Part shown: positions 1 to 64,000 of the stretch, one piece after another | How the letters are laid out: each line of letters starts with the position of its first letter | Numbering within the stretch: the stretch's first letter is position 1 | Source of the DNA: Sandaracinobacteroides hominis | Lineage (GTDB): Bacteria; Pseudomonadota; Alphaproteobacteria; Sphingomonadales; Sphingomonadaceae | Direction of reading: 5' to 3' | DNA length: 64,000 bases | Assembly: GCF_016464365.1 (NCBI RefSeq) | Contig: NZ_JADCUC010000006.1 | Coordinates: forward strand, 124,001-188,000 | Notes under the pieces: model-generated | Databases searched by the model: none | What the model saw: only the letters and a program-made list of their open reading frames with translations | What the model was told of the DNA's origin: nothing | Translations under genes and position numbers: made by a program

Positions 1-1
1 C

Positions 2-781
2 GTCGCCACCCCCGGCGGCGGTCCCAACGGTCTCGCCATCGGCCCGGATGGCGCGCTTTACGTCTGCAACAACGGCGGCTTCAACTGGGGCCGTATCGAC
101 GGCATGCTGATTCCCGGCGCTGCAGCCGACAATTACGAAACCGGCCGCATCGAGCGCATCGACCTCTCAACAGGGAAGGTCGAGCGTCTGTTCGACAGCT
201 ATGAGGGACACAGGCTTTCCGGCCCGAACGACATCGTCTTCGACGCTGCGGGCGGCTTCTGGTTCACCGATCTCGGCAAGCATTTCCCGCACCACACCGA
301 CCATGGCGGGCTCTATTATGTCACGCCAGGCGGCGGGCAACTGAAGCGCGCCGTCTATGGTCCCGACATGAACGGCTGCGGCCTATCGCCTGACGGCAAG
401 ACGGTTTACACCGCGCTCACCACCCGCAGCCACATCCTCGCCTTCGACATCACCGGCCCGGGCGAAGTGGCGCCCTCGCCGCTGGCCGCCATTCCAGGTC
501 GCGTCGTTGCCGATTTCCCGGGCCGCACGCTGCTCGATTCGATGGCGGTTCTGGCCAGCGGCAAGATCGCCCAGGCGACGCTGGTGGAAAATCCTGGCAT
601 CGGCGTCGCAGACCCGGCGACCGGCGAAATCGTCTTCCACGCCTTTCCCGATCTCCTCACCACCAACATCGCCTTTGGCGGCGCCGACATGTGCGACGCT
701 GCGATCTGCCTCTCCACCACCGGCAAGCTTGCGCTCGCCCGCTGGCCGGAACCGGGATTGCGGCTTAACTACAATGCATGA
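2..781 (+). CDS. SMP-30/gluconolactonase family protein, 5' partial
   Basis: The reading frame is open from the first bases of the window, so the start codon lies upstream. The visible 259 residues form the six-bladed propeller pattern of SMP-30/gluconolactonase/LRE proteins: repeated PNGLAIGPDG, GPNDIVFDAAGGFWFTD and MNGCGLSPDGKTVY units, with Asn and Asp residues expected to hold the catalytic divalent metal. Family members hydrolyse sugar lactones or other small lactones; the substrate here cannot be read from the sequence. The stop codon overlaps the xerD start by four bases (ATGA), so the two may be translationally coupled, although no functional link is evident. The segment shows no signal peptide because the N-terminus is missing. 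Confidence 0.85.
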   Translation, partial: VATPGGGPNGLAIGPDGALYVCNNGGFNWGRIDGMLIPGAAADNYETGRIERIDLSTGKVERLFDSYEGHRLSGPNDIVFDAAGGFWFTDLGKHFPHHTDHGGLYYVTPGGGQLKRAVYGPDMNGCGLSPDGKTVYTALTTRSHILAFDITGPGEVAPSPLAAIPGRVVADFPGRTLLDSMAVLASGKIAQATLVENPGIGVADPATGEIVFHAFPDLLTTNIAFGGADMCDAAICLSTTGKLALARWPEPGLRLNYNA

Positions 782-1665
782 CGGACCTGCCTGACAGCCG
801 GGCGATCGCCACCTTCCTGGACATGCTGGCCGCCGAGCGCGGGGCAGCGGGCAACACGCTTGCCGCCTATGGTCGCGACCTGACGGGCGCTTCGGAAGCG
901 CTGGACGGGCGGCTGGCGTCCGCCACCACTACCGATCTGGAAATGCTGTTCGCAGGGTGGAGCGAGCTTGCGGCCTCCAGCATCGCCCGCAAGCGTTCGG
1001 CCTTGCGGCGGTTCTTCGGCTTCCTGCTGGCCGAGGGCATCCGACCCGACAATCCGGCACTGGCGCTGGCGTCGGTAAAGCCCGGTCGGCCCCTGCCAAA
1101 GACGCTGTCGGTCGCGGAAGTCGACCGCCTTCTGGCGACGCTGGACGAGGATATGGCCGCCAATCCCGGCCCGCAGGCCATCCGCCTGAAGGCGCTGATG
1201 GAACTGCTCTATGGCTCGGGCCTGCGCGCCACCGAGTTGGTCTCGCTGCCGCGCAATGCGATCCGCCCGCCGCAACCGTTCGCCATCGTTACCGGCAAGG
1301 GCAACAAGGAGCGGATGATTCCGCTTTCGCCCGCCGCGCTTTCGGCGGTCGAAGCTCAACTGGAGCTTGTGCCCAAGGACAGCCGATGGCTGTTTCCATC
1401 CGGCAAGACGCACCTCACACGCGTCCGCCTGTATCAGCTGGTAAAGGCGCTGGCGGCGCGGACCGGGATCGATCCGGCGCGCATTTCCCCCCACGTCCTG
1501 CGCCACGCCTTTGCCACCCATATGCTGGCGAACGGCGCAGACTTGCGCGCCCTGCAGACGCTGCTGGGGCATGCCGATATCTCCACCACCGAGATCTACA
1601 CGCATGTCGATGCGGGTCGGCTCGTCTCGACCGTCACCCGTCTGCACCCTCTATCGGAGGATTGA
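778..1665 (+). CDS. xerD: Tyrosine site-specific recombinase XerD
   Basis: This 295-residue protein has the normal XerC/XerD length. An N-terminal SAM-like core-binding domain (about residues 8-90) precedes the catalytic domain. All catalytic residues are visible: Arg150 in GSGLRATE, Lys174 in TGKGNKE, His239 and Arg242 in HVLRH, His265 in LLGHAD and the nucleophile Tyr274 in IYTHV. With XerC it resolves chromosome dimers at dif in the FtsK-coupled cell-division pathway. The choice of XerD over XerC rests on general resemblance (for example the LRHAFATHML box) and is not certain. There are no phage or integron genes around it, so it is read as the housekeeping enzyme. The start overlaps the upstream stop. 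Confidence 0.9.
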   Translation: MTDLPDSRAIATFLDMLAAERGAAGNTLAAYGRDLTGASEALDGRLASATTTDLEMLFAGWSELAASSIARKRSALRRFFGFLLAEGIRPDNPALALASVKPGRPLPKTLSVAEVDRLLATLDEDMAANPGPQAIRLKALMELLYGSGLRATELVSLPRNAIRPPQPFAIVTGKGNKERMIPLSPAALSAVEAQLELVPKDSRWLFPSGKTHLTRVRLYQLVKALAARTGIDPARISPHVLRHAFATHMLANGADLRALQTLLGHADISTTEIYTHVDAGRLVSTVTRLHPLSED

Positions 1666-1717
1666 GGTCGGCAGGTTTGAGGTCGACCGGGCACACGCAC
1701 TGTGTCACGATGCCGGA

Positions 1718-2791
1718 ATGACCATAGCGCATGTGAACGGCATCTCCACCGCAGTTCCGGACCACGACGTCCATGTCGCGTTTGAAACGTTCGTCGGCAA
1801 ACTGCTGGATGGGCGTCGCGAAGCGGCTCTGTTCAAGCGCCTCGCCGGCCGTTCGGGGATCTCGCGCCGTTTCTCCAGCTTCCGGCCGGTGGAAAACCCC
1901 GACGGTTTCGTCGCCGACGCCGAGGGTTTCTACAGCCCCGGCACCTTCCCGCCCACCAGCCGGCGGATGCAGCGCTATGGCGAAGTCGCCCCGAAACTGG
2001 CGGCAAAGGCGATCGAGGGTCTGGATACGGACCTGTCGCGCATCACCCATCTCGTCCTTGCCAGCTGCACCGGCTTCATGGCGCCCGGCCTCGATCAGGT
2101 GCTGGTGCGAAACCTGGGTCTCGATCCCGGCGTCGAGCGCACCCTGGTCGGCTATATGGGATGCTATGCCGCGGTGAACTCGCTGCGGCTGGCGCATCAC
2201 ATCGTCCGCTCCGATCCGAAGGCGCGGGTGCTGGTCGTCACGATCGAGCTGTGCACGCTGCATTTCCAGGACACGCTCGACGTTGAAAAATTGCTGTCCA
2301 TGCTGCTGTTCGGAGACGGCTGCGCGGCGGCGCTCGTCACGGCCGACGAAACCGGCGTGGCGCTGAACGAGTTCCTCAGCTTCGCGCTTCCGGAATCGCA
2401 GGGCCTCATCACCTGGGATATCGGCGACACCGGCTTCGACATGCATCTCTCCGGCCATGTGCCGCAGCACATCCAGCGCGCCATGGCGGACGAGCGGATG
2501 CGCAACGCCGCCGATGGCGTGCTGCGCGGACGGCCAGCCGAAGACTATGGCATTTTCGCTGTGCACGCCGGCGGCAAGGCGATCCTCGACGCGGTCGAAA
2601 CCGGGCTGGAGCTGGCGAAGGACAGGCTGGACTGGTCGCGCGGCGTGCTGAAGGATTTCGGCAACATGAGCTCGGCGACGCTGATGTTCGTGCTGCAGCG
2701 GATTCTGGCCGGGGCGCAGCCGGGCAATGGGCTGGCGATGGCGTTCGGGCCGGGCCTTGCCTGCGAGACGTTCACCTTCAAGAAGCTCTGA
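1718..2791 (+). CDS. Type III polyketide synthase (chalcone/stilbene synthase family)
   Basis: The 357-residue protein matches the usual family length when started at the ATG at 1718, which gives MTIAHVNGISTAVPDHDV; longer starts would run into xerD. The Cys-His-Asn triad is complete: Cys149 in GYMGCYAA, His283 in AVHAGG and Asn316 in FGNMSSATL, the last being near-invariant in the family. Such enzymes extend an acyl-CoA starter with malonyl-CoA and cyclise the chain to resorcinols, pyrones or phloroglucinols. A methyltransferase and an FAD oxidoreductase follow with 2-base spacing and a 4-base overlap, giving a compact three-gene pathway. Bacterial cassettes of this layout often make alkylresorcinols or alkylpyrones and methylated quinones; that product class is inference. 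Confidence 0.92.
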   Translation: MTIAHVNGISTAVPDHDVHVAFETFVGKLLDGRREAALFKRLAGRSGISRRFSSFRPVENPDGFVADAEGFYSPGTFPPTSRRMQRYGEVAPKLAAKAIEGLDTDLSRITHLVLASCTGFMAPGLDQVLVRNLGLDPGVERTLVGYMGCYAAVNSLRLAHHIVRSDPKARVLVVTIELCTLHFQDTLDVEKLLSMLLFGDGCAAALVTADETGVALNEFLSFALPESQGLITWDIGDTGFDMHLSGHVPQHIQRAMADERMRNAADGVLRGRPAEDYGIFAVHAGGKAILDAVETGLELAKDRLDWSRGVLKDFGNMSSATLMFVLQRILAGAQPGNGLAMAFGPGLACETFTFKKL

Positions 2792-2793
2792 CC

Positions 2794-3510
2794 GTGCAAG
2801 CCTGGCCGGATTTCTCGGCCCGCAGCGACGAGCCGGAGTGGATGGACACGCAGGCGATCCCGCTTGCCGACTTCGCCGGCTGCCTCGCCGATCTGGAGCA
2901 GGTCAACCGGCTGCTCTTTGCGGCACATCCCACGATGGCGTTCCTGCAACGCCTCACCGCCGGCTGGCCGCAGGGAACCGAACTGCGCGTGGCCGATCTC
3001 GGCTATGGGCAGGGCGCCATGCTGCGGCGAATCCATCTATGGGCCGAAAGACGCGGTCTGCGTCCGCGGCTGACGGGCATCGATCTCAATCCGCAGTGTC
3101 GCGAACTGGCGATAGCCAATACGCCGTCCGCCATGCGCATCGATTGGCATCAGGGCGATCTGTTCGACTGGAGCCCGGCCGAGCAGCCGCATGCGATCAT
3201 CAGCGCCCTGTTCACCCATCATCTGACGAACGGACAGGTGGTGCGCCTGCTGCGCTGGCAGGAGCAGACAGCAAGCCACGGCTGGTTCATCAACGATCTG
3301 CATCGGCACTGGCTGGCGTGGGGCAGCTTCCGGATGCTGGCGTGGACGATGGGCTGGCATCGCTTTGTCCGGCATGACGGCGCGCTCAGCGTCCGCCGCG
3401 CGTTCGTGGCGGAGGAATGGAGGGTGCTGCTGGCGCAGGCCGGCATTTCCGATGCCCGGCTGCGCTGGCACCCGATGTTTCGCCTCTGCGTCGGGCGCCT
3501 GAAGGCATGA
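2794..3510 (+). CDS. Class I SAM-dependent methyltransferase of the polyketide cassette
   Basis: It starts with GTG two bases after the polyketide synthase stop and encodes 238 residues. The SAM-binding motif I is ADLGYGQGAMLRRI (about residues 68-81), with the acidic motif II end in LTGIDLNPQC. Motif IV-like HAIISALFTHHLTN follows. The glycine-rich loop is slightly unusual (GYGQG rather than GxGxG). Position between a type III synthase and a flavoenzyme suggests that it O- or C-methylates the aromatic polyketide or its oxidised form. The C-terminal third contains a DLHRHWLAWGSFRMLAW segment compatible with a hydrophobic substrate. It overlaps the next gene by four bases. Confidence 0.85.
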   Translation: MQAWPDFSARSDEPEWMDTQAIPLADFAGCLADLEQVNRLLFAAHPTMAFLQRLTAGWPQGTELRVADLGYGQGAMLRRIHLWAERRGLRPRLTGIDLNPQCRELAIANTPSAMRIDWHQGDLFDWSPAEQPHAIISALFTHHLTNGQVVRLLRWQEQTASHGWFINDLHRHWLAWGSFRMLAWTMGWHRFVRHDGALSVRRAFVAEEWRVLLAQAGISDARLRWHPMFRLCVGRLKA

Positions 3511-4631
3511 GCCGCGACGCGCTGATTGTCGGCGGCGGCCCGGCGGGGGCGGCGGCCGCCATCTGGCTTGCGCGGGCCGGCTGGCCGGTGACGCTGTGGG
3601 AAAAGGAGCGCCACCCCGCGCACAAGATCTGCGGCGAGTTCCTCAGCTGGGAGGCGCAGACATGGCTCGCCCGGCTCGGGCTCGATCTGGAGGCTCTGGG
3701 CGCCGTTTCCATCGAAAAGCTTCGGCTGGTAACGGCGACCCGCTCGGCGGTATCGGGGCTGGGCTTTGTCGCCCGCTCTGTCACCCGGCGCGCGCTGGAC
3801 GCAGCCCTGCTGGAGATCGCAATGCAAGCCGGCGCCGATGTGCAGCGCGGCATCAGCGCGCGGGAAGTGAAGCCTGACGGTGCCGTAGTTGCGTCGACCA
3901 CGCTTGTCCGACCGGCGAACCTGCTGCTCGCGACGGGCAAGCATGACCTGCGCGGGATCGGCCGCCCCGGCGAGGGCACGTTGAACGGGCAGCTGGGTTT
4001 CAAGGCCTATTTCCGTCTCACCCCGGCCGAGCGCTCCGCTCTCTCCGGCCATGTCGAGCTGATCCTGTTCCAGGGCGGCTATGCCGGGCTGCAGATGGTG
4101 GAGCGCGATGCCGCCAATCTCTGCTTCCTGGTGTCGCCCGAACGGTGGAAGCGACTTGGCGGCGATTTTACGGCGCTGCTGGCCGACCTTTCCGCAGAAG
4201 TCCCGCATCTGGGCCAGCGGTTGGCCGGCGCCGTGCCGTTGCTGGATCGGCCGCTTGCCATTTCCGGCGTACCCTATGGCTTTCTCCATCGTCCCGTGAA
4301 GGGCGTGGCGGAGCCTGGCTGGCGACTGGGCGATCAGGCGGCCGTCATCCCCAGCTTTACCGGAGACGGGATGAGCCTTGCGCTGCACAGTGCGCGGCTG
4401 GCAACCGAAGCGCTGCTGACCGGGGCGGGGCAGGGCGCCTATTACCGGCGGCTGGCGAAGGATGCCGGCGGCGCGGTGCGGCGGGCGGCGTGGCTGCAGC
4501 GGCGGTCGGACGACGGCCTGTGGCGGGATCGGGTGGCAGCTGTGCTGGCGCTGGCGCCGGGGCTGATGCGCGTAGGGGTTGGGTTTACGCGGTTGGGGCG
4601 TGGAGCTGTTGGGCGGGCCTTGGCGGTTTAG
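3507..4631 (+). CDS. FAD-dependent oxidoreductase (geranylgeranyl-reductase/hydroxylase-like)
   Basis: The 374-residue product opens with the dinucleotide-binding motif LIVGGGPAGAAAAIWLARAG directly after the start, and the ATG at 3507 overlaps the methyltransferase stop (ATGA). A second FAD motif, GDQAAVIPSFTGDGMSLAL, lies around residues 275-300. This is the p-hydroxybenzoate hydroxylase/geranylgeranyl reductase fold. In type III polyketide cassettes such enzymes typically hydroxylate the aromatic ring, and I infer that role here; reduction of a prenyl or alkyl chain is the alternative. It is the last gene of the cassette and is followed by a strong hairpin terminator at 4747-4765. Confidence 0.85.
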   Translation: MSRDALIVGGGPAGAAAAIWLARAGWPVTLWEKERHPAHKICGEFLSWEAQTWLARLGLDLEALGAVSIEKLRLVTATRSAVSGLGFVARSVTRRALDAALLEIAMQAGADVQRGISAREVKPDGAVVASTTLVRPANLLLATGKHDLRGIGRPGEGTLNGQLGFKAYFRLTPAERSALSGHVELILFQGGYAGLQMVERDAANLCFLVSPERWKRLGGDFTALLADLSAEVPHLGQRLAGAVPLLDRPLAISGVPYGFLHRPVKGVAEPGWRLGDQAAVIPSFTGDGMSLALHSARLATEALLTGAGQGAYYRRLAKDAGGAVRRAAWLQRRSDDGLWRDRVAAVLALAPGLMRVGVGFTRLGRGAVGRALAV

Positions 4632-4671
4632 GCCGGTGTCGGCGGTTGGATCCGGCCGGCGGCTGAGCCGC

Positions 4672-4830
4672 CGAGTCCGGTTTGGGTTTAAGGAAAGAAG
4701 CAAAAGAAAGGTGCGGGCCAAGCCCGCTCGTCGGACGAGTCAAAAAGGCGGGGTTCTGCCCCGCCCTTTTGCTCGCCGGCCGTGTCTCCAGCGAGTCTGT
4801 GCGTTAGCGCTTTGCGCTAATCACAGCCGC
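4672..4830 (+). repeat. Modular intergenic repeat, copy A
   Basis: This region shares an ordered series of blocks with 59662-59848: GAGTCCG then GTTTGGG, AAGGAAA, AAGCAAAAGAAA, a short GC hairpin with an AA-containing loop (GCGGGC/GCCCGC here), GTCGGAC, a second GC hairpin, GCCGGCCG, GCGAGTCTG, and a hairpin TTAGCGC-TTT-GCGCTAA (4804-4820) followed by CAGCCGC. It sits between convergent genes. The shared order with diverged hairpin arms and conserved single-stranded blocks suggests a dispersed element with selected structure rather than chance. The second hairpin is the terminator listed separately. Confidence 0.7.
4747..4765. terminator. Bidirectional intrinsic terminator
   Basis: The stem GGCGGGG/CCCCGCC closes a TTCTG loop, is preceded by AAAAA and followed by CTTTT. 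The flanking A and T tracts let it act on both strands, which fits its place between the FAD oxidoreductase (+) and the SWIB gene (-). Confidence 0.8.
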
Positions 4831-5085
4831 TTACGACAGATGCTTTGCCAGGTGCTTGTTCATCTCGAACATCGTCACGCTGTCCACGCCGAAAACCGGC
4901 TTCAGCTTCGCATCGGCGTTGATGCGGCGCTTGTCCTTCGGATCCTGAAGATTGTTGGCCTTGATATAGTCCCACACCTTCTTGACGACCTCGCCCCGTG
5001 CGAGCTTGTCGCTGCCGACAACGGCAGCCAGCTGCGGCGAGGGCGTCAGGGGCGTCTGAAGTGCGTTCGGTTTCTTGTCGGCCAT
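4831..5085 (-). CDS. SWIB/MDM2 domain protein
   Basis: An 84-residue protein starting MADKKPNALQ, with a strong GGGAGAGGG ribosome site in front of the ATG at 5085. The single domain covers about residues 14-84: the pattern LQTPLTPSPQLAAVVG, LARGEVVKKVWDYIKANNLQ, RRINADAKLKPVFG and MFEMNKHLAKHL is the SWIB/MDM2 fold known from eukaryotic SWI/SNF subunits and from stand-alone bacterial proteins. The bacterial function is poorly known; a DNA- or chromatin-associated role is usually assumed. It stands alone, convergent to the polyketide cassette, with a long divergent intergenic region upstream. Confidence 0.88.
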   Translation of the reverse strand: MADKKPNALQTPLTPSPQLAAVVGSDKLARGEVVKKVWDYIKANNLQDPKDKRRINADAKLKPVFGVDSVTMFEMNKHLAKHLS

Positions 5086-5676
5086 CTGGTCCCTCTCCCT
5101 ATCACCCATAGCCGGGCCGGCCACATGGCCGGGCGCCGGCAAACTTTGCCACGGGGCCGGCCTATCGAATGCACCGAACCCGCAAACAAGGTCCAGCGAG
5201 CGACATCGCCCCGACCCTTGTGGCTCCCTCATTTCACTGCTTTTTGCCTTCGTCAAACGCGAAAGAGCCGCTTTTGCTCCCAATGGAGCGATTTTTGCGC
5301 TTTTGTGGCAAAGAGCACGCTGTTGCAGCGCTGAGGAAGCCGCTGAAAGCGAGCCTGCGGGGGTTCTGACGACCGGATACGGCCATAACATGCTTAAACC
5401 CGCCGCAATTGCGCCCGTGAATCGGCGGATTCGAATGCGATTTCAACCCTTGTGAGATATTGGGTTAACCTGTCAGCCGGTTGGGAAAAGTTGCGTAAAA
5501 AGCACAGTTTGTGTCGATTTCCTTTGGCACCGTGCGAGCCGGTTGATTGGATGGAATCACAAGTTTACAGTTAACGTCTGCGGAGAGTGCTATTGCATCC
5601 CTCGTGGCAAAACTGGCGAAGAAAACCATATAAGCGCCAGGTACAACAATGACGGGTCAGGACTGGACAGAATCTA
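5086..5676. other. 591-base intergenic region between divergent SWIB and response-regulator genes
   Basis: No convincing gene is seen here. It must hold the promoters of both flanking genes. It is less GC-rich than the surrounding genes. On the + strand a small hairpin GCTCC-CAAT-GGAGC (5276-5289) is followed by TTTTT, which could end a short transcript, but the stem is only five pairs. A 15-codon upstream frame starts at 5649 and overlaps the start of the response regulator; nothing shows that it is translated. Confidence 0.5.
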
Positions 5677-6402
5677 ATGCGGTGCGCGGTACTTGACGAT
5701 GACAAGGCGCAGACGGAGCTTGTAGCCAAGCTGCTGGCTGATGCCGGCCATCAATGCGAGGTGTTCCACCAGGGGCGCAGCCTGATCAACAGGCTGCGGC
5801 AGGATACGTTCGACCTCCTCGTCATCGACTGGAACATGCCCGGCATGTCCGGCATCGAAGTGCTGGAAAATGTCCGTCAGGGCCAGCATGCCACCCTGCC
5901 AATCCTGATGATCACCAGCCGCTCCGACGACGAGGATGTGGTGATGGGTCTGGCCGCGGGTGCCGACGATTATATCGTGAAGCCGCTCAACACGACCATC
6001 TTCATGGCCCGCGTAGAGGCAGCTCTGCGCCGCGCCCAGCTCAACAAGCCGCAGAAGTCCACCGCTTCCTATGGCGCCTATACCTTCGACGTGCCGACCG
6101 AAACCGCGACAGTCCATGGCGAGACGGTGAAGCTGACTGCCAAGGAAATGGCGCTGGCGATGATGCTGTTCGAGAACATGTCGCGGCCGTTGTCCCGCAG
6201 CTATCTGCTGGAGAGCATCTGGGGCCAGAGCCCCGAGGCCGAGACGCGCACGCTCGACGCCCATGTGTCGCGCATTCGCTCCAAGCTGAACCTTCGGGCT
6301 GAAAACGGCTTCCGCGTGCTCCCGGTCTATTCCTACGGCTATCGTCTCGAACCCACCAACGCGCAGTCGTCCGACGGCGGCGCGGACGAGATGGCCGCCT
6401 AG
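5677..6402 (+). CDS. OmpR/PhoB-family response regulator
   Basis: 241 residues with a receiver domain (residues 2-117) and a winged-helix trans_reg_C domain (about 135-228). The acidic pocket Asp7-Asp9, phosphoacceptor Asp51 in VIDWNMPG, Thr80 and Lys102 in IVKPL are all present. The effector domain shows the expected LTAKEMALAMMLFENM, SRSYLLESIWG and RTLDAHVSRIRSKL helices. An in-frame stop at 5650 excludes a longer start. Its start is poorly served by a ribosome site. It lies 5 bases ahead of the FecR-like gene and two genes ahead of a CHASE2 histidine kinase, its probable phosphodonor. Confidence 0.93.
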   Translation: MRCAVLDDDKAQTELVAKLLADAGHQCEVFHQGRSLINRLRQDTFDLLVIDWNMPGMSGIEVLENVRQGQHATLPILMITSRSDDEDVVMGLAAGADDYIVKPLNTTIFMARVEAALRRAQLNKPQKSTASYGAYTFDVPTETATVHGETVKLTAKEMALAMMLFENMSRPLSRSYLLESIWGQSPEAETRTLDAHVSRIRSKLNLRAENGFRVLPVYSYGYRLEPTNAQSSDGGADEMAA

Positions 6403-6407
6403 CCGCC

Positions 6408-8183
6408 ATGCGCTTCGCTGGTCCCACCCTGCTGCTGTTGCTGGCCGCAACTGCACCGGCGCTCCCCAACGGGGCGCGTCTGGAGCAGCGTCAACGTGCG
6501 CAGGCGGAAGCGACCGACGAAATCATCATCTACAAGACCAAGCCCGGCGACACGCTGCAGTCGCTGGCGGGCAAATGGTTTGAACGGCCGGAAGACTGGC
6601 GGCGGGCACAAGCGCTCAACAAGCTGAAGGACCCGTCCGACATTCCGGCGGGCACGGCCCTTCGCCTGCGCAGCGTCTGGCTGAAGACCAATCCCATCGC
6701 CGCCGAACTGGCTGCCTTCCGCGGCGACGTGCGCGTGGTGCGCGGCAAGGCCGGTCAGCCGGTGGCCAAGGGCATGGCGCTAGCCGAAGGCGACATCATC
6801 GAGACCGGCGCCAACGGCTATGCCACACTGACGCTGCCGGACAACAGCCAGGTTTCGCTGCCGTCGGCCAGCCGCATCCGCCTTGCGCGCCTGCGCCAGG
6901 TGCCGATGTCCGATTCGATCGATCGGCGCTTCACCTTGGAGCAGGGGCGTTCCGAGGCGAAGGTCACGCCGATGTCCAATCCGGCATCGCGCTTCCTGAT
7001 CAGCACGCCGGTGGCGGTGGCCGCCGTCCGCGGCACGCAATTCAAGGTGACCTACACCCCGGAAGAGCTGAAGGCGGCAACCGTCGTCACCGAAGGCAAG
7101 GTCGCCGTTTCCCGCATCGGCGGCATCGAGGAAGTTCTGGTGCGCGCCGACTATGGCAACATCACCACCTCCAAAGGCGCTTCCAAGGCGTTCGCGCTTC
7201 TGCCGGCGCCCGCCGTCGAAACGCCCGAACGGCTGCAGGACGCCAAGGCCGTTACCTTCCGGCTGAAGCCCGTGAACGGGGCAGTGAAGTATCTCGTCGA
7301 GATCGCCGCCGACGCCGGCTTCGTCGACCGAGTCGGCAGCGTGGAGACCACGGACACGCTCGCCGTATTCGATGGCGTGCCCAACGGCGACTATCATGTC
7401 CGCGCCTTTGCCATCGACAACCTTGGGCTCACGGGCCGGCCGGTCGAATATGCGTTCACGCGCAGCTATGATGGACCGACGGCCGATGCAGATGGCAATG
7501 GCAAGAACGACAAGGCCGAGGAAATCGCGCGCCTGGGTGAAGAAATGCAGCCCGAATTCAACTGGTTCGAGGGCGAATCCGGCGATCTGCTGCTGGCGGT
7601 ATCTGACGGTGGCGGTGGCGGCTTCGGCGCCGACCCGATTGTTCCGGGCGCTGACGTCGGCCTGATCCCTATCGAAGAGGCTGCTCAAGATCCTGTTGCC
7701 GGACTTCCCGAGGTCAGCCAGCCTGAAAGCGGCGGCTTCCTCGGTGGCGCGGGCGGTAGCGGCGGCGGCGGTGCTGGCGGTAGCGGCGGCGGCCGTGGTG
7801 GCGGTGCTGGCGGCGGCGGTGCTGGCGGCGGCGGTGCTGGCGGCGGCGGTGCTGGCGGTGGCGGTGCTGGCGGTGGTGGTCAGGGTGGCAGCGGTCCCTC
7901 CGATCCCGATGGCCCGGTAGTCCTGCCACCGGTCGATCCCGTTCCGCCCGGCGGAAGCGATGGCGGCCCGCAGATCATTCCTGTCGATCCCGATCCCCCT
8001 ACCGGCCTTCCCGGCGACGGTGGGCAGGGGCCCGTGAACGGCGGCCCCGACGAAACCCCGACCAATCCGCCCTTCGTTCCCGGAAGCACCATTCCCGAAC
8101 CGGCTGTCTGGGGCATGCTGATTTCCGGCTTCGGGCTGGTCGGTCTTGCCCTGCGCCGTCGGCGCACGATCGCCCGCGCCTGA
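6408..8183 (+). CDS. LysM/FecR-domain exported protein with PEP-type sorting tail
   Basis: 591 residues. A signal peptide (about residues 1-20) is followed by a LysM domain near residues 43-85 (IYKTKPGDTLQSLAGKWF ... IPAGTALRLR), a FecR domain near 100-235 (GDVRVVRGKAGQPV, LPDNSQVSLPSASRIRL, TPVAVAAVRGTQFKVTY) and a fibronectin-like region near 270-350 (KAVTFRLKPVNGAVKYLVEI, GDYHVRAFAIDNLGLTG). A flexible Gly-rich stretch with tandem GGGGA units (about 446-493) and Pro/Asp-rich linker lead to the C-terminal IPEPAVWGMLISGFG then RRRR, a PEP-type sorting signal. It probably lies in the envelope and senses or binds peptidoglycan. FecR proteins classically pass signals to sigma regulators, but here the partner is a two-component pair. 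Confidence 0.87.
   Translation: MRFAGPTLLLLLAATAPALPNGARLEQRQRAQAEATDEIIIYKTKPGDTLQSLAGKWFERPEDWRRAQALNKLKDPSDIPAGTALRLRSVWLKTNPIAAELAAFRGDVRVVRGKAGQPVAKGMALAEGDIIETGANGYATLTLPDNSQVSLPSASRIRLARLRQVPMSDSIDRRFTLEQGRSEAKVTPMSNPASRFLISTPVAVAAVRGTQFKVTYTPEELKAATVVTEGKVAVSRIGGIEEVLVRADYGNITTSKGASKAFALLPAPAVETPERLQDAKAVTFRLKPVNGAVKYLVEIAADAGFVDRVGSVETTDTLAVFDGVPNGDYHVRAFAIDNLGLTGRPVEYAFTRSYDGPTADADGNGKNDKAEEIARLGEEMQPEFNWFEGESGDLLLAVSDGGGGGFGADPIVPGADVGLIPIEEAAQDPVAGLPEVSQPESGGFLGGAGGSGGGGAGGSGGGRGGGAGGGGAGGGGAGGGGAGGGGAGGGGQGGSGPSDPDGPVVLPPVDPVPPGGSDGGPQIIPVDPDPPTGLPGDGGQGPVNGGPDETPTNPPFVPGSTIPEPAVWGMLISGFGLVGLALRRRRTIARA
7746..7886 (+). repeat. In-frame Gly-Ala tandem repeat coding tract
   Basis: The DNA repeats a 15-base unit built from GGCGGCGGTGCTGGC with small variations, giving GGGGA protein repeats. 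It encodes the flexible linker of the FecR-like protein. Length should be prone to slippage and stays in frame whenever whole units are gained or lost. Confidence 0.85.
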
Positions 8184-8257
8184 AGCTGCGCCGAAGGATT
8201 CGGCCTGCATCTCCAGGGTGGATTCCCCCGCGCAACGGATTGGCCTAGCCTGAAACC

Positions 8258-10690
8258 GTGAACATCCAGCGCCCCGCCCGGCCCGGCCCAGCCGCTGAAG
8301 CCGTCTCTGACGTCCCGCTTGCGCTTGGGCCGGCAGATGGCCCGCTTGCGCGCGGCCAGACAGGCGAGTTCAGCTTCCAGAGCCGGCGGATGCTGTTCGA
8401 ATGGTGGGCCGTGCTGGTGGCGGCGACGCTTGCCATGATAGCCATCAGCACCTTGTGGCCGCCGGTACGGGCCGACAATCTGTTCTATGACCTGGTACTG
8501 CGGATGAACCCCGCACCGGCCAGCCAGCGCGTGCTGATTGTCGCCATCGATAACCGCAGCCTGTCGGAAATCGGTCTCTGGCCCTGGAACCGGGAAGTCC
8601 ATGCGCGACTGATCGAAAAACTGACCGAGGCGGGCCCTGCGGCGGTTGGGTACGATGTGCTCTTTCCCGAGGCGTCCGATCCGGTAGCCGATCGAAAGCT
8701 GGCCGACGCCATTGCCGGAAACGGCCGGCTGGTCTTGCCGTCCATCGTCGAAATCCCCGGCCCGGATGGCGCTCCCTCCATCCAGATTCCGCCCGTGGAA
8801 CCCATCGGCAGCGCGGCAAGAAGCACAGGTCATGTGGCAACCCGCCCCGACCGCGACGGGGTGGTTCGCGCAGTAGACCGCCTCACAGACGGGGACGGGC
8901 GCCGCAACCTGCACATGGGCGAGGCGGTCGCGGCCGTGGTGCGGGGCGACAATGCCCTGCTCGCCGCTCCGCGCCCCGCCCCCAATTCCGAAGTGCTGGC
9001 CCCGGTTCGCGATCTGATTCCGTTCGCAGGCCCCGCCGGCACCTATTCGCGCTTCAGCTTCGCCGATGTGCTGGCAGGCCGGGTTCCACCCGATCTGATC
9101 GCCGGCCGCATCGTGCTGGTGGGCGCGACCGCCTCCGGCATGGGAGACCGCTTCTCGACGCCGATGTCGGGAACGCTGGAAACCATGCCCGGCGTCGAAC
9201 TGAACGCCAATTACGTCGATAGTCTGCTGGCTGACCGGATGATCCGCGCAGCGCCCCCCTGGGCGTGGATATTGTTCTCGCTGCTTCCGGTCTGGCTGCT
9301 GATGATGAGCCTGCTGTTCCTCGGGCCGCGGGTGAACCTCTGGCTGGGGGTAGGAATCGGCCTCGCCGTCTTCCTCATCACCTTCCTCTCGCTTGCCGTC
9401 TTCCGCTTCTGGCTGCCGCCGGCAATGGCGCTTTTCGGCATCGGCCTCATCTATCCGCTCTGGGGATGGCGCCGGCTTGATCTCGCGAGCCGCTATATGG
9501 TGGCGGAACTGCGCGAGCTGCGATCCGAACCTGCGGTGCTGCCGCGCCACCAGGCCGAACTTTCCGGCGACCCGGTCGAGCGGCAGATCCTGCTGATGCA
9601 CGAAGCCATTCGCGACATCCGCGACCTCAGGCGTTTCGTCGCCCAGTCGCTGGACAGCCTGCCGGATGCCGCCGTCGTCACCGACCTTGAGGGCATGGTG
9701 CTGATCGCCAACGACGCCGCCGATGCGCTGTTCGAGCAGCGGCTGGCCGGAAACCTGCTGGGCCGGCCGCTCGATCAGCTGTTCCGCAGCCTCGATTCCG
9801 ATCCGCGCCTGCCCGATCCGCGCGCCGTCGAGCTGATGGATGCGATGCAGCGGATGTCGCTTGCATCCTCGGCAACGACCGACAACGGCTATGAAACGCG
9901 GCTGGCCGACGGAACCAGCCTCGAAATTCGCGTCGCCTTCTTCACCGACGCCGCGCGCCGGCCGCTGGGCTGGATCTGCCGCTTTGCCGATATCACCGAG
10001 CTGCGCGCGTCCGAACGCCAGCGCGAGGATGCACTGCGCCTGCTGACGCACGACATGCGGGCGCCGCAAGCCTCCATCCTCGCCGTGCTGGAAGCCGAGG
10101 GCAAGAAAGTGCCGCCCGAACTGGCCCGCCGGCTGGAGCGCTATGCGCACCAGACGCTCAGCCTCGCCGACGACTTCGTCCATCTCGCCCGCGCCGAAAG
10201 CGGCCGATTTGTCGTGGAAACCTTCAACCTGTCCGATGCGCTGCTGGATTCCGTCGACGACCTCTGGCCGCTCGCCGACGCCAAGCGCATCCGCATCGTC
10301 TCCGACGTTCCGGAAACCGAAGCACTGGTCACCGGCGACAGAGCGCTGCTCACCCGGTCGATCACCAACCTTCTGGGCAATGCGCTCAAATACAGCGACG
10401 AACGCACCCACGTTCAGGCGCGAATCCGGCTGGAAGACAAGTTCGTGATCGCCGAAATCGAGGATCAGGGCCGCGGCATCGCGGAAGAGGACCTCGGCAA
10501 GCTGTTCGAGGCGTTCAGCCGCCTCGCTCCCCCCGAAGGCGCCCCCGCCGCAACCGCCGCACCCGGAGCAGGGCTCGGCCTTGCCTTCGTGAAGGCGGTG
10601 GTCGAACGCCACCGAGGGCAGGTCAGCGTTACCTCGGTGGAAGGCAAGGGATCGATCTTCGGGATGCGCCTGCCCCGGGCAAAGGCCTGA
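8258..10690 (+). CDS. CHASE2-domain sensor histidine kinase
   Basis: 810 residues from a GTG start. An N-terminal membrane segment (about 45-65) is followed by a periplasmic CHASE2 domain (about 70-325; RVLIVAIDNRSLSEIG, LWPWNREVHARLIEKL, GRIVLVGATASGMGD) and three further membrane segments (about 330-405). A PAS domain (about 455-570) leads to the HisKA box with His598 in LLTHDMRAPQ and an ATPase domain with N box NLLGNALKYS, G1 DQGRGIAEED and G2 GAGLGLAFVKA. CHASE2 domains sense unknown extracytoplasmic cues. With the preceding regulator and FecR-like gene it forms a plausible envelope-sensing triad on one strand. Confidence 0.93.
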   Translation: MNIQRPARPGPAAEAVSDVPLALGPADGPLARGQTGEFSFQSRRMLFEWWAVLVAATLAMIAISTLWPPVRADNLFYDLVLRMNPAPASQRVLIVAIDNRSLSEIGLWPWNREVHARLIEKLTEAGPAAVGYDVLFPEASDPVADRKLADAIAGNGRLVLPSIVEIPGPDGAPSIQIPPVEPIGSAARSTGHVATRPDRDGVVRAVDRLTDGDGRRNLHMGEAVAAVVRGDNALLAAPRPAPNSEVLAPVRDLIPFAGPAGTYSRFSFADVLAGRVPPDLIAGRIVLVGATASGMGDRFSTPMSGTLETMPGVELNANYVDSLLADRMIRAAPPWAWILFSLLPVWLLMMSLLFLGPRVNLWLGVGIGLAVFLITFLSLAVFRFWLPPAMALFGIGLIYPLWGWRRLDLASRYMVAELRELRSEPAVLPRHQAELSGDPVERQILLMHEAIRDIRDLRRFVAQSLDSLPDAAVVTDLEGMVLIANDAADALFEQRLAGNLLGRPLDQLFRSLDSDPRLPDPRAVELMDAMQRMSLASSATTDNGYETRLADGTSLEIRVAFFTDAARRPLGWICRFADITELRASERQREDALRLLTHDMRAPQASILAVLEAEGKKVPPELARRLERYAHQTLSLADDFVHLARAESGRFVVETFNLSDALLDSVDDLWPLADAKRIRIVSDVPETEALVTGDRALLTRSITNLLGNALKYSDERTHVQARIRLEDKFVIAEIEDQGRGIAEEDLGKLFEAFSRLAPPEGAPAATAAPGAGLGLAFVKAVVERHRGQVSVTSVEGKGSIFGMRLPRAKA

Positions 10691-10790
10691 GGATGAGGGC
10701 CGGAGCGGTAGACTCACCCAGCTCGAAAACCTACGCGGAAAAACAGGAAGATAGAGCGGCCTTTCCGATGCAGTCAGAACAAGATTCGTC

Positions 10791-12380
10791 CTAGGCTGCA
10801 GCCTCTGCCAGCGCCCGCGCCGCTTCATAGTCTGCCTTGCCGTTCGGTGCGCGTGGCACCTTCGGCACCACAACCACCCGCTTCGGCGCCTTGTAGGCGG
10901 CCAGGTTCGCCTTCACATGCGCGATCAGATCGGCTTCCGCGGCGGATGAAAGCGTCTCCACAACGGCCGTGACCGCCTGACCCCATTTCTCGTCCTTCAC
11001 GCCGAACACCAGCGCGTCCTCCACGGCGGCATGCGTCTTCAGCGCTTCCTCGACCTCTTCCGGGAAGATCTTCTCGCCACCGGAATTGATGCACTGGCTG
11101 CCACGACCCAGCAGCGTCAGCGTCCCGTCAGCCTCCAGCACCCCCCAGTCACCGGGCATGGTAAAGCGCCGCCCGCCAACTTCCACGAAGGTGCGCGCGG
11201 TCTTTTCCGGATCCTTCCAATAGCCGCGCGGGATCAGGCCGCCGGTGCGGGCTACCCGCCCCTGAATACCGGGATCGGTCACCACGCGCAGGCTGCCATC
11301 CTCCTCTTCCGCCAGCAGGATGGTATCCGGATCGTGCATGAAGCGTGTCGGCTCCGAGCTATTCGCCACCGACGTGACCGCCGCCCCATAGCCAAGGCCC
11401 TCGGAGGAGCCATAGGAATCGACGCACAGCATGGTCGGGCAGTGGGCGATCAGCGCCGCCTTGATTTCCGGGGACCACATCGTGCCGGAGGAGATCATTA
11501 CCGTGATTCGCCCCAGCTTGCCCTTTCCAGCCTCGATGCTGCGCAGCAAAGGCCGGGCAAAGGCGTCGCCAACGATCACGCAGAAGTCCGGATTGTGCCG
11601 CTCGGACAGGGCCAGCGCCTCTTCCGGCTCGAAACCGCGGCCGGTGGCGGTGATCACCGTTCCACCCAGCGCCAGCGCATAGATGCCCATCAGCAGGCCC
11701 GTTCCATGCATCAGTGGCGGCAGTACCAGCAACTTCCGCCGCGCCGGATTCGCCAGCACAGCTTCCAGATGCGCCTCCAGCGAGGCCGGCGGTTCGCCAC
11801 CGATGCTCGCGGTACCGCCGCCCAGTGCCTGCCACAACACGGACTGGTCCCACATCACGCCCTTCGGCATGCCGGTCGTGCCGCCGGTATAGATGAACAA
11901 CATGTCGTCCGGCTGGTGATCCGCCGCGACTGGCGTGGAATCGCCGCGTGCCACCGCGTCGAAATCCTGCGCCCATGGCGCCGTCTCGCCCCCTACCTGG
12001 AGCCACAACTTTACATGCGGCAGCCTGTCCCTGAGGCCGCCAAGCACCTCCGCGAACTCCGCATCGAAGACGACCACGGCTGCGTCGCTGTTATCGAGGA
12101 TGTAGTGCAGTTCCTCGCCGGTATAGCGATAGTTGACGTTCACATGCACGAGCCGGCCCTTGAATCCGGCAACCGTGGTCGTGAGATAGGCCGGCGAATT
12201 CCGCATCAGGTGCGCCAGCCGGTCGCCGGGGCGGGCACCCGCCACGGCAAAGGCATTCGCCAGCGCATTGGAACGGCTGTTCAGCGTTGCCCAGTCGATC
12301 GTCTCGTCACCATGGATCAGCGCGGGGGCATTTCCCAGCTTTCCGCCAAGCCGCTCCAGAATTTCTCCGAACGAGACCAT
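10791..12380 (-). CDS. Acyl-CoA synthetase (AMP-binding family)
   Basis: 529 residues from the ATG at 12380 (MVSFGEILERLGG), preceded by a GGAGAGGAGTGG ribosome site; an upstream in-frame extension lacks support. Motif A3 is IYTGGTTGMPKGVMW (residues near 180) and the C-terminal region has INSGGEKIFPEEVEEAL and APNGKADYEAAR, with the acylation Lys. It activates a carboxylic acid as acyl-AMP and transfers it to CoA. The substrate is not evident; long-chain, sterol-side-chain or aromatic acids are all used by close family types. It is divergent from a quinone oxidoreductase over about 100 bases and convergent with the CHASE2 kinase gene. Confidence 0.9.
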   Translation of the reverse strand: MVSFGEILERLGGKLGNAPALIHGDETIDWATLNSRSNALANAFAVAGARPGDRLAHLMRNSPAYLTTTVAGFKGRLVHVNVNYRYTGEELHYILDNSDAAVVVFDAEFAEVLGGLRDRLPHVKLWLQVGGETAPWAQDFDAVARGDSTPVAADHQPDDMLFIYTGGTTGMPKGVMWDQSVLWQALGGGTASIGGEPPASLEAHLEAVLANPARRKLLVLPPLMHGTGLLMGIYALALGGTVITATGRGFEPEEALALSERHNPDFCVIVGDAFARPLLRSIEAGKGKLGRITVMISSGTMWSPEIKAALIAHCPTMLCVDSYGSSEGLGYGAAVTSVANSSEPTRFMHDPDTILLAEEEDGSLRVVTDPGIQGRVARTGGLIPRGYWKDPEKTARTFVEVGGRRFTMPGDWGVLEADGTLTLLGRGSQCINSGGEKIFPEEVEEALKTHAAVEDALVFGVKDEKWGQAVTAVVETLSSAAEADLIAHVKANLAAYKAPKRVVVVPKVPRAPNGKADYEAARALAEAAA

Positions 12381-12479
12381 GCCACTCCTCTCCACAACAA
12401 ACCCTCCTGTTGAATTTACATCGTGCAAGCCGGCCAGCAACCGCGCAAAAGGGAGAGAGGGTTCAGGAGAAATGGCAAA

Positions 12480-13451
12480 ATGCGGGCCTGGCGCGTCGAG
12501 AAGCTCGAGGGAATTTCGGCACTTGAGCTGCAGGAACTTCCCGATCCGCCGGCACCCGGCGCCGGCGAGGCGACGGTTGCGATGTCTGCAGTCGGCCTCA
12601 ACTATCCCGATCTGCTGATGCTGTCCGGCGGCTACCAGTTCCGCCCGGAGCTGCCCTACACGCCCGGCATGGAAGGCGTCGGCCGCATCACGGCTGTGGG
12701 CGAGGGGGTGGCGGCGGACCTTCTGGGCCTGCGAATGCTGGTCGGTGGCCGCACCGGGCTGCTGGCAGAGCAGTTGACGCTGCCGCTAGCATCGCTTCGC
12801 CCGGTTCCCGAAGCGCTCGGAGACGCGGAGGCCGCCGGCTTTACCACCGGGGCGCTCACGGCATGGGTCGCCCTGCAGGTGCGCGGCAGGCTCGCGCAGG
12901 GTGAACATCTGCTGGTGCTGGGCGCGGGCGGCGGGATGGGGCTTGCGGCGGTATCGATGGGCGTTGCACTCGGCGCCCGCGTCACGGCGGTCGCCTCCAC
13001 CGGCGCCAAGCGCGAAGCGGCGCTGGCGGCGGGCGCATCGCAAGTGGTGGAGATGGACCGCGAGGCGCCCGACTTTACCGCGCTCAAGGCCCAGTGCGAT
13101 GTGGTGTTCGACCCGGTGGGAGGCGCAGCCGTCGTCCCGGCGCTGAAAACTCTGCGCTGGGGCGGTCGCTATCTGGTGATCGGCTTTGTTGGCGGGCGTC
13201 CCGATCCGCTCCCGACGAACCTCGCCCTGCTGAAGGGGCTGGAGATCCTTGGCGTTCGCGCCGGGGAGGCGGGCCGGCAGGACCCCGCCATCGGACGCGC
13301 GGCGCTTGCCGGTATAGACCGGCTGGCGGCAGAGGGGAAGCTCCGGCCGCAGGTAGGGCTGGAGGTGCCGTTCGAATCCGCTGCGGAAGCGTTTCGCCGC
13401 ATGGAAGACGGCACGCTGCTTGGAAAGGCCGTGATCCGGGTTCGCGGTTGA
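12480..13451 (+). CDS. Zinc-independent NADPH:quinone oxidoreductase (MDR family)
   Basis: 323 residues from the ATG at 12480 (MRAWRVEKLEG), with AGGAGA upstream. The GroES-like domain (about 25-110) contains SAVGLNYPDLLMLSGGY and GMEGVGRITAVGEGV; the Rossmann fold shows LLVLGAGGGMGLAAVSMGVA and the NADPH ribose-phosphate region. Zinc-ligand cysteines of classical alcohol dehydrogenases are absent, placing it with QOR/crotonase-like reductases. It probably reduces quinones or alpha,beta-unsaturated carbonyl compounds. Its divergent arrangement with an acyl-CoA synthetase suggests shared regulation from the 99-base spacer, perhaps in lipid or aromatic acid metabolism. Confidence 0.88.
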   Translation: MRAWRVEKLEGISALELQELPDPPAPGAGEATVAMSAVGLNYPDLLMLSGGYQFRPELPYTPGMEGVGRITAVGEGVAADLLGLRMLVGGRTGLLAEQLTLPLASLRPVPEALGDAEAAGFTTGALTAWVALQVRGRLAQGEHLLVLGAGGGMGLAAVSMGVALGARVTAVASTGAKREAALAAGASQVVEMDREAPDFTALKAQCDVVFDPVGGAAVVPALKTLRWGGRYLVIGFVGGRPDPLPTNLALLKGLEILGVRAGEAGRQDPAIGRAALAGIDRLAAEGKLRPQVGLEVPFESAAEAFRRMEDGTLLGKAVIRVRG

Positions 13452-13512
13452 GCGGAACAGTCAGGCCCGGAACTGGTTCTCTTCGCGGGCGCACGGCCCG
13501 TGGAGATCAGAC

Positions 13513-13650
13513 ATGAAGAAGTCGTATATCGGAGCCCTGTTCCTGTCCTCGCTGGTTTTGCTGACCGCGTGCAACACGACCGAAGGCGTCGGCAAGGACA
13601 TGCAGTCGGCCGGCAAGGAAATCTCGAAAACCGCGGACGAGAACAAGTAG
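13513..13650 (+). CDS. Entericidin A/B-family small lipoprotein
   Basis: A 45-residue peptide with a TGGAG ribosome site 7 bases before the ATG. It has a lipoprotein signal with lipobox LTAC, then NTTEGVGKDMQSAGKEISKT, the entericidin signature in which the mature chain is a short amphipathic helix. Entericidins are envelope lipoproteins linked to stationary-phase lysis in enterobacteria; in alphaproteobacteria they are common and functionally obscure. It stands alone between the quinone oxidoreductase and the glycine riboswitch. Confidence 0.88.
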   Translation: MKKSYIGALFLSSLVLLTACNTTEGVGKDMQSAGKEISKTADENK

Positions 13651-13738
13651 CGCGACGTCTCGCGCCATTGACCGAATCGGGCGGTTGCTCCAAGGCCGGA
13701 CAAGTCGGCGGAAGCCCTGTTCCGGGGCAACCGGCGAC

Positions 13739-13955
13739 GCTGCGGGAGAGTGCGATGCGGGCAACTGCAAAGCCGCCGAAGGAGCAACCGCCCCCGGAAT
13801 CTCTCAGGCCAAAGGACCGCAGCGTCGCTTCGTGTTGAAACGGCAGTCTGGAAAGCGCCCCGGTTCGGGTTTCACCCGGTTTCGCGGCCACCGAAGGGGT
13901 AAGCTGCGACCGTAAAGGTTGCCGTGAAAGCTCTCAGGTCTCGTGACAGGCGGGG
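13739..13955 (+). promoter_or_regulatory. Tandem glycine riboswitch controlling the gcv operon
   Basis: Two aptamers lie in a row. Aptamer 1 (about 13739-13822) runs from GCGGGAGAG through GCCGCCGAAGGAGCAA and CTCTCAGGCCAAAGGACCGC; aptamer 2 (about 13845-13955) has the matching TCTGGAAAGC, CCACCGAAGGGGTAAGC and AAAGCTCTCAGGTCTCGTGACAG blocks. The conserved CCGAAGG(A/G)G and CTCTCAGG elements in both copies are diagnostic. The RNA lies directly upstream of gcvT; family precedent is activation by glycine. A downstream expression-platform hairpin is not clear, but the ribosome site GAGG (13990) is close enough for translational control. Confidence 0.93.
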
Positions 13956-14000
13956 GCGGGCAGGCAGTATATCGCTGCCTTGCAGTCACGAGGTGCGTCC

Positions 14001-15131
14001 ATGGCTGAAGACTCCGCCGACCTGTTGAAATTGCCGCTCGATGCGCTGCACCTGTCGCTGGAAGGCCGCATGGTGCCGTTCGCCGGCTATGCCATGCCGG
14101 TGCAATATCCGCTGGGCGTGATGAACGAACATCTGTGGACTCGGCAGCATGCGGGTCTTTTCGATGTCAGCCACATGGGTCAGCTCACGCTGGAAGGGGA
14201 GGGCGCCGCCGAATGGCTGGAAAGCATTGCGCCGGGCGATTTCAAGGCGCTGCAACCCGGCCGCATCCGCTATTCCCTGCTGCTGGCCGACGATGGCGGG
14301 ATCCTCGACGACCTGATGGTCACCAACAGCTCGCATGGCTTTTATCTGGTCGTGAACGGCGCCACCAAGCACGACGATATCGCCCATATGCGCAAGAGCC
14401 TGCCCAAGGGTCTGACACTGACGCACATGGAGGGCGCGGCGCTGCTGGCCCTGCAGGGCCCGGAAGCGGTCGACGTGATGAAGCGCCTGGGCGTAAGTCC
14501 CGAATTCCCCGGCATTCCTGCAATCGACGAGCTGAAGTTCATGCAGGCCAGCCCCTATCTATGGCAGGGCGTACGCCTGGGCATCAGCCGCTCGGGCTAT
14601 ACCGGCGAGGACGGGTATGAGATTTCCCTCGATCCGCAGGACGCAGAACGCTTCGCCAAGGCGCTGCTGGCCGACGCATCGGTGAAGCCCATCGGCCTCG
14701 GCGCCCGCGACAGCCTGCGCCTCGAAGCCGGCCTGCCGCTCTATGGCCATGATCTGACGCCGGAGATCGAGCCGGTGGAAGCCGGGCTCGCCTTCGCCAT
14801 TTCCAAGCGCCGCAAGACCGAAGGCGGCTTCCCCGGAGCCGACCGCATCCTGAAGGCGCTGCTCGATGGCCCCGCCCGCAAGCGTGTCGGCTTGAAATTC
14901 GATGGGCGCCAGCCCGCCCGCGAAGGTGCCGACGTGTTCGTGGGCGATGCCAAAGTTGGCGTCGTCACGTCCGGCGGCTTCGGCCCGTCGGTCGGCGCGC
15001 CGGTCGCCATGGCCTATGTCGATGCCGCCCATGCCGCAGACGGCACAGCGCTGGAAGTCGAAGTGCGGGGCAAGCGGCTGGCGGCGACCGTCGTCCCGAT
15101 GCCCTTCTGGCAGAAGACCTATGTCCGCTGA
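14001..15131 (+). CDS. gcvT: Glycine cleavage system T protein (aminomethyltransferase)
   Basis: 376 residues, started at the ATG at 14001 behind GAGG; the usual length for GcvT. N-terminal PFAGYAMPVQYP and DVSHMGQLTLEG, central GISRSGYTGEDGYEIS and SLRLEAGLPLYGHDL, and C-terminal GVVTSGGFGPSVG are family hallmarks. The enzyme takes the aminomethyl group from lipoyl-GcvH, releases ammonia and makes methylene-tetrahydrofolate in the cytosol. It is the first gene after the glycine riboswitch and heads a five-gene operon. Confidence 0.96.
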   Translation: MAEDSADLLKLPLDALHLSLEGRMVPFAGYAMPVQYPLGVMNEHLWTRQHAGLFDVSHMGQLTLEGEGAAEWLESIAPGDFKALQPGRIRYSLLLADDGGILDDLMVTNSSHGFYLVVNGATKHDDIAHMRKSLPKGLTLTHMEGAALLALQGPEAVDVMKRLGVSPEFPGIPAIDELKFMQASPYLWQGVRLGISRSGYTGEDGYEISLDPQDAERFAKALLADASVKPIGLGARDSLRLEAGLPLYGHDLTPEIEPVEAGLAFAISKRRKTEGGFPGADRILKALLDGPARKRVGLKFDGRQPAREGADVFVGDAKVGVVTSGGFGPSVGAPVAMAYVDAAHAADGTALEVEVRGKRLAATVVPMPFWQKTYVR

Positions 15132-15168
15132 TTTTGGCCGCAATTTTAGCCACCGAGGAGTTTGAGGG

Positions 15169-15537
15169 ATGCGCTACTACACCGAAGATCATGAGTGGCT
15201 GGAAGTTTCCGGCAGCACCGCCACCGTCGGCATAACCGATTATGCGCAGGGCCAGCTGGGAGACGTCGTTTTCGTGGAGCTGCCCGAGGCGGGCCGCGCC
15301 GTCACCAAGGGCAAGGAAGCCGCAGTCGTCGAATCCGTGAAGGCAGCAAGCGAAGTCTATGCCCCGGTTTCCGGCACCGTCACCGAAGCGAACGCCGCGC
15401 TGGAAGGCACGCCGGACCTTGTCAACAGCTCGCCCGAGGCGGACGGCTGGTTCTTCAGGCTGACGCTGTCCGATCCGTCGCAGCTGGAAGGGCTGATGGA
15501 CGAAGCCGCTTACAAAGCCTTCGTCGACGCGCTGTGA
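15169..15537 (+). CDS. gcvH: Glycine cleavage system H protein
   Basis: 122 residues, typical length. The lipoyl domain includes the lipoylation site Lys58 in ESVKAASE and the family motifs [28 protein letters not shown] and [10 protein letters not shown]. It shuttles the aminomethyl group between P and T proteins. A GAGGAGTTTGAGGG stretch in the 37-base spacer after gcvT provides its ribosome site. Its stop overlaps the GTG of the next gene. Confidence 0.97.
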
Positions 15538-16313
15538 GCAGCGAAACGCCCAACCCTGCCTCGCTGTGGGATGCCGGCCACTATGCCGCCCACGCCGCCT
15601 TCGTGCCGGCGCTGGGCGCTCCTGTGCTGGAACTGCTGGCCCCGCAACCGGGCGAGCGAATCCTGGACCTTGGCTGCGGCGACGGCGTGCTGACGGAAAA
15701 GCTGGTGGCCGCCGGCGCTTCGGTGCTGGGCGTCGACTATTCCGAGCCGATGCTGGACTCCGCCCGCAGCCGCGGCCTCGACGTGCAGCAGGCCAATGGC
15801 GAAGCGCTGACATTCAACGCCGAGTTCGACGCGGTCTTCTCCAACGCCGCCCTGCACTGGATGCTGGATGGCGCAGCCGTTGCCGCCGGCGTGTTCCGCG
15901 CGCTGAAGCCGGGCGGCCGCTTCGTCGGCGAAATGGGGGGCGAGGGCAATGTGGCGACGTTGCGCCGCACGCTGCGGGAAACGGTGGAGGCCATGGGCTT
16001 CACCCCGCCCACCAGCGATCCGCAATGGTATCCCTCCGTCGCCGAATTCTGCGGCTTGTATGCGGCCGCCGGCTTCACCGACATCGAGGCGCGGCTGATC
16101 CCCCGGCCCACGGCGCTTCCGGGCGGCACGAAGGACTGGTTCCGCACCTTCCGCGTCGGTTTCCTCGATACCTCCGGCGTGCCGGAAAACGCCCGCGACG
16201 AGCTTGCAGAGCGGGCCTCGCTGCTCGCCGACGCCCAGCTGCCCCGCGACGAACAGGGCCGGACACGCGCCGACTATGTCCGCCTCCGCTTCACGATGAG
16301 AAAGCCCGCCTGA
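15534..16313 (+). CDS. Class I SAM-dependent methyltransferase inside the gcv operon
   Basis: 259 residues from a GTG that overlaps the gcvH stop (GTGA). Motif [16 protein letters not shown] (about residues 41-55), then [28 protein letters not shown] and [15 protein letters not shown] give a clear Methyltransf_11/25 enzyme related to trans-aconitate methyltransferase-type proteins. The stop overlaps the gcvPA start by one base (TGATG). Complete embedding between gcvH and gcvPA means it is made under riboswitch control. It is not one of the four known cleavage-system components; the substrate is unknown. Confidence 0.88.
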
Positions 16314-17683
16314 TGCGCTACCTTCCGCTCACCCCCGAAGACCGGCAGGCGATGCTCGCCAAGGTCGGCGCGACCAGCATCGACGAGCTTTTCGTCGATG
16401 TCCCGGCCGAAGCCCGGCTTTCCGCCCCGATCGAGGGCCTGCCGTTTCACAAGCCGGAAATGCTGGTGGAGCGTGAGCTGACCCGCATGGCGAACCGCAA
16501 CATGGCGGCCGGCCAGTATCCCTTTTTCATCGGCGCCGGCGCCTATCGCCACCATGTGCCGGCCTCGGTCGATCATCTGATCCAGCGCGGCGAATTCCTC
16601 ACCAGCTACACGCCCTACCAGCCGGAAATCGCCCAGGGCACGCTGCAATATCTGTTCGAGTTCCAGACCCAGGTTGCCCGCCTGCTGGGCATGGATGTCG
16701 CCAATGCCTCCATGTACGACGGCTCGACCGCGATGACCGAGGCCATCTTCATGGCCCGCCGCATCACCCGTCGCGGCACCACCCGCATCTCTGCCGGGGT
16801 GCATCCGCAATATATCTCGGCCGCGCAGACGCTCTGCCGCTTCACCGGTGACAAGCTGGTGATCGGAGAGCCTGATCTGGCCGGCGGCAACCCCGGCGAC
16901 GACATCGCCAGACTGATCGCCGGCATCGATTCCGATACCTCCGCCGTGATCGTGCAGAACCCCAATATCTTCGGCCATGTCGCGGACCTCTCCGAACTGG
17001 CCGCTGCTGCCCATGCCAGCGGCGCACTGCTGATCGTCGTCGTCACCGAAATCGTCTCGCTCGGCGCCATTCGCTCGCCGGGTGAAATGGGCGCCGACAT
17101 CGTCGTCGGCGAAGGCCAGTCGCTCGGCGTCGGCCTGCAGTTCGGCGGCCCGCACCTTGGTCTCTTCGCCTGCAACCAGAAGCATGTCCGGCAGATGCCC
17201 GGCCGCCTCTGCGGTGAAACGCTGGACGCCGACGGCCGCCGCGGCTTCGTGCTGACGCTCTCCACCCGCGAGCAGCACATCCGCCGCGAAAAGGCGACCT
17301 CCAACATCTGTACCAACTCCGGTCTGATGAGCCTTGCCTTCACCATCCACATGACGCTGCTCGGCGAAAAGGGCCTGCGCCATCTGGCCGAACTGAACCA
17401 CGCCCGCGCCTGCGAAACAGCCGACAAGCTGGCGGCGATTCCCGGCGTGAAGCTGCTCACCCAGCGCTTCTTCAACGAGTTTGCCATCGAAATTCCGGTG
17501 CCAGCCCGGCAGGCCGTGCGCGACATGGCGGAAATGGGCGTGCTTGGCGGTGTCAGCGCCGCCCGCCTCTATCCGGGCCATCCGGAGATGGACCGGGTGC
17601 TCATACTCGCCGTCACCGAAACCGTCTCCGCTGCAGATATCGACGCGCTGGTGCGCGCCCTTTCCGAGGTTGTCTCCAAATGA
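16313..17683 (+). CDS. gcvPA: Glycine dehydrogenase (decarboxylating) subunit 1
   Basis: 456 residues from the ATG at 16313 ([15 protein letters not shown]), the normal size for the alpha half of a split P protein. Typical segments are [38 protein letters not shown]-like [36 protein letters not shown] and [10 protein letters not shown]. It lacks the PLP-binding Lys, which lies in the partner subunit. With GcvPB it decarboxylates glycine and loads the aminomethyl group on GcvH. Start and stop both overlap neighbouring genes. Confidence 0.96.
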
Positions 17684-19290
17684 GCATGATGAACCAGGGC
17701 CGCCCGTCCGCCCCCGGCGCCGTTGCGCCCGCGCACCTTGCCCCCACGGTCACCGGCAACAAGGCATTGATGCTGGAAGAGCCGCTGATCTTCGAGAACG
17801 GCAGCGTGGACGTCACCGGAGTCGATCTCGAGGCAGTGCCCGCCCACAAGTCTCGGCTCGCCGGCCTCGAACGCAGCGCCCCCATCGGCTTGCCGGGGCT
17901 GGCAGAGGGCGAGGCCGTGCGCCACTACACCCGCCTCAGCCGGCAGAATTACGGCATCGACCTGGGGCTCTTCCCACTCGGGTCCTGCACGATGAAGCAC
18001 AACCCGCGCCTCAACGAGAAGATGGCGCGGCTGCCCGGCTTCGGCGACGTGCACCCGCTGCAGCCGCAGGACACGGTGCAGGGCGCTTTCGAGCTGATCC
18101 ACCGGCTGGCGCACTGGCTGAAGACGCTCACCAACATGCCGGCAGTCGCCATGACGCCCAAGGCCGGCGCCCATGGCGAGCTCTGCGGCATCCTCGCCAT
18201 TCGCGCCGCGCTGGAAGCCAGGGGCGACGCCCGCAAGGTGGTGCTGGTGCCGGAATCCGCCCACGGCACCAATCCGGCGACCGCTGCCTTCTGCGGCTAT
18301 GAAGTGGAAAGCATCCCCGCCAACGCCCGCGGTCGCGTAGATACCGATGCGCTGATCGCCCGCCTGGGGCCGGACGTGGCGGCGGTGATGATCACCAACC
18401 CCAACACCTGCGGCCTGTTCGAGCCGGACATGAAGCGCATTTCCGACGCTGTCCACGCGGCGGGTGCCTATGTCTATTGCGACGGCGCCAACTTCAACGC
18501 CATCGTCGGCCGCGTCCGCCCCGGCGATCTCGGCGTCGATGCGATGCACATCAACCTGCACAAGACCTTCAGCACCCCGCACGGCGGTGGCGGCCCCGGC
18601 TCCGGCCCGGTGGTCTTCTCCGAAGCGCTGGCGCCCTATGCGCCGATCCCGTTCGTGGTCGAGGAAGAAGCCGCGCCTGGAATTCGCGGCGCAGATAATC
18701 GCCGCTTCCACCTGATCGAGGAGGAAACCGCCAACGCCGAGCATCATGAGAACAGCTTCGGCCGCCTCTCCGCCTTCCACGGGCAGATGGGCATGTTCGT
18801 CCGCGCGCTCGCGTATATCGAAAGCCACGGAGCCGATGGCCTCAGGCAAGTGGCAGAGGATGCGGTACTGAACGCCAACTACATCCTGCGCAGCCTTGAC
18901 GACGTGATGTCGGCCCCGTTCGGTGCCAGCGGCCCGTGCATGCACGAGGCGCTGTTCGACGACAGCTATCTGAAGGATTCGGGCATCACCACGCTGGATG
19001 TCGCAAAGGCGATGATCGACGAGGGCTTCCACCCGATGACCATGTATTTCCCGCTGGTCGTCCACGGCGCCATGCTGATCGAGCCGACCGAGACCGAGAG
19101 CAGGGGCCGCCTCGACCAGTTCATTGAGGCCATGCGCGCGCTCGCCGCCGCAGCGAAGAGCGGTGACACCACCCGCTTTGCCACCGCGCCGCACTTTGCG
19201 CCGCGCAGCCGGCTGGACGAAACCCGCGCCGCCCGCACGCCGATCCTCGCCTGGAAGCCGGCGACAGACGAGCGGCAGGCGGCCGAATAG
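17680..19290 (+). CDS. gcvPB: Glycine dehydrogenase (decarboxylating) subunit 2
   Basis: 536 residues, slightly longer than many homologues because of an N-terminal leader of about 20 residues ([18 protein letters not shown]). PLP is expected on Lys295 in [19 protein letters not shown]. Other family motifs are [33 protein letters not shown] and [10 protein letters not shown]. The start overlaps gcvPA by four bases. This is the last gene of the riboswitch-controlled operon; a hairpin lies just after the stop. Confidence 0.96.
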
Positions 19291-19292
19291 GA

Positions 19293-19320
19293 GAAGGGCC
19301 GAGGTTTCCCCCGGCCCTTC
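19293..19320. terminator. Hairpin between convergent gcvPB and metal-sensor operon
   Basis: GAAGGGCCG pairs with CGGCCCTTC across a 10-base loop, a 9-pair stem placed 2 bases after the gcvPB stop. There is no strong T run on either side, so it is a probable rather than certain terminator. Confidence 0.6.
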
Positions 19321-19337
19321 CCCCAACTCACGATCGG

Positions 19338-19820
19338 TTATTTCGCCTCGACCGGCTTCGGGCGGAATTGGCCCATCCGCTTTTCCAGCTTGCTGCGGCC
19401 CGATTTGGCGTCGGCCACGAAGGCCTTGCGATCCGCCGCAGACAGCTTCTGATAGACGGCGATCATCCGATCCTGCCGCGCCTTCTGCTGCGCGTCGATC
19501 AGCTGGCGCTCGGTATCCATCGCCTTGCGCAGGGCGTTAACGTCCAGCTTGTCGGCGGCCAGGATGGCTTCCACCCGATCCCGGGAGGCCCGCACATCCT
19601 CGCGTCCATCCTTCATGGACGGATCGCGGAGCGCTTCCAGCAGGATCTTGCGGCCTTCCGGCGACACGGTGGGGAACATGCGGTCGCCCTTCCAGCGATC
19701 TCCGCGAACGCCGGCCGGAACGGCTTGCGCGCCCGGCGGAGGGGGAGGCGCAGCCTGCGCCAGCAGCGGGCCGGCCATCAGCGTGGCAACGGCGGCGGCC
19801 ATCAACCTGGTCTTGGTCAC
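19338..19820 (-). CDS. Periplasmic heavy-metal-sensor/Spy-like helical protein
   Basis: 160 residues with a cleavable signal peptide (cut probably after AQA, residue 23), a Pro-rich spacer and a helical domain (about 55-150) rich in Arg, Lys and Asp: SPEGRKILLEALRDPSMKDG, VRASRDRVEAILAADKLDVN, LRKAMDTERQLIDAQQKARQ. This is the CnrR/Spy/CpxP-type periplasmic fold. Its start overlaps the putative anti-sigma gene by four bases. By comparison with cnrYXH-type loci it may be the periplasmic sensor or chaperone of the sigma system; no metal-ligand His/Met cluster is evident. Confidence 0.7.
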   Translation of the reverse strand: MTKTRLMAAAVATLMAGPLLAQAAPPPPPGAQAVPAGVRGDRWKGDRMFPTVSPEGRKILLEALRDPSMKDGREDVRASRDRVEAILAADKLDVNALRKAMDTERQLIDAQQKARQDRMIAVYQKLSAADRKAFVADAKSGRSKLEKRMGQFRPKPVEAK

Positions 19821-20158
19821 AGATAATATTCCTCTTCGTCCGACACGGTGTAGAGCATCGCGAAGCTGTCCATTGACGGATCACTCGCGGATGCCAGCTG
19901 CACCCTCTGCTCTGCGCCGGGCGCCGGTGCTGCGGCCTTCTGGGCCGGCAGCAGCGCGATCGCCACGGCGATACTTGCGGCAATCGCCCCGCCTCCCATC
20001 AGCAGTGGCAGCCAGCGTCTCGGCGCGGGCTTCGCTGCGGGGTTGGCATCGGCAAAAGCGCCTGCACGGGAAAGAATACGCGCCACCGCGGCGTCATCCC
20101 CCGTTTCCTGCCGGCCCCAGGCGGAAAGCGCCGCATCCAGGCTCTTGTCGTCGGTCAT
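19817..20158 (-). CDS. Small single-pass membrane protein, probable anti-sigma factor
   Basis: 113 residues with a cytoplasmic N-terminal part, one membrane segment (about 48-68, WLPLLMGGGAIAASIAVAIA) and a periplasmic tail ending in SDEEEYYL. No zinc-binding ZAS motif is visible. It overlaps the sigma-factor stop and the sensor-gene start by four bases each. Topology, size and place directly after an ECF sigma gene are the grounds for calling it an anti-sigma factor; sequence similarity alone would not justify it. Confidence 0.6.
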   Translation of the reverse strand: MTDDKSLDAALSAWGRQETGDDAAVARILSRAGAFADANPAAKPAPRRWLPLLMGGGAIAASIAVAIALLPAQKAAAPAPGAEQRVQLASASDPSMDSFAMLYTVSDEEEYYL

Positions 20159-20784
20159 TTCAATTCGTCCTTCAGCCCCGTCAGTCGCGTCTTCAATTCG
20201 GCCCGCCCCCGCAGCAACAGGCCTTCCACGGCCTTCTCGCTCGTCTCCAGCACCTCGCCGATCTCGGCCATCGAAAGCCCATCGCCGTAAAACAGCGAAA
20301 GCGCAGCCCGCTGCCGCGCCGGCAGCGCGGCAGCCGCCGCCTGCACCCGCGCGGCAAGATCCGCATCCTCCGCCTGCTGCAGCGGATCGGGTGCAGCATC
20401 CGTCACGTCCATTGCATCATCCAGCGGCTGCGCCGGCTTCAATCGCCGCCGACCGTCCAATGCGCAATTCATCAGCATCCGCCGCCACCAGCCGCCAAAG
20501 CTGCCACGCCCCGGATCGAACCGTCCCGCCTCCCGCCACAGCCGCGCAAAAGCGTCCTGCACGGCATCCTCGGCCAACGCATGATCGCCCAGCACCCGGA
20601 TCGCAGTCGCCAGCGCCGGCCGCGCCAGCAGCGCCGCCAGTTCGCGAAAGGCCCGCGTATCGCCATCAGCAGCACGCGCCAGAAGCAAGGCTTCCACACG
20701 CGCTTCCATGCGGGCGTCATTGGCGGCGGCGCTCAGGGCGTGCATGTCTGTCTCACGCTCAGGCATACGCTGCCAACCGGCCAT
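20155..20784 (-). CDS. ECF-family RNA polymerase sigma factor
   Basis: 209 residues from the ATG at 20784, which has GGGGGAA just upstream and begins shortly after the preceding stop; ATG codons at 20766 and 20745 are alternatives. Region 2 reads ADGDTRAFRELAALLARP and DAVQDAFARLWREAGRFD with GSFGGWWRRMLMN; region 4 is LPARQRAALSLFYGDGLSMA then ETSEKAVEGLLLRGRAEL, a helix-turn-helix. It should direct transcription of an envelope or metal stress regulon, including its own operon, and be held by the next gene product. Confidence 0.9.
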   Translation of the reverse strand: MAGWQRMPERETDMHALSAAANDARMEARVEALLLARAADGDTRAFRELAALLARPALATAIRVLGDHALAEDAVQDAFARLWREAGRFDPGRGSFGGWWRRMLMNCALDGRRRLKPAQPLDDAMDVTDAAPDPLQQAEDADLAARVQAAAAALPARQRAALSLFYGDGLSMAEIGEVLETSEKAVEGLLLRGRAELKTRLTGLKDELK

Positions 20785-20801
20785 TTCCCCCGCTGGTTCC
20801 G

Positions 20802-21866
20802 CTAATCCTTCGAATCCAGCCATCGCCGCAGCACCGTCCGATGTTGTTCGGGCCGGTCGTTCTCGATCCAGTGGCCGCTCCCCTCCACCATCTGGAAGCT
20901 TGCATTCTGCATCCGCGCGGCAAAGCCCTTCAGCGTCTCGGGCCGCGCTTCGTCATATTCGCCTGCCACCAGCAGCGTCGGCACCGACACTTTCGGCAGC
21001 AGCGGCTCGCCATCATAGTCGCGCAGCGTGCCCGTCACCACAAACTCGCTCGGCCCCCACATGTAGGTATAGAGTTCCAGGTTGAAATGCGGATCCGTCC
21101 GCCCCTGACAGGCCAGATGCAGCGGCGACAGCCGCTCGCGAGAGAGATGCTGGCGGGCATAATAGCGGTCAGCCTCCTGAAAGGCATCGCTGTCATAGTT
21201 GCCGGTGCGCTTGGCCTCGACGATCGCTGCCTGATAGTCGGGCGGCAGCTGCGCGATATGGACGCCGGCATCGTTCAGCCAGGCGCGCGTCGAAACCAGC
21301 GGGCTGAACAGCACAAGGCTCTGCAACCCCTGCGGCTGCCGCGCGGCATATTCCAGCGCCAGCGTGCCGCCCCAGCTCGTCCCGGAAAGATGAAAGCGCT
21401 CGATCCCAAGCGCCGAGCGGACGGCTTCCACCTCGGAAACGAAACGCTCCACATTCCAGTTGGCACGGTCGTTGGTACGATCTGAAAGCCCGCAATCCAG
21501 CTGGTCATACAGCACTATCCCACGGCTGTCGGCCAGCGGCAGGGCGCCGACCATGCCGAAATGCGTGCCGCCCGGGCCGCCGTGCAACAGGATGACGGGC
21601 AGCTTGTCTCCATCCATCGGCCCGTTGACCCGGCAATAGAGATTGCCGCCTTTCGCCGGCACGCGCCGCTCGAAATCCGGTATGGGGCAGCTGGTGACAG
21701 CGGATTGCGAACGCTTGCCGCGGCCGGCAGACTGCGCTCCGATAACGGCAGCAGGGACAAGCAAAAGGCCGGGGGCGGCGGCAAGCATGGCCCGCCTCGA
21801 AATGCCCGGCCAGTCGGTCAAGCCGACCTCGCCTTTCCCCGAAGGGTTCCCCCTGCGCTCACGCAA
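20802..21866 (-). CDS. Exported alpha/beta hydrolase, proline iminopeptidase-like
   Basis: 354 residues from a TTG at 21866 with GGAGG close by; the initiation codon is not certain. A twin-arginine-like signal (ISRRAMLAAAPGLLL) suggests export as a folded protein. The hydrolase core shows the oxyanion motif LHGGPGGTHFG, nucleophile Ser in SGTSWGGTLALEYA, and acid/His in VAGEYDEARP and GSGHWIEND. GGPGG and GTSWGG are typical of the S33 prolyl aminopeptidases. It may trim N-terminal proline residues in the periplasm or hydrolyse an ester. It starts 9 bases downstream of korB. Confidence 0.85.
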   Translation of the reverse strand: MRERRGNPSGKGEVGLTDWPGISRRAMLAAAPGLLLVPAAVIGAQSAGRGKRSQSAVTSCPIPDFERRVPAKGGNLYCRVNGPMDGDKLPVILLHGGPGGTHFGMVGALPLADSRGIVLYDQLDCGLSDRTNDRANWNVERFVSEVEAVRSALGIERFHLSGTSWGGTLALEYAARQPQGLQSLVLFSPLVSTRAWLNDAGVHIAQLPPDYQAAIVEAKRTGNYDSDAFQEADRYYARQHLSRERLSPLHLACQGRTDPHFNLELYTYMWGPSEFVVTGTLRDYDGEPLLPKVSVPTLLVAGEYDEARPETLKGFAARMQNASFQMVEGSGHWIENDRPEQHRTVLRRWLDSKD

Positions 21867-21875
21867 CTACCTCCG

Positions 21876-22901
21876 TCAGTGATCGGCTTTCACTTCCCAA
21901 TTCTGTCCACGCCGCAGCAGCGCTGCGAAATCAGCCACCTTGGAACTGGCAATCTTCTCGCCCTGCTCCGTCAGCGCCTCGTCAAATGCAACCGCCGGAT
22001 CGCAATAGATAACACCCTGCGCCACCGGGAATTCGGGGAAGGGCATTTCGATCAGCATCGAGGCGACCGACTTGTTGGTCTCGTCGTGCACCAGCACATC
22101 TGTCAGGTCGCCATCGACCACATCGACAACTTCCAGCCGCAGTGTATCGCGGTTCAGTTTCAGTCCTTTGGCGCCATTGTCGTACAGCATGGGCTGGCCA
22201 TGCTGCAGCCAGATCTGCGTGGTCGCGGCGGTCTTCTTCGCAGTGAACTGCTCGAACACGGCGTCGTTATAGACAACGCAATTCTGATAGATCTCGACAA
22301 AACTCGCGCCCTTGTTGGCGTGTGCCCGCTTCAGCACTTCCGGCAGCTGCTTCTGCGCCGTGTCGATGGTGCGCGCGATGAAGCGCGCGCCGGCGCCCAG
22401 CGCAAAGGCACAGGGCTTCAGCGGCCGCTCCAGAGAGCCGCCTGGCGAGGTAGGCGAACGCGTGCCCGTCCGCGACGTCGGCGAATATTGCCCCTTGGTC
22501 AGGCCATAGATCTCGTTGTTGAACAGCAGGATCTGGATGTCGATGTTGCGCCTGAGCAGGTGCAGCATATGGTTGCCGCCGATCGACAGCCCATCGCCGT
22601 CGCCGGTCACCATCCAGACGTCGAGCTTGGGGTTCGCCAGCTTCAGGCCGGTCGCCACCGCCGGCGCACGGCCGTGGATCGTATGGAAGCCATAGGTTTC
22701 CATATAATAGGGGAAACGGCTGGAACAGCCGATGCCGGAAACGAATACGGTATTGTGGGGCTCCACGCCCAGCTCCGGCATGGTGCGCTGCACCGCCTTC
22801 AGGATGGCATAGTCGCCGCAACCGGGGCACCAGCGCACTTCCTGGTCGGAAGCCCAGTCATCCGGCTTGGTTGCGGGAACGATTCTCGTGATCTCGTTCA
22901 T
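21876..22901 (-). CDS. korB: 2-oxoacid:ferredoxin oxidoreductase, beta subunit
   Basis: 341 residues, typical for KorB. The thiamine-diphosphate region is visible as GDGDGLSIGGNHMLHLLRRN, with VRWCPGCGDYAILKAVQ at the N-terminus and the cofactor/Mg loop NNEIYGLTKGQYSPTS. With KorA it oxidises 2-oxoglutarate (or another 2-oxoacid) to the acyl-CoA, reducing ferredoxin. The start codon overlaps the stop of the small gene at 22898, and no strong ribosome site precedes it, so it is probably translated by coupling. Confidence 0.95.
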   Translation of the reverse strand: MNEITRIVPATKPDDWASDQEVRWCPGCGDYAILKAVQRTMPELGVEPHNTVFVSGIGCSSRFPYYMETYGFHTIHGRAPAVATGLKLANPKLDVWMVTGDGDGLSIGGNHMLHLLRRNIDIQILLFNNEIYGLTKGQYSPTSRTGTRSPTSPGGSLERPLKPCAFALGAGARFIARTIDTAQKQLPEVLKRAHANKGASFVEIYQNCVVYNDAVFEQFTAKKTAATTQIWLQHGQPMLYDNGAKGLKLNRDTLRLEVVDVVDGDLTDVLVHDETNKSVASMLIEMPFPEFPVAQGVIYCDPAVAFDEALTEQGEKIASSKVADFAALLRRGQNWEVKADH

Positions 22902-23266
22902 AGAAAAAACCCATCTCTAGAGTCGTTTGAAGAGCCGGCTGGCAGCCTCTCTGTCAAAAAATCTGGAACTGTGATCGACGGGTGCGCCGACACATCGCTT
23001 CCAATTCTCTTCAAACGTGGAGGCAAAATTCCAAGTCGGGGCATCGAACGCTGAAAGCCTTTGCTGCAATTCGCCAAAAACCCATGGGGCGCACCGTGTG
23101 GATCAAACACAACGCCATTACAGAGCGAGCCCATTGGCTGGCCGTCGCTTAAGCGATAGAGGATATTATCGTTCACGAGAGCAATCTGTTCTCCAGCAGC
23201 GTCAAAGAGTGCATCCCCAACGATTGAAGCGACAGGTTGGCCGCGCTGCCCATAAACTATGGCCAT
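22898..23266 (-). CDS. Small four-repeat protein (4-fold beta flower-like) between korA and korB
   Basis: 122 residues. The first 65 residues are four units of about 16 residues: VYGQRGQPVASIVGDA, LFDAAGEQIALVNDNI, LYRLSDGQPMGSLCNGV and VFDPHGAPHGFLANCS. Each pairs an aromatic/hydrophobic start with a Gly-turn-Val/Ile/Gly strand, matching the 4-fold beta flower type of domain. The tail is not recognisable. The start overlaps the korA stop (TGATG) and the stop overlaps the korB start (ATGA). Codon use is visibly more AT-rich than in korA and korB, suggesting later insertion. The family function is unknown to me. Confidence 0.7.
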   Translation of the reverse strand: MAIVYGQRGQPVASIVGDALFDAAGEQIALVNDNILYRLSDGQPMGSLCNGVVFDPHGAPHGFLANCSKGFQRSMPRLGILPPRLKRIGSDVSAHPSITVPDFLTERLPAGSSNDSRDGFFL

Positions 23267-25170
23267 CAGCCCAGCATCTCCATGATGGCCGCCTCGATTT
23301 CCGCAATGCGGAAGGGCTGGCCCGACACCTTGTTCAGCGGCTTCGCGTCCACCAGGAACTGGTCGCGCAGCAGCGTTTTCAGCTGGCCGGTGTTCATCTC
23401 CGGCACCAGCAGCTTGTCATAGCTCTTCAGCAGCGCGCCCAGATTGGCCGGCATCGGCCAGATATGGCGGATGTGCACATGGGCCACGTCGTGGCCCTTT
23501 GAGCGCACCAGCTCCACCGCCTGCCGGATCGGCCCATAGGTAGAGCCCCAGCCGACGACAACCAGCGGCCCGCTCGGGTTGCCAACCTCCACGCCCTGCG
23601 GCGGGATGGAGCGCGCCACGCCGTCCACCTTCGCCTTGCGGGTGTCGGTCATCTTCTGGTGGTTCTCGGCCGAGTAATCGATGTTGCCGCTGTCGTAGCT
23701 CTTCTCGATGCCGCCGATGCGGTGCATCAGGCCCGGCGTCCCCGGCTTCACCCACACGCGCTTCAACGTCTCCGGATCGCGCGCATAGGGGTTCAGCTTG
23801 GTGACGCCCTCGTCCAGATCTTCCTTGAACTGTACCGTGAACGGCTCGAAATCGCTGGCCTTGGGCACTTTCCACGGCTCGGCTGCATTGGCGATATAGC
23901 CGTCGGTCAGCAGCATCACCGGGGTCATATATTCCACCGCGATGCGGCAGGCCTCGATGGCAACCTCGAAACAGTCGGCAGGGCTGCGCGCAGCAATCAC
24001 CGGCATCGGCGTGTCGCCGTTGCGGCCATAGACCGCCTGATAGAGGTCGGATTGCTCCGTCTTCGTCGGCAGGCCGGTCGAAGGACCACCCCGCTGCGAG
24101 TTCACGATCACCAGCGGCAGCTCGGTCATCACTGCCAGGCCCATCGCTTCGGATTTCAGCGCGATACCCGGCCCGGACGAGGAGGTGACGGCAAGGTTCC
24201 CCCCATAGGCAGCACCGATCGCAGCGCAGATCGCCGCAATCTCGTCCTCCGCCTGGAAGGTCGTCACGTCGAACTCGCGCAGGCGGGCAAGACTGTGCAG
24301 GATCGCCGACGCCGGCGTGATCGGATAGCCGCCGAAGAACATCGGCAGCCCCGACAGCTTGGCGCCAGCCACCAGCCCCAGCGAAATCGCGTCGGCCCCC
24401 GTCACCGTGCGGTACAGTCCCGGTTCCGCATCGGCCGGCTGCAGACGGAACTGGGTGATCGGCCCCGCCAGCTCGGCGGTCTCACCATAGGCATGGCCCG
24501 CGTTCAGCGCGGCGATGTTCGCCTCGCGCAGCAGCTCGTTGGAGCCGAACTTGATCTTCAGCCAGTCGATGACGGGTGCCCGCTTGCGGCCGAACATCCA
24601 CAGCGCCAGCCCCAGCGTCCACATATTCTTGCAGCGCAGCGCGTCCTTGTTGCCAAGGCCGAATTCCTTCACGCTCTCCAGCGTCTGCTTCGAAATGTCG
24701 AAGGCGAGCAGCTGCCAGGCATCCAGGCTGCCGTCTTCCAGCGGGCTGGTCTCGTACTTTGCCTTCTGCAGGTTGCGGATGCCGAACTCGCCGGTGTCGG
24801 CAATGATCAGCCCGCCCTTGCGCAGCGAGGGGAGGTTGGTTTTCAGCGCCGCCGGGTTCATCGCCACCAGCACATCCGGCTGGTCGCCCGCGGTCTCGAT
24901 CCGGGTCGAGCCGAAATTGATCTGGAATGCCGAAACCCCGAACAGCGTACCCTGCGGGGCGCGGATTTCAGCAGGGAAATCGGGGAAGGTCGCAAGATCG
25001 TTGCCGGCGAGCGCGGTGGAGAGCGTGAACTGCCCGCCCGTCAGCTGCATGCCGTCGCCGGAGTCCCCCGCAAAGCGGACGACTACAGATTCCCGGTTCT
25101 CGACATTGGGTTTCTTGCTCGCTCCGTTTTCGGATTTGCCTTCATCAGGCGTGCGAACGGCCGTCGCCAT
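23266..25170 (-). CDS. korA: 2-oxoacid:ferredoxin oxidoreductase, alpha subunit (gamma-alpha fusion)
   Basis: 634 residues from the ATG at 25170 (MATAVRTPDEG); an upstream in-frame extension looks non-coding. The gamma domain comes first (about 25-215; VVRFAGDSGDGMQLTGGQF, ALAGNDLATFPDFPAEIRAP), then the pyrimidine-binding alpha part (about 225-600; LFFGGYPITPAS-like MFFGGYPITPASAILH, SSSGPGIALKSEAMGLA, QRGGPSTGLPTKTEQSDL). This fusion is normal for aerobic KorA. It supplies reduced ferredoxin as a variant or backup of the 2-oxoglutarate dehydrogenase step. Confidence 0.95.
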   Translation of the reverse strand: MATAVRTPDEGKSENGASKKPNVENRESVVVRFAGDSGDGMQLTGGQFTLSTALAGNDLATFPDFPAEIRAPQGTLFGVSAFQINFGSTRIETAGDQPDVLVAMNPAALKTNLPSLRKGGLIIADTGEFGIRNLQKAKYETSPLEDGSLDAWQLLAFDISKQTLESVKEFGLGNKDALRCKNMWTLGLALWMFGRKRAPVIDWLKIKFGSNELLREANIAALNAGHAYGETAELAGPITQFRLQPADAEPGLYRTVTGADAISLGLVAGAKLSGLPMFFGGYPITPASAILHSLARLREFDVTTFQAEDEIAAICAAIGAAYGGNLAVTSSSGPGIALKSEAMGLAVMTELPLVIVNSQRGGPSTGLPTKTEQSDLYQAVYGRNGDTPMPVIAARSPADCFEVAIEACRIAVEYMTPVMLLTDGYIANAAEPWKVPKASDFEPFTVQFKEDLDEGVTKLNPYARDPETLKRVWVKPGTPGLMHRIGGIEKSYDSGNIDYSAENHQKMTDTRKAKVDGVARSIPPQGVEVGNPSGPLVVVGWGSTYGPIRQAVELVRSKGHDVAHVHIRHIWPMPANLGALLKSYDKLLVPEMNTGQLKTLLRDQFLVDAKPLNKVSGQPFRIAEIEAAIMEMLG

Positions 25171-25275
25171 CTTTGTGTCGCTTTCAAGTGTTGTCTTTGC
25201 GTGACTAGTAGGACTCCGCAAGCCCGGTTCCAACCCGAATCTGCCATGGCTGGCCTTTGTGACAAGCAAACCCAG

Positions 25276-26172
25276 CTATTCGGCGGCGACATAGTGTCCT
25301 GCAAGCGACAGCAGGCTCGCCGCATGGCGTTCGCCCAGGCGCACCACATCGCGGTCATAGCCGCCGCCAAGCGTCACCGCAAACGGCACGCCCGCCCGCA
25401 GGCACGCCTCCCGCACCATCCGGTCGCGCGCCTGCAAACCGGCATCCGTCAGCGCCAGCCGCCCCAGCCGATCGTCGACATGCGGGTCGACCCCGGCCTG
25501 CACCAGCACGATCTGCGGTCGAGCCACGTCGAACAATCCCGGCAGCTCGGCTGCCAGCACATCCAGATACTCCGCGTCCGCCATTCCATCCGCAAGTTCC
25601 ACGTCGCGCCCGGACCGCGCCTTGCGCACCGGAAAATTCCGCTCCGCATGCAGGGAGAAGGTGAACGCCGCCGGCCACCCGGCCAGACAAACCGCTGTTC
25701 CGTCCCCCTGATGCACGTCCAGGTCCAGGATCAGCAGCCGCTGCACCAGCCCCTCGGCCAGCAACCCGGCGGCCGTCACGGCAAGATCGTTCAGCACGCA
25801 ATATCCGGCCCCGCCATCGGGCATCGCATGGTGCGAACCGCCGGCCACATTTGCCGCAAACCCGTCCGCCAGCGCCGCCCGCGCCGCCGCCCATGTGCCG
25901 CCAACCGACAACCGCGACCGAAGCGAAACCGCAGGCGTTACCGGAAAACCGATCCGCCGCTCGATTTCCTTCGGCACCCCGGCCGCGATCACCGCATCCG
26001 CATAGGCTTCCGCATGCACGCGGATCAGCATCTCGCGTGTCGCAATCGCCGGTTCCTCAAACAGCACGCCCGCCCGCGTCAGGGCCTCCCGCGTCGTTTC
26101 ATACTTCGACATCGGAAAGCTGTGGCCGTCGGGCAACGGCGCCACATAGGCGGGGTGAAAAAAGAAGCGCAT
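25276..26172 (-). CDS. Histone deacetylase-like amidohydrolase
   Basis: 298 residues from the ATG at 26172 (MRFFFHPAY). The arginase/deacetylase fold is marked by the active-site region AGGSHHAMPDGGAGYCVLND (two adjacent His), the zinc ligands Asp and His in LDLDVHQGDGTA, and the third Asp in QAGVDPHVDDRLG, with the terminal GGGYD motif. Bacterial members deacetylate acetylpolyamines, small acetylated metabolites or protein lysines; the substrate here is unknown. It stands alone just upstream of the kor operon on the same strand. Confidence 0.9.
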   Translation of the reverse strand: MRFFFHPAYVAPLPDGHSFPMSKYETTREALTRAGVLFEEPAIATREMLIRVHAEAYADAVIAAGVPKEIERRIGFPVTPAVSLRSRLSVGGTWAAARAALADGFAANVAGGSHHAMPDGGAGYCVLNDLAVTAAGLLAEGLVQRLLILDLDVHQGDGTAVCLAGWPAAFTFSLHAERNFPVRKARSGRDVELADGMADAEYLDVLAAELPGLFDVARPQIVLVQAGVDPHVDDRLGRLALTDAGLQARDRMVREACLRAGVPFAVTLGGGYDRDVVRLGERHAASLLSLAGHYVAAE

Positions 26173-26245
26173 CGCGGCAAAAGCCTCCACACGGCGCTTG
26201 CATGTCCGTCAAGCCTGCCTTATGGCGCGCCCCTCGCACGGCTTT

Positions 26246-26320
26246 TCCTCGGTAGCTCAGTGGTAGAGCATCCGACTGTTAATCGGACGGTCGCAGGTTC
26301 GAATCCTGCCCGGGGAGCCA
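26246..26320 (+). tRNA. tRNA-Asn (anticodon GTT)
   Basis: A complete cloverleaf of 75 bases including an encoded CCA. Acceptor TCCTCGG pairs with CCGGGGA (one T-G pair), the D arm is AGCTCAGTGGTAGAGC, the anticodon arm is TCCGA-CTGTTAA-TCGGA with GTT, and the T arm contains GGTTCGAATCC. The discriminator is G. Confidence 0.97.
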
Positions 26321-26509
26321 GTGCCTTCCGCAACCATGCGACGTCCGTAGCGGCCAGGCTGACGAAATGATTGCCTGACCCACGACCTGCGCGCGGACAG
26401 AAAGCTGCATCCCTTCCAGTCCTTTCGCTGTTGCGGTAACACCGCCGTCAATGCCTGTGTGCAGGATGCGCGGCAGCGGCAAAATCCGCCACAGATGGAA
26501 AGGGCTTCC

Positions 26510-27334
26510 ATGGGCTATGTCACCACCAGCGACGGCGTCGACATCTTCTTCAAGGACTGGGGCACCGGCCAGCCGATCGTTTTCCATCACGGCTGGCCGC
26601 TTTCGGCCGACGATTGGGACACGCAGATGCTGTTCTTCCTGTCGAAGGGCTATCGTGTGGTCGCCCATGATCGGCGCGGCCATGGCCGCTCCAGCCAGGT
26701 CGGTACCGGGCACGACATGGATCATTATGCGGCCGACACCGCCGCTGTCGTCGATCATCTGGGCCTTACCAACGCCGTGCACATCGGCCACTCCACCGGC
26801 GGTGGACAGGTCGCGCGCTATGTCGCCCGCCATGGCCAGGGCAAGGTGGCCAAGGCCGTGCTGATCGGCGCCGTGCCGCCGCTGATGCTGAAGACCGCCG
26901 CCAATCCCGGCGGCCTTCCGATCGAGGTGTTCGATGGCTTCCGCGCCGCCCTGGCCGCCAACCGCGCACAATTCTATCGCGATGTTCCGACGGGCCCGTT
27001 CTACGGCTACAACCGCCCCGGTGCCGAGGCGCAGGAGGGGGTCATCGCCAACTGGTGGCGGCAGGGCATGATCGGCGGCGCCAAGGCCCATTACGACGGC
27101 ATCAAGGCCTTTTCCGAAACCGATTTCACCGAGGACCTGAAGGCAATCGACGTGCCGACGCTGGTGATGCACGGCGACGACGACCAGATTGTCCCGATCG
27201 GCGCCTCCGCGCACGAATCGATCAAGCTGCTGAAACACGGCACGCTGAAGGTCTATCCCGGCCTTCCGCACGGCATGTGCACCACCCACGCCGACATCAT
27301 CAACGCCGACCTTCTGGCCTTCATCCAGTCTTGA
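26510..27334 (+). CDS. Cofactor-independent chloroperoxidase-type alpha/beta hydrolase
   Basis: 274 residues from the ATG at 26510 ([13 protein letters not shown]), with GGAAAGGG placed six bases upstream; this equals the standard length of the family. Motifs are [25 protein letters not shown], nucleophile Ser in [14 protein letters not shown], acid in [11 protein letters not shown] and His in [10 protein letters not shown]. Such enzymes are esterases/perhydrolases that can form peracids; halogenation in vivo is doubtful. It stands as a single gene after the tRNA. Confidence 0.92.
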
Positions 27335-27365
27335 CGCGAGCCGGCGGACGGGCTTGGCCAAGGCC

Positions 27366-27965
27366 ATGCCTGTCCGCCACCTCTTCGCCACGCCCTTCTA
27401 TGAAGCCGATCTCGCCGACGACGCCCTGCTCAACGAACTGGCACACAGCTGCCGGGCGCTTGCCGCAGACGATGCCGCCGGCCGCCGCTGGTGCAAGCAA
27501 CACCGCTATCCGGGCTATACCAGCTATGCCTCGCTGAACGACCTGCCACTGCGCGACCCGGCCTTTGCCGATCTGGCGCGCAAGCTCGCCCCGCACGTTC
27601 GCGCCTTCACCCAGGCGGCGCACATGGATCTCGACCGCAAGCTGAAGCTGGACAGCATCTGGGTGAATATCCTGAAGCCCGGCGGCCATCACAGCGGCCA
27701 CATCCATCCGCTCTCGCTGGTTTCGGGCACCGTCTACGTCGAAGTGCCCGGCGGCGCTTCCCCGCTGCGCCTCGAAGACCCCCGCCTGCCGCTGTTGATG
27801 GCCTCGCCGCCGCGCACCCCGGACGCCCCCGAAGAGGCCCGCGCCCATGTCTATGCGCAGCCAAAGGCCGGCAGCATCTTCCTCTGGGAAAGCTGGCTCC
27901 GCCACGAGGTGCCCGCCAGCAATGCCAGGGCGGAGCGGATCAGCATCAGCTTCAACTATCGCTAG
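27366..27965 (+). CDS. 2-oxoglutarate/Fe(II)-dependent oxygenase-like protein
   Basis: 199 residues from the ATG at 27366 (MPVRHLFATPFYEAD). The pattern LFATPFYEADLAD, WVNILKPGGHHSGHIHPLSL, SGTVYVEVPGG and SWLRHEVPAS with a later Arg matches the TIGR02466-type putative 2OG-Fe(II) oxygenases found in cyanophages and proteobacteria. His residues in GHIHP and RHEVP are the probable iron ligands. Substrate unknown. It follows the chloroperoxidase-like gene by 31 bases on the same strand. Confidence 0.8.
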   Translation: MPVRHLFATPFYEADLADDALLNELAHSCRALAADDAAGRRWCKQHRYPGYTSYASLNDLPLRDPAFADLARKLAPHVRAFTQAAHMDLDRKLKLDSIWVNILKPGGHHSGHIHPLSLVSGTVYVEVPGGASPLRLEDPRLPLLMASPPRTPDAPEEARAHVYAQPKAGSIFLWESWLRHEVPASNARAERISISFNYR

Positions 27966-28010
27966 GCGCGCTGGCTGACGGTCAGTCCAGACTTTGTTCT
28001 TGCACCCAAT

Positions 28011-28039
28011 TCCGCACAAGGGCTTAATCCTGCTATAAC
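28011..28039 (+). promoter_or_regulatory. Candidate sigma-70 promoter with extended -10
   Basis: TGCTATAAC (28031-28039) is an extended -10 element; TTCCGC at 28011-28016 is a weak -35 at 17-base spacing. It lies about 25 bases before the outer-membrane protein gene in an AT-richer patch. Confidence 0.4.
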
Positions 28040-28064
28040 AAAGGGGATTCGAAGGAGCATGGTC

Positions 28065-28871
28065 ATGCGTGGCTTTTTGGTGGCGGCGTCGGCCGCAGTT
28101 GCTTTCACCGCGCCAGCCCATGCCCAGCGCTTCGACGATACCGTCACCCTCAAGGTAGAGGCCTATTTCGCCGGCGTGGACAGTTTCGTGCGTGTCGGCC
28201 TGCCCGAACGCCCTGGCACCGGGATCGACATGGAGGATGTGCTCGGTCTTGACGACAGCGCCACCCTCCCTGCCGTCCAGATCGGCTGGCGCGCGAATGA
28301 CGACTGGGTCTTCAACGCCGAATATTATCGCCTGGGCCGCCGTTCCCAAAAGACGCTGGATCGCGAAATAGTCGTTGGGGATACAACCTATCCGGTCAGC
28401 GCGACCGTCGGCGCCGGCTTCGATTCCGACATCTACCGTTTCACCGCAGGCGCGCTGCTGTTCCAGCGGGAGCGGCTGGAATTGGGCATCGCCGCCGGTT
28501 TCCACGGCACGAACTTCAAGCTGTTCGTGGAAGGGCAGGGCAGTGTCGGCGAACAGCAGAGCCAGGTTCGCCGCGAAGGTCGCTCCATCTTCGCGCCGCT
28601 CCCCACCGTCGGCGCCTTCGGCCAGTGGGAGCCAGCCAATCGTCTCACCATCAGTGGCCGCATCGATTGGCTTTCCCTCGGAATTGACGACTATTCCGGC
28701 CGCCTCATCAACACCGAGGCCGCAGCCTCTTACCGCATCCAGAAACACATCGATGTCGGCCTTCTGTATCGCTACGTCGATTACAAGCTGAAGATCGACA
28801 AGGACAACTGGAACGGCCGCGTCGCCTACAAGTTCAGCGGCCCGGCAGTCTTCGCCCGCGTCGGCTTCTAG
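28065..28871 (+). CDS. Outer-membrane beta-barrel-like protein, family not recognised
   Basis: 268 residues from the second ATG (28065), chosen because AAGGAG sits seven bases before it but only two before the ATG at 28059. A signal peptide (MRGFLVAASAAVAFTAPAHA, cut after AHA) is followed by alternating amphipathic strands with aromatic girdles: VTLKVEAYFAGVDSF, WVFNAEYYRLGRRS, LEWL-like WLSLGIDDYSGRL, VGLLYRYVDYKLKID and a C-terminal VFARVGF ending in Phe, which is the BAM recognition signal. Probably a small outer-membrane channel or structural barrel; function unknown. Confidence 0.75.
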   Translation: MRGFLVAASAAVAFTAPAHAQRFDDTVTLKVEAYFAGVDSFVRVGLPERPGTGIDMEDVLGLDDSATLPAVQIGWRANDDWVFNAEYYRLGRRSQKTLDREIVVGDTTYPVSATVGAGFDSDIYRFTAGALLFQRERLELGIAAGFHGTNFKLFVEGQGSVGEQQSQVRREGRSIFAPLPTVGAFGQWEPANRLTISGRIDWLSLGIDDYSGRLINTEAAASYRIQKHIDVGLLYRYVDYKLKIDKDNWNGRVAYKFSGPAVFARVGF

Positions 28872-28915
28872 AGCTGCCACTCCAGGTCATTGTTTTTCTG
28901 CATGGGTTTCCGATT

Positions 28916-28931
28916 CAGGTGGGCCCACCTG
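28916..28931. promoter_or_regulatory. Perfect 16-base palindrome, candidate operator
   Basis: CAGGTGGGCCCACCTG is a perfect dyad in the 180-base spacer before the monooxygenase gene, flanked by GAT/ATC that extend it imperfectly. A second small hairpin, GCGGAGT-GCA-ACTCCGC, lies at 28974-28990. The first has operator-like symmetry; no regulator gene is adjacent. Confidence 0.35.
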
Positions 28932-29051
28932 ATCGGAACATGCTCCAGTCACTCCACCACTTCTGCCAGACTTGCGGAGTGCAACTCCGCATGTCACCTT
29001 GGCTGGCAAAGGGAACTGCCCTGCAACGACGGGGAAGCGGGAGTGAGAGAT

Positions 29052-30527
<1,476 letters not shown>

Positions 30528-30533
30528 CAAGCG

Positions 30534-30559
30534 GACGCCGGGGGGCACGCCCCGGCGTC
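30534..30559. terminator. Hairpin between convergent monooxygenase and glycosyltransferase genes
   Basis: GACGCCGGGG pairs perfectly with CCCCGGCGTC over a six-base loop, filling most of the 42 bases between the two stops. No T tract follows on the + strand. Confidence 0.65.
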
Positions 30560-30569
30560 GGCATTTGCC

Positions 30570-31796
30570 TCAGGCTGCTGCCCGGACCGCGCCCATCTCG
30601 GGCATATTGGCGGGCAGCGGGTGCAGCACCGGCGGCGTGCTGTTGCGATAGAGGCTGAACAGCCGCTCGAAATGCTGCGCCGGCGTCGTGATGTGCGTGC
30701 GGCGGGCGCCGATGGCAGCAACGCGCAACTGATCCGGATTGCGATTGAGCAGGCGCTGGATTGCATCGGTCGCAGCAGCCGAATTGCCGGGCTCGTACAG
30801 TTCCGACCAGGCCGGGTTCGCCGCATCCGTGCAGCCGCCTTCCGAAGGCAGGATCAGCGGAATGCCCGAAGCCAGCCCTTCGCTCGCCACAAGGCCAAAA
30901 GTCTCGGCACGACTGCCGTGGATCATCGCATCCGAAGAAGCGAGGATACGCGCCAGCTGTTGCCGGTCGCCGATCTGGCCCAGCAGTTTCACATTGCCGG
31001 CAGCGGCGGCCGAACGGTGCACCTTCTCATTGGCAAAGCCGTTGCCGATCTGGATCATGGCGACGCCTTCGTCGCGCAGCGCACCAACGGCATCGAACAC
31101 CACCGGCCACTGCTTTTCATGGTGGTGGCGGCCAACGCCAACCAGCAGACGGGCCGAAGGCGGCAGGCCGAACTCGGCCAGCATCTGCCGACGCAGCTCG
31201 CCATCGCGCTTGGTCGGGTGGAACAGGTCGATATCGACGCCCAGCGGGATCAGGTCAGAGGCGATGTTGCCGTGGCGCTGGATGCGGTTGCCGAACCAGC
31301 GCGACCCCACGATCACGCTGCCGAACCGATCAGCCGTCCGCGACAGATAGCGCCAGTACCAGAAGCTCGCCTTGTCCACCGTGTCGGCATGCAGCCAGTC
31401 CTGCGTCCACACCTGGAAGTGCGCCGCGATCGGATCGGCGTGCATGAACAGCGCCTTGTGCGCCAGCTTCGCCGCCCGACTTTCCCAGTTGGCAACGATC
31501 CAGGCGCCACGGAATGGCGAGGAAGCCTCGACCACATCGGGCTTCAGCTCGTCCAGCAGCTTGTGGACGGGTGCCGCCTTCCAGAAGACGTGATAGCGGG
31601 TATCCACCGGAATGGCGGGCGCCTTCACATAGATCACCTGGCCGCCTTCGCGCGCTTCCACCCGGTCTTCCGGTCCGGGGGCGATCACCGTCACCCTGGC
31701 ACCATTCTGGTGCGCGAACGCCAGCTTGGCGTCGATGTAGGTCTTCACCCCGCCGCCCAGCGGCGCATAGAATTCGGCAACGTCAACGATATGCAT
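30570..31796 (-). CDS. Glycosyltransferase family 4
   Basis: 408 residues of GT-B fold. The N-terminal acceptor domain contains FYAPLGGGVKTYIDAK, and the C-terminal donor domain LLVGVGRHHHEKQWPVVFDA and SRAETFGLVASEGLASGIPL with the catalytic Glu of the EX7E motif. It should transfer a sugar from an activated donor to a lipid or polysaccharide acceptor at the inner face of the cytoplasmic membrane. It is the last gene of a three-gene operon with a DUF2141 protein (8-base gap) and a multi-pass membrane protein, suggesting a glycolipid or envelope glycan pathway. Confidence 0.9.
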   Translation of the reverse strand: MHIVDVAEFYAPLGGGVKTYIDAKLAFAHQNGARVTVIAPGPEDRVEAREGGQVIYVKAPAIPVDTRYHVFWKAAPVHKLLDELKPDVVEASSPFRGAWIVANWESRAAKLAHKALFMHADPIAAHFQVWTQDWLHADTVDKASFWYWRYLSRTADRFGSVIVGSRWFGNRIQRHGNIASDLIPLGVDIDLFHPTKRDGELRRQMLAEFGLPPSARLLVGVGRHHHEKQWPVVFDAVGALRDEGVAMIQIGNGFANEKVHRSAAAAGNVKLLGQIGDRQQLARILASSDAMIHGSRAETFGLVASEGLASGIPLILPSEGGCTDAANPAWSELYEPGNSAAATDAIQRLLNRNPDQLRVAAIGARRTHITTPAQHFERLFSLYRNSTPPVLHPLPANMPEMGAVRAAA

Positions 31797-31804
31797 GTCT
31801 GCCC

Positions 31805-32362
31805 CTACCGCTTGTCGGTCGTTTGCAGCTCAGCCGCCGGAATCGGCCGGAAACCCAGCCCTCTCAGGTAGTTGAGCGTTACATGAGATTCACTCACCCC
31901 GGTCCCGAAGCGCATGGCGACTTCGCTGGCCTTTGGCTTGGAAAGCCCCATCTTCGGGTTGCGGGTGAAGGTTGCGCCATCCTGGCGGAAGTTGAATTTC
32001 CGCACGCCTTCCGGCGAGTGGAAGGCGCCCACAGCATAGGTGCCGGCGCCGGGCAGCGGCACGCACACGCGCGCAGCACCGGCGGCGGGCACCGCCACGG
32101 TAGCCCGGTAATAGGGCTTCCCCTCGGCCACCAGCTCATGGTGGTTGCGCATGAAATCACCGTCGGTGCCCGGCCACATTTCCACGCGGACGGTGCCTTG
32201 GCGGTTCTTGAAGCCATCGATGGTGAGCAGCACCGCGTCCTTGCCCGATCCGGGCGCGCAGGCAGCTGCATCCGGCCCCAGAATCTCGGATCCGGCCACA
32301 GCCGGGCCAGCCAGCGCGGCCAGCGCCAGAAGGGAAGCGGAAAGAACGGCTAAACGCGACAT
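31805..32362 (-). CDS. Exported DUF2141 protein
   Basis: 185 residues from the ATG at 32362, which has GAGGAG in place; a GTG nine bases upstream is an alternative. A signal peptide (residues 1-24, cut near AVAG) precedes a DUF2141 domain: GTVRVEMWPGTDGDFM, AGTYAVGAFHSPEG, KFNFRQDGATFTRNPKMGLS, the typical small beta-sandwich that has a carried-over FGTG and NYL tail. Function unknown in general. The start follows the preceding stop by one base. Its repeated occurrence next to glycosyltransferases suggests an extracytoplasmic role in the same glycan pathway. Confidence 0.85.
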   Translation of the reverse strand: MSRLAVLSASLLALAALAGPAVAGSEILGPDAAACAPGSGKDAVLLTIDGFKNRQGTVRVEMWPGTDGDFMRNHHELVAEGKPYYRATVAVPAAGAARVCVPLPGAGTYAVGAFHSPEGVRKFNFRQDGATFTRNPKMGLSKPKASEVAMRFGTGVSESHVTLNYLRGLGFRPIPAAELQTTDKR

Positions 32363-32363
32363 G

Positions 32364-33353
32364 TCAGGCACTCCTCGCAGCAGCGCCGTCGATCGGCATC
32401 TGGTGCGATTTCACCGCGTCTCCGCGGCTTTCGATGAAAGAAGCCCCCGCATAGGAAATCACATGGCTTACCAGGTGCAGCGCACCGGCGGCCGCCATCA
32501 GCGCTGCCACCTGCGGCGCAGCCCCGCCCGTCAGGCTGACACCGATGGCCGCAAACAGCAGTTCCTTGTTCGGCACGAAGGGCAGGCGGGTCACCACCAT
32601 GCGCAGCGCGCCCAGCACGATCCAGGTGCCGACATCGACCTCCGGCAGCGCCAGGATCCAGGCCAGCAGCAGCAGCGCCGAACCGGTGATCAGGCGCACA
32701 CAGTGCAGCAGGAAGATCAGCGTGTTCTCGCGCGCCGACAGGCTCATCACCTTGCGACTGAACAGCAGGATGCCCAGGCTAACGGAAATGACGAAGGCAA
32801 AGCCAAAGCCCACCGAGCGCATCGCGCCACCGGTAAAGGCCTGCTCCACGGCCGGGCCACCGCCCAGCGACAGCGCCAGCGCCAGCATCAAGAGCGTCGC
32901 CACATTGCCGGCCAGCGCCGACGTGATGGCAACATCCTTCACCGCGGCCAGCGGGCCGGCGCCCACTTCCCGCGCGCCCAGTGCCTTCTTCGCCCACATG
33001 AACAGATAGGCGTCGCCGGAATAGCCGAAGATCGCCTCGTTCAGCACGCGCTTCTTGGAAAACACTGCCAGCGCCCGCGGCGTCAGCGGCCACCAGCGAC
33101 GGAAGATGATGTACTCGGTAACCGGCGTCGCCATGTACGACATCGCCACCAGAACATAGAAGATCGGATTGGACGGCAGCACCGCCGCCACTTCGCGCCA
33201 GCCGATGTCGGAAACGGCATGCACCAGATAGAGGAGGATCGCAGCCGACAGGCCAAGCGACAGGATCCGCTTGGTTGTAGCCGAAGGCGCAAGGTTCGCG
33301 GAAACCGCCTCCCAGCGCGCCTTCACCTCGGAAAAGAGAGATTCGTTCGTCAT
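32364..33353 (-). CDS. Multi-pass membrane protein, lysylphosphatidylglycerol-synthase/flippase-like
   Basis: 329 residues starting MTNESLFSEVKARWE. About eight membrane segments are visible, for example RILSLGLSAAILLYLVHAV, NPIFYVLVAMSYMATPVTEY and LLLLAWILALPEVDVGTWI. The loop KKRVLNEAIFGYSGDAYLFM between segments is distinctive. The layout resembles the UPF0104/LPG-synthase transmembrane family of lipid or glycolipid translocators, but I cannot see a decisive motif. First gene of the operon with DUF2141 and glycosyltransferase genes, and divergent from the M64-like peptidase gene. Confidence 0.65.
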   Translation of the reverse strand: MTNESLFSEVKARWEAVSANLAPSATTKRILSLGLSAAILLYLVHAVSDIGWREVAAVLPSNPIFYVLVAMSYMATPVTEYIIFRRWWPLTPRALAVFSKKRVLNEAIFGYSGDAYLFMWAKKALGAREVGAGPLAAVKDVAITSALAGNVATLLMLALALSLGGGPAVEQAFTGGAMRSVGFGFAFVISVSLGILLFSRKVMSLSARENTLIFLLHCVRLITGSALLLLAWILALPEVDVGTWIVLGALRMVVTRLPFVPNKELLFAAIGVSLTGGAAPQVAALMAAAGALHLVSHVISYAGASFIESRGDAVKSHQMPIDGAAARSA

Positions 33354-33507
33354 CCTGCACTGCGAGCTAAGGGTTGATTGCGACCGGAAAGGGGCAGCAA
33401 GGTGCCCGAAACCGGCCACAGTTCGCGGATGCAGCAGAAAATCGCCGGCAATATGGTTAACCCGAGCGCGACAGGCTATGCTGTTCCACCAGCTTGGGAG
33501 GGTGAAG

Positions 33508-34569
33508 ATGGGGCCGATCCGCATGGTGGTGCCACAGGCGAAGGCAACCGGCGCCGAGGCTGCCTCGGGGCCTTCCGAAGCGCGCGTGCGCTTCCTCGAC
33601 GCTTCCGGCAAGCCGGTCGGACGCCCGCGCAAGGTGCCGGTGCCGGCTGCCCAGATGATGGAAGCACCCGCCTCGAACGGCGCCATCCTGCGTGCAGAGG
33701 CCGAACCGCAGATCGCCTTCATGACGCGCCTGCCCACAGGTGCCAGCCAGTTTCAGGTCGAACAGCATGGCCGCTCGACCATCCGCGCCGGAATCCGCGA
33801 AACCGCCAGCCCGCACCCGAAAAAGCCCGACAGCCGCAAGCGCCTCGGCGGCGCCGATCCCCGCTTCGTGCTCGCCGTGCTCGCCGAACGCTACGACAAC
33901 GAGGCGGCCTTTCACGCCGATTGCAATCGGATCCTCGCCGCCATCGGCGCCATGCCGCCGTTCACCGAATTCCCCGGCCGCATCGCCATCGAGGCCCTGT
34001 TCTGGAAGACCAGCCCTTCGCAGGGCCAGCTCGGCCCGTTGCAGTTCGGGCAGGGCACCGATCTCATCTTCGGCGATCGCCCGCTCGCCGCCGCCTTCCT
34101 GAAAAAGGCGGGCATCCATTCCGATCGCTCCATCGTGCTGGTAAACCTGCGCAAGCGCGGCGGCGCCGGCGGCACCGCCGATTTCCCGGCCTGGGTAACC
34201 AACGAACCTTCCGCCACCGACCAGTGGGAATCGGTCGCCATCCACGAACTGGGCCACGCCTTCGGCTTGGGAGACGAGTACGACAGCGCCAACCCGCAGG
34301 CGCCGCCCGGGATCGAGCCCAACATCAGCGCCAACCCCTCACCAGACGCCGCCCCGTGGAAGCACCTCTGCACAAGCCATGGCCCCGGCCCGACGGCCCA
34401 CTTCAACAGCGGCGCGCAGCTTCCGGCCAACACCGTCGGCACCTTTCAGGGGGCGCGCTACGAAACGCAGAAATTCTATCGCGCCCAGTTCAGCTGCATG
34501 ATGCGCTCCACCGCGACACCCTTCTTCTGCGTCCGCTGCCAGGAACTGATCCGCGCCCGACTTGCCTGA
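33508..34569 (+). CDS. M64-like zinc metallopeptidase
   Basis: 353 residues from the ATG at 33508, preceded by GGGAGGGTGAAG. The zinc site is HELGHAFGLGDEYD, His246 being the first ligand and the downstream Asp fitting the HExxHxxGxxD scheme of M64 (IgA-peptidase-like) enzymes. A segment RSIVLVNLRKRGGAGGTADF before it and SCMMRSTATPFFCVRCQ after it also fit; the latter has the Met turn. No signal peptide is present, so it may be cytoplasmic or exported by another route. Divergent from the glycan operon. Confidence 0.8.
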   Translation: MGPIRMVVPQAKATGAEAASGPSEARVRFLDASGKPVGRPRKVPVPAAQMMEAPASNGAILRAEAEPQIAFMTRLPTGASQFQVEQHGRSTIRAGIRETASPHPKKPDSRKRLGGADPRFVLAVLAERYDNEAAFHADCNRILAAIGAMPPFTEFPGRIAIEALFWKTSPSQGQLGPLQFGQGTDLIFGDRPLAAAFLKKAGIHSDRSIVLVNLRKRGGAGGTADFPAWVTNEPSATDQWESVAIHELGHAFGLGDEYDSANPQAPPGIEPNISANPSPDAAPWKHLCTSHGPGPTAHFNSGAQLPANTVGTFQGARYETQKFYRAQFSCMMRSTATPFFCVRCQELIRARLA

Positions 34570-34644
34570 TCGATCGGCCTGACCAACTGGCCCGAACCAA
34601 CCACGCACCAGCCCCGACCATTGCGTCCAGCTGAACCAGCTACC

Positions 34645-36177
34645 TTACAGCGGAATATTGTCGTGCTTCTTCCACGGGTTGCTCAGCTGCTTCGTCCGCA
34701 GCTTGCGCAGCCCCACGGCGATGCGCTTGCGGGTGGAGGTCGGCATGATCACTTCGTCGATAAAGCCCATGCTCGCCGCGACGAACGGGTTGGCAAAGCG
34801 GGCTTCATATTCCTTCGTCCGCTCGGCGATCTTCTCCGGATCACCGATATCCTTGCGGAAGATGATCTCCACTGCGCCCTTCGCCCCCATCACCGCGATT
34901 TCGGCGGTCGGCCAGGCATAGTTCAGGTCGCCGCGCAGATGCTTCGATGCCATCACGTCATAGGCGCCACCATAGGCCTTTCGCGTGATGACGGTGATCT
35001 TCGGCACGGTCGCCTCGGCATAGGCGAACAGCAGCTTGGCGCCATGCTTGATGATGCCGTTATGCTCCTGCGCCGTGCCCGGCAGGAAGCCCGGCACGTC
35101 CACAAAGGTCAGGATCGGGATCGAAAAGGCATCACAGAAGCGCACAAAACGCGCCGCCTTCTTCGACGAGGCAATATCCAGCACACCCGCCAGCACCATC
35201 GGCTGGTTCGCGACGATACCCACCGTATGCCCCTCGATGCGAGCAAAGCCGACGATGATGTTCGCCGCATGCGTCGGCTGCACTTCGAAAAAGTCGCCGT
35301 CGTCGACCACCTTCCGGATCAGCTCGTGCATGTCGTAAGGCTTGTTGGCACTCGGCGGCACCAGCGTATCCAGAGACGGAATCAGCCGGTCATAGGGGTC
35401 GTCGCTCTCCCGGTGCGGGGCGCCGGCGCGATTGTTCAGCGGCAGAAAGTCGAAGAAATCCCGCGTCCGCAGCAGCGCATCGACATCGTCTTCCATGGCG
35501 AGGTCGGAAACGCCGGACTTGGTGGAGTGGGTGATCGCCCCGCCAAGCTCTTCCTGCGTCACGATCTCGTTCGTCACGGTCTTCACGACATCCGGCCCGG
35601 TCACGAACATGTAGGAGGAATCCTTCACCATGAAGATGAAGTCCGTCATCGCCGGCGAATAGACCGCGCCACCCGCGCACGGACCCATGATCAGCGAAAT
35701 CTGCGGCACCACACCAGAGGCCAGAACGTTGCGCTGGAACACCTCGGCATAGCCCGCAAGGCTGGCGACGCCCTCCTGAATCCGCGCCCCGCCTGAGTCG
35801 TTCAGCCCGATCACAGGCGCGCCGACCTTCATCGCCATGTCCATGATCTTGCAGATCTTCTGCGCATGTCTTTCCGAGAGCGATCCGCCGAACACCGTAA
35901 AATCCTGGCTGAACACAAACACCAGCCGGCCGTTGATCGTGCCAGACCCGGTCACCACGCCATCGCCGGGGATCTTCTGCGCCTGCATCCCGAACTCGAC
36001 GCAGTTATGCTCGACATACATGTCCAGCTCTTCGAACGAGCCTTCGTCCAGCAGGATGTCCAGCCGCTCCCGCGCCGTCAGCCGGCCCTTGGCGTGCTGC
36101 GCCTGGATGCGGGCCTCGCCGCCACCCAGCCGCGCTGCCTCGCGCCGCAGTTCAAGCTCTTCGATCACCTTCAGCAT
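34645..36177 (-). CDS. pccB: Acyl-CoA carboxylase (propionyl-CoA type) carboxyltransferase beta subunit
   Basis: 510 residues from the ATG at 36177 with GGGGA upstream; normal PccB length. The crotonase-like carboxyltransferase halves show [53 protein letters not shown] and [20 protein letters not shown]. It transfers carboxyl from biotin to propionyl-CoA (methylmalonyl-CoA pathway). No pccA or epimerase/mutase gene is in this window; the biotin subunit must be elsewhere. Convergent with the peptidase gene. Confidence 0.94.
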
Positions 36178-36240
36178 CGGCAAATCCCCATATCTTTCGC
36201 AACTGCGGTAGGGACAATTCGCCCTCCTGTCACCGCAACT

Positions 36241-36315
36241 TTAGGGGGTTTTCCCCCTCAACCGTGCTAGCTTTTCGCGCTTGCGCCTGAGGAAATCGCC
36301 AAACCAACCCGCCAT
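36241..36315 (-). CDS. Possible 24-residue basic peptide after the ATP12 gene
   Basis: Starts 19 bases after the ATP12 stop and encodes a short basic helix (MAGWFGDFLRRKREKLARLR) ending over a hairpin AGGGGG-TTTT-CCCCCT (36243-36258) that contains the stop. No clear ribosome site. It may be a real small protein or just leader to the terminating hairpin; support is weak. Confidence 0.25.
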   Translation of the reverse strand: MAGWFGDFLRRKREKLARLRGKTP

Positions 36316-36334
36316 CGGGCGAAGCCGCCGATGC

Positions 36335-37039
36335 TCAGCCGGAAACCTCGCCCGCAAGCGCCAGAAAGCGCGCCGCCGCCCGAAACTGCGCTTCGCGTGC
36401 CGAGCGGCTGGCGCTCGCCTCGGCGTCGTCGCCCCACTTTTCCGCCTGCCAATGCTCATCCAGCATGGACGCTGCCCAGGCCGCATCCACGTCCGCGGCG
36501 CCTTCGGCCAAAGCCAGCGGAATCACCGCCGACCCGGAAATGGAAACCAGCGGTGACATCGCCGCAAGCGGGAAGGGCGCCAGCGCTGCAAACGCCGCCT
36601 CGATCCGCTCCAGAACGGCGGCCGGCTGGTTTACCGGAACGATCCCGGCCGTCACCGCAAAGCCGATATCGAAGCGCTGCTCCGCCCAGCGCAGCAGGGG
36701 ATCCCACGCCTCCGCCTGTCGCGTCACCAGCGGCGTCGGATGCTCTGCCCGATAGCAAAGCAGGTCGCTTGCCGCATAGCGGGCAAGATCGGCGGCAAAG
36801 GCGTCCGGCTCCTCCGCGACGATATCCAGCGCGGCATTCGCAAGCCCCGTCAGCGCCATTTCGCCGGGACGGATTTCCGCGCCCACCTCGCGCCATTCCG
36901 CCGCCACGGCCGCCGCAAGCGCGGCCGTCGGCAGCAGCAGCACCCGCTTACCCGGAGTCCTCAGCGCCCGGCCATCCAGCAGCACGGCATGTCCGCCCGC
37001 CTGCGCTTCAACCGTCGCCTCCTTCCAGAAGCGCTTCAC
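36335..37039 (-). CDS. ATP12-family F1-ATPase assembly chaperone
   Basis: 234 residues. N-terminal KRFWKEATVEAQAGGHAVLL and LDGRALRTPGKRVLLLPT, central LCYRAEHPTPLVTRQAEAWDP and C-terminal AWAASMLDEHWQAEKWGDD are the ATP12 signature. In mitochondria Atp12 binds the F1 alpha subunit before hexamer assembly; alphaproteobacterial homologues are thought to do the same. The start overlaps the upstream small membrane-protein gene by four bases, placing it in an operon with two membrane proteins and a HAD phosphatase. Confidence 0.92.
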   Translation of the reverse strand: MKRFWKEATVEAQAGGHAVLLDGRALRTPGKRVLLLPTAALAAAVAAEWREVGAEIRPGEMALTGLANAALDIVAEEPDAFAADLARYAASDLLCYRAEHPTPLVTRQAEAWDPLLRWAEQRFDIGFAVTAGIVPVNQPAAVLERIEAAFAALAPFPLAAMSPLVSISGSAVIPLALAEGAADVDAAWAASMLDEHWQAEKWGDDAEASASRSAREAQFRAAARFLALAGEVSG

Positions 37040-37245
37040 TTGTCCCCCCGCTTCAGCAGCCGTTGCGGCAGGAACAGCGTGATCCCCGCGCCGGCCGCCA
37101 TCAGCGCCAGCCCGCCCACCATGCGCAGCATGTCACCGGCGGATTTTCCCGCCACCCACATGCCCAGCAGCACGATCAGGATCCCCGCCAGCCGCACCAG
37201 CGTCATCTGCCACAGCCGGACCTCGGCCGGATCGCGCTCAGCCAT
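37036..37245 (-). CDS. Small two-helix membrane protein
   Basis: 69 residues with two membrane segments (about 15-32 and 38-57: LVRLAGILIVLLGMWVAG, GGLALMAAGAGITLFL) and charged ends. It overlaps its upstream neighbour by eight bases and ATP12 by four. No family recognised. Tight coupling suggests a membrane partner in the same operon function. Confidence 0.7.
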   Translation of the reverse strand: MAERDPAEVRLWQMTLVRLAGILIVLLGMWVAGKSAGDMLRMVGGLALMAAGAGITLFLPQRLLKRGDK

Positions 37246-37480
37246 CGTCGTCAGGCTCCCACCTCAGGATCGCCCGCATCCGCCAGGCGCCCGCCAGGAA
37301 CAGCAGCCCCGCCAGCAGGCTCGGCAGCTCGTACAGCATCTTCGCCAGCTCGGGCGCGGTGCGGATCAGCCCCCACAGCCCGGCGCCGCCGAACCACATG
37401 CCCACCATCAGCAATCCGCGCGCCAGCCAGACGTCCAGCGCCGAAGGCGCCTCGCGCTGCGGCTTCTCTTCCTCAAACAT
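37238..37480 (-). CDS. Small two-helix membrane protein
   Basis: 80 residues. A charged N-terminus (MFEEEKPQREAP) precedes two membrane segments (about 18-38 and 50-66: LARGLLMVGMWFGGAGLWGL, LPSLLAGLLFLAGAW). It overlaps the HAD phosphatase gene by eight bases and the next gene by eight. No family recognised; probably an accessory membrane protein of the ATP12 operon. Confidence 0.7.
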   Translation of the reverse strand: MFEEEKPQREAPSALDVWLARGLLMVGMWFGGAGLWGLIRTAPELAKMLYELPSLLAGLLFLAGAWRMRAILRWEPDDDG

Positions 37481-38135
37481 GCATCAGCCGTTTCAGGTCG
37501 GCGGCATCGACAGCCACCCCGACGGCGCCCGCTTCCTCCAGCTCATGCCGGTCGTGATAGCCCCAGTCGACACCAATCGCCTTCACGCCGGCCGCAACGC
37601 CCATGCCGATATCGAAAACGGTATCGCCGATGATGCAGGCCGCGTCCGCCTGCACCCCGGCTTCGGCCAGGCAGGCGAGCAGCATCGAGGGATTGGGCTT
37701 CGATGGATGCCGGTCAGCCGTCTGCAGGCTGATGAACCGGTCGAAGATGCCATGATGCTCCAGGCACAGCTTCAACCCGCGGTCGCTCTTTCCGGTAGCC
37801 ACCGCCAGCAGCCAGCCTTCGCCGGTAAGGTCGTCCAGCAACTCCCGCACGCCTTCGAACATCGGCTCGGCATCCAGCTTGCTGTCCGCCCTGAGCCGCT
37901 GGAAAGCCAGCTTGTAGTCGTCGGCCAGCCGGGTGTGCAGGTCGGAATCCGCCTCCGGCAGCAGCGCCTGCATCGCTTCCACCAGACTGAGGCCCACGAC
38001 CCGCCGCACCGAATGCGGATCGGGCGCATCCAGCCCCAGCCAGCCGAAACTGTCATCCATTGCGCGCAGAATATTGGCCTGGCTGTCCACCAGCGTTCCG
38101 TCGCAATCGAAAACGGCAAGCTTCAAGGGATTCAC
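37473..38135 (-). CDS. HAD-superfamily phosphatase (phosphoglycolate phosphatase-like)
   Basis: 220 residues from a GTG at 38135. Motif I VFDCDGTLVDS carries the nucleophile Asp; motif II is VATGKSDRGL, the Lys is in HPSKPNPSML, and motif III CIIGDTVFDIGMG supplies the Mg ligands. The cap domain resembles phosphoglycolate phosphatases and beta-phosphoglucomutase-type HADs. It is the first gene of the ATP12 operon. A weak hairpin (GAACC/GGTTC, 38136-38154) lies between it and vapD. Confidence 0.9.
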   Translation of the reverse strand: MNPLKLAVFDCDGTLVDSQANILRAMDDSFGWLGLDAPDPHSVRRVVGLSLVEAMQALLPEADSDLHTRLADDYKLAFQRLRADSKLDAEPMFEGVRELLDDLTGEGWLLAVATGKSDRGLKLCLEHHGIFDRFISLQTADRHPSKPNPSMLLACLAEAGVQADAACIIGDTVFDIGMGVAAGVKAIGVDWGYHDRHELEEAGAVGVAVDAADLKRLMHV

Positions 38136-38146
38136 GAACCAGCGAA

Positions 38147-38446
38147 CTAGGTTCGGGTCAGCGCATCAATTGCCGGTCGAAGGTCGTTGTTGTCCTCGAT
38201 ACGAAGCATACGAACGTCGCGCACGGCGGGAGAAAAACAATCGTAAGTCTTTGTTAGCTCCTGTACCGCAATGACGCAACGAACCGCGTCCACCGTTTCA
38301 TTGCCAAAATATGTGCTACCTTGCTGCCGTTCAAAGCCGTGCTTCGCAAGGCAATTTCCAATATCGACATAAGCGTTTCGCCATGATGGATTTCGATAAA
38401 TGGCCTCGAGGGTATTTGTATCGAGATCAAACACGATGGCGTACAT
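38147..38446 (-). CDS. vapD: VapD-family endoribonuclease toxin
   Basis: 99 residues from the ATG at 38446 (MYAIVFDLDTNTLEAIYRN); an earlier in-frame ATG at 38485 (MVGIGHNQP) is possible. Matches to VapD: the N-terminal YAIVFDLDT strand with an acidic residue, the central HGFERQQGSTYFGN and the C-terminal VRDVRMLRIEDNNDL. VapD has a Cas2-like ferredoxin fold and cleaves RNA as a dimer. The gene is clearly less GC-rich than its neighbours, pointing to horizontal transfer. No vapX-like antitoxin gene can be seen in the 136 bases upstream. Confidence 0.85.
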   Translation of the reverse strand: MYAIVFDLDTNTLEAIYRNPSWRNAYVDIGNCLAKHGFERQQGSTYFGNETVDAVRCVIAVQELTKTYDCFSPAVRDVRMLRIEDNNDLRPAIDALTRT

Positions 38447-38473
38447 TGAACGCTTTCTTGGTTGGTTATGCCC

Positions 38474-38494
38474 TATTCCCACCATGCGGGAATA
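38474..38494. promoter_or_regulatory. Inverted repeat upstream of vapD
   Basis: TATTCCC and GGGAATA are perfect arms around seven bases, 28 bases ahead of the vapD start. It may be a regulator site or a hairpin in the vapD leader, limiting translation. Confidence 0.4.
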
Positions 38495-38582
38495 AGGCTG
38501 AACGGTTTGCGTAACGGGGAGCATTACCGGAGCATAGTCTCAAGGGCCTGTCTGCACCAGTGACAGCATGCTGCCATTTGAA

Positions 38583-40130
38583 TCAGCTGATTATCGCCAT
38601 CTCATAGAGAAAGTCGACGAAGCCCATGGTCGCACCGGTCAGGCCCTGAACCCTGGGGTTCGTGCTGTCGATGACGAAATATTCGTTCGGGGCATGTGCG
38701 CCGCCGCCATGGCCCAGCCCGAACTGCCCCGCCGGGATTGACAGCGGCGGCTGCGTGAAGACGCTTCCCGGCCAGCTCCCCGCCAGCCTCGGCACCAGCG
38801 TCGCCTTCGCCCCATATTTCGCATAGACAGCCTGCTGCGCCCGGATGATGCGCGCATCCTCGGCCGTCTCGGTGGGATCATAGCCGCCCGAAACAATCAC
38901 CTCGATATCGCCAAAGCCGCGCTTCTGCAGATGCGCGCGCAGCTTCGCCTCGGCCTCCTTCGCCGTCTGGTTCGGCACCAGCCGCGCTTCCAGCTTCGCT
39001 TCGGCCTTGCCCGGCAGGATGGTCTTGCCGCCGGGCCCGGTATAGCCGGCCACCAGCCCCTGGATGTTCACGGTCGGCTGGCTCGCAAGCCGTTCCAGCG
39101 CCTTTTCCCATGGCTCGTTGTCGATCCACATCTTCACGCCATAGGCCGCCTTCGCGTCGGCCTCGCTGCTGGCGGCGGCGTTGATGGCGATCAGCTCCTT
39201 CTCGCGCGCCGTCAGCGGCCGCACATTCTCGAACCAGCCGTCGATCGCCGGCGTGTGGCCGTCGGCCTCCACCAGCGTGTTCAGCGCCTGCACCAGATGC
39301 CACACAGGGCTGTCCACCATCGCATGGTTGGAGCTGTGGATGTCGCCTGCCGGCCCCTTGCCCCAGCGCGCGCCGCTTGAAATCAGCTGGAACTCCAGCG
39401 GCCCCTTCGCCCCCAGATTGATCGCGACATTGCCGTTCGCGCCCTGCCAGGCAGAGGGGATGAATATGCCTTCCGCCTTCTTCAGCGCCTTGAGCACTTC
39501 CGGCACCGCAATCACCTCGTGGAAATTCGGAGAGGCAATTTCCTCCTCGCCCTCGGCCACCAGCACCAGGTTCACCGGCAGCTTCTTGCCCGCCTTCCGA
39601 AAGGCATGCAGCGCCCCCAGAAAGGCCATCTCCGGCCCCTTCTGGTTCACGGCGCCACGCCCCTGGATGGCGCGCCCCCAGCTCGCCTTGTCGACGATCG
39701 CCGCTTCAAACGGAGGCGTCGACCATTCCGACGGGTTCACCTGCTTCACGTCATACATGAAATAGACGCCCAGCGTCCGCTTGGCGCCCGCATCCAGCGT
39801 TGCGAAAATGCCCGGCTCGCCGCTGGTCGGGATCTTCTTCACCGTCTGGAAACCGGCGTCCTTCAGGATGCCCATCGTATAGTCGGCAGCTTCCTGCATC
39901 TGCCACTTCTCTGCGGCGATCCCCGGATGCCGGATCCAGTCCTGGATGCGCTTCACGCTGGCATCCTTGTCGGCCTCCACGGCCGACAGCAATGCAGAAC
40001 GGTCCGCCTCCACAGCCGCCTTCACCGCATCGCGCTCGCTTTGCGCAAAGGCTGCCCCCGGCACCACGGCCGCAGCGCCAGCCAGCGCCGTCATCCCCAC
40101 AAACGCCCTGCGATCCGTTTCCATGCCCAT
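38583..40130 (-). CDS. Exported M20-family metallopeptidase
   Basis: 515 residues with a twin-arginine-like signal (DRRAFVGMTALAGAAAVV, cut near AFA). The catalytic domain has metal-binding MYDVKQVNP in place of the usual HxD, GRGAVNQKGPEMAFLGAL with the bridging Asn instead of Asp, and AEGEEEIASPN with the catalytic Glu pair. The lid domain is interrupted around residues 215-370. Replacement of the first His-x-Asp by Tyr-Asp is atypical, so it may have altered metal use. Peptide or amidohydrolase activity in the periplasm is inferred from family. Confidence 0.85.
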   Translation of the reverse strand: MGMETDRRAFVGMTALAGAAAVVPGAAFAQSERDAVKAAVEADRSALLSAVEADKDASVKRIQDWIRHPGIAAEKWQMQEAADYTMGILKDAGFQTVKKIPTSGEPGIFATLDAGAKRTLGVYFMYDVKQVNPSEWSTPPFEAAIVDKASWGRAIQGRGAVNQKGPEMAFLGALHAFRKAGKKLPVNLVLVAEGEEEIASPNFHEVIAVPEVLKALKKAEGIFIPSAWQGANGNVAINLGAKGPLEFQLISSGARWGKGPAGDIHSSNHAMVDSPVWHLVQALNTLVEADGHTPAIDGWFENVRPLTAREKELIAINAAASSEADAKAAYGVKMWIDNEPWEKALERLASQPTVNIQGLVAGYTGPGGKTILPGKAEAKLEARLVPNQTAKEAEAKLRAHLQKRGFGDIEVIVSGGYDPTETAEDARIIRAQQAVYAKYGAKATLVPRLAGSWPGSVFTQPPLSIPAGQFGLGHGGGAHAPNEYFVIDSTNPRVQGLTGATMGFVDFLYEMAIIS

Positions 40131-40144
40131 CCCTTTGTTGCTGA

Positions 40145-41221
40145 TTATTTTCCGCGGCTTCTGCGTTCCCCGCGCCGGTTACCGCTGGTCGCACTGCTCA
40201 TCCGCCGCCGCTTCGGCTTCGGCCCTTCGGGCTTGTCCGGCGCGATCGGCAGGTCGGCATCCTCCGGCGAAAAGCCCAGCATCTTCAGCGTGTCGGCAAA
40301 GTGGGCGGGCAGATCCGCCTTTACATCCAGCGTCCCGCCATCCGGCAGCCCCAGCACCAGCCGCCGCGCATGCAGGTGCATCTTGCGCGAAACGCCGCCC
40401 GTCAGGAAGGCTTCCGTCCCGCCATATTTGCCGTCGCCCACAATCGGCGTGCCGGTCGCCGCTGCATGCACGCGCAACTGGTGCGTCCGCCCGGTCATCG
40501 GCTGCATTTCCACGAACGCCGCCTTGTCGGATGCGCGGTCGATCACGCGAAAACGCGATTTGGCGACCAGCCCGGCTTCCTCGTCGACATGCATTTTCTC
40601 GCCGCCGGTGCCCGGCTGCTTGCCGATGGGCAGGTCGATCAGCGCATCGTCCAGCTTCGGATGCCCGGCCACCACCGCCCAATACAGCTTCTTGGTGTCC
40701 CGCGTCGCAAAGCTCTTCCCGAAATAGGCAGCTGCCCGCGCCGAGCGCGCCAGCAGCAGAACGCCGGAGGTATCCTTGTCCAGCCGGTGCACCAGCTTGG
40801 GCCGGCTCTCCGCCTCGAACTGCAAGGCATCCAGCAGACCGTCGACATGCTCGGTGGTCTTGGTGCCGCCCTGCGTCGCCAGCCCCGGCGGCTTGTTGAT
40901 CACCAGCGCATGCTTGGATTTATGGATCACCAGCCCTTGCGCAAACTCGATCTCCTCCGGGCTCAGCTCGCGCCGCGGCTTAACCGGCCTGGCCGCCAGC
41001 TTTGCGCCATCCACCGGCACTGTCTCCGCCGGCGGCACCCGCAGCACCTGCCCCTCGGCCAGCCGGTCGCCCGGCCCGACCCGCGCGCCATCCACACGCA
41101 GCTGCCCGGTACGCGCCCAGCGGCTGACCAGGTTGAAGCTCACATCCGCCATGTGCCGCTTGAACCAGCGGTCGACGCGGATGCCGTCGTCGTCGGCAGC
41201 GATGGTGAATTCACGACTCAT
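40145..41221 (-). CDS. RluA-family 23S rRNA pseudouridine synthase (RluC-like)
   Basis: 358 residues from the ATG at 41221, overlapping the crcB stop (ATGA). An S4 domain occupies about 15-65 (DGIRVDRWFKRHMADVSF, LRVDGARVGPGDRLAEG), and the catalytic domain has LVHRLDKDTSGVLLLARS with the catalytic Asp, plus MTGRTHQLRVHAAATGTPI. It converts uridines in 23S rRNA to pseudouridine. A basic Lys/Arg tail (RGERRSRGK) may bind RNA. RluC is the likely orthologue; RluD is possible. Confidence 0.9.
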   Translation of the reverse strand: MSREFTIAADDDGIRVDRWFKRHMADVSFNLVSRWARTGQLRVDGARVGPGDRLAEGQVLRVPPAETVPVDGAKLAARPVKPRRELSPEEIEFAQGLVIHKSKHALVINKPPGLATQGGTKTTEHVDGLLDALQFEAESRPKLVHRLDKDTSGVLLLARSARAAAYFGKSFATRDTKKLYWAVVAGHPKLDDALIDLPIGKQPGTGGEKMHVDEEAGLVAKSRFRVIDRASDKAAFVEMQPMTGRTHQLRVHAAATGTPIVGDGKYGGTEAFLTGGVSRKMHLHARRLVLGLPDGGTLDVKADLPAHFADTLKMLGFSPEDADLPIAPDKPEGPKPKRRRMSSATSGNRRGERRSRGK

Positions 41222-41589
41222 GCAAAAGCCCGTCCAATCTGAAGCCCGGCATACAGCGCGGCCATGCTCACCACCACCGACCCAAGCACATAGGCGGCAA
41301 CATTGCCCCAGGCGCCCCGTTCCAACATCTGCACCGCGTCGAGGGAAAAGGCGGAAAAGGTCGTGAAGCCGCCAAGCACGCCAGCCGCCAGGAACAGCCG
41401 GCTGGTTTCGGTATAGGTGCCGCGCGCGGTCAGCCAGCCCACCAGCAGCCCCATCAGCAGGCCGCCGATGATGTTCACGCCCATCGTGCCAAGCGGCGCG
41501 GGCAGCAGCCGATAAAAGCCATAGCGCGCCATCGAGCCAAGCGCCCCGCCCAATCCGACAAGAAGAAGATTCATCACCAGCGAACGCAT
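41218..41589 (-). CDS. crcB: Fluoride ion channel CrcB/Fluc
   Basis: 123 residues from the ATG at 41589; an ATG at 41574 is a possible alternative. Four membrane helices and the signature LLVGLGGALGSMARY, GVNIIGGLLMGLL with the pore Asn, and GFTTFSAFSLDAV with the Phe box, identify the dual-topology Fluc channel that expels fluoride. Coupling to a pseudouridine synthase gene is by a four-base overlap. No fluoride riboswitch was seen upstream. Confidence 0.93.
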   Translation of the reverse strand: MRSLVMNLLLVGLGGALGSMARYGFYRLLPAPLGTMGVNIIGGLLMGLLVGWLTARGTYTETSRLFLAAGVLGGFTTFSAFSLDAVQMLERGAWGNVAAYVLGSVVVSMAALYAGLQIGRAFA

Positions 41590-41652
41590 AGCTCGCGCGC
41601 CCGCCGTTGCCAAACACCACTCCGCCGGAAGCCACAGCGGCTGTGCGCCAAC

Positions 41653-42507
41653 CTACCCCCGGCCGGACACTCCGAAGGTCCAGCCCTCCGTTCGCGCAAT
41701 CGCGTCCATCATCCCCACCGGGCGCCACCATTTCGGCTCGCCCGCCATCCGCCGCAGCGCCGCCGCCGACAGCAGCGCATCGGTCTGGTGGTCATTCAGC
41801 CCCTCATCGCACACGCCCTTGCTCCCGAATGCCGCCAGCGCCACATTCAGCCCCGCCGCATCGCGCAGCTTCAACCCGCGCCCACCGGCATGGCGCAGCA
41901 TCGCCCGGGTATAGATTTCCACCACCGTCCGCTCGCCCGGCGGATCGAACGGCCACACCGCAAAGCTCCCCCGCAACCGATGCAGCAACCGCATCCCGGC
42001 AAAGCTCGCCTTGGCAACCTGCGCCGCCCCAACGCAATCGAACAGGGTAGAGGCCTTGCCGCCGCCCCCCGCATTGAAGACGCCCTCGCAAACCCGGAAA
42101 TGCAGGAAATCCGCTTTCGCCCCGTCCGCCGCCCCCATCCAGAAATGCGCGCGGCCGGCGCCCGCCATGAAATCCCCGGCGCCAAGATCTGCGTCCGCGC
42201 ACTGCACATCCAGCCAGGCCCAGAATTCAGGCCCGCTCTCGGGTGTCTCCATCCCCGGCAGATAGGCGCCACGGTCCAGAAAAGGCGGCGCAAAGGAAAA
42301 GTCGAATCCGGCCAATACCGTGCCCGGCAACGCCTCCAGCCAATCCGCAATCTCTGCCCGCGCCCAGCCGGCGGGGGAGGGCGGCGGCACCAGCCGGGGC
42401 GCGTCCACGCCCCGGCCGGCAACCGCCATGGCTATCCCCCGATGCCGGGCACCCTTCGCGCCCGACCAGTCGATCGCGACGAAATGCTCGAACTCAGGCA
42501 GTCGCAC
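41653..42507 (-). CDS. RNase-H-like DUF429-type protein
   Basis: 284 residues from a GTG at 42507, whose codon overlaps the end of the upstream metalloprotease gene in another frame; a longer version from 42552 is possible. The N-terminal FVAIDWSGAKGARH and the FDFSFAPPFL strand with acidic residues resemble the RNase-H/actin-like DUF429 group. Central GKASTLFDCVGAAQVAKASF and C-terminal CDEGLNDHQTDALLSAAALR fit the same group. Function unknown. Confidence 0.6.
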   Translation of the reverse strand: MRLPEFEHFVAIDWSGAKGARHRGIAMAVAGRGVDAPRLVPPPSPAGWARAEIADWLEALPGTVLAGFDFSFAPPFLDRGAYLPGMETPESGPEFWAWLDVQCADADLGAGDFMAGAGRAHFWMGAADGAKADFLHFRVCEGVFNAGGGGKASTLFDCVGAAQVAKASFAGMRLLHRLRGSFAVWPFDPPGERTVVEIYTRAMLRHAGGRGLKLRDAAGLNVALAAFGSKGVCDEGLNDHQTDALLSAAALRRMAGEPKWWRPVGMMDAIARTEGWTFGVSGRG

Positions 42508-43603
42508 GCGATCGACGGCGGGCCATGCAGCCCACCAACCCGAAGCCGGCAATCAGCATCGCCCAGCTCTTCGGCTCCGGCACCACGCCGAACATCAGCC
42601 GCGTATCGGCGCTGAAATCCGGGTTCGCCAGCACGTCGAACTTCAGGTTCCACCCCAGCGCATCGAACGCCGCCAGATCCAGCGAATTGACCCGGCCCAT
42701 CTCGCCCCGGCGGGAAGTCGGGTCCATCATCCCCAAGCCCTCCTTCCAGTGCGAGGCCTGCTGCCCGTCGCCCCAGTTCACGCCGGTCGAAAAGGCGCCA
42801 CCCAACAACGCCGTTGCCCCGCCGTCGATCGAGAAGAAGGGAGCGCCGCCCATCGACCAGTCCAGCCCCAGTTCGCTATAGCGGAACAGATCCATTCCGT
42901 GCCCGATCCAGTCATAGTTCCAGTTATAGCCATAGGAAGGCGCAAAGGCGTCGTAATAGTCGACACCTGAAGTAAAGCCCATGATGTGGCCGAGTTCGTG
43001 GAAGGCGGTGAAGGTGAAATCATAGAAACCGCCCGAAATGCCGTCTGTCGGATCGAAATCGAAATTCAGATCGGAATTGAAATTGATCGAGCCGTCCTTT
43101 AAGCCGTCGACATAGACCAGCCCCAGCGCCTTCCCCTGCGCCCAGGTCACGCCATAGCGCTGGTTGTTCCAGCTGCCATCGTTATCCCAGATGCGCGAGA
43201 ACGGATCTGCCCCGGTCTGGTTGACGGCATCGGTATAGCCCGGCTTCCACATGCCGATGGAGCCGCCGCTGGCATCCGGCAGATGCGCGATGGCGGTTGC
43301 ATCCAGCGCCGAGTTCCCGACGGCGCCCATCGCGCCGACGATCACGCCCACATTGTCGACATGGTAGTAATTGCTGGTGCCGCCGATCGGCCCGTTCACG
43401 CCCTGCCCGTAAAAGCTCACGTCGATGCGCAGCGTGGTGTCGGTCGTCACCAACGATTCCCAGAAGTCCGCGGCCTTTCGAAAACTGTTGTAGGCGGCAG
43501 TATCGCCGGCCAGCCCGCCCTGGTCCAACAGGTCGATCTTCAGCGCCGAAGCAGGCGCGGAAATCGCCGAAACCAACAGCGCGGCAGCAAGTGCAATTCG
43601 CAT
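42494..43603 (-). CDS. NF038122-type metalloprotease with PEP sorting tail
   Basis: 369 residues from the ATG at 43603, with GGGGGTC eight bases upstream. A signal peptide (residues 1-20, cut near ASA) is followed by a zinc metalloprotease domain with FHELGHIMGFTSGVDYYD (HExxHxxGF) near residue 180 and a DLAAFDALGWN end typical of this secreted family. The tail VPEPKSWAMLIAGFG then ARRRSR is a PEP-type sorting signal. The product is expected on the cell surface or outer membrane after processing. No exosortase is present in the window. Confidence 0.87.
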   Translation of the reverse strand: MRIALAAALLVSAISAPASALKIDLLDQGGLAGDTAAYNSFRKAADFWESLVTTDTTLRIDVSFYGQGVNGPIGGTSNYYHVDNVGVIVGAMGAVGNSALDATAIAHLPDASGGSIGMWKPGYTDAVNQTGADPFSRIWDNDGSWNNQRYGVTWAQGKALGLVYVDGLKDGSINFNSDLNFDFDPTDGISGGFYDFTFTAFHELGHIMGFTSGVDYYDAFAPSYGYNWNYDWIGHGMDLFRYSELGLDWSMGGAPFFSIDGGATALLGGAFSTGVNWGDGQQASHWKEGLGMMDPTSRRGEMGRVNSLDLAAFDALGWNLKFDVLANPDFSADTRLMFGVVPEPKSWAMLIAGFGLVGCMARRRSRATA

Positions 43604-43845
43604 AAACAAGACCCCCATAGATTCCGCCGAACCCCTTCGGCGTTGCCGGATGCTTCGCGCATGCAGCACACAAGTCAATATCCATCCGCCATCCGGGAAC
43701 ATCGGCCGCGCCCATCCGTTGGCAGCCAGGGGCCGCACGTAGCGACGAGCGCTAAGGCAAACGTGCGGCTTCTCCCTTCAGCCAGGCTTTCGGCGCCCTC
43801 CGTTCCCATGCCTCCCGCAACAGCGCAGCTTGCCTTCAACGTGAT

Positions 43846-44118
43846 CTAGGACGTGAACTCCTAAACTGGAGGCGTTTTGATGGCCCGGAGAGGCAAAATC
43901 GGCGTTGGCGCCGGCCGAAGGCGGGGCTTTGCCCCCCGGCGAGGCCGGTGACGGCGTTGATTTTGCCTCTCCGGGCCACCGAAGGCGTGGTTTACAGCCC
44001 CGATCCAGCGCTCGCTGCGCTTGCCAGCTACCATAAGGTAGCCGGACTGCGCTTGCTCACTCGTCTCGGGGCTGTAAACCACGTCAAAATGCCTCCAGTT
44101 TAGGAGTTCACGTCCTAG
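43846..44118. mobile_element. 265-bp MITE-like element with CTAG target duplication
   Basis: The element 43850-44114 has terminal inverted repeats of 31 bases (43850-43880 and 44084-44114) differing at one position, and starts GACGTGAACTCC. Identical CTAG flanks lie at 43846-43849 and 44115-44118. Inside are two more perfect inverted repeats: 19 bases (43882-43900/43959-43977) and 18 bases (43986-44003/44066-44083). It encodes no protein. A 4-base CTAG duplication is the target habit of IS5-family transposases, so it is probably mobilised in trans. It lies 242 bases upstream of the metalloprotease gene, in which space nothing else was seen. Confidence 0.82.
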
Positions 44119-45401
44119 CCGCGCTCCCGGCGAAGACTCTCCCAAAAGGCGAGCCTTTCGCCGATGCGCTTTTCCATCCCCCGTTCGGTCGGCCGATACA
44201 GTTCCTGCCGGCCCATCCCCTCGGGCCAATAGTTGTCGCCGGAAAATCCATGCTCGCTGTCATGGTCATAGGCATAGCCCTTGCCATGCCCCAGCTCCTT
44301 CATCAGCCGGGTAGGGGCGTTCACGATATTCCTGGGCGGCGGCAGGCTGCCGCTCTCCCGCGCCAGCTTCCACGCCCCCTTCTGCGCCACATAGGCGGCG
44401 TTCGATTTCGGCGCCGTTGCCAGATACAGGCAGGCCTGCGCAATCGCCAGCTCGCCCTCCGGGCTGCCCAGGAAATCATAGCTCTCCTTCGCCGCCAGCG
44501 TCACCACCAGCGCGTTGGAATCCGCAAGGCCCACATCCTCAGAGGCAAAGCGCACCAGCCGCCGCAGCACGTAAAGCGGCTGCTCACCAGCCACCAGCAT
44601 CCGCGCCAACCAATAGAGCGCTGCATCCGGGTCCGACCCGCGCAACGACTTATGCAGCGCAGAAATCAGATCGTAATGCCCGTCCCGATCCTTGTCATAC
44701 ACCGGCACCCGCCGCTGCAGCACGGCCGCCATCGCCACCCGGTCCAGCGGCTCCGGTACGTCCAACGAAAGCAAAGTCTCCGCCTGCCCCAGCAGGAAAC
44801 GCCCATCGCCGTCCGCCCCCGCCAGCAAAGCCCCGCGCGCGTCCGCCGTCAGCGGCAATTCCCGCCCCTCGCCGGCCTCCGCCCGCACCAGCAGCGCGTC
44901 CAGCGCCGCCTCGTCCAGCCGATTCAGCACCAGAACCTGCGCCCGCGAAAGAATGGCGGCGTTCAGCTCGAAACTGGGATTTTCGGTCGTCGCGCCCACC
45001 AGCGTGATCGTCCCATCCTCTATCGGCCCCAGGAACCCATCCTGCTGGCTGCGATTGAAGCGATGGATTTCATCCACGAACAGCAAGGTCCGCGTCCCCG
45101 CCACCCGCGCCGCGGCAAAGATCGCCTTCAGGTCGGCAGTCGACGTCATCACCGCCGAAACGCCGACGAACCGGTATCCGGTGGCCTCCGCCAGCAGCCG
45201 CGCAATGGTCGTCTTGCCAGTCCCCGGCGGGCCCCACAGGATCAGGTTCGGCAGCCTGCCGGCCGCCACCATCCGCGTCAGCGCCCCGTCCGGCCCCAGC
45301 AGATGATCCTGCCCCACGACATCGGCCAGCGAACCCGGACGCAACCGTTCCGGCAACGGCGCCCGCCGCTCATTCGTTTCCCCTGCAAACAGATCCGCCA
45401 T
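44115..45401 (-). CDS. rarA: Replication-associated recombination protein A (RarA/MgsA)
   Basis: 428 residues from the ATG at 45401. AAA+ ATPase with Walker A WGPPGTGKTT (about residues 55-64), Walker B LLFVDEIHRF, sensor ATTENPSFELN, and the C-terminal RarA tetramerisation region (DPDAALYWLARMLVAGEQP, SAYVAQKG-like NAAYVAQKGAWK). It works at stalled forks with SSB and RecA. Its last codons end RRERG, and the stop TAG is part of the CTAG duplication of the adjacent MITE. Confidence 0.93.
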   Translation of the reverse strand: MADLFAGETNERRAPLPERLRPGSLADVVGQDHLLGPDGALTRMVAAGRLPNLILWGPPGTGKTTIARLLAEATGYRFVGVSAVMTSTADLKAIFAAARVAGTRTLLFVDEIHRFNRSQQDGFLGPIEDGTITLVGATTENPSFELNAAILSRAQVLVLNRLDEAALDALLVRAEAGEGRELPLTADARGALLAGADGDGRFLLGQAETLLSLDVPEPLDRVAMAAVLQRRVPVYDKDRDGHYDLISALHKSLRGSDPDAALYWLARMLVAGEQPLYVLRRLVRFASEDVGLADSNALVVTLAAKESYDFLGSPEGELAIAQACLYLATAPKSNAAYVAQKGAWKLARESGSLPPPRNIVNAPTRLMKELGHGKGYAYDHDSEHGFSGDNYWPEGMGRQELYRPTERGMEKRIGERLAFWESLRRERG

Positions 45402-45438
45402 GCCCCAGCCTATGCTCCGGCAGGGCTTGCGGTGGAAG

Positions 45439-46440
45439 CTACTTCCGCGCCCGGCTGACCACCGATTCCGGCAGATCCTCGCCAAACACCCGCTGGTAAT
45501 ATTCCGCCACGATCCCCCGCTCCGCTTCGTCGCAGCGGTTCAGGAAGCTCGCGCGGAAAGCAAAGCCGACATTCTTGAAGATGTCGGCATTCTGCGCCCA
45601 GGTGATCACCGTCCGCGGGCTCATCACCGTAGAGATGTCTCCGGCGATGAAGCCCTGCCGGGTCATGTCCGCCACCTTCACCATGTTGGCGACGGTCTTC
45701 GGGTCAGCTCCGGGCACCTTGGCGGAAACGATGTTCGTCTCCGTCTCGGCCGGCAGATAGTTCAGGGTTACCACCACGTTCCAGCGGTCCATCTGGCCCT
45801 GGTTGATCTGCTGCGTGCCGTGATACAGGCCCGACGTGTCGCCCAGACCGACCGTGTTGGCGGTCGCAAACAGACGGAACCAGGGGTTGGGCCGGATCAC
45901 CCGGTTCTGGTCCAGCAGCGTCAGCTTGCCTTCCACTTCCAGCACGCGCTGGATCACGAACATCACATCCGGTCGGCCGGCGTCATATTCGTCGAACACG
46001 AGCGCGGTGGGGGTCTGCAGCGCCCAGGGCAGCAGCCCCTCGCGGAACTCCGTCACCTGCTTGCCATCGCGCAGCACGATCGCATCCTTGCCCACCAGGT
46101 CGATGCGGCTGATGTGGCTGTCCAGGTTGATGCGGATGCACGGCCAGTTCAGCCGCGCCGCCACCTGCTCGATGTGGGTCGATTTGCCAGTGCCGTGATA
46201 ACCCTGGATCATCACCCGCCGGTTGAAGGCAAAGCCGGCCAGGATCGCCAGCGTCGTGTCTGGATCGAACACATAGGTCGGATCAAGGTCCGGCACCCGC
46301 TCGTCGGCGACGCTGAACGCCGGCACCTGCATGTCGATATCCACGCCGAACACCTCGCGGGCATCGACGAAGGTATCGGGCGCAGCCATCTTCGTGGGCG
46401 CGTGGCGTTCCGTATCGGCGGCAAGGTTCAGCGAGCTCAT
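45439..46440 (-). CDS. cobS: Cobaltochelatase CobS subunit (AAA+ ATPase)
   Basis: 333 residues from the ATG at 46440. Walker A is [15 protein letters not shown], Walker [14 protein letters not shown] and sensor 1 [18 protein letters not shown], all typical of CobS. With CobT it forms the ATP-driven module that helps CobN insert cobalt into hydrogenobyrinate diamide. CobT is encoded about 10 kb away at 56723-58567, and no cobN or other cobalamin genes lie here. Located 37 bases upstream of the rarA start on the same strand. Confidence 0.93.
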
Positions 46441-46583
46441 GCCTTGTCCGTTGCCCCCGGGGGGCCGAAATCGCAAGTGGATTGATGCGCCGCCAGCCTC
46501 CCGGTTGCGGCAGGTTTGCCGCAGCTTTCTGTTCCGCAAGTGCGAAATCTGTCGTATATATCCAAGAGCGCGTTGCCAGTTTG

Positions 46584-46598
46584 TGGCACAGTTCTTGC
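46584..46598 (+). promoter_or_regulatory. Candidate sigma-54 (-24/-12) promoter
   Basis: TGGCACAGTTCTTGC matches the RpoN consensus TGGCAC-N5-TTGC exactly at both boxes. It points toward the autotransporter gene, with a predicted start near 46610 and a leader of about 190 bases. Use requires sigma-54 and an enhancer-binding activator, neither of which is in this window. Confidence 0.6.
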
Positions 46599-46615
46599 GT
46601 CAGTATGGTGTTGGG

Positions 46616-46680
46616 AACGGGGGAGAGCCCCGTTTGCCGAACGGTCGGCGAAAAGAGCCTGCGGGAGGGTTGCACCCCTG
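46616..46680 (+). promoter_or_regulatory. Structured leader of the autotransporter mRNA
   Basis: Three hairpins follow one another: AACGGGG-GAGAG-CCCCGTT (46616-46634), GCCGA-ACGG-TCGGC (46636-46649) and a GC-rich one near 46660-46680. They lie just after the predicted sigma-54 start. The rest of the 358-base intergenic region (46441-46798) shows no gene. No known riboswitch family was recognised. Confidence 0.45.
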
Positions 46681-46798
46681 CGCCAGCGCCGCCCGTTCAG
46701 GCTGATCGGTTTGCGTTGAGTGAAGGGCATCCGGCCGGTCGTCCACAGGGGGCGCCCGTCCGCTCGTGTGCATTTTCAGAATGACAAGAGGGGTTAAC

Positions 46799-49700
46799 AT
46801 GAACAAGCTTCGCATCACGGCGGCATCGCTCGCCATGGCTACGGCACTCGCTTTTGCCGGCCAGGCTTCCGCCAACACGCTCTATTTCCAGATGAACCCG
46901 AACTATTCGGGCGGCGGCCAACGACAGCTGTTCGTGTTCGGCCCGGCCAATTCCACCGGTACCGTCACCAATCCGGGTGGCTTCAGCGAGGCGTTCGATC
47001 TCGGCGCCGAAGGCTTCGCCACCATAACCCTGCCGAACGCCGATGAACTCGATCCCGATACCGTCCAAGACCTCGGCTACAAGGTCACCTCTTCCGCAGC
47101 GGTCAGCGGCTATTTCCTCAGCCGCCAGACCGCCACCACCGACATGACCTACCTGATCGACGGTGAACGCCTGGGTACCAAATATGTCGTCGCCGGCTAC
47201 CAGAATATCTACCCCGACCAGATGTCGGTGCAGGCGACTCAGGACAACACCACCGTCACCTTCAAGCCAAAGGGCGGCGCCGAGTTCAACGTCACGCTGA
47301 ACGCCGGCCAGACCTATATGTATGATGCCTCGCTGCAGCTGACCGGCAGCATGATCGACTCAGACAAGCCGATTGCGGTCTTCTCGGGCAACCAGTGCAC
47401 GAACGTCCCCACTGGTGTCGGCGCCTGCGATCACATCGTCGAGCAGATGCCGTCGGTCGATCAGCTCTCCACCACCTATCTTGTCGCGCAGACGCCCCGC
47501 ACAGGCACGCTCGGCAACGTCATGCGCATCGTCGCCACCGAAGATGCAACCGACGTGAAGCTGAACGGCACCACCGTTGCCACGCTGAATGCCGGCGAAT
47601 TCTACGAAGGTCGCGTTTCCGGCGGGCTGCAGGTCGATGCCTCTAAGAAGGTGCTGGTGGCCCAGTATCTGATCGGCCAGGGCCAGGCCAATGCCAACAC
47701 CGACCCGGCGATGACCATCGTCCCCGGCGCCGACCAGTGGCTTTCCAGCTATGTCTTCGCAACGCCCTCGGGCGTCGCCGATTTCCCGACCGACTTCGTC
47801 AGCATCATCATCGAGACCTCCTCGCTTCCAACGCTGACGATCGACGGCACGGTCGCCGATGCCACGCTCTTCAACGCGCTCGGCTCCACCATCTACAGCT
47901 ATGGCAACATCGACGTGTCAGGCACGACCGGCCCGTTCACGATTTCGGCAGAAACCAAGTTCCAGCTGCTGCTTTCGGGCTTCGACAGCTATGACAGCTA
48001 CTTCACCTTCGGTGGCGCCGCCTTCGCGCCGGGAGCCTCGCCCGATCCGGAAACCCCGCCTCCACCGCCGCCTTCCCCCACCACCGATGTCTATTGGGAT
48101 GGCGACGGGCTCGGACGCACCTTCAATGGCACGGTCGACGGCGGCGACGGCATTCTCACCAGGAACAGCCCCAACCTCACCGTCGACAACGGCGTCACCA
48201 ACAACAGCCTGCCGCTGGAGCCGGCCAACGTGATCTTCTCGGTCACGCCCGGCACGGTCACTATCGACGACGTCGATGGCCCGATCTCGGCCGCCGGCGC
48301 CCGCTTCCTCGTAAGCGGCTATGTGATCAACGGGGATTCCGTCGCCATGGTGGGCGATGCACCCACCCTGCAAGTCGGCACCGACGACGATGCGACCGCC
48401 GGCTTCATCGCCACCGTCAACAACGTCCTTACCGGTGAAGATGGCCTCACTAAGTCAGGCAAGGGCACCCTCTATCTGAACGGCGTCAACACCTATTCCG
48501 GCGGCACCACGGTTTCCGCCGGCACGCTGGTCGGCAACACCACCAGCTTTGGCACCGGCGCCATCGCCAACAACGCCACGCTGGTGTTCGATCAGGCAAC
48601 CGACGCCAGCTTCGGCGCCGGCATCAACGGCAGCGGCGTCCTGATGAAACAAGGAGCGGGGCGGCTGACGATCGAGGGCACCAACGGCCTCACCGGAGGC
48701 ACCTGGGTCAATGCAGGCGGCCTGCACGTCACCGGCACGCTTGCCAGCTCCATCGTCACCGTCGCGTCTGGCGCCCGCCTGTCGGGCACCGGCACGGTTG
48801 GCGGCGTTGTCCTGCAATCGGGCGGCATGGTGCTTCCCGGCGCCTCCATCGGCACGCTGGAAGTCGCCGGCAACTACGAACAGGCAGCCGGCTCGGTCTA
48901 TGAGGTGGAACTGAACTCGCTCGGCCAGTCCGACCTCATCCACGCCACCGGAACGGCCACGCTGGCGGCCGGCTCCAGCGTCAACGTCGTGAAGCTGGAT
49001 AGCCCCCGCTATGTGCTCGGCACCCGCTATACGATCCTGTCGGCAGATGGCGGGCTCACCGGCACCTATACCACGATCACCGGCGCCACCGGGGTCTCGG
49101 CCTTCATCGGCCTGACTGCCTCCTATGACGCCACCAACGCCTATCTGAACGTTGCGCGTACCCGCAGCTTTGCATCGGCGGGTAACACGGTGAACCAGAT
49201 CCATGCGGCGAGCGGCGCCGACAACGCCGGCAACGGCGCCATGTACACGGCAATCGCCTATCTGCCCGACAACGCCAGCGCCCAATATGCGTTCGATCAG
49301 GTCTCCGGCGAAATCCACGCGTCGCTGCGCGGTGCCACGCTGGAAGACAGCCGCTTCATCCGCGAAGCCATGATCAACCGTACCGTGGGCTCGCCGACGC
49401 CGGGCAAGGGCCTGTTCTTCCACGCCTATGGAAGCTGGGGCACCTTCGACGGCGACGGCAACGCAGCGGATGTAAAGCGCGATATCGGCGGCTTCTTCAT
49501 CGGCGGCGAAATGGTGAACGACAGCGGCCTCATCCTCGGCGCATTGGCGGGCTATGGCGAAGCCAAGATCAAGGTGTCGGACCGCAACTCCAAGGCCGAC
49601 ACCGCCGATACCCAGCTCGGCGGCTATGTCGGCTTCAACGCGCTCGGGTTCACCATGCGCGGCGGCCTCGCCTATATGTGGCGCGATGTGAAGACGGTGC

Positions 49701-50224
49701 GCACGCCGGGCTTCACCGGCTTCTCGGACACCCTCACCGCCAAGTACAACAGCAACCTGTTCCAGCTGTTCGGTGATGCCGGCTACAAGATTCAGGCCGG
49801 CGGCATCGGGCTGGAGCCCTTCTTCCAGCTCGCCTATATCAAGCTGGAGGGCGGCGACTTCAGCGAGCGCGGCGGAAGCGCTGCTCTTCAGGGTCTCGGC
49901 GCCAATTCCACCAACTATTGGCTCACCCAGCTGGGCAGCCGCTTCAACGTCGGCTTCGGCAGCGGCGGCCTCGGCCTCTCCGGTTCGCTCGGCTGGCGCC
50001 ACCTCGCCGGCGGAGACAAGAGCACCCCGGTTTCGCTCGGCTTCGCCTCCGGCCCCGCGTTCGACATCTATGGCGCCCCGATCGCCAAGGACGTCGCCGC
50101 CATGAGCCTGGCGCTGACAGGCAAGATCGGCACCAACATCGACATCGACGTCGGCTACAGCGGCCAGGCAGGCAACGGCGCCTCGGATCACGGCATCCGC
50201 GCGGCTGTAGCTTTCCGCTTCTAG
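46799..50224 (+). CDS. Autotransporter adhesin with IgGFc-binding-like passenger
   Basis: 1141 residues from the ATG at 46799, behind AGAGGGG. A signal peptide (cut after ASA, about residue 24) is followed by an IgGFc-binding-like beta domain (about 60-400): VSGYFLSRQTATTDMTYLID, AVFSGNQCTNVPTGVGACDH, YLVAQTPRTGTLGNVMRIVA. A Pro-rich linker (about 410-425) leads to a passenger stalk with autotransporter-associated repeats (LTKSGKGTLYLNGVNTYSGG) and a C-terminal beta-barrel (about 870-1141) ending AVAFRF. The barrel should insert in the outer membrane and display the passenger. A hairpin terminator follows. Confidence 0.88.
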   Translation: MNKLRITAASLAMATALAFAGQASANTLYFQMNPNYSGGGQRQLFVFGPANSTGTVTNPGGFSEAFDLGAEGFATITLPNADELDPDTVQDLGYKVTSSAAVSGYFLSRQTATTDMTYLIDGERLGTKYVVAGYQNIYPDQMSVQATQDNTTVTFKPKGGAEFNVTLNAGQTYMYDASLQLTGSMIDSDKPIAVFSGNQCTNVPTGVGACDHIVEQMPSVDQLSTTYLVAQTPRTGTLGNVMRIVATEDATDVKLNGTTVATLNAGEFYEGRVSGGLQVDASKKVLVAQYLIGQGQANANTDPAMTIVPGADQWLSSYVFATPSGVADFPTDFVSIIIETSSLPTLTIDGTVADATLFNALGSTIYSYGNIDVSGTTGPFTISAETKFQLLLSGFDSYDSYFTFGGAAFAPGASPDPETPPPPPPSPTTDVYWDGDGLGRTFNGTVDGGDGILTRNSPNLTVDNGVTNNSLPLEPANVIFSVTPGTVTIDDVDGPISAAGARFLVSGYVINGDSVAMVGDAPTLQVGTDDDATAGFIATVNNVLTGEDGLTKSGKGTLYLNGVNTYSGGTTVSAGTLVGNTTSFGTGAIANNATLVFDQATDASFGAGINGSGVLMKQGAGRLTIEGTNGLTGGTWVNAGGLHVTGTLASSIVTVASGARLSGTGTVGGVVLQSGGMVLPGASIGTLEVAGNYEQAAGSVYEVELNSLGQSDLIHATGTATLAAGSSVNVVKLDSPRYVLGTRYTILSADGGLTGTYTTITGATGVSAFIGLTASYDATNAYLNVARTRSFASAGNTVNQIHAASGADNAGNGAMYTAIAYLPDNASAQYAFDQVSGEIHASLRGATLEDSRFIREAMINRTVGSPTPGKGLFFHAYGSWGTFDGDGNAADVKRDIGGFFIGGEMVNDSGLILGALAGYGEAKIKVSDRNSKADTADTQLGGYVGFNALGFTMRGGLAYMWRDVKTVRTPGFTGFSDTLTAKYNSNLFQLFGDAGYKIQAGGIGLEPFFQLAYIKLEGGDFSERGGSAALQGLGANSTNYWLTQLGSRFNVGFGSGGLGLSGSLGWRHLAGGDKSTPVSLGFASGPAFDIYGAPIAKDVAAMSLALTGKIGTNIDIDVGYSGQAGNGASDHGIRAAVAFRF

Positions 50225-50245
50225 CTCGATCTCCGGGCTAAAGGG

Positions 50246-50271
50246 GGCCGGCGGGAGCAATCCCGCCGGCC
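50246..50271. terminator. Strong hairpin between convergent autotransporter and TPR genes
   Basis: GGCCGGCGGGA pairs perfectly with TCCCGCCGGCC around a GCAA tetraloop, 22 bases after the autotransporter stop and just before the stop of the opposite gene; no long T tract. Confidence 0.7.
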
Positions 50272-50279
50272 TTCGCACG

Positions 50280-52304
50280 TCAGTTCTGGGCCACCTGGAA
50301 GCGGAAATTCTGCGTCATGGCACTGCAGCCCACATCGTTTCCGGGGCGGAACACGGGCTGATAGCGAAGCTGAAGCGCGCCTTTCTCCGTTGCCGGTCCA
50401 AACACGAACGGCGGGGCAGCCATCACTGTCCGGGCGTTTCTGGGTTTGCCGTCCGTGCCGATGTCAAACTCCACCTTGGTCAAGCCGCCGGACCCCCAGC
50501 GCCGGGCATCCTGCGGAAAGATGCTGGCGCTCACCTGACGGTTCTGGATCGTCGGCTGCACGTCCACCAGCGCACATTGTTCGGGGCTGAGGCCGGTCGC
50601 GGCAAGGGCGGCCGCCGCCGCATTCAGGTCCTTTCGTGCCGCGGCAATGTTCGACAGGCGCAACAGCGCGGCCGTGCGGATCGGATCCACGCGCCCGAGT
50701 TTCTCCTCCGGCGTTGCCACAATCGCGTCGAGCACCTTCTCCGCCTCCTGCGGCGTTCGATCTTCCTGCAGGGCCTCCGCCAGCTCCAGACGCAGGAATT
50801 GAGTCATGCGGGCATCGGGTCGCGCAGCCGCTTCCTGCGCCGTCAGCCGGGCAAGCCCTTCCCGCAGCGCCTTGTCGCTGTCCTTCCCTTGCTCTGCCCG
50901 GATGCGCACCAGCCGATAGTTCATGACTGCCATCAGAAACGGATCCGCCCCGGCCTTGTGCAGCAAGGCAAGGGCGCGTTCCGTCCAGCCTGCGCGCTCG
51001 GCAGGGGGCGCGGCCTGATTGGCGCCCAACCGGCTCAAGGGCACCAGCAGCTGCGGGCTTTCCACCCCGTCGGCCTTTTCGCGTGCCGCCAGCTCGGCCT
51101 TTTCCTGCGGCAGTGCGCTGGTATCCGCCTGGGCACCCGGCGGCATCGGCCGCAGCTGCAGCCGCGCCCATGCCTCGCCATGTTCGGTCTGCAGGCTGTC
51201 CTGAATCGGATCCGAATTCGACCGCGCGTTGGAACAGCGCACCTCCACGCGCAGCGACTGCCTCCAGAAGGGTTCCACCTTGGCAAGATTTTCCGGCTGC
51301 CAGTACCAGCTGCGGGCGGCCTGCACGAACTGCGTTTCCGGGCCGGCGCCCAGGCCGTCCGGCCGCTTGCCATCGGCCCGCTTCACATAGATCGGGGTGG
51401 CGGCGCGAACGCGACCGTCGTTGTTGATGGCGAACTCCACTACTGCAACATCGTTCGGGTCCAGGCCGGTTCCCGTCCCGCACGAAGGCAGCTCCATCCA
51501 GCGCGCCGACGACAGGCCCTGCGTCACCAGGCTGCCACCCCCCGAATAGGCAACAAGTTCCTGATGCAGGGCCGACAACCCCAGCAGATGGGCGGCGATG
51601 GCGGCATCCGCCCGGACGCGTATGTCGGTAACATCGACCTTCAGGGTCTTGCTGCCGCCGGCCAGCTCCATGGCCTTGCGCAAAAACGGCATCGCATCGG
51701 CAGGGCGGCCATCGTTCAGGTCCACGCGGGCGCGCAGGGAATTCAGCAACGCCAGCGTCTTCCTGTCCTTGCCCCATGTATCTGCCGGCAAGGCAATCAA
51801 GCCATCCAGCTCGCGCCGGGCCTTGCCCGGATCGGTCCAGATCAGCGCCCGCGCCATCCCGGTACGCAGTACGATGTCCTGCCGGCTCCCATGCTCCGGC
51901 TTCAGCAGATTCAGTGCCGCACCATAGTCGGCAGCGGCATCCTTGAACTGCCCCAGCGCTTCATGCGCGCGGGCCCGGTTGCTCAGCGCATCCGCCTGCT
52001 CGATTACGTCGGCCGGCGTTCCGGTATCAAAGATTGCAATCGCCTCGGTCAGCAACGGAATCGCAGCTTCCTGCTCGCCATCCATCACCAGCGTCGAACC
52101 CAGCCGGGATTTCACAACCCCCACCGATCGGCTCTTGCTGGCCTTCATCCGCTTCAGCAGCGCCTCGAACTTCGCGCGTGCTGCCACGACGTCCTGCTCG
52201 TCCAGAGCCTTCTGCGCCGCGTCGAAATCCTGCTGAACCGTCTGCGCCGCAACCGGCCCGGCCAACAACAGCGCCAGCGGCGCCCAAATCGATAGAGTAC
52301 GCAA
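50280..52304 (-). CDS. Exported TPR protein with TonB-like C-terminal domain
   Basis: 674 residues if started at the TTG at 52304, which follows GAGGGGGATATTGG and gives a clean signal peptide (cut after VAAQ); an ATG at 52343 would add 13 residues before it. The first half holds tetratricopeptide-like helices (ARAKFEALLKRMKASKSRSV, ALSNRARAHEALGQFKDAAA). Two TonB/TolA-like regions follow: one near residue 290-370 (VAVVEFAINNDGRVRAATP) and one at the end (LTKVEFDIGTDGKPRNARTV). Periplasmic; possible link of outer-membrane partners, function unknown. Confidence 0.75.
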   Translation of the reverse strand: MRTLSIWAPLALLLAGPVAAQTVQQDFDAAQKALDEQDVVAARAKFEALLKRMKASKSRSVGVVKSRLGSTLVMDGEQEAAIPLLTEAIAIFDTGTPADVIEQADALSNRARAHEALGQFKDAAADYGAALNLLKPEHGSRQDIVLRTGMARALIWTDPGKARRELDGLIALPADTWGKDRKTLALLNSLRARVDLNDGRPADAMPFLRKAMELAGGSKTLKVDVTDIRVRADAAIAAHLLGLSALHQELVAYSGGGSLVTQGLSSARWMELPSCGTGTGLDPNDVAVVEFAINNDGRVRAATPIYVKRADGKRPDGLGAGPETQFVQAARSWYWQPENLAKVEPFWRQSLRVEVRCSNARSNSDPIQDSLQTEHGEAWARLQLRPMPPGAQADTSALPQEKAELAAREKADGVESPQLLVPLSRLGANQAAPPAERAGWTERALALLHKAGADPFLMAVMNYRLVRIRAEQGKDSDKALREGLARLTAQEAAARPDARMTQFLRLELAEALQEDRTPQEAEKVLDAIVATPEEKLGRVDPIRTAALLRLSNIAAARKDLNAAAAALAATGLSPEQCALVDVQPTIQNRQVSASIFPQDARRWGSGGLTKVEFDIGTDGKPRNARTVMAAPPFVFGPATEKGALQLRYQPVFRPGNDVGCSAMTQNFRFQVAQN

Positions 52305-52405
52305 CCAATATCCCCCTCGAACTCTCGCGTGCACACTATCCATTCGCGGCAACACCGCCAAGTGACGGGGTTCCGCTTTCTGCCACGCCGCATTAAGCAG
52401 CGATC

Positions 52406-53557
52406 ATGCGCCTAGCCGATTGCAACAATGTCCAGGATTTCCGCCGCCTTGCCCGCAAGAAGCTGCCCGGTCCGGTCTTCCACTATATCGATGGCGCTGC
52501 CGACGACGAACTGACCAAGGGCCGCAACACCAGCGCCTTCGATGATGTGGATCTCGTCCCCAACGTGCTCGCCGGCGTCTCGGAAATCGACATGTCGGTC
52601 ACCGTGCTCGGCCGGAAACTCGCCATGCCGCTGTTCCTCAGCCCCACGGCGCTGCAGCGTCTGTTCCACTGGCAGGGCGAGCGCGCCGTCGGCCGCGCCG
52701 CCTCCGCCTTCGGCACCTATTTCGGCGTCTCCAGCCTCTCCACCGTCAGCCTCGAGGATATCGGCGCCACGGTGAACGGCCCCAAGATGCTGCAGCTCTA
52801 TGTCCACAAGGACGAGGGGCTCAACACCAGCCTCGTGGAACGTGCGAAAGCCTCCGGCTTCGATTGCCTGACCCTCACCGTCGATACCATCGTCGGCGGC
52901 AACCGCGAGCGCTGCCTGAACACCGGTTTCACCAGCCCGCCGCGCTTCACTGCGTCCAGCGTCTGGGAATATGCGACCAAGCCCGGCTGGGCGCTGAACT
53001 ACCTGTTCCGCGAACGCTTCAGCCTCCCCAATCTCGAAGGATATCTGGCCGAAGGCAGCAGCAAATCCATGTCGGTGGCGGACTATTTCACCCAGATGCT
53101 CGATCAGACGCTGGATTGGAAGCGCGCCGACGCCATCCGCAAGAACTGGGGCGACAAGCCCTTCTGCCTGAAGGGCGTGATGAGCGTGGAGGACGCCAGG
53201 CGCGCGATAGACATCGGCGCCACCGCCATCATGGTCTCCAACCACGGCGGCCGCCAGCTGGACGGCAGCCGCGCCCCCTTCGACCAGATCGCCGAACTCG
53301 CCGATGCGGTGGGCGGCCGGATCGAGATCATCTGCGACGGCGGCATCCAGCGCGGCACCCACGTCCTGAAGGCACTCGCCGCCGGCGCCACAGCCTGCTC
53401 CGGGGGCCGCCTCTACCTCTATGCGCTGGCAGCAGCCGGCGAACCCGGGGTCCGCCGCATCCTCACCCGCCTACAGGCAGAGATCGAGCGCGACATGAAA
53501 CTGATGGGGGTGACGCGCGTCGACCAGCTGGACCGGAGCAAGCTACGGTATCGATGA
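52406..53557 (+). CDS. lldD: FMN-dependent L-lactate/alpha-hydroxy-acid dehydrogenase
   Basis: 383 residues, normal LldD length. The TIM-barrel motifs are LARKKLPGPVFHYIDGAADD, ALQRLFHWQGERAVGRA, the FMN/substrate region MVSNHGGRQLDGSRAP with the catalytic His, and EIICDGGIQRGTHVLKALA. It oxidises L-lactate or a similar 2-hydroxy acid to the keto acid at the membrane, passing electrons to quinone. The stop codon lies within the first operator palindrome of the next gene pair. Confidence 0.87.
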   Translation: MRLADCNNVQDFRRLARKKLPGPVFHYIDGAADDELTKGRNTSAFDDVDLVPNVLAGVSEIDMSVTVLGRKLAMPLFLSPTALQRLFHWQGERAVGRAASAFGTYFGVSSLSTVSLEDIGATVNGPKMLQLYVHKDEGLNTSLVERAKASGFDCLTLTVDTIVGGNRERCLNTGFTSPPRFTASSVWEYATKPGWALNYLFRERFSLPNLEGYLAEGSSKSMSVADYFTQMLDQTLDWKRADAIRKNWGDKPFCLKGVMSVEDARRAIDIGATAIMVSNHGGRQLDGSRAPFDQIAELADAVGGRIEIICDGGIQRGTHVLKALAAGATACSGGRLYLYALAAAGEPGVRRILTRLQAEIERDMKLMGVTRVDQLDRSKLRYR

Positions 53558-53579
53558 TGTCGAAGATATTTGACATCAT
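53554..53579. promoter_or_regulatory. Palindromic operator 1
   Basis: ATGATGTCGAA and TTTGACATCAT form 11-base arms with one mismatch around GATA. The site overlaps the lldD stop and includes TTGACA (53570-53575), a perfect -35 box. It shares the core ATGTCGAA-GATA-TT(C/T)GACAT with operator 2. Confidence 0.75.
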
Positions 53580-53594
53580 GTAGAATTCAGTTTA

Positions 53595-53622
53595 CCAGAT
53601 GTCGAAGATATTCGACATCTGG
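53595..53622. promoter_or_regulatory. Palindromic operator 2
   Basis: CCAGATGTCGAA and TTCGACATCTGG are perfect 12-base arms around GATA, 42 bases (four helical turns) centre to centre from operator 1. It covers the expected -10/start region, eight bases before the ATG at 53632. The nearby XRE-family gene is the obvious repressor candidate. Confidence 0.8.
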
Positions 53623-53631
53623 AGTCTCGCC

Positions 53632-54054
53632 ATGCCGTTCCGCGAAAAATCCGCCTGGGGAATGGGCCTGCTCTTCCTTGCCATCACCATCTGGTTCATC
53701 GGCGCCACCCAGCCGCTCAACTGGCGCTCCGGCGTCGCGCCGCCGCCAGCCGGCCCGCTGATGGCGGTCACATTGTTCAGCATCATCGGCTCCATCGTCA
53801 TCCAGTCGATCCTCGCCGGCTCCAGCCCCCGGGAGGCCAACGCCCCCGCCGACGAGCGCGAGCGGCAGCTCCTCACCCGCGCCAGCCACCTGTCCGGCCT
53901 CGTCCTCGGCGCCGGCTGCATCTCGGCCCTGTTCCATTATCTCGTCCACCGCAGCGGTGACACGCTGTTCCACATCATCCTGCTCAGCCTGCTCATCTCC
54001 ACCGTCGCCGAATATGCGCTGCAGATCGTCTACTTCCGCCGCGGCCACGGATGA
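53632..54054 (+). CDS. Four-helix membrane protein of DUF2178-like type
   Basis: 140 residues from the ATG at 53632, after TGGAG; an earlier in-frame ATG at 53599 lies inside operator 2 and is unlikely. Four membrane segments are visible (for example WGMGLLFLAITIWFIG, LLISTVAEYALQIVYF). The cytoplasmic loop contains ADERERQLLTRAS, the DERER box typical of DUF2178-like proteins that are coupled to small XRE regulators. Stop overlaps the HTH start (ATGA). Function unknown; possibly a signal or stress membrane protein. Confidence 0.75.
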   Translation: MPFREKSAWGMGLLFLAITIWFIGATQPLNWRSGVAPPPAGPLMAVTLFSIIGSIVIQSILAGSSPREANAPADERERQLLTRASHLSGLVLGAGCISALFHYLVHRSGDTLFHIILLSLLISTVAEYALQIVYFRRGHG

Positions 54055-54266
54055 CCAGGCGCCCCCCCATCAGCAACCGCGTCCGCTTCTATCGCCTGCT
54101 CGCGGATGGCATGACGCAGGCCGAACTCGGTGAGAAAGTCGGCGTCACCCGCCACACCATCATCGCAATAGAGCAGGGCGCCTATTCCCCCAGCCTCGAA
54201 ACCGCCTTCCGCATCGCTCGCCTGTTCGGCGTCGGAGTCGAGGACATCTTCGGCTGGGAGGGCTAG
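54051..54266 (+). CDS. Small XRE/Cro-CI-family transcriptional regulator
   Basis: 71 residues consisting almost entirely of one helix-turn-helix domain: MTQAELGEKVGVTRHTIIAI then EQGAYSPSLETAFRIARLFG and VGVEDIFGWE, the YozG-type layout. It is translationally coupled to the membrane-protein gene. The paired dyads in front of the operon are spaced by four helical turns, which fits binding of two dimers and autorepression. Confidence 0.9.
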   Translation: MTRRPPISNRVRFYRLLADGMTQAELGEKVGVTRHTIIAIEQGAYSPSLETAFRIARLFGVGVEDIFGWEG

Positions 54267-54319
54267 GCGAGGGCAGGGGCGCACTCTAACCTCCGGCAAA
54301 ACGAACCGGGGAGAGAAGA

Positions 54320-55486
54320 ATGCGCAAATGGCTCTGGGCAATACTCGGCCTGATCGGCCTCGCCATCGTCGCCTTTTTCGCCTTTGCGCCCGGCATCCTC
54401 GAATCCCGCACCAATAAGATCGACGGAAAGCCGCTCCTCCCCGTCTCCGCCGAGGCAAAGGCGCTGCACAAGACGCTGCGCATCGTCGATCTCCACTCAG
54501 ACACCCTCATGTGGAAGCGCGACATCCTGAAGCGCGCCGACCGCGGCCACGAGGACCTGCCGCGCCTGCAGCAGGGCAACGTCACCCTGCAGCTGCTCTC
54601 CAGCGTCACCAAATCCCCGCGCGGCCAGAACTATGACGGCAACACCGGCGAAACCGACAACATCACCCCGCTCGTCATCGCCCAGCTGCAACCGCCGCGC
54701 ACCTGGTTCTCCCTCACCGAACGCTCGCTCTACCACGCCGAAAAGCTCGATCGCGCCGTCGCGAACTCCAACGACCGCCTGCTGAAGGTGCAGGATGCAA
54801 CCTCCCTCGATTCACTTCTCGCCAGACGCAATGGCAACAGCCTTCCCGTGGGCGCGATGCTCACCATCGAAGGCCTGCAAAACCTCGAAGGCCGCATCGA
54901 GAATCTCGACAAGCTCTACGACGCCGGCTTCCGCATGGCCGGCCTCACCCACTTCTTCGACAACGAGCTCTCCGGCTCCATGCACGGCGTCGACAAGGGC
55001 GGCCTCACTCCGCTGGGTCGGCAGGTCATCCGCCGCATGGAAGACAAGGGCATGCTCGTCGACGTCGCCCACATCTCGCACAAGGCACTCGCCGAAGTCA
55101 TCGCCATCGCCCGCCGTCCCGTCGTCTCCAGCCATGGCGGCGTGCAGGCCATCTGCAAGACCAACCGCAACCTCTCCGACGACGAAATCCGCGGCGTAGC
55201 CCGCACAGGAGGCTTGATCGGCATCGGCTATTGGGACGGCGCCCTGTGCGGCACAGACCCGCGCATCGCCGCCAGATCGATGAAGCACGTCCGCGACCTC
55301 GTCGGCATCCAGCACGTCGCACTGGGCAGCGATTACGACGGCGCCACCACCGTGCGCTTCGACACCAGCCACCTCGAACAGATCACCCAGGCCCTGCTGG
55401 ACGAAGGCTTCACCCAGCAAGAAATCCACGCCGTCATGGGCGAAAATGCGCTGCGCGTGCTGCGCGCCGGTATCCAGCCGCTATAG
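54320..55486 (+). CDS. Membrane dipeptidase (M19 family)
   Basis: 388 residues with a GGGGAGAGAAG ribosome site. An N-terminal membrane anchor (about 5-24) precedes the metal-dependent hydrolase barrel: IVDLHSDTLMWKRD (zinc His-x-Asp), MLTIEGLQNLEGRI with the bridging Glu, VDVAHISHKALAEV and PVVSSHGGVQAICKTNRN with the other His ligands, and LGSDYDGAT near the end. It cleaves dipeptides, probably in the periplasm as part of peptide or peptidoglycan turnover. Confidence 0.92.
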   Translation: MRKWLWAILGLIGLAIVAFFAFAPGILESRTNKIDGKPLLPVSAEAKALHKTLRIVDLHSDTLMWKRDILKRADRGHEDLPRLQQGNVTLQLLSSVTKSPRGQNYDGNTGETDNITPLVIAQLQPPRTWFSLTERSLYHAEKLDRAVANSNDRLLKVQDATSLDSLLARRNGNSLPVGAMLTIEGLQNLEGRIENLDKLYDAGFRMAGLTHFFDNELSGSMHGVDKGGLTPLGRQVIRRMEDKGMLVDVAHISHKALAEVIAIARRPVVSSHGGVQAICKTNRNLSDDEIRGVARTGGLIGIGYWDGALCGTDPRIAARSMKHVRDLVGIQHVALGSDYDGATTVRFDTSHLEQITQALLDEGFTQQEIHAVMGENALRVLRAGIQPL

Positions 55487-55545
55487 CCCCCCTTTGCCTC
55501 GGCTCCCCGCCGCACCGCCCGCGCCAGGTAACCCGGGTTCACGGC

Positions 55546-56133
55546 CTAGGCAGACGGCTTGAAGGCGGGGCTCGTTTCCAGATGCGCAAGCGCTTCGGCC
55601 AGCGCCTGGAAGCGGGCCTCATGCTCCCGGCTGCCCTCGTTCGCATCCGGGTGATAGCGGCGGGCAAGCTGGCGGAACTTGGACTTTATCTCCTTCAAGG
55701 TCGCGGTTTCCGGAAGCCCCAGCTTCGCCAGCGCCTGCCGGTCCTCGCGCGACAGCCGGCTGGCCGGCCGCGCGGCATTCGCCGTCTTCCAGCGCAACAC
55801 CCCCAGCGTGTCCTCCACCCGTTCGTCACCGGCCATCGCATTGTGCGCAAAGGCGCGCGTCTCCCGGTCCCAGGTGGGGAAGGGCGACTGCGCCTGCCAG
55901 ATCTCGTCCTCGCTCATGCCGTCAAACCAGTTCCAGCCGGCATTGAAGGCGCGCACATGCTCCAGGCAGAAATATTGCCACTCCGGCGGCTCCCCTGCCG
56001 AACGGCCCGGCCGGTTCAATGGTGCACGATAATCCCCCGGCTCGGTGCAACCCGGGTGCGCACAGGCCCGATTTCCCGGATAAGCACCCCCCTTCGCCTT
56101 CACCGCTTCCCTTTCATCGCCCGCAAAACACCG
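55546..56133 (-). CDS. J-domain (DnaJ-like) co-chaperone
   Basis: 195 residues from the ATG at 56133 (MRCFAGDEREAV); an ATG at 56151 is possible. The J domain is at the C-terminus (about 130-190): LGLPETATLKEIKSKFRQLA then RRYHPDANEGSREHE with the HPD motif needed to stimulate DnaK. The N-terminal part has two Cys pairs (CAHPGCTEPGDY, YFCLEHVRAFNAGWNWFDGM) that may bind metal. Divergent from bolA by 35 bases. This J protein/BolA/CobT order is a recurrent alphaproteobacterial neighbourhood. Confidence 0.88.
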   Translation of the reverse strand, partial: RCFAGDEREAVKAKGGAYPGNRACAHPGCTEPGDYRAPLNRPGRSAGEPPEWQYFCLEHVRAFNAGWNWFDGMSEDEIWQAQSPFPTWDRETRAFAHNAMAGDERVEDTLGVLRWKTANAARPASRLSREDRQALAKLGLPETATLKEIKSKFRQLARRYHPDANEGSREHEARFQALAEALAHLETSPAFKPSA

Positions 56134-56168
56134 CATATAGGGGGCCAACACAGGATTGGGAGCCGAAG

Positions 56169-56429
56169 ATGGGCGAAGTGCAGGACGAAATCGAACTGAG
56201 GCTGCGCGAGAATTTCAGCCCGACAAAGCTGGTCGTCACCAACGACAGCGCCAAACACGCCGGCCATATGGGCGATGATGGCAGCGGCGAAAGCCACTTC
56301 ACCGTCGAGATCGAGTGCGCCCTGTTTGCCACCATGAACCGCGTGGAACGCCAGCGAGCCGTAAACCGGGCACTCGCCGACCTTCTGGAAAACCGTATCC
56401 ACGCGCTCGCGATCAAGGCGGGCGCCTGA
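56169..56429 (+). CDS. bolA: BolA-family protein
   Basis: 86 residues from the ATG at 56169. The BolA class II fold is seen in IELRLRENFSPTKLVVTNDS, the conserved KHAGHMGDDGSGESHFTVEI loop with His, and RVERQRAVNRALADLLENRI. BolA proteins bind monothiol glutaredoxins with iron-sulfur clusters or act as regulators in stress morphology. The divergent J-domain gene and downstream cobT are usual neighbours. Confidence 0.93.
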   Translation: MGEVQDEIELRLRENFSPTKLVVTNDSAKHAGHMGDDGSGESHFTVEIECALFATMNRVERQRAVNRALADLLENRIHALAIKAGA

Positions 56430-56463
56430 CGGAACAATTTCCCCTGGTCCCCGTTGCTGACAT

Positions 56464-56664
56464 ATGAGCAAGGCATCAGATATCCATCCGCTGGCTCCAG
56501 ATGTGGAAACTCCGCAAGAGGCGCTGGAAAACACCACCCAGGCCGTGAAGGTTCGCGGCGCCGTGGAGATCGGCGCGATGCGATGGGTACTTGGCATCGG
56601 CATCGCGCTTGCGGTTCTGGCATTCGCCGCCGCCTATCTGCTGGGATATCTGCCCTACAGATAG
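56464..56664 (+). CDS. Small single-pass membrane protein
   Basis: 66 residues with a soluble acidic N-terminus (SKASDIHPLAPDVETPQEAL) and one membrane segment near residues 42-61 (VLGIGIALAVLAFAAAYLLG) ending YLPYR. No family recognised and no strong ribosome site. It lies between bolA and cobT on the same strand. Confidence 0.6.
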   Translation: MSKASDIHPLAPDVETPQEALENTTQAVKVRGAVEIGAMRWVLGIGIALAVLAFAAAYLLGYLPYR

Positions 56665-56722
56665 CGCCGGGGTGATTTTGGGAGGCTTCCAAGCGGGCAT
56701 GTTTCCCGGCTAAAGCCTTGCC

Positions 56723-58567
56723 ATGCCCGAACCTGATCGTCTCGAGGATTTCCGCCAGGCCCTTGTCGCCGGCATGCGCGCGCTCGGCAGGCGCCCGGAA
56801 TTCGAGCTCAGCTACACCGCAGACCGCCCGGCCTGCCACGGCGATCAGGCCCGCGTTCCCCAGCCCTCGCGCAGCCTCACCCCCGAACAGGCGGCCGAAG
56901 CCCGCGGCTGGGCAGACAGTTTCGCGCTGCGCCGCCGTCTGCACGATCCGCGCGCCCACGCCGCCGTCCATGTCGGCCCCGGACTGCCGCGCGAAATGCT
57001 GAACGCCGCCGAACAGGCCCGCGTGGAGGCGATCGGCGGCCGCGACATGGCCGGCGTCGCCCTCAACCTGCAGCGCATGCTCGACACGCGCATGAAATCG
57101 GATGCCATCGCCCGTGCCCGCACCCCGGATGAAGTGCCGCTGGCAACCGCCATGGGCCTTATCGTCCGCCAGCGCCTCACCGGCCAGCCCATCCCCGACA
57201 GCGCGGCGGGCGGCGTCTCCATGGTCCGCGAACGCATGGAGGAAGCAGCCGCCGGCCACCTCGACGCGCTGGCCAATGCGCAGGACGATCAGGCCGCCTT
57301 CGCCGAAGCCTTCGTCCGCGTCCTCCACGATCTCGGCCTCGCCGACGATCCGGACTCCCCCTCCGAAGACGAACAATCCGACGAGGCCGAGGAAAACGAA
57401 GACGAATCCCAGGGCGACGAGGAAGGCGACGACGACGCCCAATCCGCCCAGGCGCAGCAGTCGGTCGAAACCCGCTCCGAGGAACAGGAAGGCGGCGAGT
57501 CCGAAGGCGAGGCACAGGAAATGGAGATGGAGGGGGAAACCACCTCCGACGCGGAACTTGGCGACGAAGGCGAAGACGGCATGATGCCGTGGCGCCCGAA
57601 CCTGCCCGACAGCAAGCTGCCGCCCGACTTCTCCTACAAGCCGTGGACGACCGAATTCGACGAAGTCGTCACCGCAGAAGATCTCTGCGAAGCCGAGGAA
57701 CTCACGCGGCTGCGCGGCTATCTCGATCAGCAGCTCGTCACCCTGCAAGGAGCAGTCACCAAGCTCGCCAACCGCCTGCAACGGCGGTTGATGGCGCAGC
57801 AGAACCGCAGCTGGGATTTCGACCAGGAGGAGGGCATCCTCGATCCCGCCCGCCTCACCCGCGTCGTCGTGCAGCCCGACCATGCGCTTTCCTACAAGAT
57901 CGAGCGCGACACCGATTTCCGCGACACCGTCGTCACGCTGCTGATCGACAACTCGGGCTCCATGCGCGGCCGCCCGATCTCCATCGCCGCAATCTCCGCC
58001 GACATCCTCGCCCGCACGCTGGAGCGCTGCGCCGTGAAGACTGAAATCCTCGGCTTCACCACCCGAGCCTGGAAGGGTGGCCAGAGCCGTGAAAAATGGC
58101 TGGCGCAGGGCCGTCCCGCCAAGCCCGGACGCCTCAACGATCTGCGCCACATCATCTACAAGCAGGCCGACGCCCCCTGGCGCCGCGCCCGCCGCAATCT
58201 GGGCCTGATGATGCGCGAGGGGCTGCTGAAGGAAAATATCGATGGCGAAGCCCTGCTCTGGGCGCACAACCGCCTGATCGCCCGTCCCGAAGACCGCCGC
58301 ATCCTGATGGTCATCTCCGACGGCGCCCCGGTCGACGACAGCACGCTTTCGGTCAACAGCGGCAATTATCTGGAGCGCCACCTGCGGCAGGTCATCAGCT
58401 GGATCGAAACCAAAAGCCCGGTCGAACTCATCGCCATCGGCATCGGCCACGATGTCACCCGCTACTACCAGCGCGCTGTCACCATCATGGATGCCGAGCA
58501 GCTCGGCGGAGCTATCGTCGACCAGCTCGCCGCGCTGTTCGACGAGGACAAGAAGGGCGGCCGCTAA
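56723..58567 (+). CDS. cobT: Cobaltochelatase CobT subunit
   Basis: 614 residues, typical CobT length. An N-terminal helical domain (about 1-205) with [20 protein letters not shown], a long Asp/Glu-rich linker (about 208-280), and a C-terminal CobT/VWA domain (about 395-610) with the MIDAS motif [10 protein letters not shown] around residue 409. CobT is the partner of CobS in cobaltochelatase. The stop TAA overlaps the convergent epoxide hydrolase stop (shared CTAA). Its separation from cobS, and the absence of cobN here, leaves cobalamin synthesis unproved. Confidence 0.93.
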
Positions 58568-59622
58568 AGCCCCTTCAAAAACTCCAGCAACAGCGCGGCC
58601 ACAGCCTCGGGCTGCTCCTGCTGCACCCAATGCCCGGCCCCCGGCAGCAGATGGCTGCCGCGCCAATCGGCTGACGCCCGCACCGCCATAGCCTCATAGG
58701 CACCTGGATTCTGATGGATCCCCCAGTCGCTCGCGCCAGCCAGGAACATCGTCGGCACCTCGATCCGCCGCCCGGCAAACAGCTCGAAATCCGCCGCAAA
58801 CCGCCCCGATGTAATCGCCCGATACCAGAGCAGCCCGCCGCCAAAGCCGGTGCGCATATAGGCGCCCGTATAGTATTCGAGCTCGGCCTCGCTCAGCCAG
58901 CCCGGCACAGTTTCAGGCAGAAACGGCGCCACCGTCTCCGTCATCCCCAACTCCCGCGGCATCACATAATAGTCCGGCAGCTTCGCCAGTTCGTCGGCTG
59001 ACCATCCCGCCAACGGATAGGGCCGGTTCTCCGCCCAGTCGGCGCTCTTCACATGATAATAGGCCCTCAGGAACGCCGCCATGCCCTGCTTCGGCGCATC
59101 CATTTCCGCAGCCGCCGCATCGGTCGAATAATACCACTGATAATGTTTGCGCCCCAACGCCTCCAGCCCGGCATGAAAATCACCGCCGCCGCGCACAGGC
59201 GGAAAAGGGAAGGGAGGCGCACCCGGAAACGGCGCGCTCATCAACACGCAAGATCGGAAGATATCCGGCCGCGCCATCGCCGCCCAGCCTGCCACCGGAG
59301 AGCCGAAATCATGCCCCACCACGGCGGCCACATGATCGCGCCCCAGAGCCGAAACCAGCCCCATGGCATCGCGCACGATGTTCAGGATGCGGAACTGCTC
59401 CAGCCTGCTCCGATCCTCGCCGGTGGTCCGGCCGTAACCGCGCTGGTCCGGCGCGATCACATGGTATCCGGCATTCGCCAGCCGGGGGATGATCTTGCGC
59501 CAGCTATAGGCCAGTTCCGGGAAGCCGTGCAGCAGCAGAACCGCCGGGTTGGCAGGGTCGCCGGCCTCCAGGACATGCATGTCGAGGCCGTTGATGTTCG
59601 GGATCTGGCGGTGGTGGATCAT
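58564..59622 (-). CDS. Epoxide hydrolase-type alpha/beta hydrolase
   Basis: 352 residues. The oxyanion motif [14 protein letters not shown], nucleophile Asp in [15 protein letters not shown], acid in [13 protein letters not shown] and His in [12 protein letters not shown] give the Asp-Asp-His set of soluble epoxide hydrolases. Lid-domain tyrosines are likely in [16 protein letters not shown] and [14 protein letters not shown]. It should open epoxides to diols; haloalkane dehalogenase is less likely. The stop codon is shared in part with the convergent cobT. Confidence 0.9.
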
Positions 59623-59661
59623 GCACGGAATGTGCGCGTGCGGTGGCCGCGGGCAAAGCCC

Positions 59662-59848
59662 GCGAGTCCGTCAGGTTTGGGGAAGGGAGAGATAAGGAAA
59701 AGCCGGGGGGCAGGGGAGGTTAAAAGCAAAAGAAAAAAGCGCAGGCAAAGCCTGCGCCGTCGGACTGGCGGGCAATAGAGATCGCCCGCTCAGCCGGCCG
59801 CGCCTGCGGCGAGTCTGCGAGTTAGCGCTTCGCGCTAATCGCAGCCGC
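59662..59848 (+). repeat. Modular intergenic repeat, copy B
   Basis: Carries the same ordered blocks as 4672-4830: GAGTCCG, GGTTTGGG, AAGGAAA, AAGCAAAAGAAA, hairpin GCGCAGGC-AAA-GCCTGCGC, GTCGGAC, a second GC hairpin (GGCGGGC/GCCCGCT region), CCGGCCGCG, GCGAGTCTG, then TTAGCGC-TTC-GCGCTAA (59822-59838) and CAGCCGC. It has an insertion of about 25 bases compared with copy A. It lies between two genes on the minus strand, just upstream of the epoxide hydrolase. Confidence 0.7.
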
Positions 59849-59856
59849 CTTTGGCT

Positions 59857-60153
59857 TCAGCACTTCTTCGCATTCTTCCCGATCACCGCCCCAGTCAGCG
59901 CCCCGGCACCAGCTACCAGCGCCGTCTCACCCAAACTCCCGCCAGCGATCGCCGCAACAGTGCCGGCGCTTGCAGCCCCAACGACCGCACCGCGCGCCTT
60001 GGACTTGTCCTTGGCCTTCTTGCACTGCTCATAGCTGTCATAGGCATGGCCGTCATAGACCCACTGGGTCTGGTCCTTCTTCTTCGCCACCGCCGGAACG
60101 GTAGGCGCGACAATCGCCATCGAAACAACGGCCAGCACTGCAGCAATACGCAT
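59857..60153 (-). CDS. Exported glycine-zipper protein
   Basis: 98 residues from the ATG at 60153 with GGAATG upstream. A signal peptide (cut after AVA, about residue 23) is followed by a short charged part WVYDGHAYDSYEQCKKAKDK, then a glycine-zipper helix pair: ARGAVVGAASAGTVAAIAGG and ETALVAGAGALTGAVIGKNA. Two Cys residues (one terminal) may form a disulfide. The zipper resembles 17-kDa antigen/OmpA-tail type proteins that sit in the outer membrane; exact function unknown. Confidence 0.75.
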   Translation of the reverse strand: MRIAAVLAVVSMAIVAPTVPAVAKKKDQTQWVYDGHAYDSYEQCKKAKDKSKARGAVVGAASAGTVAAIAGGSLGETALVAGAGALTGAVIGKNAKKC

Positions 60154-60204
60154 GAGAAACATTCCTTTCGCCATTCCAAACCAGAAATTCACCCTCAGGT
60201 TCCC

Positions 60205-62007
60205 TCAGGCTGTCCGCACCACCTCCAGGATGGCATCGCCAAACCGCTCCATCTTTGCCTCTCCTATCCCCGGCACCGCCCGCAGCTCCGCCCGGGTTTC
60301 CGGCCGCCGCGCCGCGATAGACCTCAGCGCGCTGTCGTGCAGCACCACAAACGCTGGCACATCCTCGGCTTCCGCCTGCCGCCGCCGCCACGCCCGCAGC
60401 AGCTCGAACAGCCCGGCGTCCTCGCCCGGCAGCTCCACTGGCGCCGCGCCCTTGCCCCGGCTGCGCGGCTTCGGCTTCCAGTCGCTCTCGCGCACCGCCA
60501 CCGTCACTTCGCCCTTCAGGATCGCCCGCGCTTCCGGCCCCAGCTTCACGCCCCCCATCCTGCCTGGACCATGATCCGCATCGCGCTCCAGCCCGTGCGA
60601 CGCCTCCAGCGTCCGCCCCAGCCGCAGCCACTGCGCCTCCACCAGCTCCTTGCCGATGCCGAAAACGCTCAGCTTGTCATGCCCGAACCGCGCCACCTTA
60701 TCGTCCGGCTCGCCGCGCAGCACCTTCGCCACATGCTGCAAACCAAACATCTGCCCGGTCCGATAGACGGCAGACAGCAGCTTGCGCGCCGCCTCCGTCA
60801 CATCGACCGTCAGCGGCGCTTCCAGGCAATTGTCACAATTTCCGCAAGGCTTTGGATCTTCTTCGCCAAAGTGCGTCAGCAACGGCACCCGCCGGCAGCC
60901 CAGCGTCTCCGCCCATCCCGAAAGCTTCTTCAGCTGCGCCAGCTCATGGCTCTTCCTTGCCTCATCCGCCTCGCCGTCAACGATCCGTTGCCGCGCCAGC
61001 GTCACATCCTGCGGCCCCCAGAACAGCATCGCCACGCTCGGCCCGCCGTCGCGCCCGGCCCGTCCCGTCTCCTGATAATAGGCCTCGATCGACTTCGGCA
61101 GCCCCATGTGCACCACGAAGCGGATGTCCGGCTTGTCGATCCCCATCCCGAAGGCAACCGTCGCGCACATCGTCCCCGCTTCGGCCCGCTGGAAGGCCTT
61201 CTGCCCGGATTGCCGCTCCTCGGGCGACAATCCCGCATGATAAACCCAGCTTTTAACGCCGGCAGCCTTCAAGGTCGCTGCCGCCTGCTCGGCCCCGTTG
61301 CGCGTCTGGCAATAGACGATTCCCGGCACGTCCCCCTGCGCCCGCACAAACGCCGCCAGCTGCTCCGAAGGCCGGTTCTTCGCCTCGGCGCGATACTGGA
61401 TGTTCGGCCGGTCAAAGCCCGCCACCACCAGCCGCTCGGGCGAAATCCCCAGCTGCTCGCAGAGATCGGCGCGCGTCATCGCGTCCGCCGTCGCCGTCAG
61501 CGCCAGCCGCGGGACCCCCGGCAACAGGTCCGCCAGCGCCTTCAGCCGTCGATAGTCCGGGCGGAAGTCATGCCCCCACTGGCTCACGCAATGCGCTTCG
61601 TCGATGGCGACCAGGCTCACCCGCGCCTGCTGCACCAGATCGCGAAACCCCGGCATCGCCGCTCGTTCCGGCGCCACATACAGCAGATCCAGTTCCCCCG
61701 CCCGGAAGGCCCGCATGGTCTCGCCGGCATCCTCGGACTGGCTGTTCAGCGCCGCCGCCTTCACGCCCGCCAGCGTCAGCGCCCGCACCTGATCCGCCAT
61801 CAGCGCGATCAGCGGCGATACCACGATTCCGCAACCCGGCCGGCAGATCGCCGGTATCTGATAGCAGAGCGATTTCCCCGCTCCGGTCGGCATGACCAGC
61901 GCCACATCGCGGGCCGCCATCACATCACCGATCACTTGCTCCTGGGGCCCGCGAAACCCCTCGAAGCCGAAAATGGAGTGCAGGGCTTCAAGGGGTTCCC
62001 GAATCAT
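60205..62007 (-). CDS. recQ: ATP-dependent DNA helicase RecQ
   Basis: 600 residues from the ATG at 62007. Helicase motif I VMPTGAGKSLCYQIPA, DEAH box VAIDEAHCVSQWGHDFRPDY, motif VI ETGRAGRDGGPSVAM, then the RecQ zinc-binding Cys cluster (PCGNCDNCLEAP), RQC winged helix (about 415-500) and an HRDC domain (about 530-600, AFVVLHDSALRSIAARRPET). It is the complete RecQ layout for fork restart and recombination. Starts seven bases after the MerT-like gene on the same strand. Confidence 0.95.
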   Translation of the reverse strand: MIREPLEALHSIFGFEGFRGPQEQVIGDVMAARDVALVMPTGAGKSLCYQIPAICRPGCGIVVSPLIALMADQVRALTLAGVKAAALNSQSEDAGETMRAFRAGELDLLYVAPERAAMPGFRDLVQQARVSLVAIDEAHCVSQWGHDFRPDYRRLKALADLLPGVPRLALTATADAMTRADLCEQLGISPERLVVAGFDRPNIQYRAEAKNRPSEQLAAFVRAQGDVPGIVYCQTRNGAEQAAATLKAAGVKSWVYHAGLSPEERQSGQKAFQRAEAGTMCATVAFGMGIDKPDIRFVVHMGLPKSIEAYYQETGRAGRDGGPSVAMLFWGPQDVTLARQRIVDGEADEARKSHELAQLKKLSGWAETLGCRRVPLLTHFGEEDPKPCGNCDNCLEAPLTVDVTEAARKLLSAVYRTGQMFGLQHVAKVLRGEPDDKVARFGHDKLSVFGIGKELVEAQWLRLGRTLEASHGLERDADHGPGRMGGVKLGPEARAILKGEVTVAVRESDWKPKPRSRGKGAAPVELPGEDAGLFELLRAWRRRQAEAEDVPAFVVLHDSALRSIAARRPETRAELRAVPGIGEAKMERFGDAILEVVRTA

Positions 62008-62014
62008 CGGTGGG

Positions 62015-62398
62015 TCATAGCAACAGATCGGCGGCCAGAAAGGCAAAGAAGAAGCCCACCGCCCAGATTGCGGCAGAAATCCCGATCACCCCCGCCGAAA
62101 ACGCCCTCAGCCGCCTGCAGGCCCGCGCCGCCGCCGGATCGACAGGGCAGGGCAGCGACCGCGCCTTCCAGGTCATCCACCCGGCAAACAGCAGCATCAG
62201 CCCCGATCCGGCAAACAGCCAGATCTTGTACTTGCTCAGCGCCACCAGCCATGGCGCCGCAGACACAAGCCCGGCAAGGCTCGCCCCCAGCCCCAACGTC
62301 ACCAGCAACGCCGGCAAGGCGCAACACAGCAGCGTCGAGGCAGAGGCGAACAGGCTGAGCGTTGGCGCGAGCGTGTCGCGCATCCCCAACGCCCTCAT
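62015..62398 (-). CDS. MerT-like membrane transport protein
   Basis: 127 residues from the ATG at 62398 that overlaps the preceding stop (ATGA); an ATG at 62383 is a weak alternative. Three to four membrane segments; the first contains the vicinal Cys pair in STLLCCALPALLVTLGLG, as in mercury importer MerT. A later Cys in SLPCPVDPAAARACRRLR could pass metal onward. Its neighbour is a MerP-like protein, supporting a metal import or transfer pair; no merA or merR is present. Confidence 0.75.
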   Translation of the reverse strand: MRALGMRDTLAPTLSLFASASTLLCCALPALLVTLGLGASLAGLVSAAPWLVALSKYKIWLFAGSGLMLLFAGWMTWKARSLPCPVDPAAARACRRLRAFSAGVIGISAAIWAVGFFFAFLAADLLL

Positions 62399-62718
62399 TG
62401 TGGCCGCGCCTGGAATTCGCGGCCTGCAGGGGAAGCCCTCCTCTCGATGCCCGTCACGGCATAACCGCTATCGGTAATCAGCTTCTTCAACGTCGGATCA
62501 TCCAGCGTCGCATTGGCCTTCAGCGCCAGATGCACCTCGCCCTTGTCCAGATCGACATGCACCCCCGACACATCCGGACGTTTCTTCATCATCGCCTCGA
62601 TGGAGCGCGCACAGAAATCGCAGACCAGCCCGTTCACCTTCACGGTCACGGCTTCCGGGGTGGGGGCTGCCGCCAAGGGGGCAGCAACCAGCAGCAGCGC
62701 AATAAACATTGTTTTCAT
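62395..62718 (-). CDS. MerP-like periplasmic heavy-metal-binding protein
   Basis: 107 residues from the ATG at 62718, after AAGGGCG. A signal peptide (MKTMFIALLLVAAPLAAAP) leads to a single HMA domain with VNGLVCDFCARSIEAMMKK; CxxC is CDFC, so the usual GMTC is altered to GLVC. GVHVDLDKGEVHLALK and LITDSGYAVTGIERR complete the ferredoxin-like fold. It should bind Hg(II), Cu(I) or a similar soft metal and hand it to the MerT-like protein. Confidence 0.85.
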   Translation of the reverse strand: MKTMFIALLLVAAPLAAAPTPEAVTVKVNGLVCDFCARSIEAMMKKRPDVSGVHVDLDKGEVHLALKANATLDDPTLKKLITDSGYAVTGIERRASPAGREFQARPQ

Positions 62719-62732
62719 GGGAATACGCCCTT

Positions 62733-63359
62733 TCAAAATCGGAACACGGAATTGAGGATCAGCCCGCCACGGTCGGTGACGCCGGCCTCGACAAGAATGG
62801 TGCGGTAAAGGATGCGCCCCACGATCGCCGGCTGCACCTCGTCCTGCATCGCGCTGTCGCGCATCACTTGCGCAAACAGCCACAGGTGCGCATCGCCATA
62901 GTCGCCCGCGTAGGGCGCCCAGCCGATGCGGGCCATCTGCATGTCCGAAGTGCCCAGATTGTCGGCATGGGTCAGCCGCGCCATGCCCATCAGCATCACG
63001 CGCCGGTTTTCCCAATCCGCCTGCGCTTCCACGAACCCACCCGGTCGGGCAGTCTCGCCGTCACGCCAGGCACCGCCGGCCATCCCTGTCACATAGACGT
63101 TCGCCTGCGCGGAAGGCATGTTCCAGCGCCGGGCCAGCCAGGTGACTTGCCCCCCCGCGAGATTGGCCTCCGCCTCCCGCAATCGCAGGTATCGCCCTCC
63201 CACCGAATAGTGGCGATCGGGGGTATAGTGCAGCAGCGCGGAGCCCATCATCGGGTCCAGCTCCTGCATCAGCGTCACGCCCCCCGGATAGGAAACGGGA
63301 CGCGCCACCGCAGGTGCGGCAGCAAGGACGGCGCACAGCGCCGCCGTTAAAAATCGCAT
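62733..63359 (-). CDS. Exported outer-membrane-like protein in the metal operon
   Basis: 208 residues with a signal peptide (cut after AVA, about residue 19) and many short beta-strands: GSALLHYTPDRHYSVGGRYL, QVTWLARRWNMPSAQANVYV, RVMLMGMARLTHADN, ending LILNSVFRF with C-terminal Phe as in outer-membrane barrels. Several Met residues cluster in LMQELDPMMG and GTSDMQMARIG, which could contact copper. It precedes the MerP-like gene by 14 bases. Family not recognised. Confidence 0.7.
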   Translation of the reverse strand: MRFLTAALCAVLAAAPAVARPVSYPGGVTLMQELDPMMGSALLHYTPDRHYSVGGRYLRLREAEANLAGGQVTWLARRWNMPSAQANVYVTGMAGGAWRDGETARPGGFVEAQADWENRRVMLMGMARLTHADNLGTSDMQMARIGWAPYAGDYGDAHLWLFAQVMRDSAMQDEVQPAIVGRILYRTILVEAGVTDRGGLILNSVFRF

Positions 63360-63409
63360 CGGAAAATCCTCAACAGCTTGAACAATCCCGGCCAGCGCCG
63401 GGCTTCAGT

Positions 63410-63832
63410 TCAGGCGTCGGGTCTTGGAGGTCGCTCGCTACCGTCAATCCGGCGTGCTGGCGCTTTCGCAACAGCTTCCGCCTCAACCACAGAGCGCAGG
63501 AAGCTCAGCACACGCTGGGGAGCGGCCGCGAAGAAAGCAGCCACGGGCGAACAGGCGTTGTCACAGCCATCGCCACAGCAATCCGATTTCTGCGGCGCCT
63601 TGGCAGCCGCCAGCCCCAGCTTTTCCGGCCTGGCAGGCGAGGTCGGCTTCACCTGCTTCGCCGCCGCCGCCTTTGCAGCCATCTCGGGGCAGGCGTGTTC
63701 GGAAGGAATCGCCGAAACCGGCGCCGATTGCACCCGCACGGGCATCGTCGTCACCGCCATCGCAGGCGCATGCAGGCTCGAAGCAAGGACACCCAGCACC
63801 GCCAACAGGGAAAGAAACGCGCGCCGCCACAT
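63410..63832 (-). CDS. Exported Cys-rich protein, first gene of the metal operon
   Basis: 140 residues from the ATG at 63832 (MWRRAFLSLLAVLG); an ATG at 63868 is possible. A signal peptide (cut near AMA) is followed by a low-complexity Ala/Lys/Pro-rich region and the cluster SDCCGDGCDNACSPVAAFF, four Cys in ten residues near residue 100, likely a metal site. HACPEM offers another Cys/Met. It heads the operon with the outer-membrane-like, MerP-like and MerT-like genes. No family recognised. Confidence 0.65.
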   Translation of the reverse strand: MWRRAFLSLLAVLGVLASSLHAPAMAVTTMPVRVQSAPVSAIPSEHACPEMAAKAAAAKQVKPTSPARPEKLGLAAAKAPQKSDCCGDGCDNACSPVAAFFAAAPQRVLSFLRSVVEAEAVAKAPARRIDGSERPPRPDA

Positions 63833-63895
63833 GCTGCCGCCACTACTGCAATTGCAACCCTCGCGCAATTCGCGCCGACCGCCTAAACCATCCGC

Positions 63896-64000
63896 ATGGC
63901 AGACGTGCAGATGATCGATCGCGGGGACGGCATAAGGCTCGCCGCCCGTTTCCAGCCCGGCAGCGGCCCCACCATCCTCTTCCTCCCCGGCTACATGTCG
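63896..64000 (+). CDS. Alpha/beta hydrolase, 3' truncated by the window end
   Basis: The first 35 residues are MADVQMIDRGDGIRLAARF then PTILFLPGYMS, a typical hydrolase N-terminus up to the oxyanion LPGY loop. The rest lies outside the window. Divergent from the metal operon over 63 bases. Confidence 0.75.
   Translation, partial: MADVQMIDRGDGIRLAARFQPGSGPTILFLPGYMS

Follow-up and report, generated by a model that had tools for sequence, protein, structure and literature searches.

Within the window, i.e. the whole 64,000-nucleotide stretch of Sandaracinobacteroides hominis DNA analysed here, two intergenic regions carry the same short sequence blocks in the same order, together with a TTAGCGC-TTY-GCGCTAA hairpin, and each adjoins the stop codon of a minus-strand gene. 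The locus raises the question of what such a repeat does at a gene end, and of whether its complementary arms are kept matched for the sake of an RNA structure. A first-pass annotation had proposed a dispersed RNA- or terminator-like element conserved for structure. The two copies, their common block order, the hairpin and the adjoining gene ends are all found where that annotation placed them, although its starts at 4672 and 59662 truncate the first hairpin; the element extends over about 4652-4838 (copy 1) and 59642-59855 (copy 2).

Architecture of the element

The element is about 190-220 nt long and is built of four hairpins, A, B, C and D, with two fixed linkers and GAGTC bulge motifs; on the plus strand of the window the order is A, a purine-rich spacer, B, CGTCGGAC, C, GCCGGCCG and D (Table 1). 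Module A is a hairpin with a terminal GAGTC, B a hairpin with an NAA-type triloop, C a hairpin of variable form, and D a long triloop hairpin in which the A and T of GAGTC and a further G are bulged. In copy 1 the pairing of the outer D stem (TGTC/GACA) reaches into the final codons of the SWIB-like gene. A and D can be interpreted as the same local shape in two permutations, GaGtC lying on the 3' arm in A and on the 5' arm in D. Folding as gene-strand RNA gives z-scores of -5.6 and -4.9 for the window copies.

Table 1. The two element copies in the window and the genes that they adjoin
Feature	Position	Strand	Basis
Copy 1, module A: hairpin with TGA triloop, then GAGTC (GCC/GaGtC bulge motif)	4652..4680	+	sequence, fold
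Copy 1, purine-rich spacer; read on the minus strand, it immediately follows hairpin B as a U/C-rich tract	4681..4712	+	
Copy 1, module B: hairpin GCGGGC-CAA-GCCCGC; terminator-like when read on the minus strand	4713..4727	+	sequence, fold
Copy 1, fixed linker CGTCGGAC	4729..4736	+	sequence
Copy 1, module C: long hairpin flanked by A-tract and T-tract, intrinsic-terminator-like form	4736..4775	+	sequence, terminator rule, fold
Copy 1, fixed linker GCCGGCCG	4775..4782	+	sequence
Copy 1, module D: GAGTC bulges, bulged G, TTAGCGC-TTT-GCGCTAA tip	4783..4838	+	sequence, fold
Gene with stop codon TAA (4831-4833) inside the base of copy 1 module D; presumably a SWIB/MDM2-like small protein	4831..5085	-	
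Copy 2, module A: hairpin with AAA triloop, GAGTC	59642..59670	+	sequence, fold
Copy 2, long purine-rich spacer	59671..59738	+	sequence
Copy 2, module B: hairpin GCGCAGGC-AAA-GCCTGCGC; TTTTTTC after it on the minus strand	59739..59757	+	
Copy 2, fixed linker CGTCGGAC	59758..59765	+	sequence
Copy 2, module C: hairpin CTG-GCGGGCAATAGAGATCGCCCGC-TCAG	59765..59793	+	sequence, fold
Copy 2, fixed linker GCCGGCCG	59793..59800	+	sequence
Copy 2, module D: TTAGCGC-TTC-GCGCTAA tip; ends 1 nt short of the stop codon	59802..59855	+	
Gene with stop codon (59857-59859) abutting copy 2 module D	59857..60192	-	

The plan holds across the genus. When up to 2 mismatches are allowed, both linkers are present in 142 of 149 genus copies (the 156 copies of the full set minus 7 from other genera, the set used also for module linkage). 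The D motif reads GAGTC in 127 of these 142 and fits GANTC in 132; since the variants GTGTC, GGGTC, GAGTT, GAGGC and GAGCC also exist, the GANTC methylation site is not strictly required. B is recognised by a strict rule in 120 of the 142, and 74 of those 120 also have A with a GAGTC-like motif; the spacer between A and B averages 79.7% purine over 25 nt in the same 120 copies. Some gene ends have two elements, or D modules that face outward (for example C15:231022-/231351+, C12:431022-/431220+).

Copy number and distribution

With up to 3 mismatches the hairpin is matched 5 times in the window, both strands of palindromes being counted (shuffled mean 0.43; 0 of 100 shuffles reach 5). The exact hairpin occurs at 10 places in the 3,530,208-base genome and its reversed-pattern control at none, and all 10 are parts of the same larger element. 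A covariance model, R1, built from ten D modules finds 52 places in this genome (3.53 Mb), down to E=0.013. A genome match at C17:17724 (E=0.21; locus L064) was fetched and left out of the count; before counting, two short matches on the opposite strand (L035, L032) were removed, as were repeat views of one copy from overlapping loci, two of them at L143/L075.

At E<=1e-4 the D model matches 9 of 59 genomes (own and relatives): the 6 of the genus without exception, and 3 more from the family. The genus genomes have 46, 14, 73, 30, 9 and 5 matches, the 73 belonging to G002. In a sample of the family 28 of 298 genomes and 11 of 96 genera have matches, a lower bound because the model was trained on one species. 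Among named genomes an exact pattern scan hits Sandaracinobacter neustonicus PAMC 28131 alone. At the window copies no Rfam family reaches its gathering score, nor does any match for five loci searched against Rfam at E<=1, and the literature library searched yielded no report of such an element in Sphingomonadales or Sandaracinobacter.

A D' subfamily, with a GCGCGGACTCGCGCGTTTTGGC tip and close forms, is almost unchanged in G000 (L047, L050, L051, L054, L058, C21:35849), and its recurrence at several sites of one species suggests recent spread. CTGTCCTACA follows D in L042, L047, L054 and L057, and another repeated sequence, GTGTGAAGTTTGTGAAGTTTGCC...CTCCAACAGG with close forms, lies upstream of module A in L023, L050, L058 and L059.

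Position at the ends of transcription units

By gene ends called with our own codon-usage script, the neighbour on the D side is oriented towards D in 46 of 52 own copies and in 93 of the 104 from other genomes. Its stop codon falls between -22 and +13 nt of the D stem base in 40 of the 52, and between -36 and +14 in 82 of the 104. In one further own copy (L021) D is next to the 3' end of tRNA-Ala, and by eye two copies from other genera (L155, L158) likewise appear to abut tRNA 3' ends; the element thus marks the end of a transcription unit and not the stop codon as such.

Between species, 26 orthologous gene ends have the element in common. At the SWIB gene end it is matched in G000 and G003, weakly in G001, and not in G002, G004 or G005; clean empty sites were not obtained, the congener homologs of the two window genes having element-free ends too diverged to define insertion boundaries. 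By eye, the element follows the GroEL stop codon in 3 of 30 GroEL loci (G000, G004, G015).

Terminator-like signals on the gene strand

The tract after B is U/C-rich on the gene strand, T amounting to 46-66% at most of the first 17 nt in 120 copies. A homemade rule (hairpin plus T-run) applied to gene ends calls a terminator at 69 of the 124 that bear the element, namely at 18 of 41 in the own genome and 51 of 83 elsewhere; the remaining 55 have no T-run terminator by this rule. Among other transcription-unit ends in these loci the figure is 8 of 49 (Fisher p=3e-6), and among shuffles 5 of 620. The signal is strongly one-sided: terminators lie on the gene strand of 69 element-bearing ends, on the other strand of 24 and on both of 19, i.e. 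50 on the gene strand only versus 5 on the other strand only (sign test p=2e-10), although copies at orthologous genes are not independent and the significance of these tests is inflated. Within the window alone a terminator is found at 1 of 19 other ends, namely on the other side of copy 1. The same rule gives terminators in 27 of the 30 GroEL loci, including G000 and G004, where they lie inside module C. As far as sequence can tell, elements at gene ends probably act as transcription stop signals, and both halves of the first-pass description, dispersed and terminator-like, are supported in that the copies are many, lie at gene ends and have T-rich tracts on the gene strand.

Covariation and the matching of stem arms

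Covariation normally counts as proof that an RNA helix is functional, and the compensatory pattern first seen between two copies extends to the whole family. Of the D cells in 55 distinct own rows, 94.2% are paired, and 221 both-side changes compare with 52 in shuffles; in 104 distinct rows from other genomes 95.2% are paired, and 466 such changes compare with 117. Sliding the partners by 1-3 columns destroys the signal. The outer D stem, which often extends into the final codons of the adjacent gene, is Watson-Crick in 71% of cells versus 34% with partners swapped between copies (99 rows). A repeat confined to two places and devoid of covariation, the outcome that would have counted against the first-pass proposal, did not appear; the covariance search and the comparison with gene ends that it suggested gave instead 52 genomic copies with covarying arms, and D next to a stop codon in 40 of them.

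The mismatches are another matter. A strand-symmetric hairpin finder run on 156 copies gives 4849 Watson-Crick, 17 G-U, 22 A-C and 17 other cells. The inner D stems have 34 G-U and 37 A-C. Mismatch counts are small throughout, and some derive from single positions (in the inner D stems one gives 8 A-C cells, another 18 G-U). In terminators found by one and the same rule, those of the element have 3 G-U and 8 A-C, versus 14 and 0 in the terminators of 27 GroEL loci, two of which lie within the element (p=0.00015), and 8 control terminators at other ends have zero of either. Since G-U and A-C are equally frequent in the stems, a DNA-level process may keep the arms matched, at least partly. Conservation of shape over sequence, as first annotated, is thus supported by the strong covariation, whereas RNA structure as its reason is not shown, stem G-U pairs numbering 17 against 22 A-C. 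The outer D stem, which is partly coding, has 29 G-U versus 14 A-C (p=0.03), an excess such as RNA selection would give.

Orthologous gene ends bear on how the arms change. In 64 ortholog pairs 215 stem cells are changed on both sides and still Watson-Crick, 56 are changed on one side (18 G-U, 24 A-C, 14 other) and 19 on both sides without being Watson-Crick. Ortholog memory is lost in B, whose stems are equal at 6 of 29 orthologous ends versus 23% of random cross-genome pairs, and in D (10 of 38 versus 18%), and is kept in C (8 of 28 versus 5% of random pairs). In 12 of 64 pairs the ortholog resembles the first copy more closely than does any paralog within that copy's own genome, and in 23 of 64 it ranks first in the other genome. 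Within genomes there is no B-D or C-D linkage and a weak B-C linkage in one genome (P=0.03); module exchange is therefore not free for all, since C keeps its ortholog memory and B and C are weakly linked.

Replacement of matched stems as units would fit the ortholog, linkage and mismatch facts best. Template switching has been proposed as a source of compensatory change in RNA genes (PMC8794818, available part); conversion between copies over the fixed linkers is our own suggestion, and the two seem equally open. It is possible, at somewhat less than even odds, that the fast and near-perfect stem covariation, attained without G-U intermediates and in dozens of terminators at once, comes mainly from such a DNA-level process and not from selection on RNA pairing: hairpin cassettes might be swapped by conversion between gene ends, or one arm recopied from the other. 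Whether DNA-level copying alone creates covariation is a question raised for RNA genes in the same part of PMC8794818; with near-perfect covariation in dozens of copies and mismatches without strand preference, the present family can test that source. If true, it would be a natural family whose compensatory covariation arises mainly without RNA-pairing selection.

Selection on RNA alone, for a 3' element made of a terminator and protein-binding hairpins in which G-U is avoided for the sake of a protein or of an exact helix shape, seems unlikely to account for these patterns. It would readily explain why the extrahelical A, T and G and the loop orientation are fixed on one strand, and would go with the covariation of the arms, the strand bias of the T-tracts and the outer-stem G-U excess; the near equality of G-U and A-C in the inner D stems, the contrast with GroEL terminators and the preponderance of both-arm over one-arm changes between orthologs (215 versus 56) speak against it.

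Proposed role at the 3' end

The reading that we prefer, with a probability of roughly 0.55, is that of a dispersed mosaic element at the 3' ends of transcription units in which B (or C) would serve as terminator and D and C as 3'-UTR hairpins, the stems being exchanged as matched units at the DNA level. The element would be read together with the gene that D abuts, so that in the RNA the stop codon would come first, within or next to the D hairpin; C would follow, after it B with its U/C-rich tract, and A would lie past the likely end point. B, or C where a T-tract is present, may act as an intrinsic terminator, and D and C may protect the mRNA at its end or delay the ribosome during termination. 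Both arms of a stem at any one gene end would be replaced at once, by conversion between copies over the fixed linkers or by hairpin-templated repair. Termination, mRNA protection and the exchange mechanism are what we infer from the arrangement; this explanation leaves module A, which lies beyond the terminator, without a role. The copies would offer a collection of natural 3'-end parts, ready for use in a bacterial family, and with D at stop codons effects on translation termination can be tested.

Relation to known repeats and mobile elements

The element resembles REP/BIME sequences, described in the available part of PMC12306157 as dispersed extragenic palindromes of mosaic order at gene ends, some of them next to stop codons where they stall ribosomes; by that account about 11% of the REPs of E. 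coli are no more than 15 nt from a stop codon. The present element is likewise dispersed, extragenic and palindromic, with 52 own copies. Unlike REP/BIME, however, it keeps four different hairpins in one order, its linkers are constant whereas its stems are exchanged, D reaches the stop codon in 40 of 52 copies, a terminator tract is built in, and most carriers are without RAYT. A REP has a short conserved palindrome with a 5' tetranucleotide such as GTAG; no such palindrome and tetranucleotide are found here, the stems varying freely and the fixed letters being GAGTC, CGTCGGAC and GCCGGCCG.

Br-REP1 and Br-REP2 of Bradyrhizobium are likewise alphaproteobacterial 3'-UTR palindromes, present also between convergent genes and across related genera (PMC5082802, available part); by eye the Br-REP2 consensus is unlike the element modules, and that part of PMC5082802 reports no matched stem turnover. 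RIME (Rhizobium-specific intergenic mosaic elements), likened here from a title cited in PMC2873474, are mosaic intergenic palindromes in Alphaproteobacteria as well. Intrinsic (Rho-independent) terminators share the GC hairpin (here B or C) with a T-rich stretch behind it on the gene strand, whereas the element is multi-hairpin and present in many copies with fixed linkers, its U-tract is mixed with C, and A-C is as common as G-U. An integron attC site, considered for the bulges and the stop-codon position, has RYYYAAC and GTTRRRY boxes at the outer stem ends; the element has no such end boxes, and its outer stem is variable, the commonest form being GGCC/GGCC. It may thus be described as a REP/BIME-like mosaic gene-end repeat, nearest to the Br-REPs in place and spread as far as the available part of PMC5082802 describes them, with exchangeable matched stems and a built-in terminator tract as its new features.

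The likeness to REPs leads to a second alternative, of doubtful standing, namely a non-autonomous mobile DNA element whose ends A and D would be single-strand hairpins recognised by a transposase, terminator activity being a side effect. Copy number does vary among congeners, gene ends such as that of SWIB have the element in one species and not in another, and the D' subfamily is almost unchanged at several G000 sites; the GCC/GaGtC bulge motif common to A and D in opposite permutation and the strand-symmetric mismatches would also suit mobility. RAYT (Y1) transposase genes are flanked by two inverted REPs (PMC2817692, available part). A cognate RAYT was sought and set aside: PF01797 is matched in 1 of 6 genus genomes, in G000, where the gene is frameshifted and the 1.2 kb read around it holds no element, and G002 with its 73 copies has no match, so that 5 of 6 carrier genomes have no Y1 transposase. 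The 26 shared orthologous gene ends likewise tell against mobility, target duplication is not visible, and insertion so near stop codons would need a very specific target.

E. coli REPs have been proposed as DNA structure sites, and a cruciform, gyrase or nucleoid-protein target between convergent genes, with termination incidental, would agree with the strand-symmetric complementarity and with a convergent left neighbour in 33 of 52 own copies, but is very improbable given the strongly one-sided T-tracts and the 14 of the 52 in which the left neighbour and the right gene share a strand.

Other features of the window and genome

A weak Y1/RAYT-like transposase match, in two overlapping and apparently frameshifted frames, lies at L011 1010-1641 (G000 C12, about 418 kb). 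The window holds at 43846-44118 a 273-bp MITE-like stretch with 35-nt near-perfect inverted ends, whose end sequence TTAGGAGTTCACGTCCTAG occurs 11 times in the genome at <=1 mismatch (control 0), once within the D tip of copy C1:853189, where a second repeat family meets the four-hairpin element. Tandem glycine riboswitch aptamers lie on the plus strand of the window at 13733-13959.

Follow-up and report, generated by a model that had tools for sequence, protein, structure and literature searches.

An IgGFc_binding module on a predicted type Va autotransporter of Sandaracinobacteroides hominis, preceded by a probable chance match to the sigma-54 core

Results

Gene and domain layout

The window (the whole 64,000-nt stretch of S. 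hominis DNA analyzed here) carries an open reading frame for a protein of 1141 amino acids at 46799-50224 on the forward strand, as the first-pass annotation had claimed; its upstream neighbor is cobS, on the opposite strand. That annotation had also described the protein as an IgGFc-binding-like N-terminal domain joined to an autotransporter stalk and barrel, and had suggested a profile search of the passenger. Pfam upholds this description. Behind a signal peptide identified by eye and similar in the orthologues (residues ~1-26, MNKLRITAASLAMATALAFAGQASAN, 46799-46876) lies the IgGFc_binding module (residues 27-415, 46877-48045). Its Pfam core, PF17517, spans residues 116-393 (E 1.5e-62, 211.9 bits against a cut-off of 25.6) and covers positions 2-296 of the 297 in the profile, which makes the protein a member of the family. 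Within the module C174, CDHI-x-EQM at 184-191, R217 and DP at 276-277 (module numbering) are invariant. A proline-rich joint (48046-48087) leads into a stalk of PATR repeats of the beta-helix type (48088-49200; Pfam PATR, E 5.7e-13; TIGR02601), and the protein ends in an autotransporter beta-barrel with a final F (residues 873-1141, 49415-50221; PF03797 at residues 873-1121, E 4.5e-46, 158 bits, model positions 2-255 of 255; TIGR01414), so that NCBIfam agrees with Pfam on both stalk and barrel. Signal peptide, passenger stalk and C-terminal barrel together give the type Va layout, and by Pfam the barrel occupies the C-terminus with no PEP-CTERM tail. A recent foreign origin of the gene was rejected on composition, since its GC and GC3 match those of neighboring genes.

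The AlphaFold2 model of the module is all beta with a pLDDT of 90.9. The model of the full 1141 residues is of low confidence (pLDDT 52.5), and we build no inference on it, although strands appear at the expected stalk and barrel positions. Comparison of the module with the PDB gave no usable match by profile or by fold (TM 0.10-0.16 in the fold comparison), and neither sequence nor fold search found a solved structure of the IgGFc_binding family. The single strong fold match of the module (46877-48088) was to a brown-algal virus (phaeovirus) protein, FirrV-1-C4 (Q6XLX4; probability 1.00, TM 0.58, 9% identity).

Conservation of the fusion

The fusion of IgGFc_binding and autotransporter is kept in seven genomes, six of them additional sphingomonads: G002, G003, G241, G902, G833 (seemingly identical with L057) and G201 (seemingly L059), a MAG in which the architecture is the same and the reading frame is broken. 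Relatives that are 66-69% identical over the full length adjoin cobS in G002 and in G003, the latter assigned to the genus of the window genome, and we treat these two as syntenic orthologues. The domain occurs in only 11 of the 398 sampled genomes of the family, and the distribution of the gene is therefore patchy.

The same module on other anchors

A Zoogloea MAG, an assignment that hangs on one contig, encodes a module 60% identical to that of the window (L058, about 5874-7329), which continues into a PEP-CTERM tail (PF07589, above the Pfam cut-off). Tails that we call PEP-CTERM-type by eye, unscored, also follow the module in G106 (VPEPTTWAMMIAGLALVGASMRRRK), in G010 and G190 (VPAPGAIG/IPAPGAIG variants) and in G042 (VSEPASLVLLGAGLIG...RRRK). 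In all five the module ends in FxPGxSP and then a mostly proline-rich segment, and it is here that the stalk of the window protein starts. Among more distant members, 28-41% identical in the module, a T9SS tail is clear in L069 and matched below the cut-off in L064; others are an RTX/cadherin-like protein (L061) and an RHS/cadherin/VWD protein (L060). By sequence, then, this is one predicted passenger with exchangeable anchors, common to proteins of autotransporter, PEP-CTERM, T9SS and RTX/cadherin type.

In the module tree the autotransporter forms and the PEP-CTERM forms of G106 and Zoogloea fall in one clade (support 100/100), within which the seven autotransporter forms group with one label change and weak support (74/48). 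The stalk and barrel recur at 48-49% identity under a different N-terminal tip (NGSFETG...) in G016 and G008 (loci L005 and L006), and this is another tip exchange; a search for that tip in the PEP-CTERM proteins of the window genome gave no match. Our literature search, which mostly lay outside subscription literature, found no paper linking IgGFc-binding with PEP-CTERM, and one that mentions IgGFc-binding protein together with autotransporters, its subject being mouse gut mucus.

The sigma-54-like sequence and the leader

The first-pass annotation had placed the gene under sigma-54 control of the nitrogen or flagellar type. The exact TGGCAC-N5-TTGC on which it relied is there, at 46584-46598 on the forward strand (TGGCACAGTTCTTGC, flanked by a G on both sides), 200 nt ahead of the ATG, and is the only copy in the window. 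Chance predicts 0.15 copies there, and 13 of 100 shuffled sequences contained one or more. We regard it as most likely a chance match that is probably not functional, and the autotransporter gene as probably read from another promoter, although a consensus scan ahead of the gene found none of the sigma-70 type.

The alternative is that sigma-54 RNA polymerase and an enhancer-binding protein other than PrsR act here, with a start near 46610 and a leader of about 190 nt. The core is exact, on the correct strand and suitably placed, and start distances in PEP-CTERM genes reach 221 nt on record (PMC1569441). Moreover, the genome has the machinery that the annotation had proposed looking for: rpoN is present and TIGR02915 matches seven sigma-54 activators. 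Exact cores number 15 in the genome as against 5 for the reversed control, and hence some of them must be real. Six are convincing, share the flanks TTGGCAC...TTGC[AT] and precede flgB, glnB, the gene of a sigma-54 activator (enhancer-binding protein) and three PEP-CTERM genes, as named from our reading of the translations. However, the window site departs from the consensus in its G...G flanks and an A after CAC, and the flanks are unlike those of these six. The site is also absent upstream of the orthologues and other fusions in G002, G003, G241 and L057, and none was seen by eye in G902. This comparison takes in two syntenic genomes plus three in other contexts, and turnover of promoters can occur. 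Nor was there an NtrC box upstream, the best candidate being no better than those elsewhere, or a PrsR box (see below); the boxes of these two activators were those looked for, and others may use sites that go unrecognized. The promoter surveys covered extracted genome stretches.

The leader (presumed, 46599-46798) points the same way. The three hairpins described by the first-pass annotation can be drawn, but the folding energy of -84.5 is ordinary against a shuffled mean of -78.9 (z -1.19; 22 of 200 shuffles were as good), Rfam offered no family match even at E 10, and identity to the two syntenic orthologues is 0.44-0.48 where shuffling gives a mean of 0.465, unlike cobS and the gene start, which are 67-90% identical in the same comparison. 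For these reasons the hairpins do not go beyond chance for DNA of 64% GC, and a riboswitch or other known leader RNA was rejected on the Rfam result. Covariation reported by RNAalifold across three leaders was discounted because their alignment is itself at chance identity. Nor did TGTCGGAAAWATACAA hold up as a common operator or -10 region. This element lies 168-184 nt before the orthologous genes of G002 and G003 (L204 at 1500; G002:C23:69789-69804), and related strings occur near the starts in G902 and G241; even its best window counterparts (at 46550 or 46609) match poorly, and the other matches of the element stand before unrelated genes. Against a real sigma-54 system and a correctly positioned exact core stand an unconserved site and a leader that resembles shuffled sequence; on balance we judge a functional site unlikely. 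With the site unconserved, its flanks weak, both boxes missing and the leader unconserved, control of the nitrogen or flagellar type is unsupported.

The PrsR/RpoN regulon

What the genome appears to have instead, as sigma-54 control of surface proteins, is a PrsR/PEP-CTERM circuit of the biofilm matrix, which the first-pass annotation had not taken into account. In the published arrangement a motif 1 ending in TTTACA stands 32-92 nt ahead of the -24/-12 site (Haft 2006, PMC1569441), and in Aquincola tertiaricarbonis a PEP-CTERM gene has been demonstrated to depend on RpoN for its transcription (PepA; PMC9850573). We used TGTCGG-N5-TTTACA as motif 1, the consensus being from this analysis and the 32-92 nt before motif 2 from PMC1569441. 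Of 200 family genomes, 52 contained the pattern, and the reversed control almost never matched. The window genome encodes PrsR (649 bits, cut-off 502.6) and about 42 PEP-CTERM genes, and appears to have such a regulon. One of these genes lies within the window (42497-43612, reverse strand) and encodes a PEPxxWA-CTERM protein of the NF038122 metalloprotease family.

A PrsR-box PWM was built from 16 such promoters, and it weighs the TTTACA letters heavily because the training sites were anchored on them. It gave 17-24 bits in five of six own-genome PEP-CTERM promoters, which had been chosen by their sigma-54 site and not by a PrsR box; the survey behind them used a simple start-codon rule, lost six genes for want of a regex match and put at least one start (L114) in the wrong place. 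The Zoogloea IgGFc-PEP-CTERM gene scored 23.0 and carries both a PrsR box and a -24/-12 site (TGTCGACAAAATTTACA and CTGGTACAAATTTTGCA). Sigma-54 control therefore fits the PEP-CTERM form of the module and not demonstrably the window gene, where the best score was -0.8 bits against a null median of 2.3 and motif 1 is thus lacking by PWM.

Two further readings connect the window gene with this regulon. According to the first, the module would have moved, within the sphingomonad/Zoogloea group, among at least three unrelated anchoring routes (exosortase/PEP-CTERM, type V autotransporter and T9SS) with a proline-rich joint as the fixed point of exchange, and since the move to the autotransporter would have removed it from the PrsR/sigma-54 matrix regulon, the window site would be a relic or a re-invention; as a whole we find this account distinctly improbable. 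According to the second, the window gene still belongs to the PrsR/RpoN matrix regulon, as the Zoogloea form may. The presence of PrsR and of many PEP-CTERM genes would suit that view, but the window promoter scores below the null median and the PEP-CTERM form of G106 likewise shows no clear site, and we consider membership very unlikely.

Discussion

Taken together, the results suggest as the likely gene product a classical (type Va) autotransporter with an exchanged IgGFc_binding tip, probably for matrix adhesion; the sigma-54-like sequence ahead of the gene is likely fortuitous, and transcription probably starts from another promoter. A beta-helix stalk would carry the module at its tip, an architecture that probably arose by domain exchange. 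The protein resembles known type Va autotransporters (PF03797, PF12951) in its signal peptide, beta-helix stalk and C-terminal barrel ending in F, and the stalk of the extracellular serine protease 8e7f is an example with PATR repeats; it differs from them in that the tip is an IgGFc_binding module and not a protease or known adhesin domain. From PEP-CTERM/exosortase matrix proteins under PrsR-RpoN control, with which it shares the module carried on PEP-CTERM-type tails in Zoogloea and some sphingomonads, it is set apart by having neither the tail nor the PrsR box.

The predicted protein, if exported and displayed at the surface as its layout suggests, is probably an adhesin or matrix protein. 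Its module would adhere to or cross-link extracellular matrix, glycans or mucus-like polymers in a biofilm, a role proposed from family and context, since the well-predicted module had no usable counterpart in the PDB comparison. Bacterial proteins sharing the N-terminal domain of FCGBP have already been noted in a review (PMC9354016). The window protein resembles that domain in its nearly full-length match to PF17517, far over the cut-off, and bacterial members of the family have a conserved C...CDHIVEQM core; unlike FCGBP, it is anchored by an autotransporter barrel and lacks VWD/TIL mucin repeats. Immunoglobulin capture is not the role that we propose: the idea that the passenger, like human FCGBP, binds the Fc of host immunoglobulin, in the service of immune evasion, is favored by the family name, the profile match and the location of IgG Fc binding in the N-terminal 450-aa region of FCGBP (PMC9354016), but it has very little to commend it given that the relatives named in our searches, among them records of Sandaracinobacter, Zoogloea, Richelia and Sulfurovum, are mostly of free-living kinds, that the module is only 28-41% identical to distant members, and that we came across no bacterial member reported to bind IgG.

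IgGFc_binding, a bacterial surface family that takes its name from a mucus protein, is widespread but a functional blank, and its fold is predicted here with high confidence though no solved family structure was found. The occurrence of the same tip on different anchors, an autotransporter here and PEP-CTERM in Zoogloea, offers a clean test of the role of the tip in aggregation and matrix building.

Two other features of the window may be recorded. The cobaltochelatase partners cobS (45439-46458, reverse strand) and cobT (56723-58567, forward strand) are separated by about 10 kb, which hold the autotransporter gene, a TPR/TonB-C protein gene and other genes. Tandem glycine riboswitch aptamers are found on the forward strand at 13733-13829 and 13838-13959 (60.9 and 42.4 bits).
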